64,000 nt of DNA from Gammaproteobacteria bacterium (GCA_005801205.1 SYDJ01000155.1:1-64000), one strand, 5' to 3'; positions 1-64,000 are shown, counted from the first letter of the stretch. Program-made: numbers and translations. The notes: generated from the sequence alone by a model not told the origin.

Positions 1-333
1 CACTCATCAGGGTTAAGGTTTTGGCGGAATGAGTTACCCATTCTGTTAAACCCTTGATCACAAGGATCCCAAAAAATCAGCAGTGCCTGTTGGTATCCAG
101 CTATATCTCAGAGCTTCGACCTGTTAACAAAAATTTGAAAATAAAACTAGGGTCAGTGTAGAGTTTGAGTTTTGATCAATCCTTTTTAAAACAAATAGCA
201 TCCTCTAAGCCCAGCACAGTAAATGTGCTGGGCTTTTTTATGTTTGCTATTTTCGTTAACGAAAAAAATAAGTGAGGAGGAAAGGTCTAGTGCAGGATAG
301 CGTTTAGGGTGCCTTTCTTAATATTGAACAAAA

Positions 334-376
334 AAGCGCCCCAACCCCTTAGCGGCCATAGCTGCTAAGGGGCGAA
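334..376. terminator. Stem-loop terminator downstream of first TA module
   Basis: cgccccaaCCCCTTAGCggccatagctGCTAAGGGGcg inverted repeat just after the toxin stop (minus strand). Confidence 0.6.
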
Positions 377-377
377 G

Positions 378-683
378 TTATTGATCTAGCTTTATGTCGT
401 CAGGTTTTAAATCGCGGCGTTTGTGAAATAGCGTGAGCACAAATTTCTTATCGGCTTGTACGTGATAAATCACTCGCCAAGCGTGAATGTGAATTTCGCG
501 TACATCGTCCCGATCTAGCTCAGGTACTTTTTTGCCCAGTGCATCATGCGGTAACGAGAGCGTGGCATTGGTCTTGTTCACAATATCCGCTGCAACCTTT
601 TTGGCGTTCAGCGGTGCGTCTTTAGCGATACGGCTGTGAATGGCTTTTAAATCAGCTTGCGCAAGCGGTGTCCAAATTACCAC
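378..683 (-). CDS. ParE/RelE-superfamily toxin
   Basis: 101 aa; VIWTPLAQADLKAIHSRIA...DDVREIHIHAWRVIYHVQADKKFVLTLFHKRRDL typical ParE/RelE fold; overlaps upstream small antitoxin ORF. Confidence 0.85.
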   Translation of the reverse strand: MVIWTPLAQADLKAIHSRIAKDAPLNAKKVAADIVNKTNATLSLPHDALGKKVPELDRDDVREIHIHAWRVIYHVQADKKFVLTLFHKRRDLKPDDIKLDQ

Positions 684-862
684 TGTTCAATCTCACGCAA
701 TAACTCTTCACTGCTAATGCCTTGGCCTTGCTCGGCTTGTTCTAAACCTTGGTGGATTTTTTTAACCACGAAAAGGCGGTAGAGAATATCGTCAAAATTC
801 ACTGTATCTGGCAAGTGATTGATCACATCAATTGCCTCTTGCTTAGCAGTTTGTAGGTACAT
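677..862 (-). CDS. Small antitoxin paired with ParE-like toxin
   Basis: 61 aa; MYLQTAKQEAIDVINHLPDTVNFDDILYRLFVVKKIHQGLEQAEQGQGIS; paralogous to ORFs 1475-1663 and 3136-3342. Confidence 0.75.
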   Translation of the reverse strand: MYLQTAKQEAIDVINHLPDTVNFDDILYRLFVVKKIHQGLEQAEQGQGISSEELLREIEQW

Positions 863-878
863 AGGTTTCCCCTTAGTT

Positions 879-950
879 GCGCCGTTGCGTTGACCAGCGG
901 CGAGTTTCGTACTTAATAATCATGCCCTCAAGCAGTTCTAGAAAATAGGT
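879..950 (-). pseudogene. C-terminal remnant of XRE-like regulator
   Basis: Minus-strand reading FLELLEGMIIKYETRRWSTQRRN* with no upstream gene body. Confidence 0.45.
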
Positions 951-1003
951 GCCGGAGGGATTTAATTTTAACCAGTCCTTTTTAAATAGAGAAAACACTT
1001 CCT

Positions 1004-1034
1004 AAAGCCAGCACAGAAATGCGCTGGCTTTTTT
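1004..1034. terminator. Terminator, repeated family (aaagccagcac...gcgctggcttttt)
   Basis: AAAGCCAGCacagaaatgcGCTGGCTTTTTT; related copies at 208-240 and 1841-1870. Confidence 0.7.
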
Positions 1035-1040
1035 GTCTTT

Positions 1041-1149
1041 CCTTCGGCAACTGCTCCTGCGTTGCTCTACAGCCGCTAGTTCCAGACGCGGCTGAATCCG
1101 CTAACGTCCTGTTAGGGGTACCTCCTGCATCCATGCAGTCGTAGTTGCT
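1041..1149. repeat. 109-bp hairpin-rich repeat, copy 1
   Basis: Matches 2716-2824 with 2 differences by eye; contains AGCCGC..GCGGCT, CTAACgtcctGTTAG and CTGCATccATGCAG hairpins. Confidence 0.85.
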
Positions 1150-1157
1150 AGATTCGA

Positions 1158-1478
1158 TTATTGAATAGGTTTATTCCAAGCCTGATTTTTGGTATTGCTC
1201 AAATCTCGACTACCATGAACCACCGAAACAATCACAATTTCTTGCTGTGTTTCTCTAAGCTGGTAAATGGCGCGATAGCCTTGATAAACAATTTCACGAA
1301 TATCATCGCGCTCGGCTTCAGGTACAAGGCGACCACTTTGTGGGAACTCCGGTAAACCTTCAAGCCGTGCTGCTAATCGTGTAATAAATTGGCGGGCATA
1401 AAACGGTGAATCCAGTGCGATGTAATCACGAAGCTGTGCGACATCTTTTAACGCGCGTTTAGACCAACGTAATTTCAT
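1158..1478 (-). CDS. ParE-family toxin
   Basis: 106 aa; MKLRWSKRALKDVAQLRDYIALDSPFYARQF...GYRAIYQLRETQQEIVIVSVVHGSRDL. Confidence 0.88.
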   Translation of the reverse strand: MKLRWSKRALKDVAQLRDYIALDSPFYARQFITRLAARLEGLPEFPQSGRLVPEAERDDIREIVYQGYRAIYQLRETQQEIVIVSVVHGSRDLSNTKNQAWNKPIQ

Positions 1479-1663
1479 GCCTTCCAGTTACCTAACAGTT
1501 CTTGCATGGCATCTTCGTGCGAAATAGTGCGGCCTTCTTCAATATCCTTCAAGCCCTCTTCAATTTTCTGGCGCACAAAAACGGTGTACATCACATCATC
1601 CCATGTGGCCTGTTCGGGTAAATGGTCGGCAATCTCGTGAACAATTTGTTGCATGGTTTGCAT
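1475..1663 (-). CDS. Antitoxin partner of ParE-like toxin
   Basis: 62 aa; overlaps toxin start by 4 nt; paralogous to 677-862. Confidence 0.75.
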   Translation of the reverse strand: MQTMQQIVHEIADHLPEQATWDDVMYTVFVRQKIEEGLKDIEEGRTISHEDAMQELLGNWKA

Positions 1664-1674
1664 GGGTAGTTCCT

Positions 1675-1738
1675 CACTAAACCTGTTGAATAACGGTATC
1701 CAGCATATCCATCACGAAACGCTGTTTGGTTTTGCAGA
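1675..1738 (-). pseudogene. C-terminal remnant of XRE-like regulator
   Basis: Minus-strand reading FFCKTKQRFVMDMLDTVIQQV*. Confidence 0.4.
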
Positions 1739-1840
1739 AAAAGGGGAGGAATTAAATTTTAATCAGTCTTTCCTGCTCTACCGATCAATAGTATCAGTCT
1801 CGATTGATTTTTAATTCTTTTTTTAAGAAATACCCACCCT

Positions 1841-1872
1841 AAAGCCAGCTCAGGAATGTGCTGGCTTTTTGC
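1841..1872. terminator. Terminator, repeated family
   Basis: aaagccagctcaggaatgtgctggcttttt. Confidence 0.6.
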
Positions 1873-1878
1873 TTTTTC

Positions 1879-2301
1879 TTAGTTGCTCGCCAGAATCCGC
1901 TGTAAAGCATCGGCTGGATTTAAAATATCAATGCCGCGCCACGGGTGCAGAACCAGTAAATCTTTATCCCCAGAAATAATCAGGTGCGCTTGTGCTGCAA
2001 TTGCACAGGCGAGTACAGCATCATCATCGATGTCACGCGATACCGGAAAAGCTAAAGCTGCTGCGTTGATCGTGCGTGTGAGCGCACTGTAACGTTCAAT
2101 AATATCGGTAGGTGTTAAGCGTTTGCTCTCAAGTTGGCCTATCCATTTATCACGGGATAGCACATCGGCAAGCTCAATGAGTAATTCAGTGCTGGTGTAC
2201 AGTGTGATAATACCTTGGTGCGCTAAATCCATGACCTTGCGCGGTGCACCACCCCAAAATAATGCTGAAATAATCCCATTAGTATCTAACACTACACGCA
2301 T
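1879..2301 (-). CDS. PIN-domain toxin (VapC-like)
   Basis: 140 aa; MRVVLDTNGIISALFWGGAPRKV...DDDAVLACAIAAQAHLIISGDKDLL, PIN acidic motifs. Confidence 0.9.
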   Translation of the reverse strand: MRVVLDTNGIISALFWGGAPRKVMDLAHQGIITLYTSTELLIELADVLSRDKWIGQLESKRLTPTDIIERYSALTRTINAAALAFPVSRDIDDDAVLACAIAAQAHLIISGDKDLLVLHPWRGIDILNPADALQRILASN

Positions 2302-2552
2302 TAACGCACACTCGCTCGGCGGGCAGCGCGTACGGCATTCACGTCAGCTTGAATTTCTTCCATTGTCATAGGCGGCATGTCTAACGCTGTTAATTCATCA
2401 GCTATGACAAAAAGTTCATCGGCTGCTTTTTTACGAACGGCCTCGCGTAGTAAATGCTCCATAGCTTCTGGTTTAAATAAACCTGCTTGATTGGCCGCAA
2501 GGGCAAGGCTTTCGGGAATGTTTAAGGTTAATTGCACGGTGGTCATGGTCAA
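2301..2552 (-). CDS. Antitoxin partner of PIN toxin
   Basis: 83 aa; TVQLTLNIPESLALAANQAGLFKPEAMEHLLREAVRKKA; abuts the toxin. Confidence 0.8.
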   Translation of the reverse strand: MTMTTVQLTLNIPESLALAANQAGLFKPEAMEHLLREAVRKKAADELFVIADELTALDMPPMTMEEIQADVNAVRAARRASVR

Positions 2553-2569
2553 TTCCTCTCGCTTTTTAG

Positions 2570-2669
2570 GCGGCTAATACGCGGTTCATTTGGGCACGTT
2601 TTACAAGGCTATCCATGAGTATAACCAAGGCTTGCTGGTCTTCGTCAGGTAGTTCATCGACTTCTTGTA
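2570..2669 (-). pseudogene. C-terminal remnant of XRE-like regulator
   Basis: Minus-strand reading LLQEVDELPDEDQQALVILMDSLVKRAQMNRVLAA*. Confidence 0.5.
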
Positions 2670-2698
2670 ACAGTAAAGGGCTCTGCCCCCTTTTGTCT
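2669..2698. repeat. ~29-bp hairpin repeat AACAGTAAAGGGCTCTGCCCC(C)TTTTGTCT, copy 1
   Basis: Same sequence (one extra C here) at 3615-3643. Confidence 0.8.
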
Positions 2699-2715
2699 CT
2701 GGCTTTTTTATTTTC

Positions 2716-2824
2716 CCTTCGGCAACTGCTCCTGCGTTGCTCTACAGCCGCTAGTTCCAGACGCGGCTGAATCCCCTAACGTCCTGTTAGGGGTATCTCC
2801 TGCATCCATGCAGTCGTAGTTGCT
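2716..2824. repeat. 109-bp hairpin-rich repeat, copy 2
   Basis: See 1041-1149. Confidence 0.85.
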
Positions 2825-2835
2825 GTTTTTAATTG

Positions 2836-3149
2836 TTAATGTGTTTCCCAAGGCTGGTGCTCAGGGTTGGTTAAATCACGGCTACCATGTAACACGGTAA
2901 GAATGTCGATACGCTGTTCATTCATCACCCAATAAATAATGCGGTAGCTCTGAAAATCAGTTCGCGAATATCTTCTCGCTCGGCTTCAGGTACAGGGCGA
3001 CCACTTAACGGAAAAGTGTCTAGCCTGTCGGCAGAGTCGATAATCTGCTGTACAACCCGCTCTGCATAATAGGGTGCTTCTTGGTGAATATAATCATAAA
3101 TATTGTCGAGCGCCTTTTGGGCTTTGAGTGTCCAATTAACGCTGACCAT
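2836..3149 (-). pseudogene. Frameshifted ParE-family toxin
   Basis: N-terminal ORF ...REDIRELIF continues in another frame as QSYRIIYWVMNEQRIDILTVLHGSRDLTNPEHQPWETH*; consistent with one missing nt in ATTTTC[C]AGAGC. Confidence 0.8.
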
Positions 3150-3342
3150 TCTGATATCGCTTTTTCATTTCAGAGTGTGGAACAACACGGCCAGCCAATG
3201 AATCTTGCATGCCGAGTTCAATTTGCTCGCGTACATGAAGTGTGTAGAGCGAATCATTTAGCTGGTAGCGAATATCGTTAAGCGTGGCGCTGTCTGGCAG
3301 TGTGTCCAGCAATTGCCGAACTTGTTCTTTAGCGGTTTGCAT
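3136..3342 (-). CDS. Antitoxin partner of frameshifted ParE toxin
   Basis: 68 aa; MQTAKEQVRQLLDTLPDSATLNDIRYQL; paralogous to 677-862. Confidence 0.72.
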   Translation of the reverse strand: MQTAKEQVRQLLDTLPDSATLNDIRYQLNDSLYTLHVREQIELGMQDSLAGRVVPHSEMKKRYQNGQR

Positions 3343-3361
3343 AAAACATTCTCAGTGATGA

Positions 3362-3614
3362 TTAGGCGCTTTGGTTTTGCGCATTGGCTGATAAGCGGTT
3401 GGCCGTGTGTTTGAGAATCAGGCTATCGAGTGAAACACCCGCCACATAACGCTCAGACGACGTGAAATCCTTTAATGCCTCAAGCGTAGCCGAAAATCTT
3501 CGTCAGGGTCACGAGCATGGTCGTTAAATACCAGTATCAAGGCTCACATGCAATCCTCTAGCAAGGCTTACCAACGCATCCAGTGTAGGTTGGGCAGTGC
3601 CTGCTTCATAGCGG
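3362..3614 (-). pseudogene. Truncated, frameshifted XRE-family regulator
   Basis: Minus-strand pieces RYEAGTAQPTLDALVSLARGLHVSLDT ... FNDHARDPDEDFR ... LEALKDFTSSERYVAGVSLDSLILKHTANRLSANAQNQSA*. Confidence 0.65.
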
Positions 3615-3643
3615 AACAGTAAAGGGCTCTGCCCCTTTTGTCT
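3615..3643. repeat. 29-bp hairpin repeat, copy 2
   Basis: AACAGTAAAGGGCTCTGCCCCTTTTGTCT; lies at the truncated 5' edge of the XRE remnant. Confidence 0.8.
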
Positions 3644-3650
3644 TCTTTTG

Positions 3651-3923
3651 TCATGGGTATTTCCTACGGACATGCAAAACACGTAGAATTTCAATTATTT
3701 CATTCTTTATTCTGTAATAGACAATGTAATTTTCATGGATTACTAGCTCGCGAGTCAAAAGAACAGCTCCAGGCCGACCAAGAAGAGGGAAATCTTTAAG
3801 ATTAGCAATCTGTTTGAGCGTATCTAGCATGAACTGCCTAGATGCACTGGTATTGTCAGCCGCAATATGAGCGAGGATCGCCTCAAAATTTTGAGACGCT
3901 CTTTTAGTCCACTTAATTTGCAT
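3651..3923 (-). CDS. RelE/ParE-family toxin
   Basis: Likely start MQIKWTKRASQNFEAILAHIAADNTSASRQF...YIVYYRIKNEIIEILRVLHVRRKYP. Confidence 0.88.
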   Translation of the reverse strand: MQIKWTKRASQNFEAILAHIAADNTSASRQFMLDTLKQIANLKDFPLLGRPGAVLLTRELVIHENYIVYYRIKNEIIEILRVLHVRRKYP

Positions 3924-4161
3924 ATTTAGCAAAAATAGCAGCCATTTCAGCATCTGTCGCAAACTCACCACGGTCAGCCTCTTCAATACCAGCCTTTACC
4001 TCAGCAATTTGCCAGAGTTGTTGGTCAATATATGCCTCAAGAGCCTCTACCGCCAGAAAACTTTTCGTCCGCCCTGTGGCTTTCGTGAGGGAGTCCAATT
4101 GGACGGCTAAATCCATAGGAAGACGAACATTGAGTGGTTTTTCAGTGGCTGTAGCCTTCAT
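3913..4161 (-). CDS. Ribbon-helix-helix (CopG/RHH-type) antitoxin
   Basis: LNVRLPMDLAVQLDSLTKATGRTKSFLAVEALEAYIDQQLWQIAEVKAGIEEADRGEFATDAEMAAIF. Confidence 0.88.
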   Translation of the reverse strand: MKATATEKPLNVRLPMDLAVQLDSLTKATGRTKSFLAVEALEAYIDQQLWQIAEVKAGIEEADRGEFATDAEMAAIFAKYAN

Positions 4162-4344
4162 GGTGGCCTCTTATGTGCTGATTGCATGCTTTACAAAATT
4201 TGTATTACGTATATATTTTATGTATTACAAAAATTCTGTCAAGTTGAACCAAAATCAAGTGGTGGATTATCGGCCTTTATGTTGTCCACCGACGAATAGT
4301 AAAAGGGGTCAGTAAAAAAAGGTTCGGAACCCTTTGGGAGTTAT

Positions 4345-4716
4345 ATGAAATCACGAATTGAAATAGACAGGACTCAGCGCGACGTATTTTCTCGTGAAGT
4401 TGATCTCAAAAAATCACAGTTTCAATTGTCGCGACGAGCCTTGATCCGCATTGTTTTAGGCTTTGCGATTTTTCTGTTACCCATATGGCTTGCATACCAT
4501 TTTGAACAATACCCACAAATGTGGATGGCAATTGGCTTCGCTATTTTGATTTCGGCTTTTCAACTTCTATTCTACGGTTATGAATCAAGCCCCAAAGACG
4601 AAGCTGAACTTAAAGTAACTAACTTCTATAGCAAAGGTGTTTTGATATTTCTTGTTATTTTTTGGACCGTGCTGATAGGTGGCGTTTCGGTTGCTTTGTA
4701 TTTGAAGCTGCCTTGA
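4345..4716 (+). CDS. Hypothetical protein with predicted TM helices
   Basis: 123 aa with about 3 hydrophobic segments. Confidence 0.5.
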   Translation: MKSRIEIDRTQRDVFSREVDLKKSQFQLSRRALIRIVLGFAIFLLPIWLAYHFEQYPQMWMAIGFAILISAFQLLFYGYESSPKDEAELKVTNFYSKGVLIFLVIFWTVLIGGVSVALYLKLP

Positions 4717-4725
4717 CCCCAACTT

Positions 4726-5880
4726 TTACGCCGCTTTTTGCAACGCCTGCTTACGGAACTCCGTAGGGGATACGCCTACCAAGCGGTTAAAAAAGCGGTG
4801 AAAGGCGGATTTACTGTTAAAACCTGCTTGCAACAAAATATCCAATACCGTCATTTCTGCACAGTTTTTGTCGAGCAATAGGCGCTTGGCTTCTTCTACG
4901 CGATACTTATTCATAAACTCAAAAAAGTTGGTGCCGTAGTGTTTATTGATCACGGCGGAAACGTCTTTAATGGGTAAGTCGATACGCTTGGAAAATTCTT
5001 CAATATTTAAGTTGTGTTTTAAATAAAGTTTTTGCCCTTCCATTCCGGTGTGTACCTTTTGAATTGCATCGCTGGTAACTTTCTCGTCGGTTTTTTCTTT
5101 TAAGGCTTCTGTGGCTTCGGGTTTGGTGGCGAGTAGTTGATGTGCGTAAACCACGCTGTAGGTAAAGAGCGCATTAATTAAAATAAAACCGGCATAGTTA
5201 TCGGTAATACCAAAGGTATCGGCAATTGAAGGATTTGAAAATTCAGCCACTACATGTACTAAGAGTGAGAGGCTCCAGCTTGCTAAAAATCCGTAAGTTA
5301 AAATACTTAACCAACCCGGCTCGGTGGGTGAGAAATGAGAATATTGATTTTCTAATTGAGTAACATATTTGCGCACCTTAAACACAGCAGCAATGACATA
5401 CGCTAAGGGTGTGGTTTTTGTCGCGGCCCATAGGCACTCTACGGTAAATTTATCAAACGCAGAGGTACTGGGGTCGCGAAACCAAATGAGTGCGCGGGTA
5501 TCTATATTGAAAACGAATAACCACACAATGCCCACTAAAATGGGTGCTAGGTGACCTAATTTACTGGCATCTAAGACAAAGTTTTCTTGGGTAATGGCGC
5601 GCACGTACAGGTAGAGTGCAGGGCCTTTTAATAAGAGCGCGCTGGTTAAAAAATAGGGTAGGAGTGTGACATCAAACATGGTAAAGAAGCGGACATTGTT
5701 GTTCCACAACATCAATACGCAGATGGCACTTACGGCAACGGATAATAAAAATACCGTGAGTAAAATACTGGAAGCTTTATTTTTAGCGGGTAAAACGGCT
5801 TGAAAAATGGCGAGTAAAATACACTCGGCAGTGGTCATTAAGAGTACAACATCGTGGATGTTAAAAATATGTTCTTTCAT
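4726..5880 (-). CDS. AraC-family regulator with N-terminal multi-TM domain
   Basis: C-terminal HTH ...LLLDKNCAEMTVLDILLQAGFNSKSAFHRFFNRLVGVSPTEFRKQ; hydrophobic N-terminal half. Confidence 0.88.
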   Translation of the reverse strand: MKEHIFNIHDVVLLMTTAECILLAIFQAVLPAKNKASSILLTVFLLSVAVSAICVLMLWNNNVRFFTMFDVTLLPYFLTSALLLKGPALYLYVRAITQENFVLDASKLGHLAPILVGIVWLFVFNIDTRALIWFRDPSTSAFDKFTVECLWAATKTTPLAYVIAAVFKVRKYVTQLENQYSHFSPTEPGWLSILTYGFLASWSLSLLVHVVAEFSNPSIADTFGITDNYAGFILINALFTYSVVYAHQLLATKPEATEALKEKTDEKVTSDAIQKVHTGMEGQKLYLKHNLNIEEFSKRIDLPIKDVSAVINKHYGTNFFEFMNKYRVEEAKRLLLDKNCAEMTVLDILLQAGFNSKSAFHRFFNRLVGVSPTEFRKQALQKAA

Positions 5881-6094
5881 GGTGTGCTCGGCTGGTTGCA
5901 TCTTGCCACTTTATAGCGGCTAATTATTGTGTGTGGAGATTATAGTGGAGGCGGACTTCGCTGTCCTTAATAAGCCACTAAATCTATCGTCAGGTACTTA
6001 ATACTAGGTTAAATTGATAAGATAGTGTGGCTTTATCTTATATTCACGCGACCAGATCTTACATCGCTCACTACTGATCAAAAGCGTAGGGCTT

Positions 6095-7078
6095 ATGACA
6101 CTGACATCGCAAGATTTAAACAGGCTTGCCCAACAATTGCCGGATTTGGAGTTTTCACTGGCAAAAGATTGCGCTTGGTCGCACTCTAATTTGGCGCAGG
6201 CTTACCTCAATGCCTACGACATTAATTTTGCTGAGGAATTCGCGCTGGTTTCCCATGCCTTTGGCTGTGTAATGGCGGCGGGATTTCGCATTGCTACGCA
6301 TTATTGGCTACCAGAAAACCCCAAGGGTACGCTTGTTGTTGTGCACGGTTATTACGATCATGTGGGGGTGTTTGAACACCCAATTCGTTTTGCGTTGGAA
6401 AATAATTTTGCGGTGCTCGCCTTCGATTTGCCCGGCCATGGGCTGAGCAGTGGTGAGCCAGCCGTTATAGATTCATTTAATGAATATGGCGATGTGCTCG
6501 CTGAGATTTTGCAACAAAGTGCTGGCATAATGCCGCAGCCGCTGTATGCCCTAGGGCAGAGTACGGGTTGTGCAGTCTTACTCAATTACCTGTGGCGTTA
6601 TGCTGGCGAGCGCAATGCCGTTGAAAAATTTTCTAAGCTTGCGCTCTGTAGTCCCTTAGTTCTACCACGCGGTTGGCGCGGTGTGCATATGGGCCGTTAT
6701 GTTTACGCAGTATTGCGACATTTTGTGCGTCGTATTGGTCGCAGTTTTGGCAAGAGCTCCCATGATCCTGTGTTTAATGAATTTCTTCATTATCAAGATC
6801 CTCTGCAAGCTAAACATTTGCCCCTGCGTTGGATAGGTGCAATGAAAGAGTGGCATGAAATGGTGTTAGGTTTTGCACCCTTGCAAAAATCTTTATTAAT
6901 TGTGCAGGGTACGGGCGATATGACGGTGGATTGGAAATACAATTTACCACTGTTGGAGCAGAAAATACCGAATGCCAAGATTGTGTTTATCGCCGAAGCG
7001 GGGCATCAGTTAGTCAATGAGAGCGATGTGTATCGCAAGCAGGTGTTTGCTGCGGTCAAACATTATTTTTTCAATTAA
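6095..7078 (+). CDS. Alpha/beta hydrolase (monoacylglycerol-lipase-like)
   Basis: [41 protein letters not shown] motifs. Confidence 0.85.
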
Positions 7079-7115
7079 CTCTTTCACTTCATTATTTTTC
7101 ATTAAGGATTTACTT

Positions 7116-7778
7116 GTGGAACTTCTTCATCTAGTTATAGATTTTATATTACATATTGATGTGCATTTATCGGAGTTGTTCAGCCAATATGGTTTATGGA
7201 TTTACGGGATTTTGTTTCTGATTATTTTTTGCGAAACCGGCTTAGTTGTTACGCCGTTCTTGCCGGGTGATTCTTTATTGTTTGCTACGGGCGCTTTAGT
7301 CGCCATAAGTGGGAGTGCAGGTTTAGACATTAATGTAATGGCATTATTAGTGATTACCGCTGCCATACTCGGCAATATTGTCAATTACACCATTGGGCGA
7401 TTTTTTGGGACACGATTATTTCGCAATCCAAACTCAAAAATATTCCGCCGTGACTATTTAGATAAAGCCCATAATTTTTACGAAAAGCACGGTGGCGTTG
7501 CAATTATCATGACGCGTTTTATTCCCATCTTCCGTACCTTTGCACCCTTTGTAGCTGGTATGAGTGGAATGACTTACCCACGTTTTATCGCGTACAACGT
7601 CATCGGCGCGCTCTTGTGGGTGGGGATATTTTTATACGCGGGTTATTTCTTTGGCAATATTCCGAGCGTGCGTAAAAATTTCACCATGGTGATTTTGGCG
7701 ATTCTGGTCGTGTCAGTTATGCCGATTGTTTATGAAATTTGGAAAGCAAGACGTGAAGCGAAAGCTGCTGCAAAATAA
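7116..7778 (+). CDS. DedA-family membrane protein
   Basis: GTG start after aaggatt; [24 protein letters not shown] ... [18 protein letters not shown]. Confidence 0.92.
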
Positions 7779-7804
7779 GCAACGCCAAGTTCTTACTTCA
7801 ACAA

Positions 7805-7833
7805 AACCGCTGTCAAAACAGCGGTTTTGTTTT
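7805..7833. terminator. Rho-independent terminator
   Basis: AAAACCGCTGtcaaaaCAGCGGTTTTgtttt. Confidence 0.8.
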
Positions 7834-7944
7834 ATGTAGAATGTAAAAATCTGACAATGAATTAGCAATGGTCTTTCAACAGTGGCTATGGTGTTTTAGC
7901 GGTGATAGTATGGATATAATAATACAAAAAAGGAGTCGATCATC

Positions 7945-9636
7945 GTGCATCATTTTTCTTATCTTCTAAAGCTAATGCCACCCAAGTCCATTTTCTTCGG
8001 GCTGCTATTAGCTCTTACATATTCTTATACAAGTGCTGCTGCAGAGAATCCGCCTTCAGCATGTGCGGAATTGTTGCAGCACAAATTTCCCGCAAAGCTA
8101 AAGATTGAAATTCAATCCGCCAAACTTAATGAAGCCGATGCTTTCTGCTTGGTTAATGGCGTAGTCAATTCGCGTATAGGGATTGATGGGAAACACTACG
8201 GGATTGGCTTTGAAATGCGTTTACCTTTTTCGTGGAATGGACGATTTGTGTATCAAATGAATGGCGGTAATGACGGCGCCGTGATTCCTGCGGAGGGTGA
8301 TGTATTTGATGGCCGCTCCGCACGTGCGCAAGGCTACGCAGTGTTAAGTACAAACGCGGGTCATGATGGTAGTGCAGTTGAAAATCAGCAATACGGTTTG
8401 GCCGCGGGTAATCGTTTTGGTTTAGACCCGCAGGCGCGGAACGATTATGGTTTCGCAACAACCGCAACCATGACTCCCATTGCCCACACGCTTCTTAAAA
8501 CTTTTTATGGTAAAGAGGCAGCATACTCGTATCTTTCAGGGTGCTCTAACGGAGGTCGTCACGGCATGGTCGCAGCCAGCCGTTATGGTGATATGTTTGA
8601 TGGCATTTTAGTCGGTGCCCCCGGTTTTAATTTACCAAAAGCTGCTGTGCAACATGCGTGGGATGTGCAGAGCACGCAACAGGTAGATCCAAAATTACAT
8701 AAGGCATTCAGTCGCACAGATATGCAATTGATCGTCAATAAACTCACTGAAGCGTGCGATGGACTTGATGGTGCCAAAGATGGTTTGGTGAATAATATTC
8801 GCCAATGCCAAAAAACCTTTGACCTGAATAGTTTGCGCTGCGCTGGCGAAAAAAATGCCAGCTGTTTGAGTGAGCTGCAAGTCAAATCCTTCGCGCGCTT
8901 GATGAGTGGCCCGCACAACAGTAAAGGCAAACAACTCTACAATCACTGGTGGTATGACACAGGTATTGCCGATGAAGGTTGGCGTTTTTGGAAATTTGAA
9001 AGCCCTATCCCACCGTGGAATAACAATCCTTTAATTGCAACCATGGGTGCAGGTTCACTTGCCTATGTATTCACAACACCTGCAACCGAAGTTGAAGGCT
9101 CGCCGGATAAATTATTGCAGTTCTTAAGCACCTTTGATTTTGATCGCGATGCACCAAAAATATTTGCCACTCAAGGCGAATTCAAAACATCGGCTATGGA
9201 ATTTATGACTCCGCCTGATGTTGATAATCCCAAGTTAAAAAATTTCTATAAACATAATGGCAAACTCCTTATTTACCAAGGCCAAAGTGACCCAGTATTT
9301 TCTGCAGTAGATATTGTGGATTGGTACGAGAAATTAAATAAAAACTACGGCGGAAAAGCACATAACTTTGCACGCTTATTTGTTGTGCCTGGCATGAATC
9401 ATTGCAATGGTGGCCCCGCCACAGATCAATTCGATGGCTTGGGTGCGTTGGTAAGCTGGGTCGAAAAAGGTCAGGCACCCGATGTTATGGCGGCCAAAGT
9501 AAATCCTGAGAATAAATCACTACCGCCTAACTGGAGCAAAACCCGCTCAAGACCTTTGTGCCCTTGGCCGAGTGTTGCGACATATAAATCAGGTGATATT
9601 GAATCTGCAGCGAGCTTCGCTTGTGTAACGGAGTAA
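7945..9636 (+). CDS. Tannase/feruloyl esterase family protein, secreted
   Basis: Signal peptide; YLSGCSNGGRHGMVAASRYGDMFDGILVGAPGFN; C-terminal VPGMNHCNGGPATDQFD. Confidence 0.92.
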   Translation: MHHFSYLLKLMPPKSIFFGLLLALTYSYTSAAAENPPSACAELLQHKFPAKLKIEIQSAKLNEADAFCLVNGVVNSRIGIDGKHYGIGFEMRLPFSWNGRFVYQMNGGNDGAVIPAEGDVFDGRSARAQGYAVLSTNAGHDGSAVENQQYGLAAGNRFGLDPQARNDYGFATTATMTPIAHTLLKTFYGKEAAYSYLSGCSNGGRHGMVAASRYGDMFDGILVGAPGFNLPKAAVQHAWDVQSTQQVDPKLHKAFSRTDMQLIVNKLTEACDGLDGAKDGLVNNIRQCQKTFDLNSLRCAGEKNASCLSELQVKSFARLMSGPHNSKGKQLYNHWWYDTGIADEGWRFWKFESPIPPWNNNPLIATMGAGSLAYVFTTPATEVEGSPDKLLQFLSTFDFDRDAPKIFATQGEFKTSAMEFMTPPDVDNPKLKNFYKHNGKLLIYQGQSDPVFSAVDIVDWYEKLNKNYGGKAHNFARLFVVPGMNHCNGGPATDQFDGLGALVSWVEKGQAPDVMAAKVNPENKSLPPNWSKTRSRPLCPWPSVATYKSGDIESAASFACVTE

Positions 9637-9642
9637 TTCAAA

Positions 9643-10191
9643 ATGAAAAAAATAATCTTATGCTTACTGATGGCAGTTGCCGCAAATTTCACTTTAGCCG
9701 CTGATAAAAAGCCGGCGGATGTTAAAGACGCCACTGCAAAAAAAGAACAGGTATTCACCACCAAACATATTTGGGATGCGAAGGTGTTAATTGGTGAGGG
9801 TGTTGAATTAGGCAAAACAAAATACGGCACGCGCAGAATGATTCCTATTACTGGCGGCACCTTCAAAGGTGCTGATATTGAAGGTACGGTGTTGCCGGTT
9901 GGGGCGGATTTCCAAGTCTCTCGTGCGGATGGTGATACTGAATTTAATGCGCGCTATATGTTAAAAACCAATGATGGTGTATTGATCCAAGTAATTAACC
10001 GCGCCTTATTTCATCCATCAGCAGATGGTAAAGGCGCGCCTTACATGCGTTCGGTGTTGGAGTTGGAGGCGCCTAGCGAAAGCCGCTATGCCTACCTCAA
10101 CCACGCCATCTTTTTAGGCACCTTGGAGGTTCCGCCATTAAAAGAAGGCGAGAAGCCGTACGTCATTATTGGTGTTCACCAATTGTTGTAA
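9643..10191 (+). CDS. DUF3237-like protein with signal peptide
   Basis: GEGVELGKTKYGTRRMIPITGGTFKGADIEGTVLPVGADFQVSRADGDTEFNARYMLKTNDGVLI. Confidence 0.8.
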   Translation: MKKIILCLLMAVAANFTLAADKKPADVKDATAKKEQVFTTKHIWDAKVLIGEGVELGKTKYGTRRMIPITGGTFKGADIEGTVLPVGADFQVSRADGDTEFNARYMLKTNDGVLIQVINRALFHPSADGKGAPYMRSVLELEAPSESRYAYLNHAIFLGTLEVPPLKEGEKPYVIIGVHQLL

Positions 10192-10197
10192 ATAAAA

Positions 10198-10225
10198 AAG
10201 CAGCTGCAAATTTTGCAGCTGCTTT
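10198..10225. terminator. Rho-independent terminator
   Basis: aaGCAGCTGCAAattTTGCAGCTGCttt. Confidence 0.75.
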
Positions 10226-10242
10226 GCGCGGCCTTCCGGGAA

Positions 10243-11673
10243 TTACTCTTTAAAAAGTGGTTCTGCAATGATGATCTCTGGTGGTGATTTCAATTTATCA
10301 GCCAAAAATACTCCAATGGCATCTACGACTTGTGTGTTCGCTAAAAATGAGTCGTGGCCTCCACCTTTGATCAATACTTTTTGGGCATGAGGAAACTGTT
10401 TTGCCGTTTCCAATTGTTCTGCAATAAAGGTACGACCATCTCTATCACCTATTAAAAACAATGCTGGTAAGTTGGACTTGAATTCCGCTCTGAAATTTTC
10501 ATGCAATTCTTTTACTTTCAGCCATTGATTGACATCTGGAAAAGGTAAATTAGTGCTGCGACCCAGAACGGCGCTGGCAGATTGTTTTTGCACTATTTTC
10601 CAACGTTTGGGTGAAATGCCTGAGGCTGCGTCCATTGCATAAGCCATAGGGTTAAATTGCCCCAACTGGCCTTTTATCGCCATGGAATAAGCCGCTGCTT
10701 GCTGAAAGTTACCCGCATACATAGCTTGATAAAATGCCGGTAAGCCTGCCTGATTGTCGGGGTTTTTCAAAAAGATAAAACTGGTAATAAGTTGCACATC
10801 CAATTCGCTCAGCGTTAACTGAATATCCTGTTGTGTTTGTGGATGTTTTACTGAAACCAACTCGGGCGACTTTGCCAATCTTGCATGAACCTCACGCATC
10901 ATGCTGATTAAGTCTGGTTGATTTTTATTAGCTGTTTGCAATTGCCAACGTTGATTCAATTCTCCAAGTAATTTGTCACTTTCTGCGGGTAGCTTAATGG
11001 TTTGATCCAAACCTTCGCTGGATGCCAATACCATTTTTCCAATAATGTCCTGATGATATTTAGCAGTGGCCAAGGCTAAATGGGTGCCATAACTAATCGC
11101 TAAAAAATCCAATTTTTCTGCTCCCAAGACTTTTTGCAAAACAACTAAATCTTCTGCACTTTCCTTGGTGTTGTAGCCATCTAAATCATACTTTTTTTGC
11201 TGCCATTCGCTCACACACTCCGAAATGGTTTTCGCAAGATAGGCGTTTAATGATGATTGAGTGAAAGGTTGTACAAAAAGAGGTGTCGGATCACGCTGAC
11301 AATCATCCAGCTGATCCGACAAGCCTGTGCCGCGCTGATCAAATAAAATGACATCGGCTTGTTGTCGCAGTGCCTGAAACAGTACAAAACGTGGATAAGT
11401 CGCAGCTTCAGTTGCTGACCCGCCTGGGCCGCCGGATAAATAGACTATAGGATTACCGGGATTTTTTGCCAGCGAAGGTAAACGGACATAGCTCAATTTT
11501 AGCTGTCGGGATTTTGCTTTTTCCCTGTTTTCCGGCACAGTAAAACTGACTTTTTCGGATTCAATTACTTGCTGTTGAAAAGCTTGTAATTGATAAGCTT
11601 CTCGCTCAACATCAGCCAGTAGATTGGTGCTGAATAAAAATAACGAGACACATAAAGTTAGGTAGTATTTCAT
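10243..11673 (-). CDS. Secreted alpha/beta hydrolase (TAP-/prolyl-aminopeptidase-like)
   Basis: Start MKYYLTLCVSLFLFSTNLLADVE; YLSGGPGGSATE, LFDQRGTGLSD, AISYGTHLALA, GGGHDSF. Confidence 0.87.
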   Translation of the reverse strand: MKYYLTLCVSLFLFSTNLLADVEREAYQLQAFQQQVIESEKVSFTVPENREKAKSRQLKLSYVRLPSLAKNPGNPIVYLSGGPGGSATEAATYPRFVLFQALRQQADVILFDQRGTGLSDQLDDCQRDPTPLFVQPFTQSSLNAYLAKTISECVSEWQQKKYDLDGYNTKESAEDLVVLQKVLGAEKLDFLAISYGTHLALATAKYHQDIIGKMVLASSEGLDQTIKLPAESDKLLGELNQRWQLQTANKNQPDLISMMREVHARLAKSPELVSVKHPQTQQDIQLTLSELDVQLITSFIFLKNPDNQAGLPAFYQAMYAGNFQQAAAYSMAIKGQLGQFNPMAYAMDAASGISPKRWKIVQKQSASAVLGRSTNLPFPDVNQWLKVKELHENFRAEFKSNLPALFLIGDRDGRTFIAEQLETAKQFPHAQKVLIKGGGHDSFLANTQVVDAIGVFLADKLKSPPEIIIAEPLFKE

Positions 11674-11808
11674 GGATTTTGCTCTGGGTTGGTGAAGATC
11701 TAAAAGACTAATCTTCAAACCTAGTCTCGACCCTACGAAATTCACCAACTGCATTTGCTTCGCACCAATTACATTGGATACTTTGGTTTATCGTCTAGAA
11801 TTCTCCTT

Positions 11809-13479
11809 ATGCCTAGTTTTATAACCCGCTATTTTCGAATCTTTATCTTGTTGCTTCTCACACTATCAGATGTGCAATCGGCATTTGGATTTATTAATTT
11901 ACAAGCTCAGAAAGTCTATCAACTGGGTGGTGATGTGACCCAATGCAATCATTCATCGAATATAAAAAATAAATTTTCGCTTTCCGATGTAAAAGCCAAT
12001 CAGGATCACTGCCTACTAATTGAGTTTGATTTAAAAACCCCCACCGACAACCAGCAGTTGTTATTTATCTCTGCGTTGGCATCTACAGAAATAATTTTGG
12101 ATGGAAAAGCGTTGGCGATGAACGGGCGAGTCGGCAACAACGCGACTACCGAAATTCCCGGCAATATTGAATTTTGGGTTAGTCTTTCACCTGAGCAATT
12201 AAATGCTGGGTCACATCGGCTACTGTTAAAATTATCAACCCATAATGCCCCACCCAACTTAATGCAATATGCCTATGGAATTTTTATTCAGGATCAACAG
12301 GAGTTCTTTTATCACAAACAATTGATGGATTTATTGCCGGTGATGTTGGCAGGCGGTTTAGCATTAGTAGCCGTAATTTTATTAATATTCACTATCAGCC
12401 TTCAGCAAAAATCGCACTGGTGGATATTTTGTGTGTTGTGCGCATCCGCCAGTATTCTGCTCATGGCTGAGGTCTGGCGGAGTCTAATAGGTTACCCCTA
12501 TCCATCACACATACTGCGTTTATATGTGATCTTATTTACCGCCGGAATATTCAGTTTATTATTGCCGTGGTATTTTTTGTCTCTCTATCAACTAGGCAAG
12601 ATTCTCATCTGGCTTATTGCAATTATTTGCTTGATGTTAATCTTGGCAGCTGCACCTGTTTCGTTTGATAGCAAAGTCTATTTAATGCTGTTTGCAGCCT
12701 TAATTGTGAGTTTTATTATCCATTTGTTGGCGATAAAAAAATCTATGCAAGCCAGTACAGCTGGGCTGGTGATTATCAGCGTGTCTCTAGTTTTTATTAT
12801 TTGGCAACGTTTTTATTTTTCCGAGCAAGGTTTTGCGTTGGTTGTTTGTCTTTTATTAATGTCATTGCTTTACCAGCTGGTACAGCAATTTCGTTATGAA
12901 AAAACCAAAGCGGCTATGGCCATTCAATTGGAAAACCAATTGTTGCACAGAAGTTTACAGCCGCATTTTTTAATGAATTCTCTCGCACTCATCAATGAAC
13001 TGATTTATCAAGCTCCAAAGAAAGCTGAACATTTTATCGAGGCATTGGCAGCAGAGTTTCGCTTGCTCAACCAATATGTTCGCCAACCAACTATTAGCCT
13101 CTTACAAGAATTGGAACTATGCCATAACTATGTACAGCTGATGACTATTCGCCAACAGCTGCCCCACCAATTAGTGATTGATGGCGATGCCAGCAGCATA
13201 ACAATTCCGCCAGCGGTGTTACTGACGCTGCTGGAAAATGCGTTTTCCCACAACAAGTATCAACAAGCGGTTCAATTTAATCTTAAGATTGATAAACAAG
13301 GTGCATGGGTGACATTAATACTTGAATTCCCCGTTGTACAAGTGAGACCACACCAAGGCGCTGGTATAGGTAATCTCTATATAGAACAAAGTCTGCAACA
13401 GGTATTTGCTGGTAAAGCTTCCTGCAAGCTACAAATATTGGATAGTATCGGGTTAGTCAGAATTGAGTTGCCGTTATGA
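11809..13479 (+). CDS. LytS-type sensor histidine kinase with extracytoplasmic N-domain and multi-TM region
   Basis: LHRSLQPHFLMNSLALINELIYQ H-box; LLQELELCHNYVQLMTIR; ATPase-like C-term. Confidence 0.88.
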   Translation: MPSFITRYFRIFILLLLTLSDVQSAFGFINLQAQKVYQLGGDVTQCNHSSNIKNKFSLSDVKANQDHCLLIEFDLKTPTDNQQLLFISALASTEIILDGKALAMNGRVGNNATTEIPGNIEFWVSLSPEQLNAGSHRLLLKLSTHNAPPNLMQYAYGIFIQDQQEFFYHKQLMDLLPVMLAGGLALVAVILLIFTISLQQKSHWWIFCVLCASASILLMAEVWRSLIGYPYPSHILRLYVILFTAGIFSLLLPWYFLSLYQLGKILIWLIAIICLMLILAAAPVSFDSKVYLMLFAALIVSFIIHLLAIKKSMQASTAGLVIISVSLVFIIWQRFYFSEQGFALVVCLLLMSLLYQLVQQFRYEKTKAAMAIQLENQLLHRSLQPHFLMNSLALINELIYQAPKKAEHFIEALAAEFRLLNQYVRQPTISLLQELELCHNYVQLMTIRQQLPHQLVIDGDASSITIPPAVLLTLLENAFSHNKYQQAVQFNLKIDKQGAWVTLILEFPVVQVRPHQGAGIGNLYIEQSLQQVFAGKASCKLQILDSIGLVRIELPL

Positions 13480-14177
13480 ATATATTGATTATTGAAGATG
13501 AAGTTTTAATTGCGCAGGGATTAATGCGCAGTTTAAAAGATTATTTTAGTTTGCGCATAAAACACTTAGATCACTGCGATCAACTTGACGACGCAATTGA
13601 AAAAATTCAAACACAGGATATCGATTTGGTGTTACTGGATTTGAATTTATTTGGTCAAGATGGGTTTGATATTCTGCAACTGACTAATGCCTCCAGCTTT
13701 CACACGATTGTAGTGTCTGCTCACGCGGATTTAGCGATTCGTGCGTTTGAATTTGGTGTGCTGGATTTTGTTGCCAAACCTTTTACTCAGGAACGGCTGA
13801 CAAAAGCCTTGCAACGTTTTGACAATAAGTCCTCGCATCATGCCTTTACTAAATCGCTTGCTGTAAAAAAACTGGGTCAGCTGCAACTCTTGGCGATTCA
13901 GGATATTAATTATATTCAAGCAGATGGCCATTACAGTTTAATCTGGATGATTGATGGCAGCTCCTATCTACACGATAAATCTATAGAAAGACTGTTAAGT
14001 ATTTTGCCCGGTTATTTTTTGCGAGCTCATCGCTCATTCGCTGTTAATTTACAGCATGTCAAACAAATCAACATTGAAACCGGAGGCAAGTATTCCATCG
14101 ATACTGAATATTCTATTTCTATACCACTTTCTCGCTCTTATTATCCTTCAGTTAAAAAAGCATGGAATATTGAGTAA
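13476..14177 (+). CDS. LytTR-family response regulator
   Basis: Receiver MNILIIEDEVLIAQGL..DIDLVLLDLNLFGQDGF..VVSAHADLAIRAFEFGVLDFVAKPF; LytTR YIQADGHYSLIW..FLRAHRSFAVNLQHV; overlaps kinase stop. Confidence 0.95.
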   Translation: MNILIIEDEVLIAQGLMRSLKDYFSLRIKHLDHCDQLDDAIEKIQTQDIDLVLLDLNLFGQDGFDILQLTNASSFHTIVVSAHADLAIRAFEFGVLDFVAKPFTQERLTKALQRFDNKSSHHAFTKSLAVKKLGQLQLLAIQDINYIQADGHYSLIWMIDGSSYLHDKSIERLLSILPGYFLRAHRSFAVNLQHVKQINIETGGKYSIDTEYSISIPLSRSYYPSVKKAWNIE

Positions 14178-14292
14178 TACCGCTACGTCTGTTATCCGAA
14201 GGGCCGATAAGCATCATTAAATTAGATGTTGAGAGGAGAAACAAAAAGGCTGACAGCCTATGTATAAGGCTATCAGCCAAGTGTAGAAATTA

Positions 14293-15522
14293 TTAAAACA
14301 ACACGCGGCAACTAATCGTCCCTTCAATACTCTTCAACTGCTCTAACGCAACTTCATCGTAAGGTGAGTTAATGTCCACTACTACATAACCAACCTTGTC
14401 GTTAGTTTGCAGGTATTGCGAAGCAATGTTGATATGGCGATCAGAGAAAATATTGTTGATCTTCGATAATACACCGGGAACATTCGCGTGAACGTGCAAT
14501 AAACGGTGCGCGTCTGGGTGACCTGGTAGGGCAACTTCAGGGAAGTTAACTGAACTGATGGTGGTGCCGTTGTCAGAATATTTAATTAATTTTTCTGCTA
14601 CTTCAATACCAATGTTGGCTTGCGCTTCCATGGTGGAACCGCCAATGTGCGGGGTCAGAATTACGTTGTCCAAACCGCGTAATGGGCTGACAAATTCGTC
14701 GTCGTTGGCTTTTGGCTCTTCTGGGAATACATCGATTGCTGCACCAGACAAAGCGCCAGATTTAATCGCCGCTGCTAAGGCATCAATATCCACCACAGTA
14801 CCGCGCGAAGCGTTGATCAAGATCGCGCCTTTTTTCATCAAACCGATTTCGCGTGCGCCAATCATATCTTGGGTCGCTGCCGTTTCTGGAACGTGCAGGC
14901 TGATGATATCTGAAGTGGCTAACAACTCATCCAAATCGCGAATTTGGTTCGCGTTGCCTAAAGGCAATTTGGTGATGGTGTCGTAGAACTGAACGTTCAT
15001 ACCCAAAGACTCGGCCAATACAGAGGTTTGGCTACCGATAGAACCATAACCGATCAAACCTAAGGTTTTGCCACGAATTTCGTAAGAACCCACCGCTGAC
15101 TTATCCCAACCACCGCGATGACAGATGGCATTCTTTTGCGGAACATTGCGGAGCAACAAAATCGCTTCGGCAATTACCAACTCAGCTACTGAACGGGTAT
15201 TCGAATAGGGGGCGTTAAACACCGCAACACCAAATTCTTGCGCGGCTTTCAAATCTACTTGGTTGGTGCCAATGCAGAAGCAACCGGCGGCGACTAACTT
15301 GGGCGCGTTTTCAAATACGCGGCGAGTTAATTGGGTACGTGAACGCAAGCCCACAAAGTGCGCGTCTTGAATTTTTTCGATGAGCGCGTCTTCATCCAAA
15401 GCGGTTTTCAGGTATTCGATGTTGGTGTAACCCTGATCGTTCAGCACTTGCACAGCAGACTGGTGCACGCCTTCCAGTAATAGAAACTTGATCTTGCTTT
15501 TGTCTAAGGACGTTTTGCTCAT
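14293..15522 (-). CDS. serA: D-3-phosphoglycerate dehydrogenase
   Basis: Start MSKTSLDKSKIKFLLLEGVHQSA; GLIGYGSIGSQTSVLAESLGM, INASRGTVVDIDAL, TPHIGGSTMEAQ, C-terminal ACT. Confidence 0.96.
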   Translation of the reverse strand: MSKTSLDKSKIKFLLLEGVHQSAVQVLNDQGYTNIEYLKTALDEDALIEKIQDAHFVGLRSRTQLTRRVFENAPKLVAAGCFCIGTNQVDLKAAQEFGVAVFNAPYSNTRSVAELVIAEAILLLRNVPQKNAICHRGGWDKSAVGSYEIRGKTLGLIGYGSIGSQTSVLAESLGMNVQFYDTITKLPLGNANQIRDLDELLATSDIISLHVPETAATQDMIGAREIGLMKKGAILINASRGTVVDIDALAAAIKSGALSGAAIDVFPEEPKANDDEFVSPLRGLDNVILTPHIGGSTMEAQANIGIEVAEKLIKYSDNGTTISSVNFPEVALPGHPDAHRLLHVHANVPGVLSKINNIFSDRHINIASQYLQTNDKVGYVVVDINSPYDEVALEQLKSIEGTISCRVLF

Positions 15523-15664
15523 GGCAACCTCGGCGTAGTGGATTCGCAGGGCTGGGGATAACCGGCGCGCTGGAATGGAGAGATGGGAAAAATTTGGGCG
15601 GCATAATACCACAAAGGTGTTCTGCGATGAGTACCGAAAACCCCCTCCCAATCCACGTTTAAGT

Positions 15665-15956
15665 GCACCCCCTCGGTAACTGCTTCCTGCGTGACCCTAC
15701 CTCCTGTATCCATACAGTCGTCTCAACCTCCCCCTTGAAAAGGGGGAGGGGCTTGACTCCCTGCTTGCGATGGCAATGCAGTTTGCGACAAAGCCTGTCC
15801 GAAGCTCGCCCTACTCCTCCCCTTTTTGAAGGGGGAGGCCGGGAGGGGGTGCCTTTGCAGTTGCTTTAGCCCCTCCCCTTTTTCAAGGGGGAGGTTGAGA
15901 CGACTGTATGGATACAGGAGGTAGGGTCACGCAGGAAGCAGTTACCGAGGGGGTGC
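15665..15956. mobile_element. MITE-like inverted-repeat element, 292 bp
   Basis: Arms 15665-15753 and 15868-15956 are inverted repeats matching 88/89 by eye; 114-bp spacer; no transposase ORF. Confidence 0.82.
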
Positions 15957-15998
15957 TTTTCAAGCGATTAAAAAATTATTCCTATACCCACTTGCCAA

Positions 15999-16042
15999 CT
16001 GTGCATATCTGTATATACACTGTGCATATCGACTATATACAG
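15999..16042. promoter_or_regulatory. Putative GntR/YtrA-type operator
   Basis: CTGTATATA (16009-16017) / TATATACAG (16034-16042) inverted repeat plus direct repeats CTGTGCATATC (15999-16009, 16020-16030) spaced 21 bp, just upstream of gntR-like gene. Confidence 0.6.
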
Positions 16043-16054
16043 ATAGAGGTGTGC

Positions 16055-16441
16055 GTGACCGACGAGTTGTTTCTCTCGCAAAACGATAGCCGCCCCATGT
16101 ACTTGCAAATCATGGCGCAAATTAAACAGAAGGTTCGTGTGGGTGATTGGCCTGCAGGTCACCCTTTACCTTCTATTCGCGAATTGAGCGCGGCGACCAA
16201 AGTCAGTGTGATTACGGTCAAGCGCGCTTACACCGAACTAGAAACTGAAGGTGTGATTGTGACTCAGGCGGGGCGTGGTTCATTTGTGACCGGCGCGACT
16301 GATATACAAAACGAACTCGCCAGAATCGAACTAAACAAACATATAGATGGAGTGATTGAAAGTGCACAGTTATTGGGTTTGGGTGAAAGCGAAATAATCG
16401 CACTTATTCAACACGCAATTGCCGAGCGCAAACAGCCATAA
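16055..16441 (+). CDS. GntR-family (YtrA-type) regulator
   Basis: GTG start; DSRPMYLQIMAQIKQKVRVGDWPAGHPLPSIRELSAATKVSVITVKRAYTELETEGVIVTQAGRGSFV. Confidence 0.93.
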   Translation: MTDELFLSQNDSRPMYLQIMAQIKQKVRVGDWPAGHPLPSIRELSAATKVSVITVKRAYTELETEGVIVTQAGRGSFVTGATDIQNELARIELNKHIDGVIESAQLLGLGESEIIALIQHAIAERKQP

Positions 16442-16462
16442 CTATTTCATTGGGGCATTAAG

Positions 16463-17347
16463 ATGCAAAACGCAATTGAACTTAAGAGCGTGAGTAAACG
16501 TTATTCAGATTTTTATTTGGATAACCTGAGCCTGCAATTACCTGTTGGCCAAGTGATGGGTTTGGTGGGGGTGAATGGCGCGGGCAAGTCCACGACCTTG
16601 CGCTTGTTGATGGGATTAATTCAACCCGATACCGGTAGCGTGGATGTGTTGGGTTATCGCTTGCCCGAGCAGCAAGTGTTGGCGAAACAAAATATTGGTT
16701 TTGCATCTGATGATATGCGCCTCTATAAAACGGAAAATTTGCGTTGGCACATGCAACTTATTCAATCCATTTTTCCGTCGTGGGATGCAACTTACGCTGA
16801 GCATTTGTTAAAAGTATTTGATTTGAATGCGGAGCAAAAATTTAAAGGCTTTTCGCACGGCCAGCGTGTGAAGGCGTGTTTATTGTTAATTTTGGCGCGT
16901 AAGCCAAAGTTGGTAATTTTAGACGAGCCTACTACAGGTTTAGACCCGGTTGCGCGCGAAGAAGTCTTGTCTGAATTGGCAGAAATTTTACGCGATGAAA
17001 ATCGCAGCGTGTTGTTTTCATCACACAATACGCAAGACATTGAACAGCTATCCGATTCCATTACCTTTTTGCACAAAGGTAAATTGTTGGATTCACAAGA
17101 CAAAGAAACTTACCTAGATCGCTGGCGGCGAATTGTGTGTACGGGCGATATAAATTCTGCTGGCTTAGGAATTGATTGCATAACTGATATTAAACGCAAT
17201 GGTTCGCTTAACGAAATTATCGTTAATCAATACGATGATTCAATTCCAGAACGCTTAAGTGCACTGGGCTTGAGTGTTTCCAGTGTTGATCGTATGTCGC
17301 TTGAAAAAATCTTTGTCGCCAATGTGAGAGCAGGAGCAAAAGCATGA
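16463..17347 (+). CDS. ABC transporter ATP-binding protein
   Basis: GLVGVNGAGKSTTLRLLMG Walker A; FSHGQRVK; LVILDEPTTGLDP. Confidence 0.97.
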   Translation: MQNAIELKSVSKRYSDFYLDNLSLQLPVGQVMGLVGVNGAGKSTTLRLLMGLIQPDTGSVDVLGYRLPEQQVLAKQNIGFASDDMRLYKTENLRWHMQLIQSIFPSWDATYAEHLLKVFDLNAEQKFKGFSHGQRVKACLLLILARKPKLVILDEPTTGLDPVAREEVLSELAEILRDENRSVLFSSHNTQDIEQLSDSITFLHKGKLLDSQDKETYLDRWRRIVCTGDINSAGLGIDCITDIKRNGSLNEIIVNQYDDSIPERLSALGLSVSSVDRMSLEKIFVANVRAGAKA

Positions 17348-18024
17348 GTCACAGCTTGAATATTCCGTTAATTAAAATACTGATTCAAAAAGATTGGTAC
17401 CTCAGCCGAAAGCTGTTGGCGCTCTATGTGGGGGGTAGCATTTTTGCACTCAGTTTTATCAGTTTGGGCGAATGGCAATTTTTTATGGGCGTCACTTTAT
17501 TAATGTCTATGGTAATCGGCTTGGCGAATCATCTTGTGACCAGCACCATTATTAATGAGCGCAAAGAACAAACCCTGCCCTTTATTATGAGTTTGCCGAT
17601 TTCGCCAACGGATTATGCTGTCGCTAAATTAATTGCGAACAAGAGCTTATTTTTTATTCCGTGGTTAGCCATTTTAATAACGACTATTGGTGTGTTCACA
17701 TTCACCCCTATTCCCGATGGATTAATTCCGTTAAGCATCATTATGTGTAGTTATCTGCTATTAAGTTATTGTTTGGTATGGGCAGTAGGCATGATAGTTG
17801 AAACAGAAGGTATTGTTATTCTGGTTATGGTAGTGTTGAATTGTTTAATCGGTCCCTTGATTTATATATTGGGGTCAATCCAAGATATTTCCAGTCATTT
17901 TCAAAGTGCTACGCAAGTATGGAATAGTGCATCCATAGGTGTATTGCTGCTTGAGTTTTTCTTGATTATTGCCTCTTTGGTTATTGCTTTTTATTTGCAG
18001 GCGAGAAAGAAAACGTTTCTTTGA
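17344..18024 (+). CDS. ABC-2-type permease
   Basis: 226 aa, about 6 TM; overlaps ATPase stop. Confidence 0.85.
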   Translation: MSHSLNIPLIKILIQKDWYLSRKLLALYVGGSIFALSFISLGEWQFFMGVTLLMSMVIGLANHLVTSTIINERKEQTLPFIMSLPISPTDYAVAKLIANKSLFFIPWLAILITTIGVFTFTPIPDGLIPLSIIMCSYLLLSYCLVWAVGMIVETEGIVILVMVVLNCLIGPLIYILGSIQDISSHFQSATQVWNSASIGVLLLEFFLIIASLVIAFYLQARKKTFL

Positions 18025-18095
18025 TGCAATTACTGTTTAAAAATCGGTCCTGATTTTTAAACGTTTCTCATTTTATCTCTCTAATGGTGGTCACT

Positions 18096-19265
18096 ATGAA
18101 CTCCACGGCTGAGTCACGCCTGCAAGAATTACCTGTATTAAACACACGCTTGCATTACATGGACAACCTGCGCGCTTTGGCGATGCTCGCTGGTGTGTTT
18201 TTTCATGGTGCTTTGGCTTATAGCCCCATGTTGCATAATGTGTGGCCATCGGCGGATACACAGCAATCGCCAATTGTTGATGTAATTGTTTGGTTTACGC
18301 ATTTGTTCAGAATGCCGCTGTTTTTTATTATCGCCGGATTTTTTGTTGCCTATCTGGTGCAAAAACGTGGTATGGCGGGGATGTTAAAAAATCGCGCGCT
18401 GCGAATTTTATTACCGCTGATTATTTTTCTGCCGCTGTGTATGTGGGCAGTTATTGCGCCGCTGTTATCGGCGGTGGCAAGCGTACAAGTAAAATCGCCC
18501 GTGTTAGCCATGGTTGCGATGGCTATGGCAACTCCTGGTACACCACCGCCACCGCCCACTACGATGCATTTGTGGTTTTTGTACAATCTGGTTTTCTTTT
18601 GCCTATTTACGTGGGTGTTACATTATGTGAATTGGCAATGGTTGCGCGCCTATTTTAATCGAGTAACACCCCTAACCTTTCTTGTCATATTCCCACTTTT
18701 GTTAGTCCCTGCCTTGCTGTCGGTTGCAGCCCCCTTGCCTGCACCCGACAGTTTTTTACCGCAGTTGTGGTCGTTCGGTTTTTTCGGGCTATTTTTTGCG
18801 CTGGGGTATTGGGTTTTTGGTGTGGATAATTTTATTGAGCGCTTTAAAGCCTATGGTTTTATATTGTTGATAATGAGTGTGGGGCTTTATGTTCTTTTTT
18901 ATTGGTTGATTCCCAAGCACATCAGTATTGCGCCGCCGTCGTTAGTATTTTGGAAGAAATTGATTGTGAGCTCTTGCGAAGCTTATATTTCAGTATGGAT
19001 GAGTGTGGTGTGTTTGGTATGGGGAAAAATCTATCTCAATATTCACAATCGCTTTATGCGTTTTATGTCTGATAGCTCGTATTGGATTTACATTATTCAC
19101 TTGCCACTAATATTTGCGCTGCAATACCCCATGATGGATAAATACTGGAGTTTGCTCGCCAAATACTCGGCGACTATGACGGTGACTTTAGCCGTGGGCG
19201 TGTTGAGTTATGTATTGTTGGTAAGGTGGACGCCTATAGGCTGGATGTTGAATGGCCGCAGGTAA
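18096..19265 (+). CDS. Acyltransferase-3 family membrane protein (MdoC/OpgC-like)
   Basis: RLHYMDNLRALAMLAGVFFHGALAYSP; multiple TM; SDSSYWIYIIHLPLIFALQ. Confidence 0.88.
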   Translation: MNSTAESRLQELPVLNTRLHYMDNLRALAMLAGVFFHGALAYSPMLHNVWPSADTQQSPIVDVIVWFTHLFRMPLFFIIAGFFVAYLVQKRGMAGMLKNRALRILLPLIIFLPLCMWAVIAPLLSAVASVQVKSPVLAMVAMAMATPGTPPPPPTTMHLWFLYNLVFFCLFTWVLHYVNWQWLRAYFNRVTPLTFLVIFPLLLVPALLSVAAPLPAPDSFLPQLWSFGFFGLFFALGYWVFGVDNFIERFKAYGFILLIMSVGLYVLFYWLIPKHISIAPPSLVFWKKLIVSSCEAYISVWMSVVCLVWGKIYLNIHNRFMRFMSDSSYWIYIIHLPLIFALQYPMMDKYWSLLAKYSATMTVTLAVGVLSYVLLVRWTPIGWMLNGRR

Positions 19266-19293
19266 AAACTATCTGCGTCGCTTCACCCTGAGC

Positions 19294-19329
19294 GCGAAGC
19301 AGCCGAAGGGTTTACTTCGGCTGCTTCGC
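19294..19329. terminator. Long hairpin between convergent genes
   Basis: GCGAAGCAGCCGAA gggtttac TTCGGCTGCTTCGC, perfect 14-bp stem. Confidence 0.5.
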
Positions 19330-19339
19330 TCACTAACGC

Positions 19340-20899
19340 TTAGTGCATAGCATCAATAAAAGCTTCAAAGGTGGGTGTAGCCATTTCATTGTGGGTTTCT
19401 TTAAATTCAATATTTTTTAACACAAGCGATGGGTTGTTTAAATTCTGCAAGCGACTAACAAAATTCAGATTGGGAATATAATTACCTTGGCGTGTGCCTG
19501 AGGTAAAAATAGACATTGTTTCAGATTTTGGTTGCGCTAAAGCAGTTTTCAGTTTTTCTTGAACTTCTGGCGTATTTGCCCAATAAGCACCGTCGCTCAA
19601 GGCATAGGTTCTGAAATAAGGTTTGGCATCTGTTTCTTGGCTTAACAGAATTTCCCCTACAGTTGCACCTAAAGATGCACCCCAGAACAAGCGGTTCGAG
19701 TTGGTGCGATATTGCTTTTCAATGTGCGGAATAATTTCTTCTTTCAGGAAGCGAATATAAGGCAATGCACCCGGTAATCTATAATCTACCATGCGGCGAT
19801 CTTCCGGGCCTTGCTCAATAGCAACCACAATAAAGTCTTTGTGGTGCGCTTCTACCGCTTTGTGAAATTCCTTAACCCATTGGCCATCGGTTAAATAGAG
19901 TACAGGGTAATTTTTCTTGGAGGTTTCATAGTTTGGCGGCAAGTAAACAGAATAGGGATATTCTATTTTGGTGTGCTTGGATTTGTACTTTAAACCATCA
20001 GTAAACTTGCCTTGAATTTTATAATCGGCCACGGGTATCCAGCGGGAACTCATAAAGCTGCCGTTGGCTTTGAAAGAGCCATTATCAACATTCACCTCAA
20101 ATGAGCCGAAATAAAATTGATCGAAATGTAATTTTATTTCAAAGGGAGTGGCGTCATTGAGCGTGCCTTTGATATTTTTATTAAACGTATCTACGGCGAT
20201 TAATTGATAATCTTTGGTTTCATATTCTTTATCATTAATCTTGAATTTTCCGTACTGAGGGCCGCTAAAAGATATGCTGAGCTTTGAGCCTGGTTTTATA
20301 TCTAGCCCTTTAAGGTTGGTGGTTACGGTTTGAAAATTTAAATCCAAGTTGGAGTTGGGTAAGCCTTTGGCCATCATTTCCAGTGTGTTATCAATAAGCT
20401 GAAATGTGCCAGTGTGGGTATAGTGAACCAAGCCTGTGACGCTATGTGTTTGTTTGATATCAAGCTCGAAGGTGCCAGAGGTGGGCGTTAAATAAGTGAG
20501 TTGCGTTTTAATATCGACGACAATAGTCGCACCATTTTGTGGAAACGTTAATTGCTGAACAATTTCACCTTTGCTATCCACAATGGCGTACTTGTAATCT
20601 GAGTTCCAAGCGAAGCCGTTGTATTCGCGGGCGTCGGTAAATACTTTGTCACTGGCAAAATAGTATTTGAAGGAGCCATCGGTATTAAAACGCGGATCTG
20701 AACCACTAATGATGGCGGATTTATTAATTTCAAAAGCAAGTGCGGTTCCCTGTAAGCTGGAAGGTGCACCAATACTTGTACTTTGAATTGCACTGGCCTT
20801 TTTAGTTGAATCGGCGTTATTGCTGGTGCAGCCTGCCATTAAAAGAAAAAAAGCACTGGCTAACAAACCAAAACCATATTTATAAATTATTGTCTTCAC
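19340..20899 (-). CDS. Lipoprotein esterase, enterochelin-esterase/Fes-like C-terminal domain
   Basis: Lipobox LLMAGCTS; SVYLPPNYETSKKNYPVLYLTDGQ; RLFWGASLGATVGEI. Confidence 0.82.
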   Translation of the reverse strand: MKTIIYKYGFGLLASAFFLLMAGCTSNNADSTKKASAIQSTSIGAPSSLQGTALAFEINKSAIISGSDPRFNTDGSFKYYFASDKVFTDAREYNGFAWNSDYKYAIVDSKGEIVQQLTFPQNGATIVVDIKTQLTYLTPTSGTFELDIKQTHSVTGLVHYTHTGTFQLIDNTLEMMAKGLPNSNLDLNFQTVTTNLKGLDIKPGSKLSISFSGPQYGKFKINDKEYETKDYQLIAVDTFNKNIKGTLNDATPFEIKLHFDQFYFGSFEVNVDNGSFKANGSFMSSRWIPVADYKIQGKFTDGLKYKSKHTKIEYPYSVYLPPNYETSKKNYPVLYLTDGQWVKEFHKAVEAHHKDFIVVAIEQGPEDRRMVDYRLPGALPYIRFLKEEIIPHIEKQYRTNSNRLFWGASLGATVGEILLSQETDAKPYFRTYALSDGAYWANTPEVQEKLKTALAQPKSETMSIFTSGTRQGNYIPNLNFVSRLQNLNNPSLVLKNIEFKETHNEMATPTFEAFIDAMH

Positions 20900-20997
20900 G
20901 ATATCTCCATTAAATGTCTATTGTTGAATGCTGAACCATTTCCAGCCTTAGCCGATTAGATGCTTTAATAGGGCGAAAAGATTCACTGCAATGAAAA

Positions 20998-21025
20998 AAA
21001 ATCCCGCAAGGTGCGGGATTTTCAC
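20998..21025. terminator. Rho-independent terminator
   Basis: aaATCCCGCAaggTGCGGGATttt. Confidence 0.65.
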
Positions 21026-21050
21026 AATAAGCGGACTTATAGGTTAATGC

Positions 21051-22166
21051 TTAGTGCTTGTTTTCCTTCAACATCACCTCGCGGAAATGCTTGCCCTGCA
21101 TAGTGGGCTCGTAGTTCCAATCTTTAATCATTTGCGGTGACCAATCTGGGTCAAACACCCAAGCTACCCAGCTGATGCCTTTGCTTTTAGCATAATTGGT
21201 CATGCGTGGGCCATAGCTGCCATCGTCAATCACGGGAATATGTGCGCCTTTATCGGTTGCTAATTGGTAGCCGATTTCGGTGAGAATTACTGGATACTTA
21301 TCCGCCACATAACCCCAATCGCGCTCCCAGTTTTGTTCGAAAGGTGCTTTCACTTTCATGGGGTAGGGGTGGCTTACGTAGGCAACGTTTTCTTTTTCAA
21401 TGGGTGCGGTGGCAATGGGCGTTAAATCGTAAGCCCAGTTAAAGCCTGCCACCAGTGAGATGGCATTCGCATTGTGTGCTTGAATGATCGTAATGGCTTC
21501 TTCGTTAATCGCTTTCCACTCTGCCCAACTCACTACGCCTAATTGGCCACCGAACACGGTGGGTTCGTTAAAGACTTCGTACATAGCAACGGAATTCACA
21601 CCTTTATAGCGTGCGGATACCGTGCGAAAAAAGTCGAAGGTTTCGGGTTTGGTGGTGTAGTAACTTGCGGTTTGGAACATTTCAGATTTGAGGTTGCCGA
21701 TGGAGTGCCAATCCACAATGGCGTACATGCCGAGCTCGTTAATCCATTGGATGGTTTGATCCAAAATGGGCAAGTAACCTTTTTTACCGCGCTTTTGCCA
21801 TGCCGATGGGTGCACCGGAATACGCACCACGTTTGCACCCCACGCTTTTATCACTTCAAAGTGTTTGCGATTGAAATGGCCTTCATTAACGAGTTTATCC
21901 GGGTCCGCAATATTCACGCCGCGAAATACCACGACATCGCCTTTGTCATTGACGAACTTGTTGCCCTTCACTTTTACCAGTGGCACTTGCTGGGTGATTT
22001 TACTGTGATCAAAAGCAGGGATATCGGTGGTGTTCCACCAGCCTTGGCTGTTTTGCCAAGCATCGGCGTGTTTTTGAGCGTCGGTTTTTGCTTCGTCGGC
22101 CGCTGTCGCATAACTGGCAAGGCAGCTGATAAGCGCAATTGAAATACAGTGTTTAAATAGGTTCAT
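21051..22166 (-). CDS. Glycoside hydrolase family 5 (endoglucanase-like), secreted
   Basis: Signal peptide; VVFRGVNIADPD; VVRIPVHPSAW; VAMYEVFNEPT (acid/base); VILTEIGYQ (nucleophile). Confidence 0.92.
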   Translation of the reverse strand: MNLFKHCISIALISCLASYATAADEAKTDAQKHADAWQNSQGWWNTTDIPAFDHSKITQQVPLVKVKGNKFVNDKGDVVVFRGVNIADPDKLVNEGHFNRKHFEVIKAWGANVVRIPVHPSAWQKRGKKGYLPILDQTIQWINELGMYAIVDWHSIGNLKSEMFQTASYYTTKPETFDFFRTVSARYKGVNSVAMYEVFNEPTVFGGQLGVVSWAEWKAINEEAITIIQAHNANAISLVAGFNWAYDLTPIATAPIEKENVAYVSHPYPMKVKAPFEQNWERDWGYVADKYPVILTEIGYQLATDKGAHIPVIDDGSYGPRMTNYAKSKGISWVAWVFDPDWSPQMIKDWNYEPTMQGKHFREVMLKENKH

Positions 22167-22251
22167 ATTATTGCTCTTTGGAAAGGGTGGATATTGACCG
22201 CACTTAAGCATAGTCACCCTCTAGAGTTCATGAGCACTTTTTAACCCTAAT

Positions 22252-22980
22252 TTACATTGGTAAGTTGATTAGGGGATCTATCCTACACACCGAAATATGA
22301 TGGCCTGCTTGGGTTTGTGGATACTGCCAGCGCACATTGAAATCTAACAATTTCATGCCGTAAATACGGTTTGGTTCGGGTTGTTGATATTGCGGGCGCG
22401 GGTCTTGTTGCAGAACTTGGCGAATTAAGCGGGCAAGGTCGGTTTGCGTTTTTTGGCGATAATTGCTGCAAAAGGCGGCCGTTTCGTCGCTAAACTCAAC
22501 AGGTATTAGCGGTGGAGCGGCATCCGCAAAGCTATTGATGGCCTCTGGCACAAGGTCTACATAGGGCACATAGGGTTTGATATCCAAAACGGGTGTGCCA
22601 TCCAACAGATCAATTCCACTGAGCTGCAAGAGTAATTTGCCATCGCGTTCGGCAATGCAATCCAGCTTCACCACCGATAAACCGATAGGCGCGGGCCGCG
22701 TTGGCGAACGAGTGGCAAATACACCAAGGCTTTTGTTGCCGCCTAAACGCGGCGGTTTTACCTTGGGTTTCCACTCGCTGCGGCTATTGGCGTGAAACAC
22801 AAACTGAACCCAAATATGGCTGCAGCCTTCTAGGCCATCGAGTGCATCGGGGTCGTTATACGGGGGTAGAAGCTCCAGTTCAGCCGTCGCCAAGGGCGCT
22901 AAACCGGGCTGACGCGGTATGCCAAATTTCTCCTTAAAGCAGGAGTGGATAATACCGATGGCGGGGAAGGTAAAGTCCAT
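22252..22980 (-). CDS. trmO: tRNA (N6-threonylcarbamoyladenosine(37)-N6)-methyltransferase, TsaA/YaeB family
   Basis: GIIHSCFKEKFGIPRQPGLAP; LGVFATRSPTRPAPIGLSVVKL; VLDIKPYVPYVD. Confidence 0.95.
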   Translation of the reverse strand: MDFTFPAIGIIHSCFKEKFGIPRQPGLAPLATAELELLPPYNDPDALDGLEGCSHIWVQFVFHANSRSEWKPKVKPPRLGGNKSLGVFATRSPTRPAPIGLSVVKLDCIAERDGKLLLQLSGIDLLDGTPVLDIKPYVPYVDLVPEAINSFADAAPPLIPVEFSDETAAFCSNYRQKTQTDLARLIRQVLQQDPRPQYQQPEPNRIYGMKLLDFNVRWQYPQTQAGHHISVCRIDPLINLPM

Positions 22981-23203
22981 TGAGTTTAGTGGCCTTAAAG
23001 GGAGAACTTGGCGGCTAGTCTACTGCAGCCAAACGCTGTTTGCGTGGATTTATGATGACAGCGCTGTCGAACGTATTTACACTTTTGTGTGATGTAGTTA
23101 TCATTATTTTTGTGATGCCCAGCATATCAAGGGGTTTAATATCTAGGCATGAAAACTGCCTATTGGCTACACAGATTATTTTCTTATTCTAAAGAGATTT
23201 TTT

Positions 23204-24169
23204 ATGTCGATTAATGGGTTCAAAAAAATAGTACTTCTTGGCGTTATGGCTGCCTCTACTTCTGTGTTTGCAGGCCCATTAAATGATTACAACTTGATTC
23301 TGAGTGGCGATTTGGCCATATCGGGCGGCAGCGGTCATATTCACGGTAAGGCTTTTATCGGCGGTGATTTGAGTGGCAGTAACCCTGAGTTTGGCCATGA
23401 TTTAAATCGCCCCGCTAACAAGAACAACTACACAGTTGAAGTTGCAGGCGATTTAAATGCTGGCAATAGCGCCAAATTTTTCGCAGGTCGTGTGGCTTAT
23501 GGTGGTGATAACAATCTAGGTAACAAATACGAATGCCAAGGTGGTTTTGTTAACAACAAGGGTTGTATCGATCACGTCACCGGGTTGGATACCAAAAAGA
23601 CTGATCTTTTTAATCAGTTGACCTCTGAATCAAACTATTACAAAAGCTTGGTAAGCACAGGTGTTGTTAACAACAGCGATTTGAACCAAAGCAAGTTTGT
23701 GTACAGTGGAGCGGCGACTGATTTGGCAGTATTTGATATTAGCGGTGCCAGTCTGTTTAACAGTAATGGTTGGGATGCAATTCTGGGCAGTGCTAAAAAC
23801 ATCGTGATCAACGTATCAGGCACCAACATCAACATGGCGCATAACGTTAACCTTATGGGTAACTTGGGCAACAGTTCAATTTACGACAACGTGTTGTGGA
23901 ATTTTTACGAAGCGACCAACATCACCTTCAACAACCGTTGGGCGGGTTCGGTGTTGGCCGTTAACGCCGTGATCGACATTAAAAACAGCGATTTCGATGG
24001 TTCAGTTGCGGCTAAATCTTACATAGGCAATGGTCAAATACACGATTACCACTGGAGCTACACTCCACCAACTCCGCCCCCCGTTAAGGTGCCAGAGCCA
24101 TCAAGCCTGTTATTGGGCTTGTTGGGTTTAGGTTTGGTTCTATTAGGGCGTGCGCGTCGCCAGAAGTAA
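23204..24169 (+). CDS. Choice-of-anchor A family protein with PEP-CTERM sorting signal
   Basis: N-term signal; NLILSGDLAISGGSGHIHGKAFIGGDL; C-term VPEPSSLLLGLLGLGLVLLGRARRQK. Confidence 0.93.
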   Translation: MSINGFKKIVLLGVMAASTSVFAGPLNDYNLILSGDLAISGGSGHIHGKAFIGGDLSGSNPEFGHDLNRPANKNNYTVEVAGDLNAGNSAKFFAGRVAYGGDNNLGNKYECQGGFVNNKGCIDHVTGLDTKKTDLFNQLTSESNYYKSLVSTGVVNNSDLNQSKFVYSGAATDLAVFDISGASLFNSNGWDAILGSAKNIVINVSGTNINMAHNVNLMGNLGNSSIYDNVLWNFYEATNITFNNRWAGSVLAVNAVIDIKNSDFDGSVAAKSYIGNGQIHDYHWSYTPPTPPPVKVPEPSSLLLGLLGLGLVLLGRARRQK

Positions 24170-24195
24170 TTTACGAAAGCCGTAGATGTAAGCAA

Positions 24196-24223
24196 AACCC
24201 CAGCTAAAAACTGGGGTTTTTTT
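24196..24223. terminator. Rho-independent terminator
   Basis: aaaACCCCAGctaaaaaCTGGGGTttttt. Confidence 0.8.
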
Positions 24224-24286
24224 ATGGGCGAGATAGACATTAAATGAGCTCTACTCTGTCCTAGATATGTCTCTTTATAGATATTT

Positions 24287-26620
24287 TTAGGCAAACTTTA
24301 ACACTTTGGTGGTTTGCATCATCTGCTGGGCGATGTGATTTTGATTTTTAGCGCTTTCAGCCAAACGGGCGATGGATTCATCGGTTTGGTTTACTGCGCT
24401 GACCATTTCCGCCAACCGGTAGCGCATAGCTTCCGCGCGGCTGGATTCGCCTTGCGCCTGTTGAGTAAGTGCATCGGTAATCTCGTAAATATCCACCACC
24501 GCCTGCTGAATGCTGATTAAGGCAAATTCGGCGGCTTCAGATTCCGCTAAGCATTGCGCAGCGCTTTCTTGTTCGCGGTTAAGGCCATGGGCGGTTTGGT
24601 CAACGGTGAGGCGCAGGTTATTGATCAAACCTTGAATTTCGCCGGTAGCCACTTGGGTATCGGCAGAGAGGCGGCGCACTTCATCGGCCACCACCGCAAA
24701 ACCGCGCCCGTGTTGCCCCGCGCGGGCAGCTTCGATAGCGGCGTTGAGAGCTAAAAGATTGGTTTGCTCGGCTACGCTTTGAATGGTATCTAGCACTTTG
24801 GTGATCTTATCGGCAGCGGCGCGCAGGGCGGCCATGCTTTCGCAGGATTCGCTCACCTGCCCCGATAAATGCCGCATATTATCGGCCACAGCGACCACGC
24901 GACCTTTACCGCTGGCGGCGGTTTCGGCGGCCTGCTCAACTTGCTTGGCCACCACACCCAACTGCTGGGTCATTTGGTTAAAGGCGATTACCATTTGGTT
25001 GGTTTCGCTGTCTACCTCGGTCATTTCATGGCGTTGGCGAGCGGTTTCTAGGCGACATTGCTCACTGGTTGCAGCGTTCTCACTGGAGCTGGATACCGAG
25101 TGGTGCGATGCCTTGGTGACTTCCTCCAGCATTTTGCGTAGCTCGGAAAACAAGCTATTGAGTGCTTGGCTGATATTGCCCACTTCATCTTTGTGCTCCA
25201 CCACAAACTCTACGCTCAAATCTTTTTTATCGCCCACGCGCTGAATTTGTTCTGCCAAGCGAGTGATGGGTTGCGTGATATGGCGCGAAAACACAAAGGC
25301 AATACCTGCCGCAATCGCGGTTAATAACAGGGCCGCGATAATCAGGTTGCGCCATACCGATAGCGTTAAGGAATTAATGGTTGCGAAAACTTCGTCTGGC
25401 GTTTGCTGCGTAATGAGCGAAAAGTGTTGGTTGCCAATCTGCACTGGTCGCCACGCAGTGAGCATAGTGCGGCCAAGATAATCGTGGGTTTCGCCCATTC
25501 CGGATTGACCCTTAGAGGCTTCGCTATTGGCGATAGTCAGCCAGCCGCTGGCAGTTTGGTTGCGCTCAATCTGTTTGATCTGCGCTTGGTCCATTTTTTT
25601 GCCAATCTGCTTATTCAACTGTTCGATAAAGCCTTTACTGTTTTCGTGCATAGGGCGCAGCTCGGTAATCAGGGTGCCGTTTTTAGCGACCAGATAGGCT
25701 TCGCCCGTTTTGCCCAAACCTAAGGATGCCCAGTTGAAACCAGCGGTCATAATCTGTGAAAAGCGGTTGGCGGGGATTTCGGCAATCAAAAAGCTGACCG
25801 GTTTATCTTTGCTAAAAAGGTCATAAAACACGGGTACACCGAGGTAAACCACCTGCTGTTCAAAATGAAAGGGGCTGTGGCTGAACTCAGAAATCATCAC
25901 GTCACCACTGGGGTTCTGCGTGAGTGCTTGGGCGATCTGTGCCAGCTGGCTGGTTTTAAAAGCGCCGTCTTTTAACGAGCTGATCAGCTGTGGGCCTTTT
26001 TTGGCAGAGTAAATGACAGTGAGGCTTTGACTATCCACCAGCATTAAATCGCTCAGGCCGAATCGCTTCACCACATCTTCAAAACTGCTGTGGTAGCGCT
26101 TGTACTGCTGGCCGTAAATGGTGCCATCGCCCGCATCGGCCAACGCGGCCATTTCCGCCGTGCCTTTTTGCGCCATGTAGTTGGTTTGAATGAGCAGGGC
26201 ATCCAGCGATAGCCCAGTGAGCCAGTCATCTAGGGGTGCGCTTAAGCCGCGAGTTTGTTGTTGATACACCTTGGCGTAGTCGTTTTTGTACCACTCCAGC
26301 AAACTGGCGCGGGCTTCTTCTACACTGGGAGCGGCCACTTCATAGTGGTAGGTATTGTAGGATCGCACCAAGCCATAACCTGCTTCCTGTGCTAGGCGGT
26401 TGTGCGCTAGAGACTGTAGCAAGTCTTTGTAGCTATCGAACTGTGCGCGAACGGCATTTTCGCGGCCTATGGCAACTGCCTGAAATTGTTGTTCAATGGC
26501 GGTTTCAAAGGCGTCTGAACTGTCTGAAATAGCAATCCAGCCGGTGGTTCCAGCGGCCAAAATCACCACTATGGCGGTAAGCGTAACGGCACCCAACATT
26601 AAACGAGCGGCAATATTCAT
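24287..26620 (-). CDS. Methyl-accepting chemotaxis protein, large periplasmic sensor + HAMP
   Basis: [41 protein letters not shown] signaling hairpin; two N-/mid TM. Confidence 0.96.
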
Positions 26621-26739
26621 GTGCATCCCCAAACCCAGTGAAAAAATGATCAGCAGTTCAGCTTAGGGTGGGGGTGTTACATTTATGCGACAAAACCGAT
26701 TGAACAGAAAATATTCAATCGGTTTGATAAAAAAGGGAA

Positions 26740-28368
26740 TTACTGGTGATTGAAATGGGTGATTTGGCGCTCTAAATCCCGCGCCACGGCATCCAATTCA
26801 TGGGCGACTTGGGTAGATTTTTGGGCGTTGGTTGCGGCGTTTTCAACCAAATTCACCACTCGCACTACGTTTTTGTTGATCTCCTCGGCGGCGTAACTTT
26901 GCTCTTCTGCCGCAGTCGCAATTTGAGTATTCATATCGTGAATGCGTGCCACGGCGTGGGTGATTTCATTAATCGCCTGCCCTGCTTGGCTGGCCATTTC
27001 ACTGGTGCTGTGGGTTTTATCCTGGCTTACCTTCATGGCTTGCATGGCCTTGCTGGCACCCTGTTGCACGGCGTGAATAATATGCTGAATTTCCGCAGTC
27101 GATTCCTGTGTGCGTTTAGCCAGTGCGCGCACTTCGTCCGCCACTACCGCAAAGCCTCGCCCTTGCTCACCAGCACGCGCGGCTTCAATGGCCGCATTGA
27201 GCGCGAGTAAATTGGTCTGTTCGGCCACATTTTTAATCACATCCAAGACCCCGCCAATGCGCCCAGTTTCAGCTTCTAGCTGATTCATGGCGGTGCTTAC
27301 ATTATCTACTTCAAGGCTCAATTGTTGGATGGAGGTAATGGTGTCTTGCATAATTTTCATGCCTTTGCGGGCATTGGCATCGGCATGCTGCGCGGCATCG
27401 GCGGCACCTGAGGCATTATTCGCCACCTCTTGTACGGTAGACGACATCTCATTAATCGCCGCCGCAACTTGGTCGGTGGCTAGGTGGCTGTTGTTGGTAT
27501 CTTGCGAAATAGCGTGGGCAGTATCGGTAATTTTTTGCGATGACTTATTGAGCGTGCTGGATGATTGCCTAACCGACTCAATCACCGCAATCAGAGAATC
27601 CTGCATGCGGTCTAGATTGCGATTCAGCTCGCCCAATTCGCCCTGCTGATGTAGGCGCAAACGGGTGCCAAAGTTACCGCGCGACAATAATTCAATATGG
27701 CCAATCACCGCCGTTAAAGGGGCAACAAAGCTATTTTTCAGCGTGACAAGTACCAGCACAATAATAGCCATACCCACGCCTGCCACCAAGACTTCAGACC
27801 AAAGCACAACAGCAGCGCTGCTGCTGTCGATTTCAGCATTGGCTTCGGTGCCCAACTTAACAATAAAGCTAGAGCAATCGTTCAGCATTTTGCTCGGCTC
27901 GCGGTCTATGCCGGTAACGGCTTTGTCGCCTACACTCGCGTCAAAATCGGCAGCTTTGAAGGCTTCAACCCCCGCTTCATACTTGCTGTACGCCGCAGCG
28001 TGAGCACGCAAAAAACTCTCTAATAATGTTCTACTTTCATTCTTGGGCAATTTATCGAGGATGCTTTGGCCTTTACTTTGAATATCCTTTTGCTGCGCGC
28101 TGAACTCCCCCCAATATTTTTGAAACTTCTCCGGGTCTTTACCGCGCAGCAACACGTTCTTCCACTCTTGTACTTGAACCTTGAAACTCAGGTTCAGGTC
28201 ACTCACCTCGCGCTCATGGTGGATAGTGGTTTCAAGTAAGGCGTGATATTCATCGATATGCGTGCGCAACTGCAGTATGGCAATGCTGGCGACAAGTAAG
28301 AGCACACCTATACCGCCGCCCACAAGAGCCGTAAGCCGCGCCTGCACACTGGAAAATAGACCACCCAT
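26740..28368 (-). CDS. Methyl-accepting chemotaxis protein
   Basis: [48 protein letters not shown]. Confidence 0.96.
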
Positions 28369-28546
28369 AGCAAAATCCTTCAAAACTGGTAAATAGGACT
28401 TTGAGTATAGTCAGGATTGCTGAAAAATCAGGCAGATAGCAGGAAAAGTAGAAAAGGATGAGAGATGAAAATTGGGCGAATTCTGAGAGATGAATTTGCC
28501 CAAAAACAGCGCAAAAAATGCGCTTGTTAGCCGCCGGAACCCCCAG

Positions 28547-29221
28547 CTATTGGGCTTTAATTAACTTCACACCATCAATTGTGCCCAGCAATAGAACATC
28601 TGCAGGTTTAGCTGCAAACAAGCCATTGGTAACCACGCCAGTAATTTGGTTGATGCTGGTTTCCAAGCCGACTGGATCAATAATTTGTAAGTTGTACACA
28701 TCCAAAATCACATTACCGTTATCGGTCACTACACCTTCACGATACACCGGTGCGCCGCCTAACTTGACTAATTCGCGCGCAACATAAGAGCGGGCCATAG
28801 GAATCACTTCTATCGGCAGTGGGAATTTGCCCAACACGTCCACCCACTTGCTGCCATCGGCAATGCACACAAACTCTTTGGAAATGGCGCGCACTATTTT
28901 TTCGCGGGTCAAGGCAGCGCCGCCGCCTTTAATCAAATGCAGGTGCGCGTTGCTCTCGTCTGCACCGTCAACATAAACCACCAACTCGCTCACGGAATTG
29001 CAGTCCAACACATCAATACCCCACTTCTTCAAGCGCTCGGCCGAAGCATCGGAACTGGCCACAGCACCGGCAAATCTGGTTTTAATAGTGGCGAGATAAT
29101 CGATAAAAAAGTTGGCGGTAGAGCCCGTGCCCACGCCGATAATCGAATCGTTAAATAACTTGGGGGTGATGTAGTCCACCGCCGCGCGCGCGACCGCTTG
29201 TTTTAGTTCGTCTTGAGTCAT
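28547..29221 (-). CDS. rpiA: Ribose-5-phosphate isomerase A
   Basis: Start [56 protein letters not shown]. Confidence 0.97.
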
Positions 29222-29242
29222 GACCGAATCCTCTAAGTAAGG

Positions 29243-29403
29243 GCACCCCCTCGGCAACTGCATCCTGCGTGGCTCTACCTCCTGCATCCATGCAGTCGTC
29301 CCAGCCTCCCCCTTCAAAAAGGGGAGGAGCCGACTCCCTACTAAAGTTGTTGCAGGGCACAATCAGCCCCTCCCCGCTTTTCAAGGGGGAGGTTGGGAGG
29401 GGG
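29243..29403. mobile_element. MITE-like element, ~161 bp
   Basis: Starts GCACCCCCTCGGCAACTGCATCCTGCGTGGCTCTACCTCCTGCATCCATGCAGTCGTCCCAGCCTCCCCC and ends AAGGGGGAGGTTGGGAGGGGG; same organisation as 15665 element. Confidence 0.75.
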
Positions 29404-29560
29404 TTTAGCTTTTGTTTTTTCTCTCTTTTTAAAAGGTAGCCGTGAGAGAGGGTTTTAGTGCCCGCATTATACGGAGTTTTTTATTCAGTGCGATGTGCCA
29501 GCAGCGCGCAAATTGTTTACACTGCAGGCCAATTTTCTGTTCATACAAAGCAAGCATCCT

Positions 29561-31075
29561 ATGCCCGAATCCTACATAAAACGTATCCTCAACGCCCGCA
29601 TCTACGATCTTGCGGTGGAAACCCCGCTGGACGAAGCGCGCCTTTTATCCGTGCGCACCGGCAACAAAGTTCTGCTTAAACGCGAAGACTTGCAGCCAGT
29701 GTTCTCTTTCAAATTGCGTGGTGCCTACAACAAGCTGCTGCAACTCACCGAAGAAGAACGCAATCGCGGCGTGATTTGCGCCTCTGCTGGCAACCATGCG
29801 CAGGGCGTTGCCCTCGGCTCGCAGCACCTCGGCATTAAAGCCACCATCGTCATGCCGCGCACTACGCCCGCCATTAAAGTGGACGCCGTAAAAGCACGCG
29901 GCGCAAAAGTGGTATTGCATGGCGATAGTTACGATGAGGCCTCTGCCCACGCCAAAAAATTAATGGAAGAAAAAGGTCTCACCTATATTCACCCCTTTGA
30001 TGACCCCGATGTGATCGCCGGCCAAGGCACTATTGCCATGGAAATTCTGCGTCAGCACCCCGGCAAAATCGACGCGATTTTTATCGCCGTTGGCGGTGGT
30101 GGTTTAGCGGCGGGTATTGGCGCTTACATTAAATACGTGCGCCCAGAAATCAAAATTATCGCCGTGGAATCTGATGAATCCGCGTGCTTGTTTGCGGCTA
30201 TGGAAAAGAAAAAGCGTGTGATCTTGCCACAAGTTGGCATCTTTGCGGATGGCATAGCCGTGGCGCAAATTGGCGAAGAAACTTTCCGTGTTTTGCGCAA
30301 GGTTGTAGATGAATGCATCACCGTCACTACTGATGAAATTTGCGCAGGCATTAAAGATATTTTTGAAGACACTCGCTCAATTGCAGAACCAGCAGGTGCA
30401 ACGGGCATCGCGGGTTTGAAAAAATACGTCGCGCAACATGGCATCACCGGTCAAACCTTGATTGCTATCGATTGCGGCGCGAATATCAATTTCGACCGAT
30501 TGCGTTATATTTCTGAGCGCACCGAAATAGGCGAACAGCGCGAAGCGATTTTGGCCGTAACAATTCCAGAGCGCCCAGGTGCGTACAAAGAATTTTGCAA
30601 AGCCCTCGGTAAGCGCAATATCACCGAATTTAATTATCGTTATGCCGATGTGAAAGCCGCGAAGATTTTTGTGGGCATTCAAGTTGCCGCTGGTGGAAAA
30701 GATCGTGCAGATTTGGTGAGTGAGTTGCGCGGCCAAGGCTACGATTTGGTGGATATGACTGAAAATGAATTAGCGAAACTCCACATTCGCCATCTCGTTG
30801 GCGGTCACGCACCGCAAGCGACGGATGAAGTCTTGTATCGCTTTGAATTCCCAGAGCGCCCAGGCGCGCTTATGACTTTCTTAAACAAAGTTGCAGGCCG
30901 CTGGAATATTTCGTTGTTCCACTACCGCAACCACGGCTCAGCCTCTGCGCGCGTGTTAGTGGGAATGCAAGTCCCGAATAAAGATTACGCCGAACTGAAA
31001 GTATTTTTAAATGATTTGAATTATCCCTATTGGGATGAAACAAAGAATGAGGCTTATAAATTCTTTTTGGGGTAG
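29561..31075 (+). CDS. ilvA: Threonine ammonia-lyase (biosynthetic), two ACT-like repeats
   Basis: Start MPESYIKRILNARIYDLAVETPLDEA; LKREDLQPVFSFKLRGAYNK; ICASAGNHAQGVA; C-terminal regulatory domains. Confidence 0.96.
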   Translation: MPESYIKRILNARIYDLAVETPLDEARLLSVRTGNKVLLKREDLQPVFSFKLRGAYNKLLQLTEEERNRGVICASAGNHAQGVALGSQHLGIKATIVMPRTTPAIKVDAVKARGAKVVLHGDSYDEASAHAKKLMEEKGLTYIHPFDDPDVIAGQGTIAMEILRQHPGKIDAIFIAVGGGGLAAGIGAYIKYVRPEIKIIAVESDESACLFAAMEKKKRVILPQVGIFADGIAVAQIGEETFRVLRKVVDECITVTTDEICAGIKDIFEDTRSIAEPAGATGIAGLKKYVAQHGITGQTLIAIDCGANINFDRLRYISERTEIGEQREAILAVTIPERPGAYKEFCKALGKRNITEFNYRYADVKAAKIFVGIQVAAGGKDRADLVSELRGQGYDLVDMTENELAKLHIRHLVGGHAPQATDEVLYRFEFPERPGALMTFLNKVAGRWNISLFHYRNHGSASARVLVGMQVPNKDYAELKVFLNDLNYPYWDETKNEAYKFFLG

Positions 31076-31125
31076 GTGATATAGGGTGCGATTTCGCGCC
31101 CTTAATCTCGTTCCCAAGCAGGAAC

Positions 31126-31611
31126 TTGGAGTCGAGAGAAAAGCAAAAAAATAAAATTCTAAGATGGATGATGTGGATAATGAAAAAGCTGCTGGCGCTG
31201 ATAATTATAGGTGCTCTCATATGGTACGGAGTATCTAACAGGGATCATTATTTACAGCTAGCGGAGGAAACCGTTGTTGAGCCAGCGCATCCACAAGCAA
31301 TTCAAAAATGCACTACGAAAGATGGGCGAGTGATTTATGGTGACCCTCCACAAGGTGTAAAGTGTGCAACACGCGAGCCGATAAAAGGGAACCTAACAAT
31401 TGTTCCCAGTGAAAATTTTCAAACAACAACGCCGAAAACTGTTGCTACAAAAAACGCACTTGATGCGAAATATCATTGTGATGGCAGAACCCATTGCTCT
31501 CATATGAAGTCTTGTGAAGAAGCAGAATTTTTCTTAAAAAATTGCCCTACTGTTTCAATGGATGGAGATAATGATGGCATTCCTTGCGAACAACAGTGGT
31601 GTAATAAATGA
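31126..31611 (+). CDS. Membrane-anchored protein with C-terminal Excalibur domain
   Basis: CDGRTHCSHMKSCEEAEFFLKNCPTVSMDGDNDGIPCEQQWC; N-terminal TM; start uncertain. Confidence 0.85.
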   Translation: MESREKQKNKILRWMMWIMKKLLALIIIGALIWYGVSNRDHYLQLAEETVVEPAHPQAIQKCTTKDGRVIYGDPPQGVKCATREPIKGNLTIVPSENFQTTTPKTVATKNALDAKYHCDGRTHCSHMKSCEEAEFFLKNCPTVSMDGDNDGIPCEQQWCNK

Positions 31612-32474
31612 GTCAAATGTCACTCTCATTTAAACGCGTAGCCATTCCCCTTCTCGTTATTTTACTCGCCGTTATCGGCGCACAATTTGTATTATCGCGC
31701 ACCGCAAATGCAGCGTCTGAAAAAGGTGAATTGATCGATTTAGGCGATATATCCATTTATGTAGAACAGCACGGCAAGTTGGATAGCAAAGATGCACCTA
31801 TTATTTTTTTACACGGCGGTTTGGGTAGTGCGAGATCTTGGGGGCGTCAGGTTGATTTTTTTTCAAAGAACTATCGCGTCATTACACCGGAGAGTCGCGG
31901 GCAGGGGCGCAGTACAGATTCAAATGCGCCGTTGACCTATCACCTCATGGCGGAGGATATGATTCGCCTGATGGATAAGTTAAACATACCCTCGGCCTAT
32001 ATTGTGGGTTGGAGCGATGGCGGGAATATTGGTATTGATATGGCAATCCATCACCCAACACGCGTCAAAAAACTAGTCGCCTATGGCGCGAATATAAATC
32101 CGGCGGGATTGCAAAATCACTTTTTAGAATACCTGCGCACGGTCACGCCTGAAAAAATGCAACGCGATAATGGCAGTGATTATTTAGCCTTGTCGTCTCA
32201 CCCAGAAAAGTTGCCGATCATTGTAGAAAAAATTAGAAAAATGTGGCTCGCAGAACCGCAATTTACCTCCACACAATTAGCAAAAATCACCACACCAACC
32301 TTGGTGATGGATGGCGCGCAAGAAGAATTGATTCGGGTGGATCACGCAAAAGAAATCGCTGCCGCAATTACCAATTCAAAATTAGTCATGCTCCCCAATG
32401 TTGGCCACTACGCGACCTTTAAAACACCAAAGCTGTGGAATGATACAGTTGCGGATTTTTTGAGAGCGAACTAA
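31608..32474 (+). CDS. Alpha/beta hydrolase
   Basis: IFLHGGLGSARSWGRQ; PESRGQGRS; IVGWSDGGNIG; PNVGHY. Confidence 0.9.
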   Translation: MSQMSLSFKRVAIPLLVILLAVIGAQFVLSRTANAASEKGELIDLGDISIYVEQHGKLDSKDAPIIFLHGGLGSARSWGRQVDFFSKNYRVITPESRGQGRSTDSNAPLTYHLMAEDMIRLMDKLNIPSAYIVGWSDGGNIGIDMAIHHPTRVKKLVAYGANINPAGLQNHFLEYLRTVTPEKMQRDNGSDYLALSSHPEKLPIIVEKIRKMWLAEPQFTSTQLAKITTPTLVMDGAQEELIRVDHAKEIAAAITNSKLVMLPNVGHYATFKTPKLWNDTVADFLRAN

Positions 32475-32562
32475 CCCCCTTACAATGCCCCCTTAAAAAG
32501 GAAATCGTCGGTGTGGCAACAGTTAACGAGAACAGAGCCTTAAAAAGCGGGAGGAACTGGTG

Positions 32563-32952
32563 TTATTTCTTAGCCACTGTTTGCGCTTCTTGTTGAGAAA
32601 TGGTTTTTATATATCGGCTCAGCTGCCAAATTTCTTCGTCCGTTAAAATATTTTTCCACGCAGGCATCACGCTGCCGCCACCAATAATTCGCATGGCAAT
32701 TAAACCTTCTGGTTTATTATTTAATAAACGTAAATTGGCAGGTTTTGTTGCAAGTGCCGGTGCCGCAGCGCCATCGCCCCGCCCTTCAGCGCCATGACAC
32801 ATTTGGCAGCGCTGCTCAAAAATTACTTTTCCCGCTGCTGCCACTTCCGGTGTGTTAGGTAAAGGATTCGCGGTCATCGACATTTTTACGGGATTGTTCG
32901 GGAAGCATGCCGCTAGTGTGAATATGAGTGCGATGGCAATTAAAAGACGCAT
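32563..32952 (-). CDS. c-type cytochrome, lipoprotein
   Basis: Lipobox LAAC; CQMCHGAEGRGDG haem motif; VMPAWKNILTDEEIWQLSRYI. Confidence 0.92.
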   Translation of the reverse strand: MRLLIAIALIFTLAACFPNNPVKMSMTANPLPNTPEVAAAGKVIFEQRCQMCHGAEGRGDGAAAPALATKPANLRLLNNKPEGLIAMRIIGGGSVMPAWKNILTDEEIWQLSRYIKTISQQEAQTVAKK

Positions 32953-33145
32953 AGATTTTCCATTGGTGTGTGTGGGTGATTAATAATGTGAAGCCATTAT
33001 CGCGTTCATCCCTCCTTATAAAAATATCGATACCTGCATAGAAGCCATTCATCTGTGCATAGCTGGCCAATGCATAGCTAGAGGGTCTATTTTTTGTTCA
33101 CGCCACTGGTATTTCATTATTTATGGTGTAACATCGCATTACATC

Positions 33146-33159
33146 AGACAACGTTGTCT
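33146..33159. promoter_or_regulatory. LacI-family-like operator palindrome AGACAACGTTGTCT
   Basis: Perfect 14-bp palindrome with central CG, 36 bp upstream of GH20 gene. Confidence 0.6.
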
Positions 33160-33194
33160 TTAATGGTCTTCGGTCAATAGATGAGATTCTCATA

Positions 33195-35801
33195 ATGAAA
33201 CAATTAAGCGTGGGTCTGGCCCTGTTGTGTGGGGTGTGTTTTAGCGGAGCTACTCTTGCACAAGTGCCGAAAAGTTTGAGTCAGAGCGATTTGACGGAAT
33301 TCGCCCAGAAAACCGAATTTCGGTTTGGGGTAATTACCAATTTTGGCCAAGACGGTACGCAAGCGCATATTGTGCTCCACAATCACTCCAACGTTGCGCT
33401 GCCAGCGGGTGAGGGGAATTGGCGTATCTACTTCCACTCGGTGCGCAATATCCACGCAAAAGAGATGGCTGGGCTTAAGCTCAAACACATCAATGGTGAC
33501 TTGAATGAATTGTCGCCCACCAAAAACTTTGCCGGTTTAGCGGCAGGTGCGAGTCTTGAGTTTTTATACGGCTCTGGCGAATGGGTGGTGAGTTATAGCG
33601 ATTTTATGCCGCGCGCATTTATCGCCCAACAGGGTTTAACCCCAGCCGTATTTGCCAATACAAATACCGAAGAATTGAGCAGTTTTATTGATCCGTTCAC
33701 CAAACCCGAGCAGCAATTGCGCTTTGGCGGTAAGGGCAAAGCAGATTTGTACCCCATAGCGACGGCGGCATCGCGTTACCAAGATAACCTCGCGCTCAGC
33801 CAAATCAGCGCAAAAGCGCAGTTGATCGTCCCTACGCCTAAATCCCTTAAAGTGGAAAAAGGCAGCATCAAGTTAGATGCCACGTGGCAAATTCGCTATG
33901 CCGGTCGCCTCACGCAAGAAGCGCTCTATTTGCAGCAGCAACTTAAAGCCGCTGGCCTGAACATGGAATCCCAGCCGGACAATGTGCCCGCAACAGGCAA
34001 AGTTATTGTGCTAACAGCTGGTACTGCAAGTGAGGCTGGCAGTTTCTTGAAAGATACCGCCGCATTAGCTAAAGAAAACTACACAATCTCAGTAGATGGC
34101 GACAAAATTCTGCTTAATGGCAGCGATAATGCCGGTGCTTTTTACGCGATTCAAAGCTTCTTAAGCCTTTTGCCTGCAGGCTCTGCCAACCAATTTGATA
34201 TTCCTAAGCTCAGCGTGAGCGACAGCCCCCGGTTTGGCTGGCGCGGTATGCATTACGATATGGGCCGCAACTTCCACGGTAAAGCGGTAACCCTGCGTTT
34301 GATTGAGCAAATGGGTCGCTACAAACTGAATAAATTACATTTGCACCTTTCCGAGGATGAAGGCTGGCGCATCCAAATTCCGGGCCTGCCTGAATTGACC
34401 GATGTTGGCGGCGCACGCTGCTTTGATCTCACGGAAACTCAATGCTTGCTCACCCAATTGGGTACCGGCCCCAGCAAATCCGGCTCTGGCAATGGCTATT
34501 ACACCCGCGAAGATTTCGTCGAAATCCTGAAGTTTGCGGCGGCTCGTCATATAGAGGTTGTCCCTGAAATTGATATGCCGGGCCACGCTCGCGCCGCGAT
34601 TAAAGCGATGGAAGCGCGTTACAAAAAGCTGCTGGCTGCAGGCCAAAAAGAGGCTGCCGAACAATATTTGCTGAGCGACCCTGCGGACAGATCGCAATAC
34701 ATGAGCGTGCAGAATTACACCGATAACGCCATTAACGTCTGCCTGCCCTCTACCTATGCCTTTGCTGAAAAAATTGTTTACGAACTACAGCAAATGTATC
34801 GCGCGGCTGGTTTGAAGCTGAACACCTTTCATATGGGTGGCGATGAAGTGGGCAAAGGCGCTTGGGAACAATCGCCTGCCTGTAAAGCGCTCTTCGCCAA
34901 AGGTGAAAAAGGCGTAACTGGCGTGGCCGATTTGAAGCCCTATTTTGTGAGCAAACTTGCCGATATCACTCATTCGCGTGGCTTGGATTTGGCGGGTTGG
35001 GAAGATGGTTTAATGTATGACCCTGCCAACACCTTCAACCGTAAGCAATTTGCCAACGAAAAAGTCTACGCCAATACTTGGGATAATATTTGGGAGTGGG
35101 GCGTTGCCGATCGTGCCTATCGGTTGGCGAATGCGGGCTATCAAGTGATTTTGTCGCCCGGTACCCATTTGTATTTCGATCATCCCTACGAGGCAAGTCC
35201 TGAGGAGAGAGGCTACTACTGGGCAGCACGCTATTCCGATACCGCCAAAGTCTTCGGTTTTATGCCCGATAACTACTACGCCAATGCCGATAAAACCCGC
35301 GAAGGTGTACCCATTACTAACCTTGAGGCTTTGGTTGGCCGCGAGTTGCCCAAACTGAATAAGCATGAAAATGTGGTGGGAATTCAAGGTCAACTATGGA
35401 GCGAAACTATCCGTACACCTGAGCAACTTGAGCAGATGCTGTACCCACGGGTGATGGCGCTGGCCGAGCGCGCTTGGAATAAAGCTGATTGGGAAGGCGA
35501 TAAGCCCAATGTGCAAAAACGCCATCAAGATTGGGCCGATTTCTCTGCCTCGCTAGTGGCTAAAAACCTTCCAAAATTAGCGGCCAGTGGTGCAGCATTT
35601 TACCTGCCACCGCCAGGCGCAATTATTCGAAACGGCCAGCTGTTGGCGAATGTGGGTTACGCCGGTTTAGCGATTGAATATAGCCTAGATCAAGGCGCAA
35701 CTTGGCAGGCTTATCAAGGTACAGTTGTCGTTGGCACCAAAGCGGTGCACCTTCGCAGCCGTTTGGCTGAACGTCATAGTCGCGTAACAATAGTGGAATA
35801 A
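33195..35801 (+). CDS. Beta-N-acetylhexosaminidase, GH20 (chitobiase type)
   Basis: GWRGMHYDMGRNFHGK; LHLSEDEGWRIQIPGLPEL; FHMGGDEVGKGAWEQSPAC catalytic D-E; signal peptide. Confidence 0.96.
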   Translation: MKQLSVGLALLCGVCFSGATLAQVPKSLSQSDLTEFAQKTEFRFGVITNFGQDGTQAHIVLHNHSNVALPAGEGNWRIYFHSVRNIHAKEMAGLKLKHINGDLNELSPTKNFAGLAAGASLEFLYGSGEWVVSYSDFMPRAFIAQQGLTPAVFANTNTEELSSFIDPFTKPEQQLRFGGKGKADLYPIATAASRYQDNLALSQISAKAQLIVPTPKSLKVEKGSIKLDATWQIRYAGRLTQEALYLQQQLKAAGLNMESQPDNVPATGKVIVLTAGTASEAGSFLKDTAALAKENYTISVDGDKILLNGSDNAGAFYAIQSFLSLLPAGSANQFDIPKLSVSDSPRFGWRGMHYDMGRNFHGKAVTLRLIEQMGRYKLNKLHLHLSEDEGWRIQIPGLPELTDVGGARCFDLTETQCLLTQLGTGPSKSGSGNGYYTREDFVEILKFAAARHIEVVPEIDMPGHARAAIKAMEARYKKLLAAGQKEAAEQYLLSDPADRSQYMSVQNYTDNAINVCLPSTYAFAEKIVYELQQMYRAAGLKLNTFHMGGDEVGKGAWEQSPACKALFAKGEKGVTGVADLKPYFVSKLADITHSRGLDLAGWEDGLMYDPANTFNRKQFANEKVYANTWDNIWEWGVADRAYRLANAGYQVILSPGTHLYFDHPYEASPEERGYYWAARYSDTAKVFGFMPDNYYANADKTREGVPITNLEALVGRELPKLNKHENVVGIQGQLWSETIRTPEQLEQMLYPRVMALAERAWNKADWEGDKPNVQKRHQDWADFSASLVAKNLPKLAASGAAFYLPPPGAIIRNGQLLANVGYAGLAIEYSLDQGATWQAYQGTVVVGTKAVHLRSRLAERHSRVTIVE

Positions 35802-36095
35802 ATTGGACGGCACGGACGCCTTAATCATTAAGTTGGCAGATTAAATGAGGTTAAACGCACGAATATCATGCATTTGTGTGTTTATCTATAAAAATAGCGG
35901 ATTTTGACTGTATCTTTTTTAAACAGCTAGGAATAGGATATTCCCCCTCACCACACTTTACGTTAGTTTTTAAAACTTTCTAAGCTGTTCTGTGGCTGAC
36001 GTTGGGGCAGCGGCTGTTGCCCTCTAATAATAACAATGCGTCAAGGTTGATCAGTGCCAATTGAGCAACCAAAGCTGTGTTTTCAAAGGTGAATT

Positions 36096-36224
36096 ATGAA
36101 GCTCGATGTTATTTCCGTTGTGGTCTCGGTGTTTTGTCTCTGCGTGTGCATCACGCTGGCGGCGGAAGCCAAAACCCTGTTGAGCGCCAAAGCCACTGTT
36201 GTTGCTGTCGCCAAAGCGCCCTGA
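36096..36224 (+). CDS. Possible 42-aa membrane/secreted peptide
   Basis: MKLDVISVVVSVFCLCVCITLAAEAKTLLSAKATVVAVAKAP* preceded by aaaggt. Confidence 0.35.
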   Translation: MKLDVISVVVSVFCLCVCITLAAEAKTLLSAKATVVAVAKAP

Positions 36225-36273
36225 TTATCTGCTCTAGAAGCAGTGTATTGCCAAGGAATCGGCAACTCACTTC

Positions 36274-36885
36274 TTACGTTTTCTTCGCCGCCAAAATCAG
36301 CTCTTTATCGGTCACTACCCCAAACAAGGGTATATCCCAATCCGCAAGTTCTAAGGCTTCAACTTCTTGGCAGGCATGCGCCATACCGAGTAAATAGGGT
36401 TTGGTTTTTTTGCCTTTGTGAAACGCGAAAGTTCTATCGTAAAAACCGCCACCCATACCTAAGCGCCCACCTTGGCTATCAAATCCCACCAGTGGTAAAA
36501 GCACAATATCTAACAAATTCGGAGCAATTCTGATCGCTTCACGATGATCGGGTTCAGGTATGCCAAAGCGATTTGGCTTGAGCACGGAATTGGGCGTGTA
36601 CTCCACAAACCAAAGCTGGCATTCCAGTGATGGATGTAGCACAGGCAAATAGCAGTGTTTACCCATTTTCCATAATTGTTCAGCAATAGGCAAAGGGCTA
36701 AGTTCACCATCGGCGGGAATATACAGCGCGACATGTTGCGCGCGGACAAACTTAGGCAGTTTCATCACATGGCGCAATGCCCATGCGGCGGCGGCTTCTT
36801 GCTGGCTAGGGTTAAGTGCGTTGCGACGGGCGCGTAATTCTTTACGAAGGCTAGTGCGGTCGCTACCAGTCATAGGGGAAACCAC
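36274..36885 (-). CDS. fau: 5-formyltetrahydrofolate cyclo-ligase
   Basis: SLRKELRARRNALNPSQQEAAA; DIVLLPLVGFDSQGGRLGMGGGFYDRTF. Confidence 0.95.
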   Translation of the reverse strand: MVSPMTGSDRTSLRKELRARRNALNPSQQEAAAAWALRHVMKLPKFVRAQHVALYIPADGELSPLPIAEQLWKMGKHCYLPVLHPSLECQLWFVEYTPNSVLKPNRFGIPEPDHREAIRIAPNLLDIVLLPLVGFDSQGGRLGMGGGFYDRTFAFHKGKKTKPYLLGMAHACQEVEALELADWDIPLFGVVTDKELILAAKKT

Positions 36886-36909
36886 AAAAAAGGAGATATA
36901 AAGAAGGGA

Positions 36910-37100
36910 GAAAGAGACCCCGAAATGCCGCTACCAAGCTGGCCTTGAACCCATAGGTTCAAGGAGGTAGTGCCTGTGGTTTTTAAGGCTTTCCGTCAAG
37001 CGGACATGCACACCAAACTAACGAGACACCACCAAGTTTGTGGAAATCGGCTCAAGGACTTGTCGGTTTGCAAACATTCCAGGGCGGACTCCAGTATAAC
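36910..37100 (-). ncRNA. ssrS: 6S RNA
   Basis: Minus strand has ...AAGTCCTTGAGCCGAT..GTGCATGTCCGCTTGACGGAAAGCCTTAAAAACC..CCTTGAACCTATGGGTTCAAGG..GGCGGCATTTCGGGGTCTC; directly upstream of fau as in Enterobacteria; ends approximate. Confidence 0.9.
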
Positions 37101-37325
37101 CCAGAGCCCCTAGTTAATCGCAAATGATATTAAGCTTGGGACTTATAACCGTTTAGGCAAATTTGGTCTTATAAACTGCTGGACTTAGCCAAAAAAATGA
37201 GATTTTGTACGCCAGAGAATCAGGCTGGCGTTAGGTTGAGCGGATTGGTTGAAAAGTATCTTTGTTAAATTTATGTTCTTTATATGGGGTTTACGAGGGG
37301 GTTTTCTGCAGCGCAGCTTGGCATT

Positions 37326-37354
37326 AAAACTACACTGTAATACAGTGTAGTTTT
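37326..37354. promoter_or_regulatory. Perfect 29-bp operator palindrome of TA module
   Basis: AAAACTACACTGTA a TACAGTGTAGTTTT, 17 bp upstream of RHH antitoxin ATG. Confidence 0.8.
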
Positions 37355-37370
37355 TGGGTGGAGTGAAATC

Positions 37371-37643
37371 ATGAGCGTAACAACTGTTCGCTTGCAGCCT
37401 GAGCTTGAAGAAAGCTTATTGGCAATGAGTGCTTCTATGAACAGAAGCAAAAGCTGGCTTATTAACCAAGCCCTTAAAGAGTTTGTTGATCGCCAGAGTC
37501 TGGAGCAAGAGCGTTGGCAGCAAACCTTGGATGCCATGGAGTCTGTAGCTAAGGGTCAGGTTGTAGCCGCAGATGATGTGCACAAATGGCTAGAAAGCTG
37601 GGGTTCAGATAAGGAATTGTCTGCACCAGAGGTTGGTAAGTGA
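37371..37643 (+). CDS. CopG/RHH-family antitoxin
   Basis: MSVTTVRLQPELEESLLAMSASMNRSKSWLINQALKEFVDRQ. Confidence 0.92.
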   Translation: MSVTTVRLQPELEESLLAMSASMNRSKSWLINQALKEFVDRQSLEQERWQQTLDAMESVAKGQVVAADDVHKWLESWGSDKELSAPEVGK

Positions 37644-37927
37644 AGTTAGTTTATTCCAAAGAATCCATTCAGGATTTGATACGGCTGCGTGAATTTATTG
37701 CTATCAAAAATCCAGAGGCTGCAAAACGAATCGCAGCGGAATTAATCGCCCGAATTCAGCAACTCTGCTTATTTCCCGCTATGGGTCGCCCCGTTGAATT
37801 AGCCCCTACGCCCGAGGCCATTCGCGATTTTGTGTTTGGCGACTATATTGTGCGCTACTCGATTCACAACGGCGCGCTGACTATTTTGCGGATTTGGCAT
37901 CACTTGGAAGATATGAATAAGCGCTGA
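37640..37927 (+). CDS. ParE-family toxin
   Basis: MKLVYSKESIQDLIRLREFIAIKNPEAAKRIAAELIARIQQLCLFPAMGRPV...YIVRYSIHNGALTILRIWHHLEDM. Confidence 0.93.
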   Translation: MKLVYSKESIQDLIRLREFIAIKNPEAAKRIAAELIARIQQLCLFPAMGRPVELAPTPEAIRDFVFGDYIVRYSIHNGALTILRIWHHLEDMNKR

Positions 37928-37947
37928 TTTTGCTAGCACTCAAAACA

Positions 37948-37975
37948 AAAACGCCTGCAAGAGCAGGCGTCTAAG
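37948..37975. terminator. Terminator between TA module and zapA (convergent)
   Basis: aaaACGCCTGCaagaGCAGGCGTct. Confidence 0.65.
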
Positions 37976-37992
37976 GCAAATATTTTGTAGGC

Positions 37993-38292
37993 TTAACTCC
38001 CCGCCAGTACACGCTCAATTTTATCGCTCAAGCGCTGCAGGTCAGCTTTATCGGTTGCAACGCCTACCGGTGCAGCCGTTCCAGATTTAGCTTGTAACAA
38101 TTCATGGCTCAAATTGAGCGCCGCCATTACTGCAATACGCTCTAAACCAATCACCGCGCCTGAACCGCGAATGGCTTTCATGCGCTCATCTAGCAATTGC
38201 GCAGATTCCATCAGGGCTTGGCGCTCTTCGCGCGGGCAGGCGACTTGGTATTCTTTATCGAGGATTTTTACAAAAACAGTTTCATTGGCCAC
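37993..38292 (-). CDS. zapA: Cell division protein ZapA
   Basis: VFVKILDKEYQVACPREERQALMESAQLLDERMKAIRGSGAVIGLERIAVMAALNLSHELL. Confidence 0.95.
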   Translation of the reverse strand: MANETVFVKILDKEYQVACPREERQALMESAQLLDERMKAIRGSGAVIGLERIAVMAALNLSHELLQAKSGTAAPVGVATDKADLQRLSDKIERVLAGS

Positions 38293-38312
38293 AGTGCTAT
38301 TCCTATTGAATC

Positions 38313-38519
38313 TTATTCGGTATCGAGACTTTTGAGATGAGTAATCATGGCTTCAACGCGGCTGCGCGCCAGCTCATTCTTCTCAATTAAGCGCACGCGC
38401 TCCTGCTGCCAAGCGTTTTCACGGGCTTTTAGCTCGGTATTTTCCTGCTGCAAACGGTTGGTGAGCAGAATTAAGCGATCAAGCTTGGTTTCTAAAGAGA
38501 GTAAGAGTTCGTCAGACAT
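38313..38519 (-). CDS. ZapB-like coiled-coil protein (TIGR02449 type)
   Basis: MSDELLLSLETKLDRLILLTNRLQQENTELKARENAWQQER adjacent to zapA. Confidence 0.85.
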   Translation of the reverse strand: MSDELLLSLETKLDRLILLTNRLQQENTELKARENAWQQERVRLIEKNELARSRVEAMITHLKSLDTE

Positions 38520-38779
38520 GATGTTTTGTGACCAATAACAAGGCAAATGTACGTAAGTGAGCCACTATATTGCGGGACTTGGCAAGGGTCAATCGCCGCA
38601 GCGCCTTAGCGGGTAGATTTAAAGTGAATTCGAGGACTGATCGAAAATTCGCCCGCATCAAGATCAAGCCGTTTGTTGGCGGCATTTATGCGAGAAAGGC
38701 GCGGATTAGGCGATGCATCGTGATAGCATTCTGTTTCTACTCTCTATTGGCTTTTTGCATTCATTGGTTTTTTACATTT

Positions 38780-39376
38780 ATGACTGAACAATCTCTTGTC
38801 CCCGAAACTATTAATTTCGACGATTTCTGCAACCTTATCGCTCCCCTCGGCGCTATTAACAGCCCTTCCGAATTGCACGGCCTGCTTTGCGGCAAGTTAA
38901 GCGGTGGCGCAGAATTAACGGAAATCCGTTGGCTGCTAGATGCCGTAGAATTCTTAGACTTCACCCAAGCGCCCGATGAAAAAGTCCGTGAAGCGCTCAC
39001 CAACCTTTATCTCGTGAGCTTGCAGCAGTTGCGCGATGGCTTTGGCTTAAAACTTTTGTTGCCTGATGATGACTCAGATCTCAGCCAACGCACGGCGACC
39101 CTCGGCCAATGGTGCTATGGTTTCTTAACAGGCTTTGGTTCGGCAGGCGCAACTGCACGCATTTTGGCGGAAGACGCTGAAGATGGTTTGCGCGATCTCG
39201 CGGCGATTTCTCAAATTGCCGTAGAAGACGGCGACGAATCCGACGAAGCGGATTTTATGGAAGTGACCGAATACGTGCGCCAACTTGCCGCATCTTTATT
39301 TTTAGAATACGCCGCGCAAACCAACAAAGCATCGGCGGATGCCATTGCAGCACCGGCGTCAGATTCAATTCATTAA
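38780..39376 (+). CDS. ygfB: UPF0149 family protein (YgfB-like)
   Basis: LHGLLCGKLSGG; LGQWCYGFLTGFG; DEADFMEVTEYVRQLAASLF. Confidence 0.92.
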   Translation: MTEQSLVPETINFDDFCNLIAPLGAINSPSELHGLLCGKLSGGAELTEIRWLLDAVEFLDFTQAPDEKVREALTNLYLVSLQQLRDGFGLKLLLPDDDSDLSQRTATLGQWCYGFLTGFGSAGATARILAEDAEDGLRDLAAISQIAVEDGDESDEADFMEVTEYVRQLAASLFLEYAAQTNKASADAIAAPASDSIH

Positions 39377-39416
39377 AGCATTCGTAAAAACAGAGCTCGA
39401 CATAAAGAGAACCGCT

Positions 39417-40733
39417 ATGAGAATCAGCAAACAAGAATTCGCACGTCGCCGCAAAGCCTTAATGGCAATGATGGAACCGAACAGTATCGCCATAGTGCCC
39501 GCTGCGCCCGAGCGCATTCGCAGCCGCGATACTGAACACCATTATCGCCAAGACAGCGATTTGTTTTATCTCTCTGGTTTTGCTGAACCTAAAGCCGTTT
39601 TAGTGTTAATTCCCGGCCGTGAGCACGGCGAATATGTTTTATTTGTGCGCGAACGCAATCGTGAACGCGAAACCTGGGATGGCTATCGCGCTGGCCCCGA
39701 AGGCGCGATCAACGAATACGATGCGGATGATTCATTTCCCATCGATGACATCGACGATATTTTGCCCGGCTTAATTGAAGGCCGCGAACGCGTTTATTAT
39801 GCGATGGGCAAAGACAGCGAATTCGATAAGCAAGTCATGGATTGGGTTAACACCATTCGCGCTAAAGTTCGCTCAGGCGCAACACCACCGGGCGAATTTT
39901 TAGATCTCAGCCATTTCTTAAATGAATTGCGTTTATTTAAAAGCGCTGCCGAATTGCGTGTAATGAAAGAAGCCGGCGAAATTTCTGCACGCGCTCATGT
40001 GCGTGCCATGAAGCATTGCAAAGCGGGTGTGATGGAATATCAACTCGAAGCCGAAATCATGCACGAATTTCAAATGAGCGGCGCACGCTTTGCGGCCTAC
40101 AACACCATCGTTGGCGGCGGTAAAAATGGTTGCATACTTCATTATGTTGAAAACTCTGCGGCATTAAAAAATGGTGATCTAGTTTTAATTGATGCTGGTT
40201 GCGAATTGGAGTTTTACGCCGCCGACATCACCAGAACTTTTCCCGTCAACGGAAAATTTTCACCCGAACAAAAAGCGCTGTACAACATTTGTTTAGATGC
40301 GCAAATTGCCGCAATAGAGGTCGCCAAAGCAGGCAACCACTGGAACGACCCGCACGAAATGACGGTAAAAATTATTACACAAGGCCTCGTTGATCTTGGT
40401 TTACTTGAAGGCAATGTTAACGAATTAATTAAAACCGAAGCCTACAAAGAATTTTACATGCACCGCGCTGGCCACTGGTTAGGTATGGATGTGCACGACG
40501 TAGGCGATTACAAAGTCGGTGGCGAATGGCGCGTACTCGAACCCGGTATGGTGATGACCGTCGAACCCGGAATTTACGTAGCCCCCGATAATGAACGCGT
40601 CGCCAAAAAATGGCGCGGCATAGGTATTCGCATTGAAGACGATGTGGTAATTACCAAAGACGGCAATGAAGTCTTAACAAAAGATGTTCCAAAGACAGTG
40701 GAAGAAATTGAAGCGTTGATGGCGACTGTTTGA
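39417..40733 (+). CDS. pepP: Xaa-Pro aminopeptidase P
   Basis: MRISKQEFARRRKALMAMMEPNSIAIVPAAPERIRSRDTEHHYRQDSDLFYLSGF; DAGCELEFYAADITRTFPVNG; HRAGHWLGMDVHDVGDY. Confidence 0.97.
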   Translation: MRISKQEFARRRKALMAMMEPNSIAIVPAAPERIRSRDTEHHYRQDSDLFYLSGFAEPKAVLVLIPGREHGEYVLFVRERNRERETWDGYRAGPEGAINEYDADDSFPIDDIDDILPGLIEGRERVYYAMGKDSEFDKQVMDWVNTIRAKVRSGATPPGEFLDLSHFLNELRLFKSAAELRVMKEAGEISARAHVRAMKHCKAGVMEYQLEAEIMHEFQMSGARFAAYNTIVGGGKNGCILHYVENSAALKNGDLVLIDAGCELEFYAADITRTFPVNGKFSPEQKALYNICLDAQIAAIEVAKAGNHWNDPHEMTVKIITQGLVDLGLLEGNVNELIKTEAYKEFYMHRAGHWLGMDVHDVGDYKVGGEWRVLEPGMVMTVEPGIYVAPDNERVAKKWRGIGIRIEDDVVITKDGNEVLTKDVPKTVEEIEALMATV

Positions 40734-41965
40734 TGAATCAAAAGAAATTCGATATCGCCATTATTGGCGGCGGCATGGTGGGCGCAAGCCTAGCGTTACT
40801 CCTTGCCGAACAAAAACCCAATTGGCAAATTGCGTTGTTAGAAGCGCAGCCATTTGCGGATGCGGATCAAATACAATTCCAACCCAGTTTCGATGCTCGC
40901 TCTACAGCTATCGCTCAAGGTAGTGTGGAGATTTTACGCGAGCTGGGTGTTTGGGAAAGTTTGGCGAAACACGCTACAGCAATTTCTCAAGTTCACGTGA
41001 GCGATGCCGGCCATTTTATGGGCGGCTTAATTGATGCGAACACTTACGATCTTGATGCGGTTGGTTATGTGATTCCCAATGCGTGGATTGGTCGTGTTTT
41101 GTTAGCGCAATTGCGCACTAAAACCAATATTCATTTATCCGCACCTGTGCGCGTGGAAAAATTAATTTCACAGCAAGTGGGTGCGCAGTTAATTGTTAAA
41201 GCTGGCGATGATGTCTTTGAGTTAAATACAAAGCTCGCTGTCGTTGCCGATGGTGGCGATTCGCCCTTGCGCAAAAGTTTAGGTATTGATTCCAACACTA
41301 AGGATTATGGACAAACTGCCGTAATCGCTAATATAGCCTACAGCGAAGCGCACAAAGGTGTCGCTTATGAGCGGTTTACCGCGCAAGGTCCACTTGCACT
41401 TTTGCCGCTCGGTGAATCTGCAACTGCCAAAGAATCTGCATTAGTACTGACTTTGCCGCGCGATCAATCGGCAGACATTGTTGAGCTGAGTGATGAAGAG
41501 TTTTTGCAACACTTACAAACTCGCTTTGGTCATCGCCTTGGAAAATTCACGCGCGTAAGTCAACGCCATGCTTACGAATTAAAATTGGTAACAGCCAGCG
41601 AACAAATTCGATCGCATATTGTATTGGTCGGTAATGCTGCGCATTTTTTGCATCCCGTTGCGGGGCAAGGCTTTAATTTATCGCTACGCGATTGTGTGTG
41701 TTTGGTGGATGCCTTAATTCAAGGCGAAGCTTCAGGTAAAAAAATGGGTGAATTAAGTGTGTTGCAAAACTATCTAGATCGCCAAGCCTTAGATCAAACG
41801 CTCACCATAGAATTTAGCGATAAATTAGTGCGAATGTTTTCCAGTTCATCGCTGCCGCTGATTGCACTGCGGCATTTAGGCTTTGTAGGTTTAGATTTAT
41901 TGCCCGCTGTTAAATCACAATTTGCGGCGCAGACGATGGGTACGGCGGGAGCGAAATTTTTATGA
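40733..41965 (+). CDS. ubiH: 2-octaprenyl-6-methoxyphenol hydroxylase
   Basis: IIGGGMVGASLALLLAEQ; FVGNAAHFLHPVAGQGFNLSLRDC; ubiH-ubiI order after pepP. Confidence 0.92.
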   Translation: MNQKKFDIAIIGGGMVGASLALLLAEQKPNWQIALLEAQPFADADQIQFQPSFDARSTAIAQGSVEILRELGVWESLAKHATAISQVHVSDAGHFMGGLIDANTYDLDAVGYVIPNAWIGRVLLAQLRTKTNIHLSAPVRVEKLISQQVGAQLIVKAGDDVFELNTKLAVVADGGDSPLRKSLGIDSNTKDYGQTAVIANIAYSEAHKGVAYERFTAQGPLALLPLGESATAKESALVLTLPRDQSADIVELSDEEFLQHLQTRFGHRLGKFTRVSQRHAYELKLVTASEQIRSHIVLVGNAAHFLHPVAGQGFNLSLRDCVCLVDALIQGEASGKKMGELSVLQNYLDRQALDQTLTIEFSDKLVRMFSSSSLPLIALRHLGFVGLDLLPAVKSQFAAQTMGTAGAKFL

Positions 41966-43164
41966 CGCAGACGTTTGATATTGTCATAGTCGGTGCTGGC
42001 CTTGTGGGTGCTAGCCTCGCTTGCGCCATAGCTCAAGAAAGCAATGCACAAGATTTACGCATTGCCTTAATTGAGGCGGGTGGCGATGCTCAGTATTTTG
42101 AAGGCGAACATTTTGATCCGCGTGTAGTTGCTATTACGCAAGCGTCGCAAAATCTTTTAGCGAAAATAGGCGTGTGGAGCCAAGTGCTTCAAACTCGCGC
42201 TTGCGCTTATAGAGATATGCATGTATGGGATGGTGAAGGCACCGCGGATATTCATTTCAATTGCGCCGACGTGCGTGAAAATCATTTGGGTCATATTGTA
42301 GAGAATTCGGTGATAGTAACTGCGCTGCGAAAAAAAATAGCAGAACACGCTCAAATCAAGCTGATCCAGCCCGCCAAAATTGTAAATCTACAACGTAAAG
42401 ACACTGTTCACATTGAGTTGGACAATGGTGAACTGCTTTGCACGAATTTATTAATCGCCGCCGATGGTGCTCAATCTAAAGTACGTGAGCTAGCAGAGTT
42501 TGAAACGCGCGAATGGGATTATGGGCATAAGGCGATAGTGACCACTGTGCAAACAGAATTGCCTCATCAAGCCACTGCATGGCAGCGTTTTATGCGCACA
42601 GGGCCACTGGCGTTTTTACCTTTATCAACAACAAATCAAAAGCATTTTTGCTCGATTGTTTGGTCAGCGGAAACTGAATTAGCCGATGAGTTAATGCAGT
42701 TAAATGATATTGAATTTTGCGCGCGCTTAGGTTTTGCGTTTGAACATAAGCTCGGCAAGATTATTCACGCAGCGGAACGCTTTGCGATTCCTTTGCGGCA
42801 GCGTCACGCAAAAACCTACATCCAGCCGAACATAGTTTTGGTGGGGGATGCTGCACACAATATTCATCCTTTAGCTGGGCAGGGCGTTAATTTAGGTTTG
42901 TTGGATGTCATCGCACTTGCGCAAGAAATACAGCGCGCACTGGATCGCAAAATCCCCCTGAGCGATTTTTCTATTTTGCGCCGCTACCAACGCCAACGTT
43001 TAGCGGGAAATTTAATCATGATGTCTGCAATGGAAGCCTTTAAGCGTTTATTTGGCAGTCAATCATTAATGCTCACTTGGCTGCGCAACGCTGGTATGCG
43101 CCAGTTAAACTCATTAACTGAGTTGAAAAAAATCATTGTGAAAGCCGCCATGGGGTTGAGTTAG
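41962..43164 (+). CDS. ubiI: UbiH/UbiF/VisC-family FAD monooxygenase
   Basis: IVGAGLVGASLACAIAQ; LVGDAAHNIHPLAGQGVNLGLLDV; follows ubiH. Confidence 0.88.
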   Translation: MTQTFDIVIVGAGLVGASLACAIAQESNAQDLRIALIEAGGDAQYFEGEHFDPRVVAITQASQNLLAKIGVWSQVLQTRACAYRDMHVWDGEGTADIHFNCADVRENHLGHIVENSVIVTALRKKIAEHAQIKLIQPAKIVNLQRKDTVHIELDNGELLCTNLLIAADGAQSKVRELAEFETREWDYGHKAIVTTVQTELPHQATAWQRFMRTGPLAFLPLSTTNQKHFCSIVWSAETELADELMQLNDIEFCARLGFAFEHKLGKIIHAAERFAIPLRQRHAKTYIQPNIVLVGDAAHNIHPLAGQGVNLGLLDVIALAQEIQRALDRKIPLSDFSILRRYQRQRLAGNLIMMSAMEAFKRLFGSQSLMLTWLRNAGMRQLNSLTELKKIIVKAAMGLS

Positions 43165-43242
43165 TTAAAAAACAGAGCGGCAAGCACAAATCTTGTAGAA
43201 AAAAGTAACACTCAATTAATGGTCTTTATAGTGGATGCGTTT

Positions 43243-43617
43243 ATGTCAAAAATGTTGATTGTGGCAAAAATATTAAATTGGGCATTGCTGCTCTTATTAG
43301 TGCTATCGGTTGCAGGTTTTTTATCCTTCAAGAATGTTTATGGATTATTTTTGGCGTCTGTTACCGCATTAATCGCTTTCGGTGTCTATAAACAGCAAGC
43401 TATGGCCTATTTTTCGGCTGCCGCATGGGGTTTAGCCGCGTATCAATTAGCTAAACAAGGTTATGAATTTCAAGACATTAAGCGTTACGCCATGATTCTT
43501 GGCATCATCGTAATACCCGTTGCGCTGTTTTTGCACGAAGTTCTGGCAAAAGATAAAACCAAAAATGCTCACAAAAGTGTCAAAAATGAAACAGATAGCC
43601 GCAATATGCCGCAATAA
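43243..43617 (+). CDS. Hypothetical membrane protein
   Basis: Hydrophobic segments; start uncertain. Confidence 0.45.
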   Translation: MSKMLIVAKILNWALLLLLVLSVAGFLSFKNVYGLFLASVTALIAFGVYKQQAMAYFSAAAWGLAAYQLAKQGYEFQDIKRYAMILGIIVIPVALFLHEVLAKDKTKNAHKSVKNETDSRNMPQ

Positions 43618-43802
43618 GTTGTGTGTTCCTTACCCATAAGCATTAATTTTTGCGATATTCCTTAAATTAACTTATTAGTGCTTGAACTCACCATTCACAA
43701 GTGCTTTAATTTTGAGCTGCTGCAGATTGAGATTCGCCCCAAGCCAAAGCTTTTGTAAGACAACCGCTTGCTCAAGACACTTGGACGTACCGCGACCTGA
43801 GC

Positions 43803-43877
43803 AATAGCTTTATTAACAAGCTATTTCACTCTGGCTTTTAGTAAAGTCGGTTTTTTTGTTCGGTCAGCTTCGCTGAC
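43803..43877 (+). promoter_or_regulatory. Structured 5' leader of cold-shock gene
   Basis: AATAGCTTtattaacAAGCTATT and GTCAGCttcGCTGAC hairpins upstream of csp ATG. Confidence 0.4.
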
Positions 43878-43901
43878 GTTTTATGGTAAGACGAGGAAAG
43901 T

Positions 43902-44111
43902 ATGTCAGATATAGTCTCTGGTATTGTTAAGTGGTTCAACGACGACAAAGGTTACGGTTTTATTGAGCGTGAGGGCGGTGCAGATGTATTCGTTCACTTC
44001 CGTGCAATTAACGGCAACGGTCGTAAAACCTTGAAAGAAGGTCAAAAAGTGACTTTCGAAGTGACTGCTGGTCAAAAGGGTCCGCAAGCGGAAAACGTAA
44101 CTCCTCTTTAA
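43902..44111 (+). CDS. CspA-family cold-shock protein
   Basis: [30 protein letters not shown]. Confidence 0.97.
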
Positions 44112-44243
44112 GATGGGTTAGGTTGACAAGGGCGATTGAGCAATCAATCGCCCTTTGTTGTTTCTGGTGCTGCTGTTTTACTTGAAGTCTCACGATTATC
44201 CCCCACTTCAAGAACCTCCATAACTACTACAAGTCACATCCTC

Positions 44244-44564
44244 ATGTATTTTGATATCACTAGCATACTTTGGCTTACCCTATTCGCGATTGTTGTCTTC
44301 TATTGGATTCATGCGATGCGCAGCAAAGAAGTTGCTGTTAAAGCCGCTGAAAAACATTGCCAATTTATGGAAGTGCAATTTCTCGATCAAACCGTCTTTT
44401 TAAAAAAGCTCAGCTTCAAGCGCAACTCGCTCGGGCAATTGGGGTTTATGCGCGAGTATTATTTTGAGTTTACCGTGAGTGGCGAAGATCGCTATTTTGG
44501 CCGCGTGTTTATGCTCGGTAATCGTATTGAAGGCGTGAATCTAGATCCACACCGTTTACATTAA
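44244..44564 (+). CDS. DUF3301-like membrane-anchored protein
   Basis: MYFDITSILWLTLFAIVVFYWIHAMRSKEVAVKAAEKHCQFMEVQFLDQTVFLKK. Confidence 0.75.
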   Translation: MYFDITSILWLTLFAIVVFYWIHAMRSKEVAVKAAEKHCQFMEVQFLDQTVFLKKLSFKRNSLGQLGFMREYYFEFTVSGEDRYFGRVFMLGNRIEGVNLDPHRLH

Positions 44565-44593
44565 TTTTTTGGTTTTATTTTCGAGTTGATTTT

Positions 44594-44890
44594 ATGGATT
44601 TTCTGAACAAAGTTATTTTCGTTTCCAAAAAACTGATAATGGAAGATGGAAAAATCTACTTTGATAATTATTTTGTCACCGTTAAAGCGGTAACTGAAGA
44701 TGCGCTTGTGGTGATCAAGCCCAATGGTGAAGAAGAAAACTTGCCGCCCAGTGAAGACTTTTACGATGAAGCCGATGAAGGGCTTTATGAATTGACTGAT
44801 GGCACCAGCCAAGAAGACCCAGATTATATTGGCGAATTTATTATTTACGAAAATGATGTGGCTTACGAAAAATTCAAAGACGATTATTAA
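44594..44890 (+). CDS. Hypothetical acidic protein
   Basis: 98 aa ORF in operon-like spacing before NUDIX gene. Confidence 0.5.
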   Translation: MDFLNKVIFVSKKLIMEDGKIYFDNYFVTVKAVTEDALVVIKPNGEEENLPPSEDFYDEADEGLYELTDGTSQEDPDYIGEFIIYENDVAYEKFKDDY

Positions 44891-44906
44891 TTAAGTTGCC
44901 ACGTAA

Positions 44907-45473
44907 ATGACTGAGCAGAAATATCTTATTGAAAAAGTGGGCGGCTGGAAAACAAAAACATCCAGCGTCGCCTACGAAAACCCATGGCTAAAAATAACTC
45001 ACGAAGAAGTTGTCACGCCCAAAGGTACAGATGGAATTTACGGTGTTGTCCATTTTAAAAATACGGCGATTGGTGTTGTACCTATTGATGATGAAGGCAA
45101 CACCTGGCTGGTTAAACAAAGCCGCTATACGCTCAACCAATATACGTGGGAGATTCCAGAAGGCGGCTGCCCCCACGGTGAAGAGCCTATCAATGCTGCC
45201 AAACGTGAATTGGAAGAAGAAGTGGGTTTACAAGCTAATGATTGGCAGCAATTAATGACGATGCATTTATCCAACTCAGTAACCGATGAGTTCTGCGTAG
45301 TCTTTGTTGCACGTGATTTATTTGCAGGTAAGCAAGAATTGGAACCTACGGAAGATATCGAATACAAAAAGCTAGCACTCACAGAAGCGATTGAAATGGT
45401 AAAACGCGGTGACATTACCGATGCTATCTCAGTAGCAGCTCTGCTGCGTGTTGCATTGACGCTAAAAGAATAA
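44907..45473 (+). CDS. NUDIX hydrolase (ADP-ribose pyrophosphatase-like)
   Basis: Nudix box GGCPHGEEPINAAKRELEEEVGL. Confidence 0.95.
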   Translation: MTEQKYLIEKVGGWKTKTSSVAYENPWLKITHEEVVTPKGTDGIYGVVHFKNTAIGVVPIDDEGNTWLVKQSRYTLNQYTWEIPEGGCPHGEEPINAAKRELEEEVGLQANDWQQLMTMHLSNSVTDEFCVVFVARDLFAGKQELEPTEDIEYKKLALTEAIEMVKRGDITDAISVAALLRVALTLKE

Positions 45474-45480
45474 ATTTCTT

Positions 45481-46353
45481 ATGCGGAACAATTCAAAGAA
45501 TCACTATGAAACCTTTGCGAATCACATTAGTGAATATGTTCAGGCTCATCTTGATCAAGAGATTGTGATTGATGACCTGAGCGAAACAATAGGTATTTCT
45601 AAATATCATTTAAACCGGTTGTTTCAAGCGACCACAGGTTTTCAGTTGGGTGAATTTATTCAGCGCCGCCGCTTGCAGCACGCTTATGCGCTTTTATCTG
45701 CCGGCGAATGTTCAGTTATCGATACCAGTTTGGCAATAGGGTACGAATCCCATTCTGCATTTTCCCGTGCCTTTCTCAAAGCATTTGACTGTAAACCTAA
45801 TGAGGTAAAGCTTGGCACAGAATGTTTGTGGAAAACGCCTAACACCTTGAAAAATATTTCCAAACGCGATCTTAGTTTGCAGCCCAATATAGTGGAATTA
45901 CCAGCGCGAAAATGCTGTGGTCTTTATGGGCAGGGATTTAAAAATAATAGTTTCAAAAGCTTGGGTGAATCTTTATTTGCTGAGTTGGATGAACGCCTTC
46001 AAGCAATCCACTACGAAGATTATTTTTCGCTCGCGGTTGGTGTTGCGTTAGAAAGCCCTTGGCAGGGCGATCAAACAGCCAGTCGATTTTTCGCGGGTGT
46101 GCTGGATGAAACATTGCCTAAGAGCCTCGGGCTGAATGAATATTTATGGGCAGAGGGAACTTGGGCAAGGTTCCTATACACGGGTGCCTATGGCCTGATG
46201 TGGCAGATGATCTCGCGCATTTACGCGGGTTGGGTGATACCGGAAGGGATTCGTTTGAAGGATGACGCTATTGTGCAAGTTTATTTAAATAATCCTAAAC
46301 ATACCCCAGAGTCAGAACTTATTACAGAGTTGTATTTCCCCCTTCAAATCTGA
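45481..46353 (+). CDS. AraC-family regulator with GyrI-like C-terminal domain
   Basis: IVIDDLSETIGISKYHLNRLFQATTGFQLGEFIQRRRLQHAYALL; C-terminal GyrI-like effector domain. Confidence 0.88.
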   Translation: MRNNSKNHYETFANHISEYVQAHLDQEIVIDDLSETIGISKYHLNRLFQATTGFQLGEFIQRRRLQHAYALLSAGECSVIDTSLAIGYESHSAFSRAFLKAFDCKPNEVKLGTECLWKTPNTLKNISKRDLSLQPNIVELPARKCCGLYGQGFKNNSFKSLGESLFAELDERLQAIHYEDYFSLAVGVALESPWQGDQTASRFFAGVLDETLPKSLGLNEYLWAEGTWARFLYTGAYGLMWQMISRIYAGWVIPEGIRLKDDAIVQVYLNNPKHTPESELITELYFPLQI

Positions 46354-46492
46354 CATTTATCATTTTTTTCGCATTCGCAACCAAATCGCACTTTTTGCAC
46401 AGTCGTGTTGCGCATGATTCTCTACACTATCTTCTGTCGAATTTATAAGAATTGATGGTTCCCCTTGATGGTTCCCTTTATTGGAGATGTTG

Positions 46493-48046
46493 ATGAATTA
46501 CCTAGTGCGTAGCTTACTCATTATTTTGTCACTTACCGTGGTGTCATTAGTCGCACATGCTGATGAAATTCCGGTTCGTGTTTCCAAGAGTGTGGTTGAT
46601 CTAGGTGAATTACCTTCTGGCCGCCCCGCCAAAATTACGCTCTGGTTTCCACAAGGTCAGTGCACTGCATTACCTAATCAACAGTATTGTTTAGCGGAAG
46701 CAGCGATTACCGATAGAACGCTGGTGTTTAGCCATGGGGCTATGGGCGCTGCGGAAAATTACAACTGGATTGCAGAGGCGCTGGCAGCCGCAGGTTATGT
46801 GGTAGTGGGCATTAATCATTACGGCGAATCATGGTTTTATGGTCAGGAGACGCAAGATGTGCGAACAGCGTCGATGCTGTGGCAGCGCCCCACCGATATT
46901 TCCGCAATTTACGATACGCTGTCAAATCGCGAGTTGTTTCAAAAAAGTGTCAATTGGTCAAATATCATTGCGCTTGGTCATTCCTCTGGCGGGCAAACCG
47001 TGGCTATGTTGGCAGGTGTTCAATACGATTTATTGCGCATGATGGATTTTTGCAAAACCGAAGCGGCAAAAAATGATAACTCATGTAATTACGGCATTCG
47101 CAACGCGCCCAAACCCGGCGAAGCTTTCTTGCAGAAATTTGGCGGAGCTTATGCAGATGCGCGCGTAAAAAAGATAATCATGATTGACCCTACACTGGGC
47201 TATGGCGCAACACCAGAAAGTTTGGCGAATGTCCAACTACCAACACTCATAGTAGGCGCGCAGAATAATGATTTCTTGCCGTGGGAAAATCACGGAGCGC
47301 GTTATGCAAAAGGAATTCAACATTCCAAGGTTCATCTCTTAACCGGTGAGGAAGGGCATTTTATTTTTCTGGATGTATGCAATAACGACATTCTTGTCAT
47401 GGGTGTAGCGCTTTGTAAGGATCGCGCTGGTGTTGATAGAGCTGCAACACATGCTGCATTAATTCCATCCATTCTCGAATTTGTACGTGAAAACAATATA
47501 GTTATTGATGCGTCTAAAAAGGCTGTTGAACGTGAAAAGGCTGCATTTAATGTTGACAAAATAACACAAATTTTAATGTACACACCGCGCTGGGTATTTG
47601 GACTACTAGCAGGCTTGGTAGTTTTAGGGTTGATGCAAGTACGTACTCGACAAGTGCCTATACAAGCAGTATTTATTGCGCCCGTATCTATGATGATGAT
47701 GTCACTGATAGGCACGTTTATGGATTTAGGTTTTACATGGATCACAATATCATGTTGGTTGTTAGGGGCTGCATCTGTAACAATATCACTGGTAAAGTTC
47801 TTCAATAACTCAACCGTCAGCTATGATCGCACAGTGCGTAAATTGAGGCTCCAAGGTAGTTGGATTCCACTGTTCGTTATTATGATTATTTTCTGTACCC
47901 GCTACGCATTGGGTATGTCCATCGGTATGAATTTAAATCTTGTGCATGAATTTTATTTTGCTCCCGTTATGAGCTTTGTCTTAGGCGCATTGAGCGGTTA
48001 CTTTATTGCGCAAGGTATCAAATACTTGCAAGTTGTGCGGCGATAA
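46493..48046 (+). CDS. Secreted alpha/beta hydrolase (PAF-AH/dienelactone hydrolase-like) with C-terminal TM domain
   Basis: VFSHGAMGAAENYNWIAEALAAAGYVVVGINHYG; IALGHSSGGQTVAMLAG; about 4 hydrophobic C-terminal segments. Confidence 0.82.
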   Translation: MNYLVRSLLIILSLTVVSLVAHADEIPVRVSKSVVDLGELPSGRPAKITLWFPQGQCTALPNQQYCLAEAAITDRTLVFSHGAMGAAENYNWIAEALAAAGYVVVGINHYGESWFYGQETQDVRTASMLWQRPTDISAIYDTLSNRELFQKSVNWSNIIALGHSSGGQTVAMLAGVQYDLLRMMDFCKTEAAKNDNSCNYGIRNAPKPGEAFLQKFGGAYADARVKKIIMIDPTLGYGATPESLANVQLPTLIVGAQNNDFLPWENHGARYAKGIQHSKVHLLTGEEGHFIFLDVCNNDILVMGVALCKDRAGVDRAATHAALIPSILEFVRENNIVIDASKKAVEREKAAFNVDKITQILMYTPRWVFGLLAGLVVLGLMQVRTRQVPIQAVFIAPVSMMMMSLIGTFMDLGFTWITISCWLLGAASVTISLVKFFNNSTVSYDRTVRKLRLQGSWIPLFVIMIIFCTRYALGMSIGMNLNLVHEFYFAPVMSFVLGALSGYFIAQGIKYLQVVRR

Positions 48047-48089
48047 ACATGCATTTATAGTTATTGAGAAACGCTGCAAATTTCTGAGC

Positions 48090-48827
48090 TTAATCACTGC
48101 TATTCGGATTGATTAAGCTGCGCAACCAATTCCAAACCGAATTCTTACCAAGCATATAGCGATCTAATTGGTCTTGGTTATAGAAATAATGTTCAGGATT
48201 TTGAAATAATAGTTCGCGCTTTAACATGCGGCGGTTGGGGTTAATGGTTTTAATCACTCGTGCGGGATTGCCCGCCGCAATCACATTCGCAGGAATATCT
48301 TTAGTCACTACCGAACCTGCGCCTATCACAGAGTTTTCGCCAATAGATACGCCTTTGTTAACGATCACGCGCTCGCCGAGCCATACATTATTTTCAATGA
48401 TCACAGGTTTAGTACAGCGAAAGGGACGTATGCGATTGTAAATGCCATGCCAATCGCTATCGCTCACATATACATTTGCCGCGAACATGACATTGTCGCC
48501 AATGTGAATAGATTGTTCTGCCGAAATTCTTACGCCGGGTGAAATTAAACAGTAATCGCCAATCTTAATAACTCCACCCTTTATTCCAGCCGTCACTTTT
48601 TTACTGGGCCACGTGGTAAAGCGAATACAGTTATCGGGTGAAGCAATCATTTGTGCGTAACGGCCAATATGAATATTGCAACCAAAGATTACCAGATTGC
48701 GTGGGTGCGCAACTTCAAGCCCTTCGCCCACACTATCAAATTGCGGTGCAATAAAGCGCTTTACATAAAAGCGATTCAGCAAGGTTGACATTCGCTTTAT
48801 AAAATAGGGTGTGTTATTGCGGCGCAT
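48090..48827 (-). CDS. Left-handed beta-helix O-acetyltransferase
   Basis: VIIENNVWLGERVIVNKGVSIGENSVIGAGSVVTKDIPANVIAAGNPARVIK hexapeptide repeats. Confidence 0.93.
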   Translation of the reverse strand: MRRNNTPYFIKRMSTLLNRFYVKRFIAPQFDSVGEGLEVAHPRNLVIFGCNIHIGRYAQMIASPDNCIRFTTWPSKKVTAGIKGGVIKIGDYCLISPGVRISAEQSIHIGDNVMFAANVYVSDSDWHGIYNRIRPFRCTKPVIIENNVWLGERVIVNKGVSIGENSVIGAGSVVTKDIPANVIAAGNPARVIKTINPNRRMLKRELLFQNPEHYFYNQDQLDRYMLGKNSVWNWLRSLINPNSSD

Positions 48828-48887
48828 TAAGGGTTTATACCAACGCTGTTATCTTGCCAAGTCTGTTAGCCTATCAAGTCTGATAGA

Positions 48888-49544
48888 ATGAAGGCTTCAT
48901 TATGCTTGAGACTCGCTATGCTGCCAAACGCTATAGATTTGCCCTTGGATATCAACACCGTTAAAGGCTTTTTGGATGCAGATGAAGGCGCTGCGCTCTA
49001 TGAACATGCGTTAGTTGCAGCAGAGTTGGGCCCGTTATTAGAAGTGGGCAGCTACTGTGGGAAATCCAGCGTTTATTTAGGTACAGCCAGCAAACGTAAA
49101 GAGACCATTCTATATGCAGTAGATCATCATCGCGGCAGTGAAGAGCATCAGTTGGGCGAGGCGTATCACGACCCTGAATTGTACGATTCGCGTTTCGCCA
49201 AAATGGATAGCTTCCCGCAATTTCGTCACACACTGGCGCGTGCGAATTTAGAAGAAGTCGTTGTGCCCATTGTTGCACCATCAGCATTGGCTGCACGCTT
49301 TTGGTCTACACCGCTCGGGTTAGTTTTTATCGATGGCGGTCACAGCATGCAGGCGGCGTTAAATGATTATCGCAGTTGGGCCGGTCATGTTATTCGCGGC
49401 GGCTATTTAGTGATTCACGATGTGTTTCCCAACCCTGCAGACGGTGGCCGCCCCCCGTTTGAAATTTGGAAGCTCGCGCAAGAATCCGGTTTGTTCGACG
49501 CTTTGCCTTTGGTGAAAAGTTTAGGTGTTTTGCGACGTTTGTAA
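48888..49544 (+). CDS. Class I SAM-dependent methyltransferase (Methyltransf_24-like)
   Basis: PLLEVGSYCGKSSVYLG; LVFIDGGHSMQAALNDYRSWAGHVIRGGYLVIHDV; start may be 48918. Confidence 0.85.
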   Translation: MKASLCLRLAMLPNAIDLPLDINTVKGFLDADEGAALYEHALVAAELGPLLEVGSYCGKSSVYLGTASKRKETILYAVDHHRGSEEHQLGEAYHDPELYDSRFAKMDSFPQFRHTLARANLEEVVVPIVAPSALAARFWSTPLGLVFIDGGHSMQAALNDYRSWAGHVIRGGYLVIHDVFPNPADGGRPPFEIWKLAQESGLFDALPLVKSLGVLRRL

Positions 49545-49563
49545 AATGGTTAAAAGGAATGAT

Positions 49564-49857
49564 ATGACTCTTATTCGAGCGATTGCAGCCACAATCTTTT
49601 TTTTCGCGGGTATATTTTGCGTTGTAAAATTATTTACAGCACCGTTTGAATGGGTGATGTTGATTATTGCTTTAGTGTGTTTTGTTCTCGCCTATTTTAC
49701 TTGGCCGAGCAAAAGACAAGGGCAACGCCACGACGATCATTGGCCTTTAGATGCAATGGAAATACTGATTGAGCTCCCAGTAGAAATTGTCCTCTGGGCT
49801 TTTAGAATGATCGGTCACCTGTTTCGCAAAGGTGATGGCATTGATATAGATTTTTAA
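49564..49857 (+). CDS. Hypothetical small membrane protein
   Basis: Two hydrophobic segments. Confidence 0.5.
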   Translation: MTLIRAIAATIFFFAGIFCVVKLFTAPFEWVMLIIALVCFVLAYFTWPSKRQGQRHDDHWPLDAMEILIELPVEIVLWAFRMIGHLFRKGDGIDIDF

Positions 49858-49889
49858 ACGTAATTTTTTTATACAATATTGAGTTAGCT

Positions 49890-51278
49890 ATGACTGCAAC
49901 ACAAACAGCAATACCATTTTCATCCCTTCCGCTTTCTGCTGACATGCTTAGCAATTTGGAATCCCTCGGCTATAACGAGATGACACCCATTCAGGCGCAA
50001 AGCTTGCCGATTATTTTGCAAGGGCAAGATATTATCGCCAAGGCAAAAACCGGTAGCGGAAAAACGGCGGCATTTGGGATTGGTTTACTGGCGCAGCTCA
50101 ATGTAAAAAAATTTGCAATTCAGGCCTTGGTGTTGTGCCCCACACGTGAATTGGCAGATCAAGTCGCCAAAGAAATTCGCCGCATTGCGCGCGCCACTCA
50201 CAACGTGAAAGTACTTACCCTGTGTGGCGGTGTTTCAATTGGCCCGCAACTTGGTTCGCTGGAGCATGGTGCGCATATTATTGTAGGCACGCCGGGGCGC
50301 ATTGTTGACCATATTGAAAAAGGTTCGCTGAAACTCGAACACGTAAAGCAGTTGGTGTTGGATGAAGCTGACCGTATGTTGGATATGGGTTTTACCGATG
50401 CCTTGAAAATTGTGTTGGCTGCCTGCCCTGAAGAGCGTCAAACCTTATTGTTCTCGGCAACTTATCCAGACGAAATTAAAAAAATCAGCGCCCACTATCA
50501 AAAAAATCCGCACGAAGTGAGCGTAGAATCAGTTCACAGCGATACCAATATCGAACAGCATTTTTATGAGTTGCGTGATGGCGACCGTAAAAATGTTGCC
50601 GTACAGCAATTGCTCGCACATTTTAAGCCGCAATCGTCTATTGTATTTTGCAATACCAAAATACAATGTCAGGAAGTGTGTGATTTATTGCGCGCACAAC
50701 GTATTAATGCCTTGGCGTTACACGGCGATTTGGAACAGAAAGAGCGCGATCAAGTGTTAGTGCGTTTTGCGAATAGAAGTTGTTCCGTATTAATTGCAAC
50801 TGACGTGGCGGCACGCGGTATTGATATTAAAGGTTTGGATGCTGTTATTAATGTGGAACTCGCACACGATAGCGAAGTGCATGTACACCGCATTGGCCGC
50901 ACCGGTCGGGCCGGTGAAAATGGTTTGGCGTTAAGTTTAGTTGCGCCAAACGAATTGGGGCGATTAAATCGTTTGGAAGATTATTTACAAAAGCCGATTG
51001 CATTAGAACCGCTGCCGCAAAACGATGGCGTGATGGACATAATGCCGGAGATGGTGACGCTCTGTATTGACGGCGGTAAAAAAGAAAAAGTGCGCGCGGG
51101 TGATATTATTGGTTCGCTCACTAAAGAGGCTGGTTTAGCCTTTGAAAAAATCGGCAAGATTGATATTAACGATTTCAGCACTTATGTTGCGGTACATCAA
51201 TCCATCGCCAAGCAAGCTTTACAGCATTTGCAAGATGGAAAAATTAAAGGCCGTAAATTCCGTGCACGTAAGTTGTAG
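49890..51278 (+). CDS. dbpA: ATP-dependent RNA helicase DbpA
   Basis: AKTGSGKTAAFGIGLL; DEAD (LVLDEADRMLDMGF); HRIGRTGRAG; C-terminal DbpA RNA-binding domain. Confidence 0.95.
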   Translation: MTATQTAIPFSSLPLSADMLSNLESLGYNEMTPIQAQSLPIILQGQDIIAKAKTGSGKTAAFGIGLLAQLNVKKFAIQALVLCPTRELADQVAKEIRRIARATHNVKVLTLCGGVSIGPQLGSLEHGAHIIVGTPGRIVDHIEKGSLKLEHVKQLVLDEADRMLDMGFTDALKIVLAACPEERQTLLFSATYPDEIKKISAHYQKNPHEVSVESVHSDTNIEQHFYELRDGDRKNVAVQQLLAHFKPQSSIVFCNTKIQCQEVCDLLRAQRINALALHGDLEQKERDQVLVRFANRSCSVLIATDVAARGIDIKGLDAVINVELAHDSEVHVHRIGRTGRAGENGLALSLVAPNELGRLNRLEDYLQKPIALEPLPQNDGVMDIMPEMVTLCIDGGKKEKVRAGDIIGSLTKEAGLAFEKIGKIDINDFSTYVAVHQSIAKQALQHLQDGKIKGRKFRARKL

Positions 51279-51283
51279 TTGCA

Positions 51284-51556
51284 ATGATCAAGAAATCACT
51301 AGTCGCGTTGGTTATACTCAGCACTTTGCTGTTGAGTTTTTCTATGCAAGGTCTTGCGGATAAAGCGACGTCGAGTGTGAAAAATAAGAACTTGGCAGAA
51401 GAAACTCCGCACATTACCAATGAAGCGGAATACGCAGAGTTTGTAAAAAGAAGAGAAGGAACTGGTCAAGCCAGTTCTGTTAAATCTACGCAACCAATAA
51501 AATCCGCGTTATCAAGTGCCGCGTCGTCTAATCGATCTAAAATAAAATACCACTAG
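51284..51556 (+). CDS. Hypothetical secreted small protein
   Basis: Signal-peptide-like N-term MIKKSLVALVILSTLLLSFSMQGLA. Confidence 0.5.
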   Translation: MIKKSLVALVILSTLLLSFSMQGLADKATSSVKNKNLAEETPHITNEAEYAEFVKRREGTGQASSVKSTQPIKSALSSAASSNRSKIKYH

Positions 51557-51560
51557 AAGC

Positions 51561-52007
51561 TCATCTTGGTCTTTTAAGTAAATAAAAATCTAACGAAAGT
51601 TTACCTCCCCCGAGAATGATAGCTACTATAAGTAATACTCCCCATAAAACATGTTGAGATAATGCTGCTTGAGTTATATCTAGAAGGCTTATGACTGCAA
51701 TAATATTTACAATGAATAACCCAATGCCAGATGCTCGCGTAAAGTATCCTAACAGTAATAAGAGTGGTAGCAGAAGTTCACCGCCTGTACCTAAGTAAGC
51801 CGCAAGCTCAGGTGGCAATAGCGGAACTTGGTACTCTTCCTGAAATAGAAATAGCGTTGAATCCCAGTCTCGTAGTTTGGTTAATCCCGATAGAAAGAAA
51901 ATTTGTGCAAGATAAATTCTAGCCAAAAGGATTGCTGGGTCTTTCAGAAAAGCTAAATGATCCAAGAAATTTTCTTGCCACAGGTAAAAACGTTTAAAGC
52001 TATTCAT
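51561..52007 (-). CDS. DoxX-family membrane protein of MNIO operon (BufD-like)
   Basis: ILLARIYLAQIFFLSGLTKLRDWDSTLFLFQEEYQVPLLPPELAAYLGTGGELLLPLLLLLG; overlaps start region of preceding operon gene. Confidence 0.88.
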   Translation of the reverse strand: MNSFKRFYLWQENFLDHLAFLKDPAILLARIYLAQIFFLSGLTKLRDWDSTLFLFQEEYQVPLLPPELAAYLGTGGELLLPLLLLLGYFTRASGIGLFIVNIIAVISLLDITQAALSQHVLWGVLLIVAIILGGGKLSLDFYLLKRPR

Positions 52008-52770
52008 GGTTATCTCCAGTATGGTTGATTGGGTTGTGTAAAAATATTGATGAAATCCAGTGGCATTTAACGGCACATAGGAGCCACTCAGTGAAATTAA
52101 AATCTGTGTTAGCTAGTGCGTCTAGCGCAATGGATAAGGATTTTCGATTGCGCAGCTGTTGCATAAAAATGTATTCATTCTCGATAACAGGCAGCGGAGT
52201 TGCCTTCCAATCTGTACGAAAAATAATAAGATGCTCGGTATTGTTTGGTGTTTTATAGAGATGCTCTCTGGCAATTTCTTTCCAGTGGGAAAAATTTTCA
52301 TCCGGTTGATGCATTTTCCATATGGCGTAGAGTGGATAATTGCTTTTTATGAATGCAATATTTTCATTTAACGCTAAATGAATTATTTCGGGATTTGTAT
52401 TTTCAAGTAGTGCAAAACTGGATGCATCCATCACGCTATTGTTGTTGCGTTCAACCACATGGATATGCCAATCAAGAGAAGCGCAATCACTTAAATAAGG
52501 CAGCTCGGTCTCTAAGGGTGTTGTTTTAATGAAGGCAGGAAATTTTTCACCCCAATTACCCCAATCGGCATGAGAATTAGGGTGGGTTAAAAGAAATTTA
52601 CGGACTAGCGTGGAAAACCCTTCATCTAAGAGTTGATAGACTGTTGGAAAACTAATTGAAAGTGCGCGCTCTGCCATTGCCCATCGATTGCGTTGATAAA
52701 TAGCAATACCGGGGTCGATTGATAAAGTACTTGCCAGGATTTTTTCAAGCAGTGTTTGCTGATCATTCAT
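52000..52770 (-). CDS. DUF2063-like MNIO partner protein (BufC/HvfC-like)
   Basis: IDPGIAIYQRNRWAMAERALSISFPTVYQLLDEGFSTLVRKFLLTHPNSHADWGNWGEKFPAFI. Confidence 0.9.
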   Translation of the reverse strand: MNDQQTLLEKILASTLSIDPGIAIYQRNRWAMAERALSISFPTVYQLLDEGFSTLVRKFLLTHPNSHADWGNWGEKFPAFIKTTPLETELPYLSDCASLDWHIHVVERNNNSVMDASSFALLENTNPEIIHLALNENIAFIKSNYPLYAIWKMHQPDENFSHWKEIAREHLYKTPNNTEHLIIFRTDWKATPLPVIENEYIFMQQLRNRKSLSIALDALANTDFNFTEWLLCAVKCHWISSIFLHNPINHTGDNHE

Positions 52771-53662
52771 GGCCTAACACCATTTTTGCAAGCGCTTTAG
52801 TCTTTGTTACTTCATTTAATAAAGTATCCCAGCTTGGTAAATCAGTATCCCATTCAATTAATGTTGGCCTTGCCCCAATAATTTTTAACGCCTGTGCGTA
52901 GGCATTCCATACATCAGGCGATATTTCTGTGCTGTGATCGTCTACCATGATCTCACCTGCGTTTACAGGTTCGCATCCAGCCAGATGATATTCGCCTACC
53001 ATCGTTGTCGGGATTTGTGTTAGCCAATTGCCAATATAGCGTTGAATATCAGGTTCTTGTTGGTTAACCGCATTGACGACAAGGTTGTTTAGGTCAATCA
53101 GTAGTCCACAACCTGTTCTACTGCAAAGCTCCTTTAAGAATTCTGTTTCGGTCATATCACTTTGTTGATGGGGAATGTATGAGCAAATATTTTCAATTAA
53201 TAATGTTCTGCCTAAAGCATCTTGAGCTTGATGTAAATTTCTCTCGAATAGGTCCAGTGTTTTGTAATTGAACTCAATGGGCAGCAGGTCACCCGCATGA
53301 ATGATCTGTTGTCTTTGGTTGCCTAATGAAAAAGCAGCGTGATCAGATACCAGTACAGGCTGATATTTTTCAATAAGCTTGTTGAATTTTCTGAGATGTT
53401 GGGCATCCAAGCCTTCGTAAGAACCAAGCCCCATACCTGTACCATGGAAGCTCAACGGATATCGTTGTTGAGCGATCTCTAGAGTGGCGTGGCTTGCTCC
53501 ACCTTCTGCAAAGAAATTTTCTGCATGAACTTCTACAAAATCTGGTTTTATGTTGTGTGTATTTGGTTGTTCTAAGGCATTTTTGTAGTGTGCGCTACGC
53601 AAGCCTACGCCAACTGCTAAGGGACGTAGATTTTTTGGCCGAGAGTAAGTGTGCGTAGGCAT
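52763..53662 (-). CDS. DUF692/MNIO family multinuclear non-heme iron oxidase (BufB/HvfB-like)
   Basis: AVGVGLRSAHYKNAL; DFVEVHAENFF; PLSFHGTGMGLGS; LIENICSY; LLIDLNNLVVNA; EYHLAGCEPVNA; LIEWDTDLP. Confidence 0.95.
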   Translation of the reverse strand: MPTHTYSRPKNLRPLAVGVGLRSAHYKNALEQPNTHNIKPDFVEVHAENFFAEGGASHATLEIAQQRYPLSFHGTGMGLGSYEGLDAQHLRKFNKLIEKYQPVLVSDHAAFSLGNQRQQIIHAGDLLPIEFNYKTLDLFERNLHQAQDALGRTLLIENICSYIPHQQSDMTETEFLKELCSRTGCGLLIDLNNLVVNAVNQQEPDIQRYIGNWLTQIPTTMVGEYHLAGCEPVNAGEIMVDDHSTEISPDVWNAYAQALKIIGARPTLIEWDTDLPSWDTLLNEVTKTKALAKMVLGHE

Positions 53663-53676
53663 TGTTGCGCTCCAAT

Positions 53677-53967
53677 TTATTTTTTGGTTTTTTGTTGTTT
53701 CAGTTTCTCTTCGGCTTCTGCTTTAGAAAATCCGCCCAAATTTACACAGGTACCTTTGGCAACCAGTTGCCATTCGCCTATGTCATTATCTGTTTTGGCC
53801 ATGCCTGCACAGGAATGAGTTCCGGCAAGATTTGCACAATCATTTTGGGCGGCTTTCGATATGCCAAAACATTTTTCCTTGGCTGCATTGTCCGCAAGGC
53901 TTGCAGAGCTAAAACCAGCAGCAAGAACAGCAGTTAACGCTGTGGAAATAAGTAGTTGATGCTTCAT
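53677..53967 (-). CDS. DUF2282-like 4-Cys precursor peptide (BufA-like)
   Basis: Signal peptide then KEKCFGISKAAQNDCANLAGTHSCAGMAKTDNDIGEWQLVAKGTCVNLGGFSKAEAEEKLKQQKTKK. Confidence 0.92.
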   Translation of the reverse strand: MKHQLLISTALTAVLAAGFSSASLADNAAKEKCFGISKAAQNDCANLAGTHSCAGMAKTDNDIGEWQLVAKGTCVNLGGFSKAEAEEKLKQQKTKK

Positions 53968-54047
53968 GGTGATTCCTCTTTTGTTCGGTTATTCATTCAA
54001 AAATGGGAGCTTGCTAGCGATTACAGCTCAAACTCCCGTGTATAAAA

Positions 54048-54518
54048 TTACAAAGATGCCGCTGGCTTATCTTTAATGCTTGGCCAAACGTCGTAAGCCG
54101 TTTTCAAATTGCCAGGAACATCAGAAAGCCATTTGGTTTGAACATCTTTGTTGAGATTTAAATATAATTTTCCATCTACAACACGCCATGCTGTTGGGTC
54201 TACATCAAGTTTTTTATTCAGCGCTACGCCCATCGCACAGTAACCACCAAATTGCGGCGCGTATTTGGTAGGGTTTGCACGAAACAAATCGCGGTTTTCG
54301 GCGCTTGAAAATTGATACACGGTGTTTTTGTGGGTTGCGGTAAATTTCGCATTGCCTTTTGTAGGTTCGCTTTTGGTGAAATACGAAACGGTGTCGTAAC
54401 CGTGTATTGCTACATCGTTTACGTCTGCATTTGCATCTGAATCTGCCGCAAAGCTTGCGCTTGCGAAGATAATACCCGTGGCTACTAAGAGAGATTTAAT
54501 AAAGCTATTATTTAACAT
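54048..54518 (-). CDS. YHS-domain protein, secreted
   Basis: VAIHGYDTVSYFTKSEPTKGNAKFTATHKNTVYQFSSAENRDLFRANPTKYAPQFGGYCAMGVA. Confidence 0.92.
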   Translation of the reverse strand: MLNNSFIKSLLVATGIIFASASFAADSDANADVNDVAIHGYDTVSYFTKSEPTKGNAKFTATHKNTVYQFSSAENRDLFRANPTKYAPQFGGYCAMGVALNKKLDVDPTAWRVVDGKLYLNLNKDVQTKWLSDVPGNLKTAYDVWPSIKDKPAASL

Positions 54519-54679
54519 GATGAACTCCAATTGATTTAGAAGGGTGCGTGATTGCACGAGTTCATAATGGCAATAATTGTTTGTTAGATGAATATGTGAA
54601 AATTAGAATTAACTATTCTTGTTTTTGAAATAATCTTTAGCGTCCGTTATATTCTATGAATTAACACCACATTTTTTGC

Positions 54680-54708
54680 CAAAAAAAAAGGGGCAGAAGC
54701 CCCTTTTA
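54680..54708. terminator. Rho-independent terminator
   Basis: aaaAAGGGGCagaaGCCCCTTtta. Confidence 0.7.
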
Positions 54709-54730
54709 CATTTTTAATCATAGACAACAC

Positions 54731-54976
54731 TTAAGGTAAGATTTTCCTCGCAGCATCAAATTTGACTAAATCATCAAATCCCCCCACATACTGCTCGTTT
54801 ATAAAAATCTGTGGCACTGTTTTTCGTCCTGTTTTCTGAATCATGTCTTCCAATGCTTGTGCAGACTGGTCTACGCGAATTTTTTCAATGGTGGTAATTC
54901 CGCGTTTTTTTAACAAGCTCTCTGCCGCAACACAATAAGGGCAGGTTCCGGTGGAATAAAGAGTAACGTTTGTCAT
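54731..54976 (-). CDS. Glutaredoxin (GrxC-like)
   Basis: VTLYSTGTCPYCVAAESLLKKRGI; GRKTVPQIFINEQYVGGFDDL. Confidence 0.95.
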   Translation of the reverse strand: MTNVTLYSTGTCPYCVAAESLLKKRGITTIEKIRVDQSAQALEDMIQKTGRKTVPQIFINEQYVGGFDDLVKFDAARKILP

Positions 54977-55223
54977 GAAGGGCTCCAAAAGTCATGAAGG
55001 ACGAAAGCCATCTTTCGTCGATGGGAGCATTCTTACAAAACTGAGCATTCAGCAGAATATTCAAAAGTTGCAATAGATTCTTTCAGGTAATGAAATGATG
55101 TACCCCGTCTTACCGTGGCTGCTATTACAGAAAATGAAATAGTTATTTGCAAATGCAAGGGCTTATCAAAGTAGCGCAGGCGCAGCACACTGGCCGCTGT
55201 AATTCATTGCTACCGAGATTCCT

Positions 55224-56297
55224 ATGACTGTTCACTACCTAAAACCGCATCAAGCCTGCAGTTGTTGTGAGGCTGAAATGCCTCAGGCTCCCTCTGTGCT
55301 GCTTCCTAATGGCAATAGGGTTGTGCCCCAGCACTACCTGCAGTTTGCGCAGACGCTTTTATCCCTGCGCGAGATTATTAATGATATTGAAGCACTTCCA
55401 TTAACACCGATATTTGCAGATGAAGATGAGCAGGGGATGTATATTCAAGTAGGGCTCATTGGACGCGAAAATTATGACCGTGGACAATATTCTCGCCCTC
55501 ATAAGTTGGTCTATGGCCGCAAATGGCGGATTGATAGCAATACCCCTACCTCTGAAATTATCCAAACCGTATTTCTGGCGATTAAAAAAGCCAGAGAGCA
55601 TGAAATGCGTGAGTTGTTGACCTTAAAAGATATTCGCACCGAAAAAATAAGTGCGCCTTTTAGTACACATCAAGATTCACCCTTGATGGCGAATAATCGC
55701 GATTTGCTTGAGAGTAACAATATCGAAAATGAAGCCGATATTAGCGCCATTCAACAGATACTGAAGAGCATTCGTTTCGGTGAACGAGAAATTTATTTAG
55801 TTGATGCGCTTATTCGCGAAAAAAATATTATATTGGATTTTCGTATTGGCAGTGCTCCGCTTGCCCGTCAACATGAAGGGGATTTAAAAGAGTTTGATGG
55901 TTGGGAATTTAGCTTGCTCATTGAATCATTTAACCCTTCGCATTTTTTGTATGCCCTCATGGAAAAGTTTATAGGGCAGAGCGATTTTTGGGTTGCAGAA
56001 CAGTTTTCTTATAAGGGATTTAAACGTTTTAGCCGAGATAACAGCCCTGCAAAAATTGCATCTCTGTCAATAGCTTCGCGGCCTTATGAGCGCGATATGG
56101 ATAACAACGAATTTGCGCCACGATTTCGCGAGCTAAATTATCTAACCGATGCAGGCCGCGTACCGCGTTTGGGGCAGGGCGCCTTGGCGCAGAAAAATAG
56201 GGATATTATTTCTAGTGTTCCCAATTTATTGGGGCATATGCCGGTAGATTTTTTTGTAGACTATGAAGCAACTAAGCGAATTATTTCAGGCGTATAG
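55224..56297 (+). CDS. Hypothetical protein, N-terminal CxCC motif
   Basis: 357 aa ORF MTVHYLKPHQACSCCEAEMPQAPS; no family recognised. Confidence 0.6.
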   Translation: MTVHYLKPHQACSCCEAEMPQAPSVLLPNGNRVVPQHYLQFAQTLLSLREIINDIEALPLTPIFADEDEQGMYIQVGLIGRENYDRGQYSRPHKLVYGRKWRIDSNTPTSEIIQTVFLAIKKAREHEMRELLTLKDIRTEKISAPFSTHQDSPLMANNRDLLESNNIENEADISAIQQILKSIRFGEREIYLVDALIREKNIILDFRIGSAPLARQHEGDLKEFDGWEFSLLIESFNPSHFLYALMEKFIGQSDFWVAEQFSYKGFKRFSRDNSPAKIASLSIASRPYERDMDNNEFAPRFRELNYLTDAGRVPRLGQGALAQKNRDIISSVPNLLGHMPVDFFVDYEATKRIISGV

Positions 56298-56454
56298 CGG
56301 CTTTACTGTGAAAAAAATTACAGATTACTTTTGTTGTATTTTTGCGTTCTAGCAACCGCCTGATAAGCAAAATGAATGGCTTGAATTAATTATACTGAAA
56401 AATTTGAAATGGTAATGTCTGTATTCGCCACAACCAGAAGTTGGTATTAATGTA

Positions 56455-56520
56455 GTTGGGCAGTAATGCCCAACACTAATGTATTGAATGGAATTGTTGG
56501 GTATGGCTGCCCAACCTACG
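56455..56520. repeat. Tandem REP-like palindromes
   Basis: GTTGGGCA gtaa TGCCCAAC (56455-56474) and GTTGGGta..tgCCCAACctacggg (56496-56520). Confidence 0.6.
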
Positions 56521-56540
56521 GGCTAACTCCGCGTTTGACG

Positions 56541-57833
56541 TTACTGTTCAATATCTTTCAAGCGTGCAATAAATACCATACCCGCTTTACCGGGGTTTGC
56601 TTTTCGCATTTCATCCTGAACATCTGCTGGGTGCTTTCTAAGCTCAGTTACAAAACCAAATTTCTCAATAGCAGTAAACATCACCATTTCTTCATCAATA
56701 AAAAACGGTGAACAGCCGGACTTATAAGCATCATTAACTCTATTGGATAATTTCTTAATGGGTTTCCAAATAGAATCGGTTTTTCTGTACAACCAAAGTG
56801 CTTGTTCATCTCCTTTTAACAAGGTTAAACACGCCAGCAGATAATTGTTTTTAACAGACACCTTATAAAAACTCCAGTTTTGCGGCGCGGGCATAGCATC
56901 GGGTACAAAAATTTCCTGCTGGTATTTCCACTCGCCTTGCTGTTTTTCAAAAACATAAGCATGTTTTTTGAAGTCAACCGATTCTTCAGTGCCCGTGGCT
57001 ACTAATGTATTGCCGGAGAGCGAAAGAGACTCAGCACCAAAGGATGCGCGAATTCCTTTAGGGTGTGACAATTTTGCTGTTTGCGTCCATCTGTTTTTGG
57101 TGTGTTCGAAAACATACAAAACACCCCAGCCCGCGCTAGTGTCCGGGCCATCTTCAATTCCACTGGCAATGACTTGGCCACCTTCAGCAACCAGACTATT
57201 CCCAAAATTCCACGCATGAGGATTGGCGATATTTTTTAAGGTGGTTGTTAATGCCCACTTATTCTTTTTTAATTGATATACACCTATTTCACCTTTATCC
57301 GAATTAGACCGCCAACTTGCGGGATTCGCATAAAACAATAGGTTATTGTCCATAGCCACACTCGGGTTCAACAAAAATACCGGTTTTTGTGGCGCACAGA
57401 GCGAACCATTGGGTTGTAACAACACATCATTGTTTTGATAGATATAAACACAATCGTTGTAACCCGATGTGTTAGGTGCAATAAGCCAACCGTTTTTCAA
57501 CAACAACTTATCACCTAACAAGGCCAGATCAAAAGAAGGATTTTGGATGCTAAGGATACTGGTTTGCCGTTGCCATTGGCCGCCCGTCAACAGATAGCTA
57601 TGGATAGCTCCATAGGTATTCGATCCTCCAACCCCCACAAACAGTTTATTATTTTCATATGCCAATGATTCGATATAAGGGCTATATCCATATTTATCAC
57701 GCAGGGCGTCAATTTCTATGGTTTGAAAATTCTGGGCGTGCACTGCCAAGCTAATCAAAGAAAATGTGAGGCATAAAAGCCATTTACTCCTGAAAATAAA
57801 TTTCAACAAAATCCGCTCCAGAAAAAGAAACAC
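56541..57833 (-). CDS. Secreted beta-propeller-like repeat protein (FG-GAP/WD-like)
   Basis: Signal peptide; repeated KLFVG.., LLYKN.., FGNSLVAEGGQVIASGIEDG.., FGAESLSLSGNTLVATGTEE blades. Confidence 0.65.
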   Translation of the reverse strand: MFLFLERILLKFIFRSKWLLCLTFSLISLAVHAQNFQTIEIDALRDKYGYSPYIESLAYENNKLFVGVGGSNTYGAIHSYLLTGGQWQRQTSILSIQNPSFDLALLGDKLLLKNGWLIAPNTSGYNDCVYIYQNNDVLLQPNGSLCAPQKPVFLLNPSVAMDNNLLFYANPASWRSNSDKGEIGVYQLKKNKWALTTTLKNIANPHAWNFGNSLVAEGGQVIASGIEDGPDTSAGWGVLYVFEHTKNRWTQTAKLSHPKGIRASFGAESLSLSGNTLVATGTEESVDFKKHAYVFEKQQGEWKYQQEIFVPDAMPAPQNWSFYKVSVKNNYLLACLTLLKGDEQALWLYRKTDSIWKPIKKLSNRVNDAYKSGCSPFFIDEEMVMFTAIEKFGFVTELRKHPADVQDEMRKANPGKAGMVFIARLKDIEQ

Positions 57834-58044
57834 ACCAAGAAACTATCAACAATCATTTAATTATTATCGACCACATCGCTAAAATGAAATATCTGTGCAG
57901 CCTGTCTGTACGATTAGCGCCGCGTAATCGTACAGACAGGCTCTAATATTTTCCGTTTAAGTCCGCTTTGGCCACAAACCCGCCCACACAAAATAATATG
58001 TACTACAACGCTTAACCCAACGCTATCCAAAAAAATTACAGCCT

Positions 58045-58935
58045 TTAATTCAGCGCTTTATCCCCCCGCAACCTTTCTACCATTAAATCCACAAAGCTGC
58101 GAATTTTGGCAGAGGCGTAGCGGCCTTCTCTATGCAAAATATGAATGGGTAATGGGTTTAATTCGTAGTCGCTTAACAGAATTTTGAGTTGCCCATTTTC
58201 TAATTGTTGTGCAACTTGGTAAGACATTTGGCGGACAATTCCAAAACTTGCTACGGCTGCGTCTATTGCTGATTCATTGGTGGTGACGCTTAAGCGCGGT
58301 TTAACGCGTACGGTTTTTTCTTGATTAAATTTCCATTCCACATTGGGGTTTACGCCATTGGCAGACACTAGGGTGTGCTCGAGTAAATCGTCTGGCTTTT
58401 GCGGTAAACCCATGCGTGCTATGTAATCGGGTGAGGCGCAAAGTACGCGGCGAACTGTACCAACACGCGCAGCGCGCATGCTGGAATCGGCGAGCTCACC
58501 AATACGAATCCCTACATCTAAACCTTCTTCTAGCAGGTTAACAACACGATCAAGATAGAGGGCGCTTAAATCCATTTTGGGGTAGCGGGTTAAATAATCG
58601 ATAACACCGGGTTGCACAAACAGGCGGCCAAATACGACGGGCGCTGTGATGGCAATATGGCCGCTGGGTTCACCGTTGATGCCTGCAGCGGCATCGTCTG
58701 CTTCTGTTATATCACTCAAAATACGTTTGCAATCATCAAGATAGCGTTTTCCTGCATCGGTCACGCGCACATAACGGGTAGTTCGTGTTAATAATTTAAC
58801 ACCTAAGCGTTCTTCTAAATCTGCAATGGCGCGCGTTGCTACGGGTGGCGATACGCCTAGCTTACGTGCTCCGGATGCAAAGCCTTCTGTTTCGGCTACG
58901 GCTACAAATACTTGCATTTCAATAAATCTGTCCAT
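58045..58935 (-). CDS. LysR-family regulator
   Basis: DRFIEMQVFVAVAETEGFASGARKLGVSPPVATRAIADLEERLGVKLLTRTTRYVRVTDAG. Confidence 0.96.
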   Translation of the reverse strand: MDRFIEMQVFVAVAETEGFASGARKLGVSPPVATRAIADLEERLGVKLLTRTTRYVRVTDAGKRYLDDCKRILSDITEADDAAAGINGEPSGHIAITAPVVFGRLFVQPGVIDYLTRYPKMDLSALYLDRVVNLLEEGLDVGIRIGELADSSMRAARVGTVRRVLCASPDYIARMGLPQKPDDLLEHTLVSANGVNPNVEWKFNQEKTVRVKPRLSVTTNESAIDAAVASFGIVRQMSYQVAQQLENGQLKILLSDYELNPLPIHILHREGRYASAKIRSFVDLMVERLRGDKALN

Positions 58936-59089
58936 GTACTGCCTTAATAGTTTCAGTTTTGGAAATAATGAATTGTATATCGTGAGTATTCTTCATTTTA
59001 GTGGCACTTGGCAATATGGCGGCACTCGCTGAGCAAACACACGAATGCAGGCGATAAGACCTAAACATCTATTCCAATGAGGAAATACC

Positions 59090-59623
59090 ATGAGCCGAAT
59101 TAACACTGTTACCTTAGAAACCGCCAACGTCGAACAAAAAGCCTTGTTAACTGCTATTCAAGGTCAGCTTGGCATGGTGCCAAATTTTTTAAAAGTGTTT
59201 GCAAACTCGCCAGCTGCATTGCGCGCGTTTTTAGGTTTACACAGCATTGCTAACGAAGGCAGTTTAGATTTGCAAACGCGTGAACGTATTGCACTCGCTG
59301 TGGCACAAGAAAATTCTTGCGAATATTGCGTGTCGGCTCATACAGCGATTGGTCGTAAAGCAGGGTTGAGTGGTGCAGAAATGGAAGCTAACCGTGCAGG
59401 CACCAGTCAAGATGCAAAAGCGGCGGTTGCGGTAAAACTCGCACGTTCTTTAATTGAAAATCAGGGCGATATTACTACCGCGGAGTTAATTGAAGCGCGC
59501 AGTGCGGGCTATACCGATGCAGATATCGTAGAAATTATTACCCATGTAGGCATGACGTTACTGACAACGATCTTAGGTAAAGCAAGCCGTGTGGAAATTG
59601 ATTTTCCAAAAGTGAGTTTGTAA
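59090..59623 (+). CDS. Carboxymuconolactone decarboxylase/AhpD-like protein
   Basis: RERIALAVAQENSCEYCVSAHTAIGRKAGLS (CxxC..H). Confidence 0.92.
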   Translation: MSRINTVTLETANVEQKALLTAIQGQLGMVPNFLKVFANSPAALRAFLGLHSIANEGSLDLQTRERIALAVAQENSCEYCVSAHTAIGRKAGLSGAEMEANRAGTSQDAKAAVAVKLARSLIENQGDITTAELIEARSAGYTDADIVEIITHVGMTLLTTILGKASRVEIDFPKVSL

Positions 59624-59651
59624 TTAATTTATCATTTTTCGGGAGTTCATC

Positions 59652-61229
59652 ATGGCTCGTGCATTTGCAGATATTACCTTTACCGAAAGTGTTAAAGCCG
59701 CGCAGAGTTTGTACGGTAGCCGTGAGAACAACCGAGGTTTTGAGTTAGCAGAAGATCCACGCAATACGCTTGGAGCAGCAGAGAGCGAATTTATTCATGC
59801 TCGCGATAGTTTTTATCAAGCAACTGTCGGCGAAAATGGGTGGCCTTATGTGCAGCATCGCGGTGGTGCAGTAGGGTTTATAAAAGTACTTGATGAACGC
59901 ACATTAGGTTACGCTGATTTTCGTGGCAACCGGCAGTACATTAGTGTTGGCAATATGAATGCCGATGATCGTATTAGTTTAATTTTTATGGATTACGCTA
60001 ATCAACGCCGCTTAAAAATTTGGGGGCGCGCTAAGGTTGTGCATGAAAATGAAAATACAGAATTGATTGCCACTTTAGAAAACCCAGAGTATCGCGCGCG
60101 TATTGAGCGTGCAGTGATTATTCATGTAGAGGCATACGAATGGAATTGCCCGCAACACATTACGCGCCGATTTACCGAAGCAGAAGTTCGCGAAACGCTT
60201 GCACCTTTAATCGCTGAGAACGAACAGCTTAAATCGCGCCTTGTGAATCGCGCTGAAAAACTTACCGAGATGGGTACAGGTGAATTGGCCTTAGTTGTAA
60301 GCGGTATTCGCCAACTTACACCGCGCGTGCGTGCCTATGAATTTCGCAGTGTAACGGGCGATTCATTGCCGCTTGTAAAAGCAGGCGCTCATTTGAAAGT
60401 TCCCATAGTAATGCAAGATGGAACCACGCAAATTCGTCACTATTCCATTTGTTCAAATCCCTCGCGTCGCGATGTGTATGAAATAGCTGTACTTAAAGAA
60501 GAAAATGGGCGCGGTGGTTCGCAGCGAGTTCATGAGATTATTGAATTGGGCATGACATTACACTGCGCAATGCCAGAAAATTATTTTCCAATGAAAAATA
60601 TTACTCAGCCCGCGTTACTAATTGCTGGTGGAATAGGCATTACCGCTATTAAACCTATGGCGCAAACATTGGCAGCTCAAGGCGTACCCTTTGAATTGCA
60701 TTATGTGGGGCGTAGCCAAACGCAAATGGCGTTTAGTGACAGATTAAAGCGCGAATTTGGAGAGCATTGCCAGGTGTATTGCTCCGCCGAATACAATCGC
60801 CTTGATGTTGAAAAACTGCTTTTAGAGTCACCAGCTGAATGTGCAATTTATGTGTGTGGGCCGCAGCGGCTTATTGACGCTGTTTATATGGCTGCTGAGA
60901 AATTAGGTTTAGATGCATCGCGGATACATTCTGAACGCTTTAAGCTTGAAGAAATATATCAGCAAAGCGCCTTCACACTTCAATTAGCGCGTTCGCAACA
61001 AGTCATTGCAGTATCTGCTACCGAATCAGCATTAGATGCAATGCAAGCGGCAGGAATAAAAGCAGAGTTTGATTGCCGTGTGGGTAATTGTGGAATGTGT
61101 GCCGTAAAAGTGATTAGCGGAAATGTTGAACACCGCGATAATGTGTTAAGCGATGCTGATAAGGCAGAAGGGTTTATGTGTGCCTGTGTTTCGCGCGCAA
61201 CCAGCGAAACCCTTGTGTTGGATATTTAA
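59652..61229 (+). CDS. PNPOx-like flavin domain fused to ferredoxin reductase and 2Fe-2S ferredoxin
   Basis: N-term PNPOx-like split barrel; middle HYSICSNPSRRDVYEIAVLKEENGRGGSQRVHE + LLIAGGIGITAIKPM; C-term DCRVGNCGMCAVKVISGNVEHRDNVLSDADKAEGFMCACVSRA. Confidence 0.92.
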   Translation: MARAFADITFTESVKAAQSLYGSRENNRGFELAEDPRNTLGAAESEFIHARDSFYQATVGENGWPYVQHRGGAVGFIKVLDERTLGYADFRGNRQYISVGNMNADDRISLIFMDYANQRRLKIWGRAKVVHENENTELIATLENPEYRARIERAVIIHVEAYEWNCPQHITRRFTEAEVRETLAPLIAENEQLKSRLVNRAEKLTEMGTGELALVVSGIRQLTPRVRAYEFRSVTGDSLPLVKAGAHLKVPIVMQDGTTQIRHYSICSNPSRRDVYEIAVLKEENGRGGSQRVHEIIELGMTLHCAMPENYFPMKNITQPALLIAGGIGITAIKPMAQTLAAQGVPFELHYVGRSQTQMAFSDRLKREFGEHCQVYCSAEYNRLDVEKLLLESPAECAIYVCGPQRLIDAVYMAAEKLGLDASRIHSERFKLEEIYQQSAFTLQLARSQQVIAVSATESALDAMQAAGIKAEFDCRVGNCGMCAVKVISGNVEHRDNVLSDADKAEGFMCACVSRATSETLVLDI

Positions 61230-61257
61230 CGAATTAAACAAGAGTAGGAGATAAAAC

Positions 61258-61869
61258 ATGATTGAATTATTTGAATTTGGATTGTCGGGAAACTGTCACA
61301 AAGTTCGCATGATGTTGTCGCTGTTAAGGTTGGAGTACAAAAGCCATGCGGTAAATGGTGCAGAGCGCGAGCAAAAATCTGATGCCTATTTGTCGATGAA
61401 TCCTTTTGGGCAAGTGCCCGTCTTAAAAGATGGTGATGTAATTATTCGCGATAGCCAAGCAATTCTGATTTATTTGGCGCGTGCTTATGGCGCTGATCAT
61501 TGGTTCCCGGCAGATCCTACACATGCAGCTCAAGTTGCTGCATGGCTTTCAACGGCCGCCAATGAAGTTGCGCGTGGGCCCAATGCATTGCGGTTGCATC
61601 ACAAATTTGGTCGTGCCATAAATCTTGATGAAGCAATCAGCATCACGAACAATCTTTTAGCGGTTTTAAATCAGCATTTAGAGCATCACGATTGGTTGGC
61701 GACGGATACAATTACTATTGCCGATATTGCCATTTATCCTTATATCGCTTTAGCCAATGAAGGAAATGTAGATCTCACTCCCTTTCTTTACGTTGAAAAT
61801 TGGTTGGGGAGAATTGAAATGTTAAATAGGTTTGTGGCTATGCCTGGATTACACAGAGTGCATCAATAA
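61258..61869 (+). CDS. Glutathione S-transferase family protein
   Basis: MIELFEFGLSGNCHKVRMMLSLL; NPFGQVPVLKDGDVIIRDSQAILIYLARAYG. Confidence 0.95.
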   Translation: MIELFEFGLSGNCHKVRMMLSLLRLEYKSHAVNGAEREQKSDAYLSMNPFGQVPVLKDGDVIIRDSQAILIYLARAYGADHWFPADPTHAAQVAAWLSTAANEVARGPNALRLHHKFGRAINLDEAISITNNLLAVLNQHLEHHDWLATDTITIADIAIYPYIALANEGNVDLTPFLYVENWLGRIEMLNRFVAMPGLHRVHQ

Positions 61870-61907
61870 ATCGCCAACAATGAAAACAATATTTTTTGGA
61901 GAACGCT

Positions 61908-62384
61908 ATGACACAACAAGAATCACGCCCACCATTTCCACCTTTTACTCGTGAAACGGCCATTCAAAAAGTGCGTGCAGCAGAAGATGGCTGGAATAAT
62001 CGCAACCCACAAAAAGTTGCAATGGCTTATACGGCTGATAGCCAATGGCGCAATCGCAATGTGTTTATAAATGGTCGTGCGCAAATTGAAGATTTTCTGA
62101 CCCAAAAATGGGCGAACGAACATGAGTATCGTTTAATTAAAGAATTGTGGGCATATGATGGCAATCGAATAGCGGTGCGCTTTGCTTATGAATGGCATAA
62201 CGATCAAGGCCAATGGTTTCGTTCTTACGGGAACGAAAATTGGGAGTTTGATGCGCACGGTTTAATGCAAAAGCGTTATGCCAGTATTAATGATTTGGCT
62301 ATTTTAGACAGCGAACGAAAATTTAATTGGGCTCAAGGCCGCAGGCCAGATGACTATGCGGGCTTGAGTGAGTTGGGGTTATAA
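61908..62384 (+). CDS. DUF1348/NTF2-like protein
   Basis: [56 protein letters not shown]. Confidence 0.9.
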
Positions 62385-62385
62385 G

Positions 62386-63291
62386 TTAATGCAGCGTTTT
62401 CCCACCTAACAATACGCGCACATCTGAAGGGCTAAAGTGATAGTGTTTATTGCAGAACTGGCAATCAATATCGATAGTGCCTTTTTCAATTAAAAGTGCT
62501 TCCACTTCAACTTTGCCTAATGCCAGCAATGCGCTTTCACTGCGCTCACGTGAACAGCTGCAGGCAAATTGAACGTGGGTTGGTTCAAATACACGTACCG
62601 GTTGTTCGTGGAATAAGCGGTAGAGAATTTGTTCGTGGTCTAGCCCCAATAATTCTTCGGGGGTAATGGTGTCTGCCAAGGTTTCAATGGTTTCCCAGTG
62701 ATTGCGGTTTTCATCGGCATTGGTTTTTAGTTGTTGCGGCAGTGCTTGAATTAAAAATCCACTGGCGTGTTCGGTATCTGCTGCAAACCATAAGCGTGTT
62801 GCAAGCTGTTCTGATTGTTGAAAATAATCTTCCAAACAGCCTGCTAAGGTTTCTTTCTCCAACGGTACTACGCCTTGGTAGCGCTCCAACTTTCCGCCAA
62901 AATTTTCGGTGCGTTTAGGTTCAATAGTAATGACCAAAACACCTTTCCCGAGCAATTCTTGCATGGTGCCTGATTGGGCGAGTGTATCGGTTAATTCCAC
63001 GTCATCTCTTAAGCGCACTATGCCGCGAATATTATTGTGGTGATTGCATTCGGCCATGATGGTGGAGATTGCGCCTTCACCGCGCGCTTGCAAAATAATC
63101 ACGCCATCAAATTTTAAGGTGGATGATAGCAATCCTACCGCTGCTAAAAATTCGCCCAGCAGTTTTTGAATGGCAGGCGGGTAGACGTTGTGATTTAAAA
63201 TTTCACGGTAGCTTTCGCCGAGGGTGACAAGCTCGCCTCGAATATCACAGTCGTCGAAAATAAAGCGGTTTAATAGATCGTTGCTAGGCAT
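62386..63291 (-). CDS. hslO: Hsp33 redox chaperone
   Basis: RGELVTLGESYREIL; C-terminal FACSCSRERSES..IDCQFCNKHYHFSPSDV. Confidence 0.96.
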   Translation of the reverse strand: MPSNDLLNRFIFDDCDIRGELVTLGESYREILNHNVYPPAIQKLLGEFLAAVGLLSSTLKFDGVIILQARGEGAISTIMAECNHHNNIRGIVRLRDDVELTDTLAQSGTMQELLGKGVLVITIEPKRTENFGGKLERYQGVVPLEKETLAGCLEDYFQQSEQLATRLWFAADTEHASGFLIQALPQQLKTNADENRNHWETIETLADTITPEELLGLDHEQILYRLFHEQPVRVFEPTHVQFACSCSRERSESALLALGKVEVEALLIEKGTIDIDCQFCNKHYHFSPSDVRVLLGGKTLH

Positions 63292-63295
63292 AGAG

Positions 63296-63709
63296 TTAAT
63301 CTTCTGAAAATAAATTGATGCGTTGAAAGCGGTGAATCTGACGGCGTTCTTTTTTGTCGGGCTTGTGGTCGCTCACTAAAAAACTGCCCAAGCCCGCTTT
63401 GCGCTCGGCGCTGCGTTTTTCGCGCAGGGCTTTGCTGTCTTCGGTTTCTTCATAGAGCAAAACGGCTTCTGGTGAACCACGTCGCTGATCAGAGAGCATT
63501 TTTACGATAATCGTTTTTTCATCTAAATCTTGGCGAATATTGAGCGTAATACCCACGCTAATTTCTTTCGCTGCTTTTACGCGCTGGCCATCGCAGTGAA
63601 CCTTGCCACCTTCAATGGCCTGCTTGGCAAGGTTGCGCGTTTTGAAAAAGCGTGCGGCCCAAAGCCATTTATCTAAACGAACTTTGGTTTCTAAATAAGG
63701 CTTAAACAT
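63296..63709 (-). CDS. hslR: Hsp15 RNA-binding heat-shock protein
   Basis: VRLDKWLWAARFFKTRNLAKQAIEGGKVHCDGQRVKAAKEISVG. Confidence 0.96.
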   Translation of the reverse strand: MFKPYLETKVRLDKWLWAARFFKTRNLAKQAIEGGKVHCDGQRVKAAKEISVGITLNIRQDLDEKTIIVKMLSDQRRGSPEAVLLYEETEDSKALREKRSAERKAGLGSFLVSDHKPDKKERRQIHRFQRINLFSED

Positions 63710-63724
63710 AGTGTTCTATTTTCA

Positions 63725-64000
63725 TTAAAGCGCGGGCGGCATAATCTCATCAAAATGATGTATCGCGGGGAAGGCATCCATCTTGCGCACTATTTGGCTA
63801 TCGGGCTGATGAATACCAATCAGGTATTTAATGCCAAAGGTTTTGGCTGACTCCAAGATGCGGGCGGTGTCGTCAATAAACAAGGTGCGCGCTGGGTCAA
63901 AATGTTCGCGCGCTTGCAGCGCATGCCAAAATTCCTGCGCTTCTTTGGGCTGATTGAATTCGTGGGATGAAATAATAATATCCAAGTCTTTATTAATTTC
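63725..64000 (-). CDS. HAD-family nucleotidase (YrfG-like), 5' end beyond window
   Basis: DIIISSHEFNQPKEAQEFWHALQAREHFDPARTLFIDDTARILESAKTFGIKYLIGIHQPDSQ; next to hslR-hslO. Confidence 0.85.
   Translation of the reverse strand, partial: EINKDLDIIISSHEFNQPKEAQEFWHALQAREHFDPARTLFIDDTARILESAKTFGIKYLIGIHQPDSQIVRKMDAFPAIHHFDEIMPPAL

Follow-up and report, generated by a model that had tools for sequence, protein, structure and literature searches.

Behind polymorphic-toxin genes, orphan cdiA-CT/cdiI modules and orphan rhs tip/immunity pairs form tandem arrays in which displaced modules persist as fossils (Ruhe et al., 2016; PMC4927057). For the orphan cdiA-CT/cdiI arrays, serial integration into the polymorphic-toxin gene was proposed, with older modules being pushed downstream; these arrays contain intervening integrase genes and were called a possible fossil record, and a primase is not mentioned for them (PMC4927057). 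The origin of chromosomal clusters of toxin-antitoxin (TA) modules is an old question.

Here we analysed a 64,000-nt stretch of DNA (the window), the minus strand of which carries five TA modules at 378-4161, with four ParE_toxin toxins and one PIN_3 toxin according to Pfam. Judged by gene order and by comparison with related genomes, this array probably represents what erosion has left of several integrative elements, inserted one by one into a single polymorphic-toxin locus. The remnant status of four of the modules is well supported; the serial order of entry and an erosion limited by addiction are steps that we infer.

Gene content and flanks of the array

Base 1 of the window is base 1 of contig C133, and the genome to which it belongs (G000, the own genome) is fragmented into 253 contigs and 77% complete. 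The contig starts within a sequence shared with contig C138, which looks like an assembly overlap at a repeat, and no plasmid match was found for the left-border sequence 1-260. The genes are listed here together with relatives in G011, a genome of the same genus, and in the own genome.

1-141, no strand assigned: right end of a repeat at the assembly break, identical to the start of contig C138
378-683, minus: TA1 toxin, ParE_toxin (PF05016), 55.5 bits
677-862, minus: putative TA1 antitoxin, 44% to the antitoxin in the same slot of G011 locus L120
1158-1478, minus: TA2 toxin, ParE_toxin, 74.3 bits
1475-1663, minus: putative TA2 antitoxin, 56% to G011 locus L047, 61% to own contig C124
1879-2301, minus: PIN_3 toxin, VapC-like, PF13470 66.0 bits and TIGR00305 72.1 bits, both above cut-off
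2301-2552, minus: putative antitoxin of the PIN module, relative in the same slot of G011 locus L046
about 2848-3149, minus: TA3 toxin, frameshifted near 2952, ParE_toxin, 43.9 bits for the intact part
3136-3342, minus: TA3 antitoxin, no indel against G011
about 3651-3920, minus: TA4 toxin, ParE_toxin, 65.5 bits
3913-4161, minus: TA4 RHH antitoxin, 48.9 bits, NCBIfam RelB family cut-off 50

Toxins were called from Pfam scores above the gathering cut-off. The antitoxins are weaker: that of TA4 falls just short of the RelB cut-off, the others gave no family match above cut-off in Pfam or NCBIfam, and the antitoxin calls therefore rest on position and size. The TA3 toxin is broken by a 1-nt deletion near 2952, which is plain against its G011 homologue, and its antitoxin is intact. 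A promoter-like site lies upstream of TA4 at 4242-4215. The intact TA pairs left in the window probably act as ordinary chromosomal TA systems.

An earlier reading of the same DNA, made from the sequence alone, had reported five TA pairs on the minus strand, one of them VapBC-like, and the domain scores confirm both statements. For the pair which it took to be RHH/RelE-like, a toxin of the ParE_toxin family is present at TA4, the RHH antitoxin scoring slightly below the RelB cut-off. Its three paralogous modules are, however, no recent local duplicates. Among themselves, the TA1-TA3 antitoxins are 29-37% and the toxins 30-38% identical, while antitoxin 3 reaches 82% to L045, antitoxin 2 reaches 56-61% to L047 and C124, and antitoxin 1 reaches 44-46% to L120 and C162. 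Thus local duplication was rejected, as each of these modules has a closer relative elsewhere.

The sequence-only reading had also proposed, as a test, a comparison with the orthologous locus of close relatives, and beside the same flanking gene the array was absent from the relatives looked at. Other neighbours replace it there beside the flanking AraC-type gene, and the array is therefore local to the own genome. A clean empty site was not found among the relatives examined, in which the array's side of the AraC-type gene varies.

Integrative elements with a slot for TA pairs

Relatives of four of the window modules reside in G011 as cargo of an element with the order toxin tip, immunity gene, terminator R, TA pair, XRE regulator, CHC2/Toprim primase and XerC-type recombinase. 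The gene pair before R lies on the plus strand, the TA pair and XRE lie on the opposite strand, and the primase is divergent. The primase gene, about 1000 codons long, encodes CHC2, DnaG N-terminal and Toprim domains; the recombinase is a tyrosine recombinase above the NCBIfam XerC-subfamily cut-off. R, TA pair, XRE and primase follow each other in this order at five G011 loci, with a TA pair in every slot (5/5); L046 and L118 are complete with recombinase, and the other three are cut by contig ends. Compared with the window, the G011 cargo includes relatives of TA1 (39-44%), TA2 (48-57%), the PIN module (44%) and TA3 (82%, for DNA including the XRE tail). At L118, the cargo pair looks like HigBA, judged by sequence and gene order. 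Of the two genes upstream of R at this locus, the tip has an AHH nuclease domain and the next gene a weak Imm11 match, in keeping with a polymorphic-toxin tip followed by its immunity gene. Tandem copies of the element occur at L111, L115 and L134. The L111 repeat unit starts and ends in about 97 bp of an RHS-core region, which would be the attachment site.

Among the genomes of the family, 11 of 145 have a related primase, as do 9 of 377 genomes sampled from the class; at least in part, it also occurs on 216 plasmid records. The annotated plasmid cases have the same order behind large surface-protein or hemagglutinin-like genes: an immunity-sized gene, in some cases with a VbhA or SymE gene, then HTH, primase, XerC, often a RelE/ParE pair, and the next toxin piece. 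Among 101 cargo and regulator proteins from element loci we counted 35 HTH_3, 5 ParE_toxin and 4 SymE proteins and one each of RelE, PIN_3, BrnT and BrnA. Neither a description nor a name of an element with this gene content was found in the literature searched, which comprised neither preprints nor most subscription journals, and this absence does not show that the element is undescribed.

Recurrent parts between the modules

Four of the five window modules keep the order R, TA pair, XRE 3' end, with R halved at TA3, and this slot order is that of G011. The XRE 3' ends stand directly upstream of the TA genes on the same strand, and no whole XRE gene is present there.

879-938, minus: XRE tail upstream of TA1, 70% to the C-terminal 20 residues of an element XRE, E 2e-6 and 4e-6
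1683-1775, minus: XRE tail upstream of TA2, 55%, E 3.5e-5, the weakest of the four
2575-2673, minus: XRE tail upstream of the PIN module, 58% to an element XRE (residues 139-171)
3365-3613, minus: XRE tail upstream of TA3, corresponding to the L045 regulator of G011 at residues 44-127, with two indels that shift the frame

For the tail search, the last 60 residues of 35 regulators adjoining the primase were used as queries against about 5 kb of the window. Of 46 matches in total, 43 fell inside the four XRE-tail places; with shuffled queries each round yielded 0-4 matches, and there was no match in 12 control stretches taken from the window. TA3 and its tail form a single 785-bp DNA match, 82% identical to L045, where the regulator is whole and adjoins the primase; the window copy lacks the first 43 residues. 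The truncation point of XRE is different in each window unit, and TA4 has neither R nor XRE.

These tails bear on the possibility that unrelated insertions and local duplication built up a TA hotspot here, in which the tails would be ordinary HTH genes beside TAs. HTH genes are frequent neighbours of TA genes, and units 2 and 3 have a common 139-nt block (92%). However, modules 1-3 are only 29-38% identical mutually and closer to element cargoes elsewhere, and the tails match regulators that adjoin the element primase, in the case of TA3 together with the module over the whole 785 bp. A hotspot of this kind is thus an unlikely source of the array, and we favour remnants of the elements.

XRE tails were also observed outside the window. 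In G022:C36 (L110), XRE 3'-end scars lie at 1046-1102 and 2829-2885 between toxin-tip units, and they present a parallel to the window, with the same apparent erosion and the tips kept. In G002:C58 (L053), a TA pair stands alone amid ordinary genes at 2233-2768; its XRE tail is 19 residues long, and the unit is possibly a lone scar. A second TA cluster of the own genome (L036, G000:C124:4757-6889) comprises ParE, BrnT-like and ParE modules on one strand and has a weak XRE tail upstream of one pair. A further ParE_toxin gene in the window (37649-37912, plus strand) is without an XRE tail.

The remaining recurrent parts are terminators, hairpin repeats and palindromes.

142-240, plus, stem about 207-236: R1 terminator with upstream flank, 83% to R in G006:C252
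211-371, no strand assigned: R-proximal block of about 160 nt, 82% to G011 L046, 77% to L047
956-1040, plus, stem 1004-1031: R2 terminator with upstream flank
1043-1150, plus: hairpin repeat, 108-nt long form, dispersed, 98% to 2718-2824
1841-1868, plus: R3 terminator
2669-2709, no strand assigned: palindrome AAAGGG..CCCTTT joined to the 3' half of an R terminator
2718-2824, plus: second long-form 108-nt hairpin repeat

The element terminator R (AAAGCCAGC...GCTGGCTTT) stands downstream of TA1, TA2 and the PIN module, with only half a stem at TA3. In G006:C252, R comes after an RHS gene and the small gene that follows it, and the homology to the window starts at 142. At L046 and L047, the R-proximal block precedes TA pairs different from TA1. 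Elements with different TAs therefore have the block between R1 and TA1 in common, which argues that TA pairs are exchanged within a constant frame. R-like terminators were also found behind ordinary genes, and that after a glycosidase-like gene on C171 weakens R as an element-specific site. Rfam gave only sub-threshold SdsR-like and STnc150-like scores for the terminators. The 139-nt repeat (1024-1162 and 2699-2837, 92% identical) was considered as a recombination site and rejected, as it is mostly the long form of a hairpin repeat dispersed across the genome. This long form, about 100-108 nt in length, also occurs at C131:7623-7722 and C147:17297-17384, a short form without the middle occurs at about a dozen other genome places, and the end motif is present in other genera of the family too. 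Palindromes of the AAAGGGGTCAGAGCCCTTT type lie at the window junctions 2669-2695 and 3615-3639 and near R in the G011 elements L118 (2791) and L120 (1285).

The regular order of parts could suggest that the unit of R, TA and XRE tail is a small non-autonomous cassette moved in trans by a XerC-type recombinase, making the locus a new sort of cassette array. That the order recurs and that similar TA and XRE-tail units stand singly elsewhere (G002:C58, own C124) would agree with this. We nevertheless consider it improbable: the XRE truncation points vary in every unit, whereas a cassette would have a fixed end, the right sides of the units showed no common boundary sequence, and part or all of R is lost at two of the four junctions. 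Eroded elements remain our preferred reading.

The sequence-only reading had compared the locus with a cassette array lacking recognisable attC sites. A strict consensus-box scan missed even genuine attC arrays, and a covariance model of 16 sites from the genus's own integrons was used instead. A match to the integron integrase family above cut-off is present in 37 of 58 genomes, including the own genome (C150:463-1443, a contig other than C133), and the arrays of relatives are genuine, their attC sites being 110-138 nt long. Chromosomal integrons commonly contain TA cassettes. Together with the own integrase and the single strand shared by all window modules, this would fit an integron cassette array, intact or decayed, whose attC sites are no longer recognisable. 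However, this model gave about 70 high-scoring sites in relatives, but not a single one in the window at E up to 10. The own genome has only two convincing attC sites, on other contigs (C44:12840 and C19:134) and far fewer than its relatives, and the recurrent parts are otherwise explained. Since the genus's attC sites were found in relatives and none in the window, the cassette-array reading was rejected; we regard it as largely refuted and very improbable.

The likeness to a cassette array that the sequence-only reading had seen is not borne out: its repeats prove to be terminators, XRE gene ends and a hairpin repeat dispersed in the genome, and they match the layout of the XRE-primase-XerC-type element in G011 instead of integron cassettes. 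The recurrent gap parts themselves are real (terminators at 208-236, 1004-1031 and 1841-1868, the 139-nt repeat, the palindrome at 2669 and 3615). The gene tails that it had noted are present as well, corrected to C-terminal ends of one gene kind, the XRE regulator. Of the integrase or recombinase that it had suggested to search for, the own genome yielded the integrase on C150, and the window yielded no recombinase remnant. Its view of a decaying array with recurrent boundary parts is supported, the units having apparently been acquired separately.

Proposed origin and comparison with known systems

An intact element would bring a new toxin tip with its immunity gene and the terminator R. It would also carry, on the strand opposite to these, an operon of XRE, antitoxin and toxin, and in addition the divergent gene for the primase and the gene for the XerC-type recombinase. 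Such units would have entered the polymorphic-toxin locus serially and might then have suffered deletions that extended from within XRE almost up to the next R or TA. The TA genes and some upstream sequence, perhaps a promoter, would have been spared, presumably because the loss of a TA pair is costly to the cell, killing or stalling it. No remnants of primase, recombinase, toxin tip or immunity gene were detectable in the window (tip and immunity gene were looked for in 1-4720), and neither an intact element nor related primase or recombinase copies were found in the assembled, 77% complete own genome, where the RHS core gave two short matches, one of them at a contig end. With no core remnant in the window and no intact element in the assembled genome, we therefore infer the missing middle.

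Decay is greater at the right of the array: the TA3 toxin is broken, half of the TA3 R is lost, and TA4 is without R and XRE. Entry of new units at the left would fit this pattern but is only suggested by it, because XRE-tail length does not follow the age order given by the decay of R and the frameshift. In other hosts, DinJ-RelE pairs sit at the other end of an element, and TA4 may derive from TA cargo at that end; alternatively, it may be an independent module.

If the elements were the carriers, the TA cluster described here could be traced back, one unit after another, to an element that brings a TA pair when it inserts at polymorphic-toxin loci. The XRE 3' ends and R terminators are searchable scars, by which solitary TA modules in any genome can be checked as element remnants, and they also let one ask directly whether addiction sets the possible deletion ends. 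One might speculate, and we do so tentatively, that an unnamed and widespread element family exchanges the tips of polymorphic toxins, has a fixed slot for interchangeable TA pairs and erodes with TA addiction setting the deletion limits, so that some chromosomal TA clusters would be fossils of serial weapon-swapping.

Compared with known systems, the window shares domain matches and overlapping antitoxin-toxin genes with type II TA modules (ParE/RelE, PIN VapC-like), while its antitoxins mostly score below any family cut-off and one toxin is broken. A chromosomal integron with TA cassettes likewise presents an array of TA modules on one strand, but attC sites are lacking in the window. The XRE-CHC2/Toprim primase-XerC-type elements, plasmid-borne and chromosomal, beside RHS, FHA or CdiA-like genes have the gene order seen in the window, and many copies carry TA genes as cargo. 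These elements are intact, whereas the window is without primase and recombinase and is therefore classed as remnants, not as a member. Orphan cdiA-CT/cdiI and rhs arrays keep displaced tips and immunity genes, whereas the window keeps TA pairs and XRE ends. By analogy, it would fit the serial-integration picture of the orphan arrays, with TA pairs as a different residue. While orphan toxin/immunity fossil arrays are known, the TA-only version appears to be new.
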